In this document: positions 1 through 24,566 of the stretch, one piece after another | How positions within the stretch are numbered: the stretch's first letter is position 1 | How the letters are laid out: each line of letters opens with the position of its first letter | Virus record (IMG/VR): IMGVR_UViG_3300028800_000306 | Location: 1 to 24,566 of that record | From: a virus | Direction: 5' to 3' (one strand) | Length of the DNA: 24,566 nucleotides | Translations under genes and position numbers: made by a program | Notes under the pieces: generated by a model | The model's database searches: none | Seen by the model: the letters and a program-made list of their open reading frames with translations, nothing else | What the model was told of the DNA's origin: nothing

Positions 1-7
1 GAGCACC

Positions 8-190
8 ATGGCGATGTTTGACCCTGATTATAAAGAACACTTCGAATGGAAGGCTATGATAACTGCGCAAGCACAACAAAAAGATACTGGTGGCCTGGTG
101 GTGGTTGAAATTGAGCCTATGGCTAATTCACCCATGGTACCCGAGCGTAATGATAAAGTGCTGAGAAGGCTCAGCGACGAAAGCACTTAG
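8..190 (+). CDS. Hypothetical protein next to terminase, possibly C-terminal part of a small terminase subunit
   Basis: The visible reading frame gives 60 aa from an ATG at 8. The frame is also open through the first bases of the window, so the true start may lie upstream and the gene may be cut by the window edge. There is no room to see a ribosome binding site. The protein is charged and ends in a basic-acidic tail (NDKVLRRLSDEST). I recognise no domain. Its place directly before the large terminase is where tailed phages usually carry the small terminase subunit, which recognises viral DNA and loads the packaging motor. That role is inferred from position only. Confidence 0.55.
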   Translation: MAMFDPDYKEHFEWKAMITAQAQQKDTGGLVVVEIEPMANSPMVPERNDKVLRRLSDEST

Positions 191-195
191 GGATT

Positions 196-258
196 GTGTC
201 CACGGGGGCCACTTTATAATAACCGAGATAGTAAAGGGGATTCATACCCCGTGGGCAC
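196..258 (+). other. Long stem-loop upstream of terminase
   Basis: GTGTCCACGGGG (196-207) pairs with CCCCGTGGGCAC (247-258) over 12 positions with one wobble pair, around a 39-nt loop. It fills the gap between the first gene and the terminase start. No T-run follows, so it is not a standard terminator. It could be an mRNA processing site or a DNA packaging or recognition element; nothing in the sequence decides between these. Confidence 0.5.
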
Positions 259-276
259 AATGAAGAGAGAGTAGTA

Positions 277-1632
277 ATGAACCCAGAGATACGTGTAAAA
301 TTAAATAAATTTAAGGCCCGCGAGTACCAGCTACCTATACTGGATGCGATTGAGAACAAAGGTTACAAACGGGTTCTCGCTATTCTACCAAGACGCGCCG
401 GGAAAGATTATGCTGCGTGGGCCTTAATTATCAGACAGGCAATTAAGCGTGTTGGGGTCTATTGGTACATTGGTCCTACGTATAGTCAGATGAGAAAGAT
501 TATCTGGGATTCTTTGGATAACAATGGCCAGTCGTTCCTGTCTATGATTCCTGAAGAGATTATTGAATCTCAAAATGATCAACAGATGAAGATTCGCTTG
601 AAGAATGGATCATTAATCCAGCTTGTGGGCTCTGACAACTATGATACCCTTGTGGGAAGTAATCCAATCGGCTGCGTGTTTACTGAATATGCTCTCCAAG
701 ATCCACGTGCTTATCAATATATACGGCCCATATTGCTTGCAAATAATGGCTGGGCCGTCTTTTTAAGTACCCCACGTGGAAAAAATCATCTATTTGAATT
801 ATATGAGATAGCCCGTAACTCTCCTGATTGGTTTGCTTATAAGCTGACTGTAGAAGATACTCAGCATATATCCCTGCATGATATTGAACGTGAGCTCAAT
901 TCCGGTGAAGTCTCGGAGGATTTAATACAACAAGAATATTATTGTTCATTTACACTCGGCGTTCAGGGATCGTTTTATAGCAAGTATCTTGATCGTATGC
1001 GCCTGAATGGCCAGATTGGAATAGTGCCTTGGGAGGCTTCGTTTAAAGTGCATACAGCGCTCGATATTGGAGTACGGGATTCAACCTCAATCATCTGGTT
1101 TCAATGTATAGGAACCACAGTGCGCATAATTGACTGTTATGAAAATAAAAAAGAGGGACTTGAACATTATGTCAACGTTATTCAAAGCAAGCCTTATACT
1201 TATGGTAAGCATATCGCTCCTCACGACATCAAGGTGCAGGAGTTCGGTTCAGGGATTACTCGGCTTCAAAAAGCAAAGCAGCTTGGTATTAACTTCACCG
1301 TTGCGGATGATCTTTCTATACCGGATGGCATTGAAGCTGTCCGCTCTGCGTTCTCGAAGATCTGGATCGATGAACAAAAATGCAAGCCCCTCTTGAAGGC
1401 GCTTGAGAATTATCGCCAAGAATATGACTCGCGTCATAAAGTATATAAGCCTAATCCACTCCATGATTGGTCTTCTCATTACGCGGATGCGATGCGCTAT
1501 CTCTGCATATCTCTTCCAAAAACACGTGATGGATTGTCACCTGAAGAACTTGATAAAAGATATAATGATGCCTATTATGGCCATCAAAGTAACTTACCCT
1601 CAGTCTTTCGTGACGACTTACCAAGGTATTAA
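277..1632 (+). CDS. terL: Phage terminase large subunit
   Basis: A 451-aa protein of normal length for the family. The large terminase is the ATP-driven motor that translocates DNA into the prohead through the portal and cuts the concatemer. The N-terminal ATPase half has a Walker A-type motif LPRRAGKD (37-44), a Walker B-like segment CVFTEY (133-138) in which Glu137 can be the catalytic acid although the usual Asp before it is Thr, and a coupling motif STPRG (164-168). The C-terminal half reads as an RNase H-like nuclease: Asp263 in ALDIGVRDST, Asp317 in PHDIKV, and Asp397/Asp404 in HDWSSHYADAMRY. Start ATG 277 follows AGAGAG. The last codons (DDLPRY stop) are repeated as DNA 410 bp downstream, after the next gene. 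Confidence 0.93.
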   Translation: MNPEIRVKLNKFKAREYQLPILDAIENKGYKRVLAILPRRAGKDYAAWALIIRQAIKRVGVYWYIGPTYSQMRKIIWDSLDNNGQSFLSMIPEEIIESQNDQQMKIRLKNGSLIQLVGSDNYDTLVGSNPIGCVFTEYALQDPRAYQYIRPILLANNGWAVFLSTPRGKNHLFELYEIARNSPDWFAYKLTVEDTQHISLHDIERELNSGEVSEDLIQQEYYCSFTLGVQGSFYSKYLDRMRLNGQIGIVPWEASFKVHTALDIGVRDSTSIIWFQCIGTTVRIIDCYENKKEGLEHYVNVIQSKPYTYGKHIAPHDIKVQEFGSGITRLQKAKQLGINFTVADDLSIPDGIEAVRSAFSKIWIDEQKCKPLLKALENYRQEYDSRHKVYKPNPLHDWSSHYADAMRYLCISLPKTRDGLSPEELDKRYNDAYYGHQSNLPSVFRDDLPRY

Positions 1633-2077
1633 TATGGAAATTGAAAACGGCTACATAGCTGAACTAGTTGATAGCAACGATTTTATGCAATTATATATGT
1701 CAAAAAAAGATCCAAGAAGCGATGCTACGTTAAATCCTGCAAATTATATATATGTGCACAAACATAATAAATCTATTTTTATTCATGAGGGGACGTTAGA
1801 AGCATTTGGATTTTTCATTAAAATAGCTCGGCCTCAAAAGAACGATATTATAAAAATCAAGTTTACAAATAATATCGAGGGTTTTTTTACTAACCTTGAT
1901 ACTATATTAAACACTATGCAAGAGGCTGCATTAGAAGATGACACTGATGACTACAAAGAGCCCATCGATATTCTATTACATGTAAAATCGGGTTGCCTTC
2001 AAGCATTACGTACATGTGAAAAAATAATAGCGCAAAGTTAGATGGAAAGACGACTTACCAAGGTATTAATATGGAAA
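1612..2077 (+). repeat. 29-bp direct repeat of the terminase 3' end, flanking the next gene
   Basis: Positions 1612-1640 and 2049-2077 are identical over 29 nt. The unit covers the terminase codons DDLPRY, the stop, and the start context of the following gene (AAGGTATTAATATGGAAA). The gene 1634-2041 lies between the copies. This is what is expected if a gene was inserted or duplicated at the terminase 3' end and carried the end of terminase with it. Confidence 0.85.
1634..2041 (+). CDS. Paralogue A of a four-member small phage protein family
   Basis: 135 aa. I chose ATG 1634, which follows AAGG and directly follows the terminase stop; the frame is open further upstream but that overlaps terminase. 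Function not recognised. It shares a conserved core with the genes at 2301, 2725 and 3529: a start SNDF segment, then YIYVHK, KSIFI, a Gly-Phe turn, RPQKNDIIKI, and NLDTI (about residues 15-95), followed by an acidic linker and a C-terminal helix with a conserved Cys-Leu-x-Ala-Leu. The core alternates short hydrophobic strands and turns, consistent with a small beta-rich domain. No membrane segment and no metal site. Base composition is more AT-rich than the terminase. Confidence 0.8.
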   Translation: MEIENGYIAELVDSNDFMQLYMSKKDPRSDATLNPANYIYVHKHNKSIFIHEGTLEAFGFFIKIARPQKNDIIKIKFTNNIEGFFTNLDTILNTMQEAALEDDTDDYKEPIDILLHVKSGCLQALRTCEKIIAQS

Positions 2078-2289
2078 ATAAAGCATTAGAACTTGAAGCT
2101 GAATACAAAAAAAGTCCAGCGTATGCATGGGATCAATTACATTTAATTGAATCGCGCTATAAAGAACATGAGCAATATCATAATGGAAAATCCTGCGATG
2201 ATGATGCGTGCCTCAGTAAATTTGTGGTCGATTTTAAAAAAGAAGATTTTTTGCAACATGTAGAAACTGTTTTAAATGAATTCATTTAA
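2071..2289 (+). CDS. Small acidic hypothetical protein (72 aa)
   Basis: 72 aa starting at ATG 2071 behind the repeated start module AAGGTATTAAT. Highly charged, predicted largely helical (LELEAEYKKS, then a DFKKEDFLQHVETVLNEF helix at the C-terminus), with two Cys near the middle (SCDDDAC). It does not belong to the paralogue family on either side and I recognise no domain. The 29-bp repeat of the terminase end lies just in front of it, so its upstream context is borrowed from terminase. Confidence 0.65.
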   Translation: MENKALELEAEYKKSPAYAWDQLHLIESRYKEHEQYHNGKSCDDDACLSKFVVDFKKEDFLQHVETVLNEFI

Positions 2290-2300
2290 GATGGTGATTA

Positions 2301-2723
2301 ATGGAATTTAAAGACGGACATACCGGTGAACCAGTTAATCCCAGTGACTTTGTAACGTTTTGTCTATTTGACGCTGTTGAACAAAATGGAAGCAGCTATG
2401 TATACGTGAACAAAAAAGAGTTATATGTTTTCATTAACAAAGATAAGTTAAATAAATGGGGATTATTTTTTGAATTTGTTAGTCCTGAAAAAGATGACAT
2501 CATAACGATCCACGAGGGAAATGAAGTAATCGCCACTTTCTTTAATGTCGATACCATGATTGATCTTTTATCAGTCGATCCACGAGAAAATGATGACAAA
2601 GAAGTGGTAATGATTAATGTATTTCCTAGAGATATGATTGATATTCTCATAATCTTGCGAGCAGAGTGCTTGAGCGCTTTGAGAGAAATCAACGAGACTA
2701 TGACGGGAGGCATAAGGCATTAA
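2301..2723 (+). CDS. Paralogue B of the four-member small protein family
   Basis: 140 aa. Shares the family core: PSDF near residue 16, YVYVNK, VFINKDKL, a WGLFFEF turn, PEKDDIITI, and FFNVDTMI; the C-terminal helix keeps the Cys-Leu-x-Ala-Leu pattern (ECLSALRE). It is the longest member because of an extra segment between core and C-terminal helix. Starts 12 nt after the preceding stop; the best ribosome site is weak (GATGGTG). Its stop (2721-2723) is inside the start module of the next gene. Function unknown. Confidence 0.8.
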   Translation: MEFKDGHTGEPVNPSDFVTFCLFDAVEQNGSSYVYVNKKELYVFINKDKLNKWGLFFEFVSPEKDDIITIHEGNEVIATFFNVDTMIDLLSVDPRENDDKEVVMINVFPRDMIDILIILRAECLSALREINETMTGGIRH

Positions 2724-2724
2724 T

Positions 2725-3132
2725 ATGATGTGTACCATTAAAACGTCACGTACATGTATACATGAGCAAATCGACAAAAATGATTTTGTAAAAATAGTTA
2801 TCGGCAAAAACATATCAAATCCTGATGATTATTTATATGTAAATAAACTCAGTAAATCAGTTTTTATCAACAATGATAGGTTAAAGAGTGGTGGTATAAA
2901 ATTTAATCCCCCTCATATCGAAAAAAACGATATGTTAACAATAGCACTTGATGGAAAAGAGCAAATTTTCTTCAATATCGATACCATAATAATTGAGCTT
3001 AAAAAATATTATGGATCCGAAGATATTACTGAAGAAAACCTTAACTATCTTATCGCTAGTTTATCGAGCGTAAAAGCAACTGCTATTCATCGATTAGATC
3101 AATATTTTGAGATGCAAAAAACAGAGCATTAA
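2725..3132 (+). CDS. Paralogue C of the four-member small protein family
   Basis: 135 aa, overlapping start module AAGGCATTAATATG (2714-2727). Family core visible: KNDFVKI, YLYVNK, KSVFINNDRL, GGIKF, IEKNDMLTI, FFNIDTIII, and an amphipathic C-terminal helix (in this copy without the conserved Cys). Its first residues MMCTIKT come from a 20-nt DNA segment (2725-2744) that occurs again at 3934-3953, at the start of a different small ORF, so the 5' end of this gene seems to have been copied or swapped. Function unknown. Confidence 0.8.
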   Translation: MMCTIKTSRTCIHEQIDKNDFVKIVIGKNISNPDDYLYVNKLSKSVFINNDRLKSGGIKFNPPHIEKNDMLTIALDGKEQIFFNIDTIIIELKKYYGSEDITEENLNYLIASLSSVKATAIHRLDQYFEMQKTEH

Positions 3133-3529
3133 AAGGTATTAATATGAATTATCCAATTGATAGAGAAGCGTGGAAAGAACTTGTATCTTATTATGCACAT
3201 AAAATTGAAGATCTTTTGCCACCAAAAGATTCAGAACAGTCACCAGATTCAATATGTTTAGTTTTCAATCTAGAAGAGGAACATGATGAAGTATATGGTG
3301 CTGGCCCGACATGTATGGCGTTTGCAAAATATAACCATGACACTCAAAAGTTTATGAGTGTTGCTTATCCAAAAGATGAAATATCATATTACGATTTCAG
3401 GGATGTGTGTAATCATAATGTTGGTTATCACTCAGGTAAAATTACCCATTGGTTAGATGATTATGATCTTACATGCCTGCTTATGGCTTTATTAGTTGAG
3501 AATCGTGCGTTAAAAAACAGAGCATTAAA
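3116..3529 (+). repeat. 18-nt direct repeat flanking the 3144 gene
   Basis: AAAAAACAGAGCATTAAA occurs at 3116-3133 and 3512-3529. In the first copy it encodes the end and stop of paralogue C; in the second it lies inside the last codons of the 3144 gene and runs into the ATG of paralogue D. Removing one copy plus the gene between would place paralogue C directly against paralogue D with a TAAATG stop-start overlap, which suggests that the 3144 gene was inserted. Confidence 0.75.
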
Positions 3530-3551
3530 TGGAAATTCCAACAGGATGTAA
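3144..3551 (+). CDS. Hypothetical protein, probable inserted cassette
   Basis: 135 aa from ATG 3144 behind the start module AAGGTATTAAT. No recognised domain; not a member of the paralogue family despite equal length. An N-terminal helix (REAWKELVSYYAHKIEDLL) is followed by beta-like segments (SICLVFNLEEE, TCMAFAKYNHD) and a C-terminal hydrophobic helix (LTCLLMALLVENRAL). It overlaps the start of the next gene by 23 nt, and its last 14 or so residues are encoded by repeat DNA plus the next gene's start, so its natural C-terminus may have been replaced when it was inserted. Confidence 0.7.
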   Translation: MNYPIDREAWKELVSYYAHKIEDLLPPKDSEQSPDSICLVFNLEEEHDEVYGAGPTCMAFAKYNHDTQKFMSVAYPKDEISYYDFRDVCNHNVGYHSGKITHWLDDYDLTCLLMALLVENRALKNRALNGNSNRM

Positions 3552-3933
3552 AGCAGACCGAATAGATCCTCGTGATTTTATTCAACTTAATCTTTCAAAA
3601 AGAGGTTCAGCGAGTCCAGTAACTGAAAAAGATCTTATATATGTGCATAAGTATGATAAAATTGTTTTCATAAGCGAAGAAAAACTACGAGAAGAATTTG
3701 GGTTATTATTTCATATTCCTCGTCCTAAAAAGAATCAAATATTGATGATTGAATTAGAAGATGGATCAACAAAAAAATACATCAATATTGAGGTTATAAT
3801 CGATAATATGAAAGATGATACCGAAGATGAAGCCCAAGATGATTTTATTGAGTTTCTTTCGATATTAAAATCATCATGCATACGCTCACTAATTACTGTT
3901 GAAAATATAATAATGGAAGGATCAGAGAATTAA
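3529..3933 (+). CDS. Paralogue D of the four-member small protein family
   Basis: 134 aa. The family core is well preserved: DPRDFIQL, LIYVHKYDKIVFI, FGLLFHI, RPKKNQILMI, NIEVIIDNM, then an acidic linker and a C-terminal helix with Ser-Ser-Cys. Its first codons (MEIP) resemble those of paralogue A (MEIE). Start ATG 3529 lies in the end of the previous gene. Paralogues A and D look closest to one another by eye (YIYVHK, RPxKN). Function unknown. Confidence 0.8.
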   Translation: MEIPTGCKADRIDPRDFIQLNLSKRGSASPVTEKDLIYVHKYDKIVFISEEKLREEFGLLFHIPRPKKNQILMIELEDGSTKKYINIEVIIDNMKDDTEDEAQDDFIEFLSILKSSCIRSLITVENIIMEGSEN

Positions 3934-4053
3934 ATGATGTGTACCATTAAAACATTCAAAGATTGGCTTTTTATCTGCAGCAGCATAATTTTATGTCTGT
4001 ACCTTGCTCGATTTATAGAAATAATCTTACATGACTGTATTCTGTGCCCTTAG
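3934..4053 (+). CDS. Small single-pass membrane peptide (39 aa)
   Basis: Starts immediately after paralogue D (TAA-ATG) with the copied start MMCTIKT, then a hydrophobic stretch of about 22 residues (WLFICSSIILCLYLARF onward) that can span a membrane once. The TAG stop is fused with the ribosome site of the next gene (TAGGAG). It may be a real small membrane protein or an accidental frame created by the copied gene start; I cannot tell. Confidence 0.4.
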   Translation: MMCTIKTFKDWLFICSSIILCLYLARFIEIILHDCILCP

Positions 4054-4060
4054 GAGAACT

Positions 4061-4438
4061 ATGATTAACTGGAGAAAGTTTAAAAAAGAAGATGATTACC
4101 TGAGGAATCTGTCCTTTGAGGAGCAGGAATTAGATAATCGTGAAAGCTTTGCCATCATAGGTGTCGATCCACGCAAGAATCATTTCATATTGATCACGTA
4201 CAACCACAGAAAAGATTTATTCCATGATATCTTTACCCCACTTGGTGGCTGCAGCAAAGTAACACCCACGGTATTCATGAAATTGGATGCTTTTGTATTC
4301 CCCATCAAAGGAAGCAAGCATTCCTGTGTGGATGCTTACTGCCATCGATGCTACTGGAGCGCCTTGAGATGCTTAAATCTACCTTTTATTTACAACGAAG
4401 ACATGAATATCAATAGATTTATAGTACATGGTGTATAA
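4061..4438 (+). CDS. Hypothetical cysteine/histidine-containing protein
   Basis: 125 aa from ATG 4061, chosen because TAGGAG sits at the right distance; an upstream in-frame ATG at 4031 lacks such a site and overlaps the small membrane ORF. The middle reads as a beta-rich domain (FAIIGVDPRKNHFILITYNH), and the C-terminal third has a Cys/His cluster (SCVDAYCHRCYWSALRC) that could bind a metal. The last 11 residues (MNINRFIVHGV) are encoded by DNA repeated after the following gene. No family recognised. Confidence 0.7.
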   Translation: MINWRKFKKEDDYLRNLSFEEQELDNRESFAIIGVDPRKNHFILITYNHRKDLFHDIFTPLGGCSKVTPTVFMKLDAFVFPIKGSKHSCVDAYCHRCYWSALRCLNLPFIYNEDMNINRFIVHGV

Positions 4439-5040
4439 GTAAAATAAGGTATTAATATGATGTGTTCTGTGTGCCAAAAGCGAGAATCTATTTATTGGAT
4501 AACTTCATTAGAACCAGCAATAGGTTTTTGTGATACATGCAAACCAACATCACGAAAATTAGCGTTACAGCGATCTCAATGTGGAGAGTCCGAGCCAGAT
4601 ATTGAGTTTGAAAATGATTATCCAAAAGATGAATGTTATTTATGCGGCAATAAAAACTTTGAAGAATTAAACCGATCATCAATTTCTAAGGCGTCACCTG
4701 TTTTAAATAATTATGGTGAAAAATTTATTGTTTTGCCGGATTCTTTTGAATTTGAGCGTTGGACCTGTAAATATGAATTTGGTTGCGGAAAAACATGGCA
4801 ATTAAGGTGGCCTATTGATGAAATTTTGATAGTCAGATTTCAGGATCCTTTATTTAAAGCTGGTTATAAAACCATAGGGGATCTTTCAAGAGCCAAGCCC
4901 GAAGAACTTTTAAAGATAAAAGGAATTGGCAAAAGAGCCATTTGGGATATAAAAAATTCACTAAGAATGATTGGTGTTAAATGGGGACATGGGGCATTGA
5001 AATGAATATCAACAGATTTATAGTACATGGTGTATAAGTA
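4403..5040 (+). repeat. 39-nt direct repeat flanking the zinc-ribbon/alpha-CTD gene
   Basis: Positions 4403-4441 and 5002-5040 match over 39 nt with one difference. The first copy is the 3' end of the 4061 gene (codons MNINRFIVHGV, stop) plus a few bases; the second copy follows the 4457 gene, where its ATG overlaps that gene's TGA and it leaves an orphan 11-codon remnant. The 4457 gene thus sits exactly between two copies of its neighbour's end, as an insertion with terminal duplication would leave it. Confidence 0.88.
4457..5005 (+). CDS. Zinc-ribbon protein with C-terminal RNA polymerase alpha-CTD-like domain
   Basis: 182 aa, start ATG 4457 (a second ATG follows at 4460) behind AAGGTATTAAT. 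Two likely zinc sites: C3-x2-C6 with C25-x2-C28, and C60-x2-C63 with C104-x5-C110. Residues about 121-178 align without gaps to the C-terminal domain of bacterial RNAP alpha, which binds UP-element DNA and activators: VRFQDPLFKAGYKTIGDL matches VRSANCLKAEAIHYIGDL of E. coli. Arg127 falls on E. coli Arg265 and the GIGKRA turn on Gly296-Ser299; Asn268 is Asp here, Lys298 is Arg, Ser299 is Ala. There are no alpha N-terminal dimerisation or assembly domains. A role in DNA binding or redirecting transcription is inferred. A generic helix-hairpin-helix DNA-binding function is the alternative. Confidence 0.72.
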   Translation: MMCSVCQKRESIYWITSLEPAIGFCDTCKPTSRKLALQRSQCGESEPDIEFENDYPKDECYLCGNKNFEELNRSSISKASPVLNNYGEKFIVLPDSFEFERWTCKYEFGCGKTWQLRWPIDEILIVRFQDPLFKAGYKTIGDLSRAKPEELLKIKGIGKRAIWDIKNSLRMIGVKWGHGALK

Positions 5041-5071
5041 GAATTATAACCAACACCAGAATTCTCCTGTA

Positions 5072-5099
5072 TTGACACTTTTTTAAGCTGATATAGATT
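5072..5099 (+). promoter_or_regulatory. Sigma70-like promoter before the 5133 gene
   Basis: A perfect -35 TTGACA (5072-5077) is followed after 16 nt by TAGATT (5094-5099), or alternatively TATAGA (5092-5097) at 14 nt. It lies just after the last cassette repeat and would drive the regulatory genes 5133-6228. A 10-mer TTTTAAGCTG at 5081-5090, between the boxes, recurs at 5987-5996 ahead of the ribbon-helix-helix gene and could be an operator. Confidence 0.45.
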
Positions 5100-5132
5100 G
5101 TGCCCAATTGAGTCAACCAAAAAAGGAGCGCT

Positions 5133-5639
5133 ATGTATAATGTTGGCGATAAATTTGGACAGCAAGAAATCGTTAGAATATATGACGGAACAAGCGGCAG
5201 ATATCCTACGTATATATTGCGTTGTTCGTGTGGAACTGAACGAGTTTATGCGCATAGTTCTTTAATGCAGCATATGCCTAGAAGATGTCAAAAATGTGTC
5301 TCAGCACGAGCTAAAAAATTAAAAAAGATTGATCAGGCAGTACCAAAGCGTGCCTATATAAAGCGTCAAAATGTAACTACCAAACAGGATAATACTATGA
5401 CCACAGAAGAACGATATAAGGCATTCTTAACAGAAGTATCAGCAATTGATCCATTTATTGGGCTTTATTTCAGCCAATATATCGATTTTAGCGAAATTAT
5501 AGTCGTACAAATGCCCAAAGAAGCTGAGTCATTCACCCAAATGGCTGAAAAGAAGCGTGAACTTTGGTTACCGGTTCTTAGAAAGCATTTTACTGGTGAA
5601 GTGCAATTCGTTGTTGATACAGAAAAAAAAGAGGAATAA
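5133..5639 (+). CDS. Putative zinc-binding DNA-binding protein
   Basis: 168 aa; ATG 5133 follows AAAAGGAG. Near the N-terminus C31-x-C33 and C52-x2-C55 frame a compact segment (CSCGTERVYAHSSL, then RRCQKC) of the type CxCG...SSL...C-x2-C, seen in small zinc domains of phage DNA-binding proteins, often beside AP2-type or homing-endonuclease domains. A basic linker follows (ARAKKLKKIDQ, KRAYIKRQN). The C-terminal half (about 85-160) is mixed charged and hydrophobic without a recognised fold. Probably a DNA-binding accessory or regulatory protein; the target is unknown. Confidence 0.65.
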   Translation: MYNVGDKFGQQEIVRIYDGTSGRYPTYILRCSCGTERVYAHSSLMQHMPRRCQKCVSARAKKLKKIDQAVPKRAYIKRQNVTTKQDNTMTTEERYKAFLTEVSAIDPFIGLYFSQYIDFSEIIVVQMPKEAESFTQMAEKKRELWLPVLRKHFTGEVQFVVDTEKKEE

Positions 5640-5640
5640 T

Positions 5641-5961
5641 ATGTTAGATTTCGCTGAAAAAAGCGTGGCAACAACAACAATTCTTATTAGTGGTAAGACG
5701 CCCAAATATAAAAGAACTTTTATCGTTGTTGATGAATCAAAGGAAATATATGCCTATGCAGGTCTTTTTGATTATGAAACATTATTATGTGTAACGATCG
5801 ATGGAGCTGGAACTATCGCACGTAAAGATAAAATATATATCCCTTTGAGTGCTGTTTTGTATGTCTTAGAAGATAGTAAGAATGAAAGAAGACGAACAAG
5901 CATTGAAAACGTTAAGCTTCTTCAACGAAAAATATTAGAAACATATGAATCAGGAGAATAA
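5641..5961 (+). CDS. Hypothetical protein (106 aa)
   Basis: The start at ATG 5641 is preferred over an in-frame upstream ATG (5557) inside the previous gene, because GAGGAA lies just before 5641 and the upstream part would only read shadow sequence. Predicted beta-rich core (FIVVDESKEIYAYAGL, TLLCVTIDGAGTI, KDKIYIPLSAVLYVL) then a basic amphipathic helix at the C-terminus (ENVKLLQRKILETY). It follows the zinc-motif gene by one nucleotide, so the two are probably translated together. No family recognised. Confidence 0.65.
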   Translation: MLDFAEKSVATTTILISGKTPKYKRTFIVVDESKEIYAYAGLFDYETLLCVTIDGAGTIARKDKIYIPLSAVLYVLEDSKNERRRTSIENVKLLQRKILETYESGE

Positions 5962-6018
5962 CCACTTGCCTTTTTAGGTGATTCGATTTTAAGCTGTCAT
6001 GGTACAAAAAGGAGTATT

Positions 6019-6228
6019 ATGGCAGTATCGCATAAACAGATAAGTTCCCTGGTAAGACAAATTATCAGTGAGTCGGCAGATGAAGTTGAATCCACCTCAC
6101 GAGTTCAACTTCGTTTGCCGAATTCTTTTGTTGATCAGATTGATATGGCACGTCTTAAAGATAAAGTGCCACTGACACGCAGTGAATATATGATCAAAGC
6201 ATTACGCTATTATATCGATAACCAATAA
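6019..6228 (+). CDS. Ribbon-helix-helix DNA-binding protein
   Basis: 69 aa; ATG 6019 after GGAG. The last 45 residues fit the Arc/MetJ/CopG fold: a beta strand SRVQLRL (27-33), a first helix about 35-46 (NSFVDQIDMARL), a turn, and a second helix about 54-67 (RSEYMIKALRYYI). Such proteins dimerise through the strand, insert it into the major groove and commonly repress phage or plasmid operons. Here it could control the structural operon that starts just downstream, or its own transcription; a shared 10-mer TTTTAAGCTG and an inverted repeat at 6579-6600 are candidate sites. The targets are inferred. Confidence 0.78.
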   Translation: MAVSHKQISSLVRQIISESADEVESTSRVQLRLPNSFVDQIDMARLKDKVPLTRSEYMIKALRYYIDNQ

Positions 6229-6236
6229 GGACTAGT

Positions 6237-6560
6237 ATGAACGAAGCAGATCTCAAGAACTTTTCTATTCACACCATCAACTTTGCCCTGGCGACTATCA
6301 CACGAGCACTTCAGGCAATCGGACAAATACAAGTGAACACTGAGCTGACCGATGAACAGAAACAGGCACAGATTAACCCAAACTATGCACTCATTCTTAA
6401 TCTTGGCCATATGGTTGTTCCTTTTATCGGGATTGCTGAGGATCTGTTTCCTCAGTATAAAGGTGTATTGGACTGGCTTTCCAAAGCGTATACAGAAGTG
6501 CAATCACAAGGGCTGATAAAAGCGTGTGAATGCGCAGGATGTATTAAGCCAACTAACTAA
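6237..6560 (+). CDS. Hypothetical helical protein (107 aa)
   Basis: ATG 6237 with AAGGA just before it, overlapping the end of the ribbon-helix-helix operon by spacing of 8 nt. Mostly helical by composition: a long N-terminal helix with Ala and Thr (NFALATITRALQAIGQIQ), a hydrophobic middle (LILNLGHMVVPFIGIAEDLF) that is too interrupted to be a clear membrane span, and a Cys-containing tail (CECAGC). Function not recognised. It lies between a regulator and the portal gene. Confidence 0.6.
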   Translation: MNEADLKNFSIHTINFALATITRALQAIGQIQVNTELTDEQKQAQINPNYALILNLGHMVVPFIGIAEDLFPQYKGVLDWLSKAYTEVQSQGLIKACECAGCIKPTN

Positions 6561-6578
6561 CACTTGCTATCCCATGCC

Positions 6579-6600
6579 CAAAATTCTACGATGAATTTTG
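6579..6600 (+). promoter_or_regulatory. Perfect inverted repeat upstream of portal
   Basis: CAAAATTC (6579-6586) and GAATTTTG (6593-6600) form an 8-bp perfect inverted repeat around 6 nt, 24 nt before the portal ATG. Symmetry of this size suits a dimeric repressor such as the ribbon-helix-helix protein encoded just upstream, or a small mRNA hairpin near the ribosome site. No T-run follows. Confidence 0.4.
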
Positions 6601-6623
6601 AAGCATAAAAAAGGATAGTGACT

Positions 6624-8642
6624 ATGATTTTCCCAGCTCTTGGACCGGAATATTACGACGAGAAAGATAGGGGATTATTATCCCGAATGGAAGCTTTCTA
6701 TTCAGAAGCAATAACAACCAATTTAGCCTTCTGGACCGAAGCTGAAATCGATACTCGCTACTTTGCAGGAGATCAGTCAATCTGGAATGACCTTTATTAT
6801 GGCAATCTGCCAGCAAATAGACGTCGCCAGTTCCAATTCAATCGTATCCGCCGTGTCGTTAATATGATTGAAGGCTATCAGCGCAGAAATCGTAAATCTA
6901 CTATTGTAGTGCCAATAGAAAATGGTGACGCTGAAACCGCTGACCAATTCACTAAGGCATTAATCTGGGTAAACCAACAAGAAGGATACTTAGAGACAAT
7001 CTCAGAAGCCTTTGAGGGAGCGTTAGTCACTGGCCTCAATCTCTTACAGATCTGGGTAGACTATCGCTCTGACCCCGTATCAGGCAATATAAGAATCGAC
7101 AAGTGCGATTATAACTATTTCCTAATAGACCCATTTTTTAAGAAAAAAGATCTTTCAGACTGCAACGCGATCTGGAAGCGATCCTATTTGAAGAAACAAG
7201 AGTGTATTTCACTCATGCCTGATCGTGCTGAAGAAATTCTAGGACTTTATGGAAATGACACGGGAACAGCGAGAGACGGCAAGTTTCAGTTCTCGGCTGA
7301 GCAATACGGTTACTCCTACAAGAATCTTTTAACCTACGACGAATTTTATTACCGTGATTTCAGAACACAACGAATGTTGGTTGATTCGCAGACCGGTGAA
7401 ACAACTGAATGGAAAACTGACGACGAAGATCGCCTTAAAGCATTCTTGCAGGCTTATCCAACAATCAAGCTTATTGAACAGCAAGTACCAACGGTAAATC
7501 TGGCAATTGTAATCCAGGGCAAGGTCTTTTTTCACGGACCAAACCCCTTGGGAATTGATCGGTATCCATTTGTAGGGGTATTCGGTTATTATGCTCCCCA
7601 GATGCCCTACTTTGATTATCGTTGTCAGGGAGTGGTTCGTGGATTACGAGACGCTCAATATTTGTATAACCGTCGACGTGTTATTGAACTTGATATACTC
7701 GAGTCACAAATAAACTCTGGTTGGATATACAAAGAAGATTCTTTGGTAAATCCAAAAGATGTATTCATGTCTGGTCAAGGTCGTGGGCTTGCGCTTAAGC
7801 AAGATGCAAACATGGCCGATGTTGTGCGGATAGAGGCGCCTCAAATACCGCCATCAATGATTCAATTATCTGAACTTTTGGCAAAAGAAGTTGAACAAAT
7901 CAGTGGGATAAATGAAGAACTACTCGGCAGCGCGATCGATGATAAGGCCGGCGTACTCGCTATGTTGAGACAGGGTGCTGGTCTAACAACGCTCCAGGTG
8001 CTGTTTGACCAATTAGACTACTCTCAAAAGCAGCTTGGCAAGCTTATGATCGATATCATTCAGAATAATTTTACTCCTGGAAAAATGAAACGAATTCTTA
8101 ATGCTGATCCAACGCCACAATTTTATAATAAGAACTTCGGCCGTTATGATGCCGTTGTTGAAGAGGGATTAAATACCGCAACTCAGAAGCAGATGCAATT
8201 TGCTCAGCTTTTGCAGCTTAAAGAAGCGGGCGTTCCTATACCAGATGAGGCATTACTTGAAGCAGCAACTATCCAAGACAAGAAAAAGCTTATCGAGTCT
8301 ATTCAGCAAGCTCAGCAGCAAGCTCAGCAAATGCAAATGCAGCAAGCGCAAGTGCAAATGCAAGAAATCGAAGCTAGAACTAATCTGGCTCACGCGCGTG
8401 CAGAAGCCGATAGGGGCCTTGGTTACGAACGTATCAGTCGGGTTGAAGAGAATAAAGCGCTCGCTGTCGAACGGCGTGCTGCGGCTGTCAAAGATGAAGA
8501 GCAAGCTTTACTTACAGCTATTAAAGCAATCAAAGAAATTGAAGGCATCGATATCGAACATCTTGAAAAGTTAGTTACCTTATCGCGTATGCTTAAAGAG
8601 AAAGAACAAGCTATTGCCCCTCAGAGTCGTTCTGCGGTGTAG
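6624..8642 (+). CDS. Portal protein, P22-like
   Basis: 672 aa from ATG 6624, preferred because AAGGA lies 8 nt upstream; an in-frame GTG at 6618 is too close to that site. The sequence reads as a P22-type portal, the dodecameric ring at the head vertex through which terminase pumps DNA and to which the tail attaches. Supporting features are the length, the N-terminal segment with RFNRIRRVVNMIEGY-like pattern (here FNRIRRVVNMIEGYQRRNRK), the clip/stem region, GINEELLGSAIDDKAG, and a glutamine-rich coiled-coil region about residues 560-590 then a long charged helix at the C-terminus, which in P22-like portals forms the barrel. It is followed by the usual small genes rather than directly by scaffold. 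Confidence 0.85.
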   Translation: MIFPALGPEYYDEKDRGLLSRMEAFYSEAITTNLAFWTEAEIDTRYFAGDQSIWNDLYYGNLPANRRRQFQFNRIRRVVNMIEGYQRRNRKSTIVVPIENGDAETADQFTKALIWVNQQEGYLETISEAFEGALVTGLNLLQIWVDYRSDPVSGNIRIDKCDYNYFLIDPFFKKKDLSDCNAIWKRSYLKKQECISLMPDRAEEILGLYGNDTGTARDGKFQFSAEQYGYSYKNLLTYDEFYYRDFRTQRMLVDSQTGETTEWKTDDEDRLKAFLQAYPTIKLIEQQVPTVNLAIVIQGKVFFHGPNPLGIDRYPFVGVFGYYAPQMPYFDYRCQGVVRGLRDAQYLYNRRRVIELDILESQINSGWIYKEDSLVNPKDVFMSGQGRGLALKQDANMADVVRIEAPQIPPSMIQLSELLAKEVEQISGINEELLGSAIDDKAGVLAMLRQGAGLTTLQVLFDQLDYSQKQLGKLMIDIIQNNFTPGKMKRILNADPTPQFYNKNFGRYDAVVEEGLNTATQKQMQFAQLLQLKEAGVPIPDEALLEAATIQDKKKLIESIQQAQQQAQQMQMQQAQVQMQEIEARTNLAHARAEADRGLGYERISRVEENKALAVERRAAAVKDEEQALLTAIKAIKEIEGIDIEHLEKLVTLSRMLKEKEQAIAPQSRSAV

Positions 8643-8666
8643 ATAGAGGTTAAACCTTGTTCGCCG

Positions 8667-8705
8667 CGACTGTCGCCTCGAAGTCGCCTCGACTGTCGCC
8701 TCGAA
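8667..8705 (+). repeat. GC-rich 16-nt tandem repeat
   Basis: CGACTGTCGCCTCGAA occurs at 8667-8682 and 8690-8705, with a partial copy (GTCGCCTCGA) between. ACTGT/ACAGT at the right end can pair across 8 nt. This GC-rich block sits in the otherwise unremarkable gap between the portal stop and the 8732 gene and is unlike its surroundings. Too few units and spacers for CRISPR. Confidence 0.6.
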
Positions 8706-8731
8706 CAGTGTCTACTATGAAAGGGCCTTAA

Positions 8732-9100
8732 ATGGCAAAACGTTATCACAAATCGTCAAAAGGGATCTCCCATCATTCTGACCAGTTCAATGATGAAATG
8801 AAGCATGATAAGGGAACCGATGGCATGGGCTTTAGCAGCCGTATTGCAGATGCAGCGAATAAGAATGAGTTTTATGCAGGGATGCCAGCTCGTCGTAGAC
8901 AAGAGCTTGAAGATGCCGGCATGATTCATGAAGATTCGAATGCAATCGCTAATTTACCGCAGAACGTCATGATCAAAGCCTATCCAAAGACTGGTCCATA
9001 TAACCCAGAAGGTCTTGAAGATTCCATTATCGGCGTTGACGACCAAATGGATTACGATGATTCGCAACGCGCTAAACATTTCTTTCCAAAGAAAATGTAA
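8732..9100 (+). CDS. Small virion-region protein with the RRRQE/EDxNAxANL motif
   Basis: 122 aa; ATG 8732 after AAGGG. Charged and hydrophilic. Residues about 50-80 contain FYAGMPARRRQELEDAGM and then EDSNAIANLP; the same motif occurs in the next gene (FYAGTDYRRRQE, EDHNAMANL). Its position between portal and the following small genes is typical of little-known head or packaging accessory proteins. Function not known; the motif suggests that both proteins share a binding partner. Confidence 0.75.
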   Translation: MAKRYHKSSKGISHHSDQFNDEMKHDKGTDGMGFSSRIADAANKNEFYAGMPARRRQELEDAGMIHEDSNAIANLPQNVMIKAYPKTGPYNPEGLEDSIIGVDDQMDYDDSQRAKHFFPKKM

Positions 9101-9108
9101 GGAGTGCT

Positions 9109-9387
9109 ATGAAAGCCAGAAGCAGATCTCAACAGTTCACTATGCAAGAAAAAGTGCGTAGGGATGCTGACCGTCGCAATGAACTTGTGATGGAACGTCT
9201 GCGTGATATTGGTTACATGTTTTATGCTGGTACTGATTACCGGCGTAGACAAGAAATAGCTGATGGCAACATGGTCCAAGAAGATCATAATGCTATGGCT
9301 AATCTGTCTCCAACACCACGCCATATCGAATACAAGAGAGCGGGATATTTTGATACACCGTTCTTTGATACGAGCAATGAGCTCTAG
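9109..9387 (+). CDS. Small basic protein sharing the RRRQE/EDxNAxANL motif
   Basis: 92 aa; ATG 9109 after AAGGAG, 8 nt behind the previous stop. The N-terminal half is strongly basic and probably helical (SRSQQFTMQEKVRRDADRR, NELVMERLRDI). The second half repeats the motif of the previous protein: FYAGTDYRRRQEIADGNM followed by EDHNAMANL and a tail with aromatic residues (HIEYKRAGYF). The two genes probably arose by duplication of this motif. Likely a virion or assembly accessory; unproven. Confidence 0.72.
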   Translation: MKARSRSQQFTMQEKVRRDADRRNELVMERLRDIGYMFYAGTDYRRRQEIADGNMVQEDHNAMANLSPTPRHIEYKRAGYFDTPFFDTSNEL

Positions 9388-9395
9388 GAGTCGTT

Positions 9396-9545
9396 ATGCC
9401 TGCTATGATTCGCCCTAAAGGGATGCCAAAGAAAATAGCTTACAAGCTACTCGGCGTGCCCTATAATATGCAAAATCGTAATGACAAAAAGAACGAAAAA
9501 GTACGTCGCCGTATAATGTTTGAAGAGACTTCAAAAGTACGATAA
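9396..9545 (+). CDS. Very small basic protein (49 aa)
   Basis: ATG 9396 follows TAGGAG, which overlaps the stop of the previous gene; the frame runs 49 codons to TAA at 9543-9545. Strongly basic (KGMPKKIAYKLLG, then RNDKKNEKVRRRI). Its ribosome site, spacing and position in a tight gene run support it as real despite the length. No family recognised; a nucleic-acid or capsid-binding peptide is possible. Confidence 0.6.
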   Translation: MPAMIRPKGMPKKIAYKLLGVPYNMQNRNDKKNEKVRRRIMFEETSKVR

Positions 9546-9563
9546 AACCAAAATGGAGGTTAT

Positions 9564-10535
9564 ATGAATAATTGTTGCCAAAATGAACTGGCCCTTGAAA
9601 AACTGTGTTGTTGCTGTGCTGATATCAAAAAGATTGTAGTAAACAATATATGTGGCCAAGCTGCCGAATTTAAAAATATCTCTGCTGAAAATGAAGTAGT
9701 TAATAATATTTGTGTTTCTGGAATTGCACAAGCATCACAAGCCCAAGTTGACCAAGGCTTCTTTAATGCTTTATGTGCCCAAAACGCAACCATGGACAAT
9801 GCTTGTATTAGCAACTTAAAGGTTGGCGTTCTTGAAAGCGTTGAACAGTATAGAGCTGCTGTATCACTTTCATCCAATATGGTATACACACTCGGTTCAA
9901 ATTTAAACTGGGACACCATTGTTGATGATCCAAATAGCAACGTCTCGTTGTCACCATTTTCTTATACCGTTCCGGTAAGTGGTTACTATGTATTCAGCTA
10001 TTATCTGCGCTCAGACTCGCTTTCTGGTTCATCAGTTGTTGCTGGTGCTCCAATTGGATTGCTTGATGTAACCGTAAATGGTGCAGATCTTCGCTTACTG
10101 CAAGTGCCTTATTTGACCTTCAGTGCATTACAATCTGGCGAACTCAGCGCATTAGTACTGCTTAATGCTGGTGACGTTATACGCATGAACTACAATGTTC
10201 TTATACTTGATCCAGTATCTGGTCTTATTCCTTACGTTGGTACAGTATCTGTTAAAGGTGGCGCAACTCCAGGATTCAGCCAATTTACCATACATTACCT
10301 TTCATCATTGAGCGGTAGTGCAGTAACTTGCCCTCCATGCCCAGCGATTACTGTTGGTTGCAAAGAATTCGTCACACCATGTTCACCAATTGGCTGTGAT
10401 GATAACCGTGGTCAACAGCAACAATGCAAACCATGCGTAATGCCACAATCAAAGCCAATTTCGATGCCGCAATATCCTGCTGCTAAACCAGCCGCTGCGA
10501 TATTTGTTAATAACAAAGTACAGTCAAGGAAGTAA
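9564..10535 (+). CDS. Cysteine-rich virion protein with C1q/jelly-roll-like domain
   Basis: 323 aa; ATG 9564 after GGAGG. Three parts are visible. Residues 1-85 hold ten cysteines (C4, C5, C15-C18, C30, C50, C71, C81) in a repeated VVNNIC / NAxC pattern, which could be a trimeric stalk or metal or disulfide-rich rod. Residues about 95-250 look like a C1q/TNF-type beta sandwich: SPFSYTVPVSGYYVFSYYL, LDVTVNGADL, ALVLLNAGDVIRMNYNV. The C-terminus is again Cys/Pro-rich (CPPCP, CKEFVTPCSPIGC) and basic at the end. Such domains in phage genomes often form surface fibres or decorations that bind cells or sugars. Role as head fibre is inferred. Confidence 0.65.
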   Translation: MNNCCQNELALEKLCCCCADIKKIVVNNICGQAAEFKNISAENEVVNNICVSGIAQASQAQVDQGFFNALCAQNATMDNACISNLKVGVLESVEQYRAAVSLSSNMVYTLGSNLNWDTIVDDPNSNVSLSPFSYTVPVSGYYVFSYYLRSDSLSGSSVVAGAPIGLLDVTVNGADLRLLQVPYLTFSALQSGELSALVLLNAGDVIRMNYNVLILDPVSGLIPYVGTVSVKGGATPGFSQFTIHYLSSLSGSAVTCPPCPAITVGCKEFVTPCSPIGCDDNRGQQQQCKPCVMPQSKPISMPQYPAAKPAAAIFVNNKVQSRK

Positions 10536-10536
10536 T

Positions 10537-10734
10537 ATGGCCAAGAAGAAAGCTATGAAGAAAAAGCCAAATAAGAGCGGCAAAGTTGAAAAGGTAATGG
10601 AAGAGTACAAAGAAGGCGAGTTACATAGCGGCTCTAAAAAGGGCCCTAAGGTAAAAAAACGCAAGCAAGCGGTTGCCATAGCTCTTTCAGAAGCCCGTAA
10701 AGCTGGCGAACCAGTTAAATCAAAGAAAAAATAA
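10537..10734 (+). CDS. DUF6496-type lysine-rich small protein
   Basis: 65 aa; ATG 10537 right after the preceding TAA (the frame is open upstream to 10504 but that lies in the previous gene). Very rich in Lys. The segment VMEEYKEGELHSGSKKGPKV followed by KKRKQAVAIALSEARKAG matches the pattern I know from DUF6496 proteins, small basic proteins common in bacteria and phages and of unknown role. It is plausibly DNA-associated and could be packaged with the genome. It ends the portal-side gene run, followed by a terminator. Confidence 0.7.
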   Translation: MAKKKAMKKKPNKSGKVEKVMEEYKEGELHSGSKKGPKVKKRKQAVAIALSEARKAGEPVKSKKK

Positions 10735-10778
10735 CGCAAAAAGAAATAGTACTCACTTCTTATTGTGTTGAATAGACG

Positions 10779-10819
10779 ATCCCCCAGAAATCCGTGAGGA
10801 ACTGTCTGGGGGATTGTTT
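10779..10819 (+). terminator. Terminator hairpin after the portal-side operon
   Basis: ATCCCCCAGA (10779-10788) pairs perfectly with TCTGGGGGAT (10805-10814); the loop contains a small inner hairpin TCC-GTGA-GGA. A short TGTTT follows. The T-run is weak but the stem is strong, and it lies exactly at the end of the gene run. Confidence 0.7.
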
Positions 10820-10874
10820 CATTGAGGGCTAGTCAGTGTTCGCTAAATAGTTATAGACCTAAACTACTAACGAT

Positions 10875-11114
10875 TTATTTTTGGCTTGAATCAGTCGTAT
10901 TGTTTGACGTCTGATCGTTTGATGTTGTATCAACAGCTGTTGATGTACTTGTCATGTCAGTTGAACTGGAATTTGAAGAAGTGTTATCTGAGAAAAAAGT
11001 TTCATAGATCCAACTTGCTGCTGCTTTTTCATCACATTCATCGCGATGAGCAGTCATTCCAAAAACTTGAGATGAAAACAGAACTGTTAATAATAAAACT
11101 GATGCTTTGAACAT
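10875..11114 (-). CDS. Small secreted Ser/Thr/Asn-rich protein, minus strand
   Basis: 79 aa on the minus strand; ATG at 11114-11112 preceded on that strand by AGAAGGA at good spacing. N-terminal signal peptide: basic start MFK, hydrophobic core ASVLLLTVLFSSQVFG, then the mature part with two short charged segments and a tail of almost only Ser, Thr, Asn and Asp. Opposite in direction to all virion genes, beside the MurJ-like gene and divergent from it. The fold-poor tail suggests a surface-exposed or periplasmic peptide. Function unknown; lipoprotein cysteine absent from the expected place. Confidence 0.68.
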   Translation of the reverse strand: MFKASVLLLTVLFSSQVFGMTAHRDECDEKAAASWIYETFFSDNTSSNSSSTDMTSTSTAVDTTSNDQTSNNTTDSSQK

Positions 11115-11181
11115 AATTGTTCCTTCTTGTGGTGTAATTGACTGCCTCTAAGATTACACCCATTTAATTTTTTGTAAATAG

Positions 11182-11209
11182 TTGTAAAAAAACGATCTGA
11201 TGGTATTAT
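11182..11209 (+). promoter_or_regulatory. Promoter for the MurJ-like gene
   Basis: TTGTAA (11182-11187), 16-nt spacer, TATTAT (11204-11209), followed by AGGAG and the ATG at 11226. The ribosome site starts about 7 nt after the -10 box, so the transcript would have a very short leader. The gene thus has its own promoter, independent of the virion operon. Confidence 0.5.
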
Positions 11210-11225
11210 CAATACAGGAGCCATT

Positions 11226-12530
11226 ATGAAAAGATATTTTCCATCTAGTCAGTTTTTTTCAATAAGTTTCTTCACTTTATTAAGTAAGATATTTGGATTC
11301 ATGAGAGAATGGTTTCGAGCACTATTCTTTGGAGTTGGCGAGAGATCTGATATATTTTTGATGGCGTACAGAATGCCATTCTTTTTTTATAAAATGTGTT
11401 CTGAGGGACCGCTCAGCGCAGCACTTGTTCCTTTTGTGGTGGATATGAATCGCCAAGAAGAGAGAACATACATGATGCAAGTTATTACTTGTTCTATGAT
11501 TATAGTGCAAACATTTTTTTTGATAGTATCGGTTGTTGTCATTATATTTTCATCAAAATTATCATACTTTTTGGTTCCTGGCTGGAAAAATATCAATTCT
11601 GTCTTAGAAGTATCCTCGCTGGTTCCTGTTCTTATGTCTTCGATGATTTTTATGAGTGCAGCTTGTTATTTATCTTCTGTACTCCAAGGCCTTTCTGTTT
11701 TTTCTGCCATACTTATGCAGCCAATTGTATTTAATATTCTCACAATAATTGAATATGGAGTGTGTTGGTATTTTAATGCTTCACTTATGACGCTTGCGCT
11801 CTGCTATTTACTAAATTCGATCATTATTTTTGGAATAACATGGTTATTGTTTCGAAAATATTATTCATTCGAATGGAACTTTACCAGATCTACCATCAAA
11901 AGATCATTAGAGCTCATTAAAAACATAGCAAGCAGCTGCGTAACCATTGGGGTTAATGAAATTAATGCCATCATAGATTTACAATACGCCTCTTTTTTTG
12001 GATCTGGAGTTGTATCGCTTATGAGTTACAGCGGTCTTTTATTGAGACTACCTTTAAGTATATTTGGTGCTGGTATTTCTATGGTGTTATTGCCTGAATT
12101 TTCTCTTATAAAGCACGATAAAAAATTACTTGGTCATTATATCTATAAATCATCTAAGATTCTTTTGGCATCGATTTTACCCGTAATTTTAGTTATGTAC
12201 GCACTTGCTCCGTTTCTATTTTCTTTAGTATTCAGATTTTCAGAATCACACTGTATTCTTGCAGCTCAATTTTTACGATTTTCTTTGATGGGATTGTTCT
12301 TTTTTTGTTTAAACAGAATGCTGCTCAATGTTTTTTATGCATTAGGAATATTCGATATTCCTTTTTATATATCCTGTATCGCGATAATCATTAACATCAT
12401 ATTAAATAATATATTGATATCATATTTTGGATCATCTGGTATTATATTAGCGACTTCAATTTCAGCAATCATTCAAAGTTGTTTGTTGATCGTATCATTG
12501 AGGCGACATAAAATAATTATAAAAAAATGA
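11226..12530 (+). CDS. MurJ/MviN-like lipid II flippase family membrane protein
   Basis: 434 aa, about 75 residues shorter than E. coli MurJ (511 aa), with about 12 hydrophobic segments. MurJ moves lipid II across the inner membrane for peptidoglycan synthesis. The N-terminal signature is clear: SKIFGFMREWFRALFFGVG, SDIFLMAYRMP, SEGPLSAALVPF. Against E. coli MurJ by eye, Arg24, Asp39 and Glu57 are kept (Arg27, Asp42, Glu60) and Arg18 is Lys21, but cavity Arg52 falls on Tyr55 (with Lys56 beside it) and Arg270 on Leu. So transport of lipid II is uncertain. ATG 11226 after AGGAG. T-rich and AT-rich compared with the virion genes, with its own promoter and terminator, so it looks like a transferred accessory (moron) gene. 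Another MOP-superfamily transport role is possible. Confidence 0.82.
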   Translation: MKRYFPSSQFFSISFFTLLSKIFGFMREWFRALFFGVGERSDIFLMAYRMPFFFYKMCSEGPLSAALVPFVVDMNRQEERTYMMQVITCSMIIVQTFFLIVSVVVIIFSSKLSYFLVPGWKNINSVLEVSSLVPVLMSSMIFMSAACYLSSVLQGLSVFSAILMQPIVFNILTIIEYGVCWYFNASLMTLALCYLLNSIIIFGITWLLFRKYYSFEWNFTRSTIKRSLELIKNIASSCVTIGVNEINAIIDLQYASFFGSGVVSLMSYSGLLLRLPLSIFGAGISMVLLPEFSLIKHDKKLLGHYIYKSSKILLASILPVILVMYALAPFLFSLVFRFSESHCILAAQFLRFSLMGLFFFCLNRMLLNVFYALGIFDIPFYISCIAIIINIILNNILISYFGSSGIILATSISAIIQSCLLIVSLRRHKIIIKK

Positions 12531-12564
12531 TACTACTACCAGCCCTCGCTAGGTAGCACCTTTG

Positions 12565-12610
12565 CCCCTTATGGTTTATAACTACGCTGACCATCCCATA
12601 AGGGGTTTTT
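12565..12610 (+). terminator. Rho-independent terminator after the MurJ-like gene
   Basis: CCCCTTATGG (12565-12574) and CCATAAGGGG (12596-12605) form a perfect 10-bp stem, followed directly by TTTTTATTTT. The 21-nt loop is long. It insulates the MurJ-like gene from the next gene at 12652. Confidence 0.85.
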
Positions 12611-12651
12611 ATTTTCTTAAATTTGTTCTATACCCTAGGTAAGGAGTAATT

Positions 12652-13128
12652 ATGAACAAAGATACTGTCGGTAAAATATCGCTCGAGCTCTCACAAAAAG
12701 AAGCACCAACTCGTGATCCCATTGAACTGCAACGGGAAATGCATAAAGATTATGAAAAACATATCATCGAATGCATAGAATCCAACAAAAACCATCTTGA
12801 TGGTGACTTTTATGTCGAAGTTATCACCAAAAAAGAACGACTCATGCCCAATGTTCTCAGAAATTACTTCTTTGCAACCCAAGCATGCCCAACGCCAACC
12901 TGGGATCAGGCAGTGTATAAGTATCACCGCCTTGATGAACAGGTAAGATTCTTGTGGGTTGTCCCCTCAAAAGATACGTGTGAACTGTTTACTTATAATG
13001 CACTCGAGATTGATAAATCTGAGCATGAGTTACTCAACTTTGTGCTGCAATTCAACGATGGATCATTATTGCGATTAGCGAAGAAACTTAATGGCGAAGA
13101 AGAACATTCACCATTTATTAGCAGTTAG
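12652..13128 (+). CDS. Conserved-looking phage hypothetical protein (158 aa)
   Basis: ATG 12652 after AAGGAG. Soluble. The central part has a distinctive pattern (VLRNYFFATQACPTPTWDQ, then VYKYHRLDEQVRFLWVVPSK) that looks like a folded, conserved core. The C-terminus is a helical segment (LLNFVLQFNDGSLLRLAKKL). I have no named family for it. It lies between the moron segment and the scaffold gene, so it may be a head-assembly accessory. Its 3' end overlaps the minus-strand gene that follows by about 20 nt. Confidence 0.72.
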   Translation: MNKDTVGKISLELSQKEAPTRDPIELQREMHKDYEKHIIECIESNKNHLDGDFYVEVITKKERLMPNVLRNYFFATQACPTPTWDQAVYKYHRLDEQVRFLWVVPSKDTCELFTYNALEIDKSEHELLNFVLQFNDGSLLRLAKKLNGEEEHSPFISS

Positions 13129-13302
13129 CTTTTTTTCAACAGTTTTTTGATGCTTAATGTAAACCGCTTCATGAAGTTTACCCATTGCCATGTAGATTGT
13201 GGCTTTTTTTTCGTGATCAAGATCTAAAAGTTTTGCCGCAGATTTATCATCCATTGCAGAAATTGTAAAAGCGGTTAATAGTAGGAAATATAAAAAGAAC
13301 AT
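13108..13302 (-). CDS. Small secreted protein with signal peptide, minus strand
   Basis: 64 aa; I place the start at ATG 13302-13300 because GGAGAG lies just before it on the minus strand and the protein then begins with a clean signal peptide (MFFLYFLLLTAFTISA). A longer open frame upstream reads through the tRNA-like element and is not supported. The mature part is helical and basic (DDKSAAKLLDLDHEKKA, KLHEAVYIKHQKTVEKKL). A possible -10 TATACT lies at 13336-13331. Second minus-strand, signal-peptide gene in this insert; a periplasmic role is inferred, and a lysis-related role is only a guess. Confidence 0.65.
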   Translation of the reverse strand: MFFLYFLLLTAFTISAMDDKSAAKLLDLDHEKKATIYMAMGKLHEAVYIKHQKTVEKKLTANKW

Positions 13303-13361
13303 AATCTCTCCATTTTTGGGGTGAGATAGTAGTATAACAGTAGTAATGAAGCTTATGAATG

Positions 13362-13424
13362 CTCCTGTGTTCCAAATGGAAGGATGCCTGAGAATGGCGG
13401 TGCGGGTTCGACTCCAGCCAGGAG
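13362..13424 (+). tRNA. Degenerate tRNA-like cloverleaf
   Basis: A four-armed fold of 63 nt: acceptor CTCCTG/CAGGAG (13362-13367/13419-13424), D-like arm TTCC-AAAT-GGAA (13370-13381), anticodon-like arm TGCC/GGCG (13385-13388/13396-13399) with 7-nt loop TGAGAAT, and T arm GCGGG/CCAGC (13402-13406/13414-13418, one mismatch) with loop TTCGACT. The T region contains a perfect GGTTCGACTCC B box, and the T arm abuts the acceptor as in true tRNA. Against a working tRNA: short D arm without the usual GG, no U33, no encoded CCA, weak A box. Probably a decayed tRNA or a tRNA mimic. Confidence 0.4.
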
Positions 13425-13445
13425 ACGTGTTTAAAAAGGAGCAGT

Positions 13446-14195
13446 ATGTATAACCCTGATGATAACTATGAAGTTCATCCAGAAATAGCAAAATCACTAC
13501 CACCGCAACCAGAACCGGCTATTGAAGAGCCAGCAGAGCAACCAGAAGAGCAACCAGTTGCAGCAGCTCCTCAGCCTGAAAGTAATAAAGAAATTAATCT
13601 ACGCATATTGCGTGAGCGAGCAGAGCGTGCTGAGCGTGAGCGTGATGAAGTATTGCGATATGTACAAGATCAGCGGCCAAAGCAAGCGGCAGCACCAGAG
13701 CCCGAAGAAGATATTAATATCGGGATTGGTAATGACGACATAGCTGAAGGCAAGCATCTTAAAGAAGTGTATAAGCGCGTTAAGAAGCTAGAAAGTGAGT
13801 TAGCACAATCACGCCAACAATATACTTCGACTGCGGCGGAACAACGGTTAAGATCGCAGTTTCCCGACTTCGAAAAAGTCGTCACAGCAGATAACGTTCG
13901 AATTCTTGCACAAATGCATCCGCCTGCTGGTAATACTTTACGTAATTCATCTGATATGTATGATGCTGGTTATATGGCATATACTTTAATTAAGCAGTTC
14001 AATATCGATGCACCACACCAAGCAGAGATTGAACGAGCTCAAAAGAATGCAGCAAAACCTAAGCCGTTGAATAGCATTTCGCCTCAACAGGGCGACACCC
14101 CCTTGTCTAGAGCGAATGCTTTTGCCAACGGCCTTACTGAAGATTTGAAAACACAGATGCTTAAAGAGATGAATGAAGCTCGTAAAGGATATTAG
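13446..14195 (+). CDS. Scaffolding protein
   Basis: 249 aa; ATG 13446 after AAGGAG. Scaffolding proteins guide coat assembly into a prohead and then leave. Typical marks: a Pro/Glu-rich disordered N-terminus (about 1-45), charged coiled-coil segments (RILRERAERAERERDEVLR at about 53-71, then about 98-125 with KEVYKRVKKLESELAQSRQQ), a small folded part, and a C-terminal amphipathic basic helix (EDLKTQMLKEMNEARKGY) of the type that contacts the coat protein. It lies directly before the coat gene. Role assigned from composition and position more than from a conserved motif. Confidence 0.8.
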   Translation: MYNPDDNYEVHPEIAKSLPPQPEPAIEEPAEQPEEQPVAAAPQPESNKEINLRILRERAERAERERDEVLRYVQDQRPKQAAAPEPEEDINIGIGNDDIAEGKHLKEVYKRVKKLESELAQSRQQYTSTAAEQRLRSQFPDFEKVVTADNVRILAQMHPPAGNTLRNSSDMYDAGYMAYTLIKQFNIDAPHQAEIERAQKNAAKPKPLNSISPQQGDTPLSRANAFANGLTEDLKTQMLKEMNEARKGY

Positions 14196-14211
14196 ATTTT
14201 CCTTTTTGGAC

Positions 14212-14236
14212 TGGTCGTGCGCAATCGACCATTTTT
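14212..14236 (+). terminator. Terminator-like hairpin 1 after scaffold
   Basis: TGGTCG (14212-14217) pairs with CGACCA (14226-14231), followed by TTTTT. First of five hairpins in the gap between scaffold and coat. Confidence 0.7.
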
Positions 14237-14241
14237 GACGC

Positions 14242-14266
14242 CCCCCTGGACCTTCCTCCCAGGGGG
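14242..14266 (+). other. Hairpin 2 in the scaffold-coat gap
   Basis: CCCCCTGG (14242-14249) pairs perfectly with CCAGGGGG (14259-14266) around a 9-nt loop. No T-run follows (ATAATTTG). Its stem sequence is related to hairpin 5. Confidence 0.65.
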
Positions 14267-14289
14267 ATAATTTGAAATTCCTTTATTTT

Positions 14290-14309
14290 CCGGTGTCTGC
14301 CGGTTTTTT
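14290..14309 (+). terminator. Terminator-like hairpin 3
   Basis: CCGG (14290-14293) with CCGG (14300-14303), then TTTTTT. Short stem, clear T-run. Confidence 0.5.
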
Positions 14310-14313
14310 GTTT

Positions 14314-14347
14314 CCTTGGAGGGTTTACATATTCCCTCCAGGGTTTT
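14314..14347 (+). terminator. Terminator-like hairpin 4
   Basis: CCTTGGAGGG (14314-14323) pairs with CCCTCCAGGG (14334-14343) with one G-T pair, then TTTT. The same GGAGGG/CCCTCC theme as hairpins 2 and 5. Confidence 0.65.
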
Positions 14348-14395
14348 ATTATGGCTTTGGTAAATCATAACATTCCTGTTACGTGTTACTGGTTC

Positions 14396-14432
14396 CCCCT
14401 GGAGTTTTCGTGAAATTTCTCCAGGGGTTTTT
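14396..14432 (+). terminator. Terminator-like hairpin 5 before the coat gene
   Basis: CCCCTGGAG (14396-14404) pairs perfectly with CTCCAGGGG (14419-14427), then TTTTT. Upstream of it, 14351-14413 could encode only a 20-codon peptide, which I do not call. Confidence 0.75.
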
Positions 14433-14476
14433 ATTTAAACGCTTTACTAATAAGAGTATTCAGTTCTATTATTGCA

Positions 14477-14558
14477 CTAGCGTACTGGTGCTTCGCTAGC
14501 CCTTCGAGCGTATTGAGATTCGCTCACTCATGGCGTACGGAGTTTCGCCGACTCGAGT
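14477..14558 (+). other. Structured leader before the coat gene
   Basis: A GC-rich block with three small hairpins: CTAGCG/CGCTAG (14477-14482/14494-14499), GAGCG/CGCTC (14506-14510/14521-14525) and GGCG/CGCC (14532-14535/14546-14549), then the palindrome ACTCGAGT (14551-14558). It fills the leader between the last terminator-like hairpin and the coat ribosome site (GGGAG at 14579-14583). I see no ORF or clear promoter in it. Confidence 0.45.
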
Positions 14559-14587
14559 AATGATAGTTTTTTCATGAAGGGAGTAGT

Positions 14588-17087
14588 ATGGCTATAACAA
14601 CTACAAGCACGCTTCCGGCACCCGTTAACTGAAGTTGAGCGGGTATAAAACTATGAGTGATTACATGGAAAGTCTAAACATAAATACAGATCTTTGTTAT
14701 ACTGAATTAAGTACAACAAAGGAGTATTTATGCATGATAACCAGAGCCAAACGCATTGGGCGTATATAGCTGGAATAATGGACGCGGATGGATGTTTTAT
14801 GATATTTAAACACAAGCGCAAAACTAAAAATAAGCAAACAGATCGAGCTTTAGTTTTTCCAAAGAACGTAAAGCAGTGGGCTATTTCCTATTTGCCTGGT
14901 GTTAAAATAGCAATGATTGAACCTGAAGCTATAGATCTCATTCAGAAAGAAATGGGATTCGGCAATATGCACATCGATGGCGCTCGTAAGAGTAGACCCA
15001 AATCGAAGCCAATTTATCATTGGTACATGCGAGACAAACTGCGAGTGGCAGAATTCATAGAAAATGTGATGCCTTATCTGAGAGTTAAAAAAGATAGAGC
15101 GCGCCATCTTTTAGAATTCTGTAAACATTTGAAGAATGTTCCGCATGTGGGATATAAGGGTTTATCTCAAGAAGAGCTAGATTACCGAGAAGACATGTAT
15201 ATAAAAATGCGTGAGTTCAATGGTAATAAAGTAGGCGCAACGACTAAGCCTCATGGGCACGAGAGTGCATGCGATAGTCTAAACTCATAGGAAACTATGA
15301 GAGAGTGGATCGAAGAATCTGCTCCGCCAGAAATGGTCAGTAGGATGTGGGATCGCATCCGAAAGTAATAGCGAGTCAACAAAGTTTTAGTTATAAACTT
15401 TTGTCGGTGCCAGTGCCTAATATGATCCATAAAATCCCTGCGATGAAGAAGAATATGCCCCGTAATGGTGGTACAACTCTTCGTATGCGCAGGTATAATC
15501 CATTAGCAACAGCGATGGTTCCACTTGGTAACTCTGGTGTGACTCCACCGGCCCAAAATTTGACTGCTGTGGATATTGATGCAAAGATATCGTTTTACGG
15601 TACTTATGTGGTTTTGAACGAGCAAGTAACATTGCAAAACCAAGACCCTGTATTAAACGAATCAGCAGCACGTTTGGGTGTTTCGCTACGTCAAACCGAA
15701 GACCAATTAACACGCGATATGCTTGCTTCAACAGCGAGTTTTATCAACTCTGTTGGCGGATTTGACGGGGACAATCCAACGGAAATCACACGTTCTGATG
15801 TTGATACGGTTGTGCGTGCGTTATTGAATAATAATGCTTACACAATCATGGATAACATTGAAGGTGAAGATAAGTTCGGAACCGCGCCTAGAATGAATGG
15901 GCGCTATAAACTTTCTCTGATTGACTTGGAAGCCCAAGCTTAAGAGCGGGCGACAGGGCGGAAGGCGTAAGCCACCGTGAACGACTAAGTGAGAAGGCAC
16001 CGAAAGGTGATGCGATAGTCTGACCTCCGACCGATAAGGCGGAGAGGCGAATCCGAAGAGGTTTGCCCGCCTAGAAATAGGTCACAAAAGTAACAGAAAT
16101 GGTTCGTGATGCATATTTTGCTTTATGCTCCACAAATTTGACCGGAAGTCTTGATAACGTTGCTGGATTCATCCAAAAGAACCAATATCCAGCTCCAATG
16201 AATGCTTTGCGTTCAGAATGGGGTGCTATTGGAAACTTAAGGTTCTTGATTTCATCCATTGGTAGCATTACTCCACTTTCGTCAGCTAACGGCAACGATG
16301 TGTATAACATCTTCTGCGTTGGTATGGAAGCGTATGCTTGCATAGAGCAAGACGGCTACAGTGCCTCGTTCATAGAAATGTATGTGAACGTTAAATCTTC
16401 TCTGATAGACTTGGAACCCGTAGTGGCAATAAGCTAACCGGAAACAAGGGGCAAGATTATGGTTAAAATTAAAGATTGCATGAAGGAATTGGGATATAGG
16501 CCTGCATTTTGTAAATGTTCTGCGTGTAGAATAAATTCTCGCGAATTTGTTAAAAATATTTGCAATAATCCAATATCAATTCCACTTAAATATCTTAATG
16601 GTGAAAATAATCAGCCTGAACGACTAAGTGAGAAGACCTCGAAAGAGGATGCGATAGTCTGAACTCCAAAGGAAACTTGGAGAGGCGAATTCGAAGAAGT
16701 TTGCCCGCCCTACGTACGTACTACGTAAGGTCATAAAAGTAACAGAATTGATATAGACCACCTATATATGATGGCCCATTGGCGCTTAACGCATCAGTCG
16801 GCTATAAATTCGCTGAGGTTAAAATTAGTGACCTCGTTAAATCTTTTCTGATTGACTTGGAAACCCTTGTAATGGGTGACAGGGCGCAAGCGCAAGCAGC
16901 GTGAACGACTAAGTGAAAAGACGTCGAAAGACGATGCGATAGTCTGAACTCTATGGAGACATAGAGAGGGAGATTCGAAGAAGTTTCCCCGCCCTACGTA
17001 CGTACTACGTAAGGTCATCAAAGTAACAGAATGCCTAGGATTACGAACGACTTGTGGGTATTGAATTTACGCGCAACATTGGCTTAA
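14588..17087 (+). CDS. Major capsid protein, N4-gp56 family, split by four group I introns
   Basis: Joined exons 14588-14625, 15376-15889, 16102-16373, 16751-16820 and 17034-17087 give 948 nt, a 315-aa protein in one frame. Coat subunits of this HK97-fold family form the icosahedral shell. Family marks: MAITTTSTLP N-terminus, PNMIHKIPAMKKNMPR, TLRMRRYNPL, TAVDIDAKISFYGTYVVLNE, DPVLNESAARLG, EWGAIGNLRFLISS, and an ending RITNDLWVLNLRATLA. Each junction restores a continuous motif: PAPV-QQSF, KFGTAP-VRDAYFAL, YSASFI-YRPPIYDG, FAEV-PRITNDLW. ATG 14588 follows GGGAG. Without splicing the frame stops 14 codons in, so the coat, and hence the particle, depends on RNA splicing. The exon ORFs seen alone are not separate genes. 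Confidence 0.9.
14675..14703 (+). promoter_or_regulatory. Possible promoter inside intron 1 for the endonuclease gene
   Basis: TAAACA (14675-14680), 17-nt spacer, TATACT (14698-14703), 26 nt before the endonuclease ATG. It would allow the endonuclease to be made independently of coat transcription, as is common for intron-borne endonuclease genes. Confidence 0.4.
14730..15290 (+). CDS. LAGLIDADG homing endonuclease in intron 1
   Basis: 186 aa; ATG 14730 after AAAGGAG. One LAGLIDADG motif at residues 12-22 (YIAGIMDADGC), where the acidic residues bind the catalytic metal; a single motif implies a homodimer. The rest (GFGNMHIDGARKS, WYMRDKLRVAEFIENVMPYL, RVKKDRARHLLEF) fits the alpha-beta pattern of the family. 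Such enzymes cut intron-less copies of the gene so that the intron is copied in. The last 16 or so codons overlap the P7/P8 part of the ribozyme core, so the tail (GATTKPHGHESACDSLNS) is dictated by RNA structure. It may also help fold the intron. Confidence 0.85.
   Translation: MHDNQSQTHWAYIAGIMDADGCFMIFKHKRKTKNKQTDRALVFPKNVKQWAISYLPGVKIAMIEPEAIDLIQKEMGFGNMHIDGARKSRPKSKPIYHWYMRDKLRVAEFIENVMPYLRVKKDRARHLLEFCKHLKNVPHVGYKGLSQEELDYREDMYIKMREFNGNKVGATTKPHGHESACDSLNS
15890..16101 (+). ncRNA. Group I intron 2 (212 nt, no ORF)
   Basis: P1 pairs exon GCGCCT (15884-15889) with GGGCGC (15899-15904), U-G at the junction; the last base is G 16101. P7 halves are in ACGACTAAGT (15981-15990) and TGCGATAGTC (16011-16020); the hairpin between them is CACC-GAAA-GGTG. 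A following hairpin CTCCG/CGGAG and CCTA-GAAA-TAGG precede the 3' end motif AAAAGTAACAGAA. Removal joins codons 184 and 185. Confidence 0.88.
16374..16750 (+). ncRNA. Group I intron 3 (377 nt, carries a 67-aa ORF)
   Basis: P1 pairs exon CGTTCAT (16367-16373) with GTGAACG (16384-16390), U-G at the junction; the last base is G 16750. P7 halves: CGACTAAGTG (16621-16630) and GCGATAGTCT (16651-16660), with CCTC-GAAA-GAGG between and CTCCAA/TTGGAG after. A 31-nt 3' segment (16704-16734) is identical to intron 4. Removal restores the split Ile codon AT-A. Confidence 0.88.
16459..16662 (+). CDS. Small ORF inside intron 3 (67 aa)
   Basis: ATG 16459; a weak ribosome site (AAGGGGCAAG) precedes it. It encodes MVKIKDCMKELGYRP, then a Cys cluster (FCKCSACRIN) and a tail that, as in the intron 1 gene, is read through the P7/P8 core (ERLSEKTSKEDAIV). 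It occupies the same place in the ribozyme as the intron 1 endonuclease but shows no LAGLIDADG motif. It may be a shrunken endonuclease (a zinc-motif type) or a DNA-binding remnant, or not expressed. Confidence 0.5.
   Translation: MVKIKDCMKELGYRPAFCKCSACRINSREFVKNICNNPISIPLKYLNGENNQPERLSEKTSKEDAIV
16821..17033 (+). ncRNA. Group I intron 4 (213 nt, no ORF)
   Basis: P1 pairs exon GAGGTT (16815-16820) with GACCTC (16830-16835), U-G at the junction; the last base is G 17033. P7 halves are in GAACGACTAAG (16903-16913) and GCGATAGTCT (16936-16945), with CGTC-GAAA-GACG between and CTCTATG-GAGA-CATAGAG after. 3' hairpin CCTACGTA/TACGTAAGG shared with intron 3. It leaves an exon 4 of only 70 nt. Confidence 0.88.
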
Positions 17088-17097
17088 GGAGAGAACT

Positions 17098-18102
17098 ATG
17101 GATGGAACAATTCTCGGCCAAGGCACGTTTACTCAAGGCGCCACGGCTGCAAATAAAACTATTGTTATACCTTCAGGTGTTGATTGGCTTGAGATTTATA
17201 ATTTAACTCAAGCTGGTCTGGTTGCGGGTAATGGATTTCATTTCTACTGGCAGCGTGGATTCGTTGTTGGTGGTGATGCCACAATTGGTATCGTAGAATC
17301 ATCTGGTGCTGCGGGTGCAATGTCAGTTGGACAAACTGCTACACAAGCATTTGTATTATACGATCCATCAGTGAAATATTTGGGCAACCCAGTAGCAATT
17401 ACTGGTTCCTCGAACGTGGTACAACCAATTATTTCAACTGCTTCAACTTTTGGATTATCGGCTGGTTCAGTCGTTCGTCTTTCTGGAGTTACAGGTCAGC
17501 CTGACATGGGCGGCATAGATTTCGTTATCGATACCGTTAACGCAAATACTAATTTCCGAATCGCGAACGCATTAGCAAACGCCCCTGGCGCTGCTGGTAC
17601 CGCTGGTTTTTATCGAATTATAAACTTTAACCCATTGTTCTACCCAAGAAATAGAACAATTGCGAACATCTCTCAAGCGGTTCAAGCCGTTGTGACGACA
17701 ACTGTTCCGCATGGTTATACTGTTGGACAACAACTTCGATTCAATATTCCTGCAGTATCGGGAATGATTCAGTTGAACCCAACGTCTCAAAATAATTATC
17801 TTTCAGCAACTGTCGTAACAGTAATTGATGCCAATAACTTTTCTATCAACATTGATACATCGTCATTTACTGCGTTCAGTTTCCCAACTGTTACTCAAAT
17901 GCCAAGTACGTTCCCAGAGGTCATTCCTTTTGGTGAAAATACTGCATTAGCGCTCAGTCTGGGTGTCGATATTCTTGGCGATGCAACCGTTAATACCGGT
18001 TTCCTCGGCATGACATTGGCTGCTGGGGCATTAATGCCTGCAGGTTCTGCTAATGATGTTATTTACTGGCGTTCCGGTAAATCCACATTTGGCGGACTTT
18101 AA
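17098..18102 (+). CDS. Virion structural protein, beta-rich, downstream of coat
   Basis: 334 aa; ATG 17098 after AAGGAGAG, 10 nt after the coat stop. Rich in Gly, Ala, Thr, Asn and Val, predicted beta throughout. Residues about 195-270 (TTTVPHGYTVGQQLRFNIP, SGMIQLNPTSQ, TVVTVIDANNFSINIDTSSF) resemble the small FCCH-like beta module often found in phage virion proteins; related stretches are in the proteins at 18621 and 20830. Probably a head decoration or head-tail structural protein. The specific role is not known. A strong terminator follows. Confidence 0.68.
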   Translation: MDGTILGQGTFTQGATAANKTIVIPSGVDWLEIYNLTQAGLVAGNGFHFYWQRGFVVGGDATIGIVESSGAAGAMSVGQTATQAFVLYDPSVKYLGNPVAITGSSNVVQPIISTASTFGLSAGSVVRLSGVTGQPDMGGIDFVIDTVNANTNFRIANALANAPGAAGTAGFYRIINFNPLFYPRNRTIANISQAVQAVVTTTVPHGYTVGQQLRFNIPAVSGMIQLNPTSQNNYLSATVVTVIDANNFSINIDTSSFTAFSFPTVTQMPSTFPEVIPFGENTALALSLGVDILGDATVNTGFLGMTLAAGALMPAGSANDVIYWRSGKSTFGGL

Positions 18103-18110
18103 GATCTAAT

Positions 18111-18152
18111 AGCGGGCGCCGCTCCGCGTTTATTTTAGGCGCCCGCTCTTTT
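18111..18152 (+). terminator. Rho-independent terminator after the 17098 gene
   Basis: AGCGGGCGCC (18111-18120) pairs perfectly with GGCGCCCGCT (18138-18147), followed by CTTTT. It separates coat and decoration genes from the neck and tail genes, which would let coat be made in excess. Confidence 0.85.
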
Positions 18153-18166
18153 AAAAAGGAGAGAAG

Positions 18167-18619
18167 ATGTCAGAAGCAAAGAAGCATACAGAAAAAAAAG
18201 AACAACCAATAAACAAAAATTTACGTTACCAGCGTGATAAAGACCGCGAAAAAGTGCGTGGAATCTTCAAATTCTATGAAGTTCCAGGTGGCGGCATGTC
18301 ATTTGTTTATCGTGCCTATAAAGAAGACCAAGTTGAAAGATTTGACCTAATAGATGGTGAAATTTATACCTTACCACTTGGTGTAGCAAAGCATTTGAAT
18401 AAAAATGGCTGGTATCCTGAGTATGAATTCATCAAGGGTGAAAGCGGCACACAAGGTGCTTATGCTCCTTCAATGGGCAGCTCTGCTCCTTCGATCATGC
18501 GCGTTGGCAAGAAAGTACGCAGATTTGGCTTTCAAAGTCTTGAATTTGTTGATCTTGAAGATCTTACGCAAAATGGTAAGCCAGTAAATGAACTGGTAAC
18601 CGTAGAACAGGTACTATAA
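18167..18619 (+). CDS. Conserved-looking head/neck protein (150 aa)
   Basis: ATG 18167 after AGGAGAG. The N-terminal 30 residues are charged and probably disordered; the core KVRGIFKFYEVPGGGMSFVY, RFDLIDGEIYTLPLGVAKHL and NKNGWYPEYEF reads as a compact beta domain; a Ser/Gly/Pro-rich linker leads to a basic end (MRVGKKVRRFGFQSLEFVDL). It looks like a type of protein found just after N4-gp56 coat genes, but I cannot name its function. Overlaps the next ATG by spacing of one base, so translation is probably coupled. Confidence 0.7.
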   Translation: MSEAKKHTEKKEQPINKNLRYQRDKDREKVRGIFKFYEVPGGGMSFVYRAYKEDQVERFDLIDGEIYTLPLGVAKHLNKNGWYPEYEFIKGESGTQGAYAPSMGSSAPSIMRVGKKVRRFGFQSLEFVDLEDLTQNGKPVNELVTVEQVL

Positions 18620-18620
18620 C

Positions 18621-19001
18621 ATGCCGGGGTATGTTCCAAGCTATTCTTATCCGAAGCCAATATTTCAGCCAGCGATGCGGGTAATAGCAGCTATAACCAC
18701 CACGAATCCCATGGAGGTCACCACTACTGTTAACCATTTATATATCGATGGGATTATTGTGCGCTTAGACATACCCCCTCATTTTGGCATGCAACAAGCG
18801 AATAAGTTAACGGGCACAGTAACAGTCACGGGACCAACTACCTTCACGCTTGATATAAATTCATTCACCTTTCAGCCATTCGTGCTACCCACTTCATATC
18901 CGCCTGGCTATCAAGATGCCCAAGTTGTTCCAATAGGTGAAGTGAGTGCGATTTTAACTGCAGCCGTACAAAATGTCTTACCTTTTAGAACATTGCCTTG
19001 A
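18621..19001 (+). CDS. Small beta-rich virion protein (126 aa)
   Basis: ATG 18621, one base after the previous stop; the ribosome site is weak (CAGG), consistent with coupling. Residues about 18-95 (ITTTNPMEVTTTVNHLYIDG, GTVTVTGPTTFTLDINSFTF) match the same beta-module pattern as in the 17098 protein: a turn, a hydrophobic strand pair and TFTLDIxSF. Virion component, perhaps neck or decoration; inferred from position and composition. Confidence 0.68.
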   Translation: MPGYVPSYSYPKPIFQPAMRVIAAITTTNPMEVTTTVNHLYIDGIIVRLDIPPHFGMQQANKLTGTVTVTGPTTFTLDINSFTFQPFVLPTSYPPGYQDAQVVPIGEVSAILTAAVQNVLPFRTLP

Positions 19002-19033
19002 TAGTCTGAGAGTATAAAAAAGGGGAGAGTATA

Positions 19034-20182
19034 ATGGCAGATTCATCGCTTAATGCGATACGCACCAAGGTAAGAAGAATTACACGAAGTCCATCCGAAT
19101 CACAGTTGACTACCGCTCAGCTCGATGAGTACATAAACACCTTTGTGATTTATGATTTCCCTGAGCATTTGCGTATGTTTAATTTGCATACAACGTTTAC
19201 GTTTTATTCGAATGCATTCCAAGACGAGTATCCTACTGATATATTGAGTTATGGAGCAGCATCAAATGCAGCGTCAAATCCGCTGTACGATTTTCAGAAT
19301 AGATATTTAACCATAAATCCACCGGTTTACATTGCGGGATTTCAATCGTTCTATACGCAAAGCAGGGAACAATTCTTTGGCATTTATCCTAAAGTTAATA
19401 GTATTGCTTCTATTGGGCCCCGTGGGGACGGTATTACTCAGCGTTTTGTTGGCGTTATCAACACCCAACAATCGTACATGTTGCCCGGACAGACCCGTCA
19501 ACAAGTCGGACTGCTCCAACGGCAGGTCTTATTTAGTTCTGTCGATAGTAATAATAACAGTCTTGCTCTTGTTGATGTACCGGTATTGGACGATGTTACC
19601 GGAAATCCGACCGTATTCGGTAATTTATATAAGCCAGGAACCGAACCAGCCACCCCTCCGCTTGCTTCTGCTCCCTATATCCCAGTAGTTGGTGGTAATC
19701 CCGATGCAGATAATTACATCAACTATGCAACCGGTCAGTTTGTTATTACCTTTCCATTCCCTCCAGGTCCTGGAAAAGTTATTGATAGCCAAACTGTTCC
19801 AACCACATTAGCACGCCCTCAGGCGATGTTATTTTACGATAACAAGTTTATCATCAGGCCGGTGCCCGATCAGCCCTACAGGGTCAATTTTGAGGCCTTT
19901 GTGCGGCCAACGCAGCTCTTAGCTTCAAGCGATAATCCACAACTGAATGAGTGGTGGCAGTATATTGCTTATGGAACCAGCAAGAAGGTATTTGAAGATC
20001 GTATGGATATAGAATCAGTGCAGCAAATTATGACAGAATTTAAGACGCAAGAATCGTTAGTATTACGTAGAACCATAGTTCAAAATACCAATGAACGCAC
20101 GGCGACAATTTATACTGAACAGACCGGCTTTGGTCCTGGTTGGGGTCAAGGTGGATGGGGTTATGGCAGTGGTACTTTTTAG
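19034..20182 (+). CDS. Putative neck/tail structural protein (382 aa)
   Basis: ATG 19034 after GGGGAGAG. The N-terminal 45 residues are helical and charged (SLNAIRTKVRRITRSPSESQ, LTTAQLDEYINTFVIYDFP), the pattern of connector or tail-tube adaptor proteins of short-tailed phages. The centre is beta-rich with many Pro, Tyr and Asn. Late part: FIIRPVPDQPYRVNFEAFVRP then a helix about residues 315-345. The C-terminus is Gly-rich (GPGWGQGGWGYGSGTF), probably flexible. By place (between head genes and the large tail protein) it could be the adaptor that joins portal and tail nozzle. Confidence 0.65.
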   Translation: MADSSLNAIRTKVRRITRSPSESQLTTAQLDEYINTFVIYDFPEHLRMFNLHTTFTFYSNAFQDEYPTDILSYGAASNAASNPLYDFQNRYLTINPPVYIAGFQSFYTQSREQFFGIYPKVNSIASIGPRGDGITQRFVGVINTQQSYMLPGQTRQQVGLLQRQVLFSSVDSNNNSLALVDVPVLDDVTGNPTVFGNLYKPGTEPATPPLASAPYIPVVGGNPDADNYINYATGQFVITFPFPPGPGKVIDSQTVPTTLARPQAMLFYDNKFIIRPVPDQPYRVNFEAFVRPTQLLASSDNPQLNEWWQYIAYGTSKKVFEDRMDIESVQQIMTEFKTQESLVLRRTIVQNTNERTATIYTEQTGFGPGWGQGGWGYGSGTF

Positions 20183-20198
20183 TTAATGGAGTTTAGTA

Positions 20199-20828
20199 AT
20201 GGCATTTTTACCAAATATACCTCAACCAACAGATCAGTTATCTGTTTCCCAAGCCGATATACTTAACAATTTTGGCGTTTTGGGTGCGATAGCAGGCAAT
20301 GCTAATGCTGCAAGTAGCAGTCTTAATGCTATTTCTGGTTTCAATTTCTTATATCTACCGGTTCAGGGTGGATCGCCTCCAGCTGGCGCTTTATTCCCTG
20401 CGGGACAAATTGGATTGTATTCGTTTATGAATGCCCTGACGGGAATAAATGAACTCTATATCAATAAAACCAATCAAGCGACGGTAGTACAAGTTCCAGC
20501 AACAGCTTCTACTCTTAGCCAGAATTCAGCACCTGCGCTTAATGCTGGTGGATGGACCTATTTACCATCAGGAATGTTATTAGTCTTTGGAAAAGGATTT
20601 GCTAATGGGAATAGTAACTTTACCTTTGCTGCGCTACAGCCGACTGCTCCACCGTTTACACAGGTCCTTTCAATTATTTTATGCACGGCTTATTCAAGTA
20701 CTTCTGATAGTGATGGATTCGTCCGCCTTTCAAATTATACAAATTTGGGGTTCAATGCTTTTGGATCTGCTCGTACAACGGTTACTACTAAAAATGTAGG
20801 ATTTCAGTTTCTTGCACTAGGATATTAA
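20199..20828 (+). CDS. Tail fibre-like protein with a Gp53-type C-terminal domain
   Basis: 209 aa; ATG 20199 after TGGAG. The N-terminus (LPNIPQPTDQLSVSQADILNN) resembles the short anchor of small tail proteins, followed by Ala/Asn/Ser-rich strands. The C-terminal 80 residues (GGWTYLPSGMLLVFGKGF, NFTFAALQPTAPPF, NVGFQFLALGY) fit the beta-sandwich that ends many tail fibres and contacts the host. That makes it a candidate receptor-binding or baseplate-tip protein. Its small size suggests a short trimeric spike or tip. Confidence 0.6.
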   Translation: MAFLPNIPQPTDQLSVSQADILNNFGVLGAIAGNANAASSSLNAISGFNFLYLPVQGGSPPAGALFPAGQIGLYSFMNALTGINELYINKTNQATVVQVPATASTLSQNSAPALNAGGWTYLPSGMLLVFGKGFANGNSNFTFAALQPTAPPFTQVLSIILCTAYSSTSDSDGFVRLSNYTNLGFNAFGSARTTVTTKNVGFQFLALGY

Positions 20829-20829
20829 T

Positions 20830-23160
20830 ATGCCTTTTGACAGATTTCTTATCGCACCGATCAATACCGGTTTGCAAACTGACTTAAAGCCCTGGCAAAT
20901 AATGGATGACGCCTTTCAGTCGCTTCAAAATGCCTATGTATTTCGCGGAAGGGTCGTAAAGCGATTTGGATCTCTGTTGATGGGAACTCCACCTTCTGTT
21001 GCTAATTCTCGATTAAGAATAGGGCTAGGAACTACCAATGGATCTGGAAGCATATCGGGAACGGTACCAGGAATTATTTTTGAAGTCGGACAACTTTTTT
21101 CTGTTGGAACAAGTTTATTCACTGTTACCGCGCTTGGTACGCCAGCAAATTTATTGAGAAGCGATGGCCTTGTGGCTACGGCGACCTTTAATACTACAAC
21201 GGGAGCTTATGTTATCGATGGTGCTCCTGTGGGAACTACGCTTTATTATTATCCTGGTTTACCGGTTATGGGAATTACCCAATATGAATCGGGAGCAGTA
21301 AATAATCATCCAAGTTATGCATTTGATACACAATTTGCGTATAGATTTGTGGGACCTGGATGGGATAGATCTGGTTCTGGATCATCTCCTTTATGGCATG
21401 ACCCATCAGGAGATCAATCAAATTACTTTTTAAGTTATAACTATCGAGCAACGTCTGATGCTACGCCGACTATGTTTGTCACCAATTTCCAAGTAACAAA
21501 TCCCAATGGAGTGGGTGTTGCAACTGATGATCCTATTTGGTACACGCCAGACGGATCGACATGGACGGCACTTTCGGGAGTAAATGCTTTTTACTTCTTT
21601 CCCAATGGTGGCGCCCCCCATACGGGCCCATTTGTCGTCACTGCACGAATTATTGTGGCATTCCATAACCGCTTAATTTTACTGAACACTATTGAAAATG
21701 ATAATAGTGGCGGTCTTGGTGTTAACTCAAATTATGTTAATAGAGCACGTTATTCATCGGTTGGAAGTCCATTTGTAGTAAATGCTTGGTATGAAGAAGA
21801 TCAGCAAGATAACGCAGGTAATTTTGCAGCAGGGGCTGGATTTGAAGATGCAAGCACAGAAGAACAAATAATAAGTGCAGAGTTCATAAAAGATCATCTT
21901 ATTGTTTATTTCGAGCGCAGCACCTGGGAACTGGTTTATACGTACAGTGAAGCGGACCCCTTTATTTGGCGCAGATTAAATAACGAATTGGGATCGCAAT
22001 CAACGTTTTCAACGGTGCCATTCGATACACAAGTTCTTACGATTGGTAATACCGGAGTACATGCCTGTAACGGATCAAACGTGAGTCGTATTGACGAGAA
22101 GATACCCGACGAAATATTCGACTTTGAGAGTAGTTCAACCCAGCGCACTGCGGGTATACGAGATTATTATACTGAAGCAGCCTATTGGGCATTTGTTTCA
22201 GATTCTCGACCAACAACAGATAATTGGCCAAACCAGGTATTAGTGTTCAATTATCGAAATAGATCATGGGCTCTTAATGATGATTGCATAACTGCATTCG
22301 GATACTTTGAGCAGCAAGAAGATACCACTTGGCAATCAACTGGCACATTAACTTGGGAAGAGTTCCCTGGGAATTGGATTGATGGCATATTACAGTCAAA
22401 TCAGCGGCAAATTATATTTGGAACCCCTGAGGGATTTGTTTTAAGGCTTGCTCGTGATGTTTCTAGAAATGCACCATCAATGCAAATTACTAATATGTCG
22501 ATAGCAGCAACAGGAATTATAACGCTTACTATCATCAACCATAATCTTTCGGCAGATCCAAGCACCTATCCAAATGATTCTGACTATATTTTACTTGAAA
22601 ACATTGTTGCTGATGCAACGACAGAATTATTTCTTAATGGTGGAATATTCCCTGTGTGGCAGATAATTGATAGCAATACGATATCAATTCAGACTTATGG
22701 CGGCTTAACTGTGGGCACTTATGCGGGTGGTGGCACCGCAGCGCGTGTCTCAAATGTGCAGATAACAACCAAGCAATTTAACCCTTATGTCAAACAAGAC
22801 CGCGGTGTCTATGTAGCTAAAATAGATTTTGGGGTAACCAAGACCCCTCAGGGACAAATCACCGTTGATTACTTTCCTTCTTCGACACCGGTATCCATGA
22901 TACAAGGTGGTTTTGCTTCGGGAGCAATTCTGGGAAACAGCATTCTTGAGACGTCTGCGTATGATCCAAATATATATCCTCTTGAACAGTATCAAGACTT
23001 ATTGTGGCACCCAATATATTTCCAAACAAGTGGTACATTTGTTCAATTTGCCCTGTATTTCGCTCCAAATCAAATGACTAACCCAACCATATCACTTGCT
23101 GATTTTGAACTGCAGGGAATGGTTCTTTATACGCAACCAACCTCTTCCAGGATGCAATAA
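20830..23160 (+). CDS. Large tail protein, probable tail nozzle with beta-propeller-like repeats
   Basis: 776 aa; ATG 20830, one base after the previous stop (AGGATATTAATATG). The start APINTGLQTDLKPWQIMDDA and AYVFRGRVVKRFGS is a distinctive N-terminus. Residues about 270-500 contain repeated strand-turn patterns (HNRLILLNTIEN, DHLIVYFERSTWELVYTY, VLTIGNTGVHACNGSNVSRI, VLVFNYRNRSWALNDDCITA) such as make up the propeller of T7 gp12/P22 gp10-type nozzle proteins. Near 550-640 a module like that of the 17098 protein is inserted (TLTIINHNLS, IIDSNTISIQTYGG). Nozzle function is inferred from size, pattern and place. Confidence 0.62.
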   Translation: MPFDRFLIAPINTGLQTDLKPWQIMDDAFQSLQNAYVFRGRVVKRFGSLLMGTPPSVANSRLRIGLGTTNGSGSISGTVPGIIFEVGQLFSVGTSLFTVTALGTPANLLRSDGLVATATFNTTTGAYVIDGAPVGTTLYYYPGLPVMGITQYESGAVNNHPSYAFDTQFAYRFVGPGWDRSGSGSSPLWHDPSGDQSNYFLSYNYRATSDATPTMFVTNFQVTNPNGVGVATDDPIWYTPDGSTWTALSGVNAFYFFPNGGAPHTGPFVVTARIIVAFHNRLILLNTIENDNSGGLGVNSNYVNRARYSSVGSPFVVNAWYEEDQQDNAGNFAAGAGFEDASTEEQIISAEFIKDHLIVYFERSTWELVYTYSEADPFIWRRLNNELGSQSTFSTVPFDTQVLTIGNTGVHACNGSNVSRIDEKIPDEIFDFESSSTQRTAGIRDYYTEAAYWAFVSDSRPTTDNWPNQVLVFNYRNRSWALNDDCITAFGYFEQQEDTTWQSTGTLTWEEFPGNWIDGILQSNQRQIIFGTPEGFVLRLARDVSRNAPSMQITNMSIAATGIITLTIINHNLSADPSTYPNDSDYILLENIVADATTELFLNGGIFPVWQIIDSNTISIQTYGGLTVGTYAGGGTAARVSNVQITTKQFNPYVKQDRGVYVAKIDFGVTKTPQGQITVDYFPSSTPVSMIQGGFASGAILGNSILETSAYDPNIYPLEQYQDLLWHPIYFQTSGTFVQFALYFAPNQMTNPTISLADFELQGMVLYTQPTSSRMQ

Positions 23161-23161
23161 T

Positions 23162-23680
23162 ATGGCAAAGAATGCTGGATCATTTATACCGATTCTTTTT
23201 GATTTTGATGTTGCCCAACTAGAACAAATGAATGTAAATAGTACTGAGTTTAAAGAGCTTATTGTTCGTTTATATCAGTACATTAACACCATGTCTCTTG
23301 CGATAAATACCCGTGAAGGGGGATATTTTCCTCTTTATGAGTATATAAATGGTCAGCTCTACTTTCCCACCGCAACGCAAGACACTGCAGTATTTCGCTC
23401 AGTTTTCAGGAAAGTTATTAACTTTGGTGCATTACCCAATGCGGGTACCAAATCAGTAGCCCATAAACTGAACATTACTGGTGGTTATAGTTTCACCCAT
23501 ATTTATGCGACTGCAAGTGATCAAACGGGACTACATTATATTCCGATCCCTTATGCAAGTCCGACATTGGTAAATAACATCGAAATAAACGTTGATGCAA
23601 CCAATGTGAATATAACTACCGGCAGCAATCGTTCAAATTTCACCATATGCTATGTTATTTTGGAATATATAAAGTTTTGA
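23162..23680 (+). CDS. Virion protein (172 aa)
   Basis: ATG 23162, one base after the previous stop; the frame is open upstream inside the previous gene, which I exclude. N-terminal half helical (DVAQLEQMNVNSTEFKELI, LYQYINTMSLAINTREGGYF), C-terminal half beta-rich (VFRKVINFGALPNAGTKSVA, YSFTHIYATASDQ, FTICYVILEYIKF). This is the organisation of small tail or fibre proteins that attach by a helix and display a beta sandwich. Exact role unknown. Confidence 0.65.
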   Translation: MAKNAGSFIPILFDFDVAQLEQMNVNSTEFKELIVRLYQYINTMSLAINTREGGYFPLYEYINGQLYFPTATQDTAVFRSVFRKVINFGALPNAGTKSVAHKLNITGGYSFTHIYATASDQTGLHYIPIPYASPTLVNNIEINVDATNVNITTGSNRSNFTICYVILEYIKF

Positions 23681-23694
23681 TTAAGGAGGCCATC

Positions 23695-24375
23695 ATGGCA
23701 GATATGTCGACTATATTAAGCAGTGCGCTTGGATCAGGTATTACAGGAGCAACTGCGGGAGGAACCGTAGGAGGTCCGTGGGGAGCATTAATTGGAGCAT
23801 TGCTTAGTGCAGGAGTTGGTGGAACAGCAGCATATCTTGCTCCAGAAGGCGGCAATGCATTTACCGGCATGGATCCAAAAAATCAACAGTTGCCGACACG
23901 ATATCCGTGGCAAGAAGAAGGAATGAAATCTCTGCTTCAACAAGGCCTTCAGAATTCAAATTTTGATAATATAGAAAACCAAGAAATGAGAAGATTTAAC
24001 ACACAGACAATCCCATCATTAGCAGAACGTTTTTCGGGTCTCGCCGGTGGAAGAATGGGTTCTAGTAGATTTAGAAGTGCACTTGCCGGAGCGGGATCTG
24101 ATTTGGGAGCACGACTTGGAGGATTACGAGCACAATATGGCTTACAGCAATCACAATTAGGTTTACAACCATCATTTGAAAATATTTATATGCCAGGAAC
24201 CCCGAGCGCATTGAACCCTATCTTGCAGGGAATAGGACAAGCAGCTCCACAATACATAAACTCTCAATTTGGCAATCAGAACCAGAATCAAAATCAATTT
24301 GGTGACCTATTTAAGGTATTGCAGCAACTTTCTCCTGAACAAAAGAATCAGCTTAAACAAGCATTAGGGGCATAA
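23695..24375 (+). CDS. Putative internal/ejection virion protein
   Basis: 226 aa; ATG 23695 is chosen because a near-perfect AAGGAGG precedes it; the frame extends upstream to 23647 inside the previous gene. The N-terminus is a Gly/Ala-rich hydrophobic stretch (about residues 8-45, SALGSGITGATAGGTVGG, WGALIGALLSAGVGG) of glycine-zipper type that can insert in membranes. The rest is Gln/Asn/Leu-rich and helical, ending NQNQNQNQFGDLFKVLQQLS. Glycine-zipper proteins at this place in short-tailed phages are often ejected with DNA to form a channel. Role inferred. Confidence 0.62.
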   Translation: MADMSTILSSALGSGITGATAGGTVGGPWGALIGALLSAGVGGTAAYLAPEGGNAFTGMDPKNQQLPTRYPWQEEGMKSLLQQGLQNSNFDNIENQEMRRFNTQTIPSLAERFSGLAGGRMGSSRFRSALAGAGSDLGARLGGLRAQYGLQQSQLGLQPSFENIYMPGTPSALNPILQGIGQAAPQYINSQFGNQNQNQNQFGDLFKVLQQLSPEQKNQLKQALGA

Positions 24376-24376
24376 C

Positions 24377-24566
24377 ATGGCAACAATTGTTAATCGTCCA
24401 CCATCATGGGCTGAGGCATTAAGTACAGGACTCGGCCAAGGCATAGAACAACTTGCACAAAGCAAGATTCAAGAATTAACCCTTAAAAAGCAGCAAGATA
24501 AACTTGGTAATTTTTATGAATCAATAGGTCTGCCGAGGGGTTTGATATATGCTCCTGAAAAAATAC
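24377..24566 (+). CDS. Putative internal/ejection virion protein, 5' part only
   Basis: ATG 24377 after the preceding TAA; open to the window end (63 codons seen). It begins MATIVNRPPSWAEALSTGLG and continues as a Gln/Lys-rich helix (QGIEQLAQSKIQELTLKKQQ). This resembles the N-termini of long helical proteins ejected with the DNA or of tail-measure-like internal proteins. Truncated by the window, so length and domains are unknown. Confidence 0.6.
   Translation, partial: MATIVNRPPSWAEALSTGLGQGIEQLAQSKIQELTLKKQQDKLGNFYESIGLPRGLIYAPEKI

Follow-up and report, generated by a model that had tools for sequence, protein, structure and literature searches.

A murJ-like gene in a variable slot of a phage genome

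The window (the whole stretch of DNA analysed, a virus contig of 24.6 kb, IMG/VR record IMGVR_UViG_3300028800_000306) carries the genes of a terminase large subunit (277..1632, + strand, phrog_2) and of a P22-like portal protein (6618..8642, + strand, PF16510, E 4.9e-76), both of which mark a phage context. The terminase has at least 590 relatives in IMG/VR, the best of them at 71%. Farther along, an intact open reading frame on the + strand (11226..12530) codes for a 434 aa membrane protein of the MurJ family. It is enclosed by a small basic conserved phage protein on the left (10537..10734, + strand), whose homologues occupy this position in relatives, and by another conserved phage protein on the right (12652..13128, + strand), with about 38-71% identity in relatives. 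The order of these two flanking genes is kept across dozens of relatives, and since conserved phage genes are found on both sides in the expected order, the murJ region is phage DNA. The murJ-like gene sits within the phage genome and not in host DNA, as had been proposed in an earlier note on this DNA, and the region did not turn out to be host DNA unrelated to the phage.

The interval between the two flanking genes is a variable slot. We found 70 distinct versions of it with a median length of 223 bp, 28 of them longer than 400 bp and 11 longer than 1 kb, and the cargo-like position supposed for murJ, an interval of variable content with a conserved phage gene on either side, is borne out. 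In other phages its contents include recombinases, short proteins that look secreted, and AAA+ ATPases whose starts resemble signal peptides. Signal-peptide-like starts, identified by a simple heuristic, are enriched among slot ORFs (14/36 versus 21/327 elsewhere, p 4e-7). The slot studied here also houses, on the opposite strand, a small secreted-looking protein of 79 aa (10875..11114, - strand) with a hydrophobic N-terminus by eye and no family match in profile searches.

Several of these cargoes are worth describing in their own right. Two relatives carry in the same slot a gene pair with signal-peptide-like starts, one member of which is an AAA+ ATPase (PF00004; L141:5470-7778 and L149:5541-7792), and the combination of such a start with an AAA+ ATPase is odd for a phage. 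A third (L018:14436-16373) encodes a secreted-looking proline-rich protein of 645 aa with no Pfam match, whose C-terminal part looks toxin-like by eye. Proteins resembling serine recombinases, again by eye, are found within the slot at L053:10201-10782 and L056:16683-17240 and are a possible route for cargo exchange.

The left edge of the slot is marked by a strong hairpin with a 15-bp outer stem that closes the upstream phage operon (10774..10819, + strand, about -28.9 kcal/mol, z -5.2). On the other side, murJ is followed by a terminator with an 11-bp stem and a T-run (12564..12612, + strand, -16.9 kcal/mol, z -3.2), and no shuffled sequence was as stable. An AGGAG resembling a ribosome-binding site precedes the ATG (11217..11221, + strand). 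The promoter-like TTGTAA-16-TATTAT with a TG (11182..11209, + strand) is plausible only, since the region contains 14 promoter-like sites against 12.0 +/- 3.2 expected from shuffles, which is no excess. Thus, from the claim that the gene has a promoter and a terminator of its own, the terminator stands but the promoter is at the level of chance. The different base composition that had been noted is real overall (31-34% GC in the murJ region) but fails as a sign of foreign origin, and we rejected that argument: GC3 of murJ is 0.29, within the 0.18-0.42 of the other phage genes, and the low GC is mostly due to the hydrophobic amino-acid content of a membrane protein.

No MurJ was detected with the Pfam model in 50 records of relatives (0/50), nor with a local profile in the 70 distinct slots or among the relatives' ORFs, and none of the genuine phage records examined had one. 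Furthermore, single-protein scans with the phage MurJ over genome contigs and viral contigs found no relative, and literature searches in open-licence papers returned no phage-encoded MurJ. Given its absence from the relatives, slots and genuine phage records examined, we treat this murJ as a single case. Three alignment-based scans of IMG/VR, which used short patterns and are not exhaustive for the collection, gave two partial murJ genes, both at contig ends (L285 and L167). The first (L285:4806-5084) is an ordinary MurJ start with the standard Arg/Arg, including Arg52, on a contig that bears a terminase-like gene and may represent a prophage inserted beside a host murJ. The second lies on a contig with phage-like genes. 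Three further matches came from a phage collection. One Acinetobacter "phage" contig was discarded as bacterial chromosome because it carries ubiG, nadC and ampD; another has the same organism name, a near-identical length and the same MurJ match; the third is an unannotated and unverified fecal scaffold.

A single occurrence and a low overall GC are what host DNA or an assembly chimera would also produce. Such an artefact would however need two breakpoints placed exactly within a known variable slot, with conserved phage genes on both flanks and a GC3 that fits the phage, and we regard it as highly improbable.

Other parts of the window contain features of interest. In the region 1618-3933, four or more ORFs (near 1618-2041, 2301-2723, 2725-3132 and 3529-3933) have in common a motif like 'YVHK..K.VFI....L' and look by eye like small tandem paralogues of one family; the two that were checked had no Pfam match. 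The product of 4457-5005 has a cysteine-rich N-terminus, and its C-terminal part resembles the C-terminal domain of the RNA polymerase alpha subunit (PF03118, E 2.4e-7); it is a possible transcription regulator. The major capsid gene (14195-16437) seems to be interrupted: a LAGLIDADG/HNH-type homing endonuclease is encoded at 14730-15290, and in relatives the capsid homology is split in another way; no Rfam intron family matched there, and an Rfam search of the whole window matched no family.

Family identity, length and cavity residues

MurJ is a pump in the membrane and delivers the building blocks of the cell wall. The assignment to MurJ/MviN (MVF/MOP superfamily) made at first reading was confirmed. 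The Pfam model PF03023 matched residues 34-432 with 185.5 bits (E 1.8e-54, cut-off 27.4), a profile of 65 MurJs built without the phage protein recognised it at E 3e-63, and all its PDB matches were MurJ (7waw, 9ukv, 6cc4 and 5t77, best E 3.3e-24). The score against TIGR01695 (murJ_mviN) was 209 bits, short of the equivalog cut-off of 235.55. The alignment spans the entire MurJ transporter core and the protein stops after TM12; the absence of TM13-14, which in MurJ form the lipid-tail groove, probably accounts for part of this gap. Between the murJ stop and the next gene there are only about 120 bases, not enough room for the lost helices. Chlamydial MurJs L118 and L121 also end without TM13-14, at real stop codons, and give a precedent for this absence. 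In a crude hydropathy plot the helices were not distinct, and core coverage is known from the alignment; an AlphaFold prediction from the single sequence, run without an alignment, had a pLDDT of 45.8, too poor for a helix count or for cavity charge.

The earlier note had read by eye a replacement of E. coli Arg52 by Tyr and of Arg270 by Leu. We set the protein against 65 bacterial MurJs, most of them from Chlamydiota (31) or assigned to Pseudomonadota (33), in three alignments: one of 13 sequences, one of 66 (the 65 plus the phage protein) and the profile built without the phage protein. No Arg was placed at either site, and the changes Arg52 to Tyr55 and Arg270 to Leu271 (E. coli numbering first) were the same in all three. 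In the 66-sequence alignment and the independent profile the changed sites are surrounded by conserved residues without gaps. Tyr55 (codon 11388..11390, + strand) lies in TM2 and Leu271 (12036..12038, + strand) in TM8, and each position is Arg in 65/65 of the other proteins. The inventory of changes was incomplete, though: beyond the two arginines, which stand, it had overlooked the missing TM13-14 and three more substitutions. Glu245 in TM7 (11958..11960, + strand) occupies the position of E. coli Gln244, a site of resistance to phage lysis proteins (Sgl) that is Gln in 65/65 others. One turn past Leu271 there is an Arg274 (12045..12047, + strand) at the position of E. coli E273, where all others have Gln or Glu. 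R18, Arg in 64/65 others, is Lys21.

The invariant Arg24 is kept as Arg27 (11304..11306, + strand) in the 66-sequence alignment, as are E57 (E60), N168 (N170) and D39 (D42), while R53 becomes Lys56, and positive charge is preserved in K46 to R49 and K368 to R364. The 65 MurJs have 13 invariant columns and the phage protein keeps 10, R24, E57 and N168 among them. The three that changed, R52, Q244 and R270, are all located on TM2, TM7 and TM8, the helices that line the MurJ cavity (PMC10229422, PMC4790310). This split between kept structural and changed cavity invariants is suggestive, as far as 13 alignment columns can tell.

R18, R24 and R270 are cavity arginines reported to be essential in both E. 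coli and T. africanus (PMC9973255), and R24 is the only one that the phage protein keeps as Arg. Arg24, Asp25 and Arg255 (equivalent to E. coli Arg270) have been proposed as a substrate triad (PMC6465408), so the loss of R270 is, given the essentiality of these residues, the stronger sign of lost function. The loss of R52 is a weak one because this residue, required in E. coli, can be neutralised in Burkholderia MurJ (PMC4790310). Actually, the charge of R270 may have been moved and not lost, since Arg274 is one turn beyond it. A one-turn shift of a charged cavity residue occurs naturally between MurJs (Arg352/Lys368; PMC6465408), a precedent for Arg274 in place of R270.

The same pattern of residues could be read as an inhibitory decoy, that is, a MurJ without transport activity that would bind lipid II or partners of MurJ and slow down wall synthesis while the phage infects or lyses the cell. 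In favour of it, R24 and the E57/R364 gate are kept and R270 and R52 are gone. The literature searched contains no evidence of dominant-negative MurJ forms and there is no direct support, which makes a decoy very unlikely in our view.

Origin, host and the possibility of decay

The closest MurJ matches are at 28-29% in Pseudomonadota and 28% in Chlamydiota. In the tree the phage MurJ branches off outside the two phyla sampled; its end branch has 6.6 changes per column, a length that makes the position uncertain. As for related portal proteins, strong ones were found in 7/192 Chlamydiota genomes (one from the initial scan), against 1/201 Methylococcales (the initial one) and a weak one in 249 Pseudomonadota, so that of the three sets the Chlamydiota genomes have them most often. 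Four portal-bearing chlamydial contigs measure 35-41 kb, about the size of a phage, and for this reason may be free phage placed in bins. Against chlamydial proteins, the secreted AAA+ protein in the slot of a relative gave no more than a weak match, over the ATPase domain. Another lead is provided by the Dependentiae: in the organism described, 44% of genes are reported to have signal peptides, and the mur pathway is full (PMC6561590). The signal-peptide-rich cargo recalls this group.

A divergent host could by itself explain the cavity. The gene would then be an ordinary lipid II-flipping MurJ of a host phylum not yet sampled (perhaps one that dwells in protists, such as Dependentiae) in which the chromosomal MurJ bears the same changes. 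The placement outside both phyla on a very long branch, the low identities, a GC3 that matches the phage and the resemblance of the slot cargo to the reported Dependentiae secretome all agree with such an origin, and a streptococcal (Gram-positive) homologue is functional with only 3/8 charged residues (PMC4790310). On the other hand, R52, Q244 and R270 are identical in 65/65 MurJs, nearly all from two phyla, and in the genomes covered by the searches no host with such a MurJ turned up. We consider this lineage effect possible if somewhat doubtful; it overlaps with the lipid II-flipping version of the explanation preferred below.

Single occurrence and a long branch are equally expected from a passenger, a captured gene decaying without function and with its invariant sites drifting, and the missing TM13-14, together with several near-invariant residues that have been lost, point the same way. 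However, the frame is intact over 434 codons with a ribosome-binding site and a terminator, and among the 13 invariants no structural one has been lost. Decay is unlikely on this balance.

Proposed role and comparison with known systems

The explanation that we prefer, with modest confidence and from sequence evidence, is a MurJ-type transporter acquired by the phage as captured cargo and with a rewired cavity. A tailed phage would have captured a bacterial murJ and carried it as "moron" cargo in the variable slot, which lies between its portal and capsid genes. Its product would be made during infection and inserted in the host inner membrane, where it would flip a lipid-linked pyrophosphate substrate by alternating access, its selectivity or sensitivity being changed. 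The hairpins on both sides, the conserved flanks and the intact frame support the cargo part. That the core and R24 are retained speaks for transport, and the changes at R52, Q244 and R270 speak for altered substrate handling or inhibitor sensitivity. Against this reading, no other phage examined has a murJ, so that selection is not measurable; among the reported essential arginines one is lost and one conservatively changed; and the 6.6-change branch would fit decay too.

As to what the protein does, lipid II flipping with relocated charges is our tentative choice and transport of another lipid-linked substrate is conceivable with less assurance; absence of any present function is unlikely and an inhibitory or decoy role more so. 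Choosing between lipid II flipping, another substrate, lysis-protein resistance and decay would go beyond what a sequence can settle. A working rewired MurJ could keep wall synthesis going with another substrate preference or in a form that the lysis proteins of rival phages cannot block, but the odds seem rather low.

MurJ is an antibiotic target and also the target of several phage lysis proteins, and phages are, to our knowledge, attackers of MurJ and not its suppliers. A flippase that rival lysis proteins could not block, or that titrated them, might allow the infected cell to survive. In E. coli, the MurJ mutation Q244P protects against the lysis proteins of phages M and PP7, whose lysis is also suppressed by heterologous lipid II flippases or by extra MurJ (PMC10229422), and the phage protein has a Glu at this otherwise invariant site. 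But it is Glu and not Pro, further cavity sites are changed so the match may be a coincidence, exposure of the host to MurJ-targeting phages is an assumption, the loss of R270 may abolish flipping, and no PADLOC model matched at E 0.01. We consider lysis protection improbable. Among the functions first suggested, the blocking of lysis by other phages gains circumstantial support from the Glu, but nothing specific favours the decoy.

With a natural MurJ that lacks R52, Q244 and R270, one could test directly which residues of the cavity are truly needed for flipping and which ones set the sensitivity to lysis proteins. If it is a working rewired MurJ, flippase replacement would be a phage strategy. 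Its value is limited by being a single case. What is new is a MurJ-family variant in an unusual place, a phage genome; the family itself is known.

With MurJ/MviN, as known from the E. coli and T. africanus structures, the phage protein shares the profile, the N-terminal signature, by alignment the span of the predicted 12-helix core, R24, E57, N168, D39 and the TM10 gate residue (K368 to R364). It differs by R52 to Y, R270 to L, Q244 to E, R18 to K and E273 to R, by the absent TM13-14, by a TIGR01695 score under the cut-off and by being encoded in a phage. The Wzx/PST and MATE flippases, other members of MOP, have 12 helices without TM13-14, as is predicted for the phage protein, but the Pfam matches to MatE and Polysacc_synt_3 are weak (35 and 26 bits, versus 185 as MurJ). 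The Sgl proteins of phages M and PP7 are also phage products acting at the MurJ step, and their resistance site Q244 is changed here; they are small MurJ inhibitors, whereas this protein is a MurJ homologue. Like phage morons and auxiliary metabolic genes, murJ is cargo between conserved genes, absent from relatives and with its own terminator; unlike the known ones, which include no MurJ in the literature searched or in the genuine phage records examined, this cargo is a MurJ.

Follow-up and report, generated by a model that had tools for sequence, protein, structure and literature searches.

Introduction

How a phage might obtain a coat protein from a gene that, read plainly, gives fragments only is the question raised by the major capsid gene at positions 14588-17087 of the DNA analyzed here. 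The whole analyzed stretch, hereafter the window, corresponds to an entire IMG/VR virus record of 24,566 bp; it is linear, and therefore probably a partial phage genome. The gene is split by four group I introns of 750, 212, 377, and 213 nt, and translation from the upstream exon meets a stop inside the intron. The explanation that we favor, and regard as probable in the absence of RNA or protein data, is that self-splicing would remove the four introns from the capsid mRNA and restore a 315-aa N4-gp56-type coat protein. The introns would belong to one mobile family, resident chiefly in tailed-phage major capsid genes and circulating between phages as a common pool; some members would home to fixed sites, and occasionally a copy would jump to a new one.

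Exon Map and Predicted Product of the Capsid Gene

The five exons lie on the plus strand. Exon 1 (14588-14625, 38 nt) encodes MAITTTSTLPAP and a split V codon, and is followed by exon 2 (15376-15889, 514 nt), exon 3 (16102-16373, 272 nt), exon 4 (16751-16820, 70 nt), and exon 5 (17034-17087, 54 nt), which includes the stop. Joined, they make 948 nt, or 315 aa plus the stop, and all joins are in frame. When the uninterrupted relative L001 serves as template, spliced alignment of protein to DNA recovers the same eight boundaries. The aligner was written for this analysis; it demands a U before the intron and a G at the intron end, and makes no use of pairing. More than 60 uninterrupted homologues in IMG/VR align to residues 1-315 at 83-94% identity. 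The product matches the N4-gp56 capsid family TIGR04387 over residues 4-309 (1.4e-40; 139.6 bits against a cut-off of 60), and also Pfam PF25209 and PHROG 1357, a major head protein. The initial annotation had claimed five exons and four introns with exact joins, and a 315-aa coat protein of the N4-gp56 type. Both claims held, the first by the spliced alignment and the uninterrupted homologues, the second by the TIGR04387 match above its cut-off. The exon map is thus shown computationally; that splicing occurs is inferred.

The coding DNA is 79% identical to that of the nearest intronless relative, whereas the protein is kept at up to 94% identity in intronless relatives, which indicates purifying selection on the joined exons.

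Ribozyme Parts of the Four Introns

All four introns are on the plus strand, and each has a P1 with a U.G pair at the 5′ splice site, both P7 halves, and a terminal G. The boundaries that place the terminal G agree with protein homology, but the G was also demanded by the aligner. Intron 1 (14626-15375, 750 nt) follows CDS nt 38, a site also occupied in L039, L067, L068, and L266. Its guide, GCGGGU (14639-14644), pairs with the exon sequence ACCCGU (14620-14625), with U14625 opposite G14639, and in its core (15242-15279) the P7 halves are GACUA (5′, 15242-15246) and UAGUC (3′, 15275-15279). Intron 2 (15890-16101, 212 nt) follows CDS nt 552 and has no ORF; its guide GGGCGC (15899-15904) pairs with GCGCCU (15884-15889), and the P7 halves (15983-15987 and 16016-16020) enclose the 3′ strand of P3 and P8. 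Intron 3 (16374-16750, 377 nt) follows CDS nt 824; its guide GUGAACG (16384-16390) pairs with CGUUCAU (16367-16373), and its P7 halves are at 16622-16626 and 16655-16659. Intron 4 (16821-17033, 213 nt), again without an ORF, follows CDS nt 894; here GACCUC (16830-16835) pairs with GAGGUU (16815-16820), and the P7 halves are at 16907-16911 and 16940-16944.

The initial annotation had proposed a search with Infernal and the Rfam group I model. At the gathering threshold, Rfam gave no intron match in the window, nor in ten relatives with several introns. In the window (a 2.8-kb search), RF00028 scored only 27.0, 18.2, and 14.6 bits against a cut-off of 50, the best match (27 bits, E 3.5e-4) being intron 4. 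Because of this lack of matches, a covariance model of the family, R1, was built on the intron core. R1 detects all four introns (E 7e-34 to 1e-6) and no further ones in the window: intron 1 at 15214-15302 (1.3e-6), intron 2 (1e-28), intron 3 at 16393-16525 and 16533-16683, and intron 4 (7.2e-34), introns 2 and 4 having been in the training set. The RF00028 cut-off is the score limit of one model, and not a defining feature of the group I class. The window introns are in all likelihood real although missed at this curated cut-off; self-splicing with guanosine is inferred, without RNA data.

Covariation and Guide Fit

The group I fold (P1 and P3-P9) was counted on an alignment of 45 short introns from 25 sites. 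In this alignment 96.0% of cells are paired, against 75.8% in shuffled versions; 355 double changes are observed, against 97 when shuffled and 37-100 when the fold is slid; and the covariation score is 0.506 against 0.147, with no slid version close. The P3/P7 pseudoknot, P4-P6, and P8 are each 83-100% paired, with compensatory changes. The counted fold was derived from intron 2 of the window, which is itself in the alignment, and is for this reason favored against the slid controls. Its origin does not explain the number and spread of the compensatory changes.

In P1, 44 of the 45 aligned introns retain the U.G, while the remaining five pairs vary in step with the exon; the guide of each intron therefore fits its own site. 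When 156 introns were placed without the use of pairing, P1 comprised four or more Watson-Crick pairs in addition to the U.G in 78%, compared to 12% with exons swapped. P1 pairing thus exceeds chance. Both the fold and the match of guide to site are shown computationally, and the covariation and the retuned guides of the relatives uphold the assignment to group I that had rested on the U-G of P1, P7, and the terminal G.

These results bear on a rival reading, that the gene is a decaying pseudogene, the insertions debris, and the coat protein supplied by another copy. In its favor, plain reading yields fragments only and the window is a partial genome. Against it, the exons are in frame without a stop and the protein is conserved far beyond DNA identity, the guides fit their sites at a rate above chance, and the same organization is found in dozens of relatives. 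We regard this reading as all but excluded. A second capsid copy remains conceivable, the window being a 24.6-kb linear fragment. The earlier claim that particle production depends on four splicing events follows from the sequence if no second intact copy exists outside the fragment, and splicing itself is predicted, not demonstrated.

Spread Among Relatives

The window is not unique, and several capsid introns per gene are common within this phage family. We mapped 163 introns, 141 of them with a strong P1, in 152 unique capsid genes of IMG/VR relatives. They occupy about 40 sites overall (up to 43 mapped, roughly 38 solid); some of these, 266-272 and 314, may be sites 264 and 312 mapped with a shift. 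Two of the 152 genes have five introns and ten have four. Among 65 unique full-length close relatives, 40 (62%) have at least one capsid intron, 21 at least two, and 25 none; those with introns have one to four each, with up to five in other genes. These 65 genes were picked by similarity to exon 3 alone, so that introns elsewhere do not bias the sample. The relatives are not independent samples. Introns in L039, L043, L067-L069, and L073 were hidden when genes served as their own template; a cleaned panel and bonuses for pairing corrected most of these cases, L073 remaining hidden.

The variation among relatives also bears on a second rival, that the introns are kept as regulators, splicing acting as a switch that delays capsid synthesis or couples it to the state of the cell. 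Such a switch has been proposed for introns in phage DNA-metabolism genes, and has been discussed for the introns of Bastillevirinae and T4 (PMC11878797). In its favor, the capsid is a late and very abundant product, and translation from an upstream exon in the window ends at a stop within the intron. However, 25 of the 65 close relatives lack a capsid intron, and how many introns there are, and where, differs freely, whereas conservation would be expected of a switch that the phage needs. We consider this rival very improbable. Under the preferred reading, splicing would simply keep introns in the capsid gene harmless.

Preference for Capsid Genes

A DNA pattern restricted to the ribozyme core, and blind to the gene, finds 128 loci, of which 104 are in two capsid families: 55 in that of the window and 49 in the P22-type coat gene (PF11651). 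Intron boundaries in the P22-type gene are less sure, with a strong P1 in 30 of 59. At least nine of the other 24 loci are in further major head genes. Seven are assigned by PHROG (phrog_1328 for L140, L147, and L188; phrog_9953 for L157, L173, and L177; phrog_267 for L200), and two are near copies of such loci, judged from the reading frames on either side (L175 of L173, and L206 of L147). Non-capsid hosts are rare, and comprise portal (L094, L112, and the copy L118), ribonucleotide reductase (L133, L189), and terminase genes (L144 and the copy L210); the loci left over have no gene assignment.

R1 gives 110 matches in 93 capsid-family loci. Of these, 103 are within the mapped gene, and the remainder are at genes that are cut short or only partly mapped at that point; the remaining 790 kb of flank of the 93 loci contain none. 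In 24 records of 33-42 kb searched with R1, only two introns are outside the capsid gene, inside and outside being assigned by hand from coordinates. One is in a portal gene (L391), and the other, in L271, is a truncated copy that shortly precedes the capsid gene. The latter, at L271 2675-2939, is intergenic and follows ACCCT; its GGGGTC guide resembles that of introns at capsid site 312. It is conceivably a relic of an off-target insertion.

A third rival accepts the introns as real and attributes the capsid bias to sampling, the search patterns having been built from capsid introns. Indeed, both core patterns and R1 derive from capsid introns, related introns do exist in portal, terminase, and ribonucleotide reductase genes, and any other intron families that these genomes hold would escape R1. 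Yet the pattern comprises the ribozyme core only and found introns in unrelated capsid families, and R1 searches of whole records yield almost none outside capsid genes. We find a mere sampling effect unlikely, and take the capsid bias as computationally shown.

Open Reading Frames Inside the Introns

Intron 1 contains an ORF of 186 aa (14730-15290, plus strand) with a YIAGIMDADGCF motif, the 3′ end of which overlaps the ribozyme core. It matches phrog_5046 (8.5e-22), which also matches an antisense ORF with a LAGLIDADG motif, and falls under the cut-off of Pfam LAGLIDADG_1 (0.0015; 19.8 bits against 23.1). LAGLIDADG-type ORFs are present in many long introns of the family, antisense at many sites and sense at codons 12-13, the window's intron 1 included. 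From the motif, the PHROG match, and the relatives, the ORF probably encodes a LAGLIDADG-type homing endonuclease; cleavage of the intronless site is inferred.

Intron 3 has an ORF of 67 aa (16459-16662, plus strand) of no known family, the C-terminus (NQPERLSEKTSKEDAIV) and stop of which are read from the ribozyme core. Small and varied sense ORFs are found likewise in other mid-size capsid introns (L135, L258, L259, L260, and others), and their last codons are ribozyme core (..QPERLSEKTSKEDAIV or ..QPERSKRED..). Three of the small intron ORFs match DUF551, and some have zinc-ribbon-like cysteine pairs. They may be no more than passengers.

Inferred Movement of the Introns

On a tree of the intron core (about 190 columns, with many weak branches), introns group by site, with 25 changes against 30.8 when shuffled (reached in 0 of 300 shuffles); the minimum is 14, and grouping is far from complete. 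Introns of one gene copy do not group (18 changes against 18.3). L096 has an intron at nt 552 that is absent from L017, a 96.5% identical relative. The grouping by site, the lack of grouping by gene copy, and the L096/L017 difference are consistent with phages drawing on a common pool, its introns homing at fixed sites and now and then reaching new ones. The site-by-site turnover is shown computationally; endonuclease-driven homing and the mode of jumping are inferred from sequence alone. In the proposed scheme, some members would home at the DNA level to their own site by means of the intron-encoded LAGLIDADG endonuclease. Occasionally a copy, its internal guide altered to fit, would settle at a new capsid site, either by reverse splicing or by off-target cutting and repair.

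Two candidate mechanisms were rejected. Local duplication within the gene is not supported, introns of the same gene being no closer than chance. A phage-encoded reverse transcriptase as the engine of the jumps was also set aside, no such gene having been found in 24 long relatives; if reverse splicing drives the jumps, the enzyme must therefore come from elsewhere.

A bolder reading, which we offer only as a possibility, is that this lineage of introns has become a specialist of major capsid genes in general, even where the capsid families share no sequence similarity, the reason being that no late transcript is more abundant than the capsid mRNA. After excision, introns would reverse-splice into this mRNA at short GC-rich sites ending in U and be copied back into phage DNA, some of them with small cargo genes whose last codons are ribozyme core.

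Possible Hosts and Other Genes of the Window

Close relatives of the capsid protein (at least 38% identity) occur in 8 of 234 Chlamydiota genomes, compared to 1 of 399 Pseudomonadota genomes (Fisher p 0.002). The Chlamydiota contigs are G001, G002, G004, G040, G126, G146, G167, and G219 (loci L377-L384), and several of them are phage-sized, at 35-41 kb. They hint at tailed phages of environmental Chlamydiae, a tentative suggestion that depends on binning evidence only.

Elsewhere in the window, 11226-12530 encodes a MurJ-like lipid II flippase (Pfam MurJ, 1.8e-54; NCBIfam murJ under its equivalog cut-off), odd for a phage. The protein encoded at 4457-5005 has a domain like the C-terminal domain of the alpha subunit of bacterial RNA polymerase (PF03118, 2.4e-7). 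A cluster at 1619-3933 encodes four small related proteins without a known family, with 28-38% identity to the first. A kinship of intron cargo ORFs with these tandem genes was considered, and is not supported for the one cargo ORF compared.

Relation to Known Phage Introns

The closest published case is the mycobacteriophage LittleE, in which splicing of a capsid intron was established by RT-PCR and N-terminal sequencing (Pope et al., 2013; PMC3706429). As in the window, the intron is in the major capsid gene, with a U at the exon end and a G at the intron end, and it has an antisense LAGLIDADG-type ORF, as do members of the present family. LittleE, however, represents one intron in one phage with an HK97-type capsid, whereas here there are up to five introns per gene, dozens of sites, and several capsid families. 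A capsid intron in Tuc2009 is cited by the same paper. The tail tube gene orf142 of Twort, like the window's capsid gene, is a phage structural gene with more than one group I intron, namely three, with exon skipping (Landthaler and Shub, 1999, cited in PMC11878797); it is not a capsid gene, and here four to five introns recur across a phage family. Bastillevirinae genes may hold two or three group I introns each (PMC11878797); these are DNA polymerase, terminase, and nucleotide genes. In Jug phages, short group I introns (about 206 nt) are numerous, at 18.5 per genome, and part of them are confirmed by metatranscriptomes (PMC12363816). Those are spread over many genes (terL, nrdD, DNA polymerase) of 360-402 kb genomes, whereas the introns of the window's family are concentrated in the capsid gene, on contigs no longer than about 42 kb.

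The open-access literature searched, subscription papers being outside the search, yielded no report of a capsid gene with more than one intron. Within that literature, each published capsid intron is the only one in its gene, and no phage gene has more than three. The initial annotation's view that four introns in one phage structural gene are unusual thus holds against the literature consulted; within this phage family, capsid genes with several introns are common.

Significance

In a recent survey it was asked why colonization by phage introns is restricted to nucleotide and DNA metabolism genes (PMC11878797). The capsid intron family is a large counter-example, hidden by the Rfam cut-off. 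Direct evidence for moves of group I introns to new sites has been lacking (PMC3984707); dozens of sites in one short gene, close relatives with and without an intron, and guides tuned to their sites provide a natural series for testing such moves. In viral metagenomes, a phage family common in the environment is at risk of having its capsid genes called broken or missing. The intron family is a genetic parasite, invisible to standard annotation.
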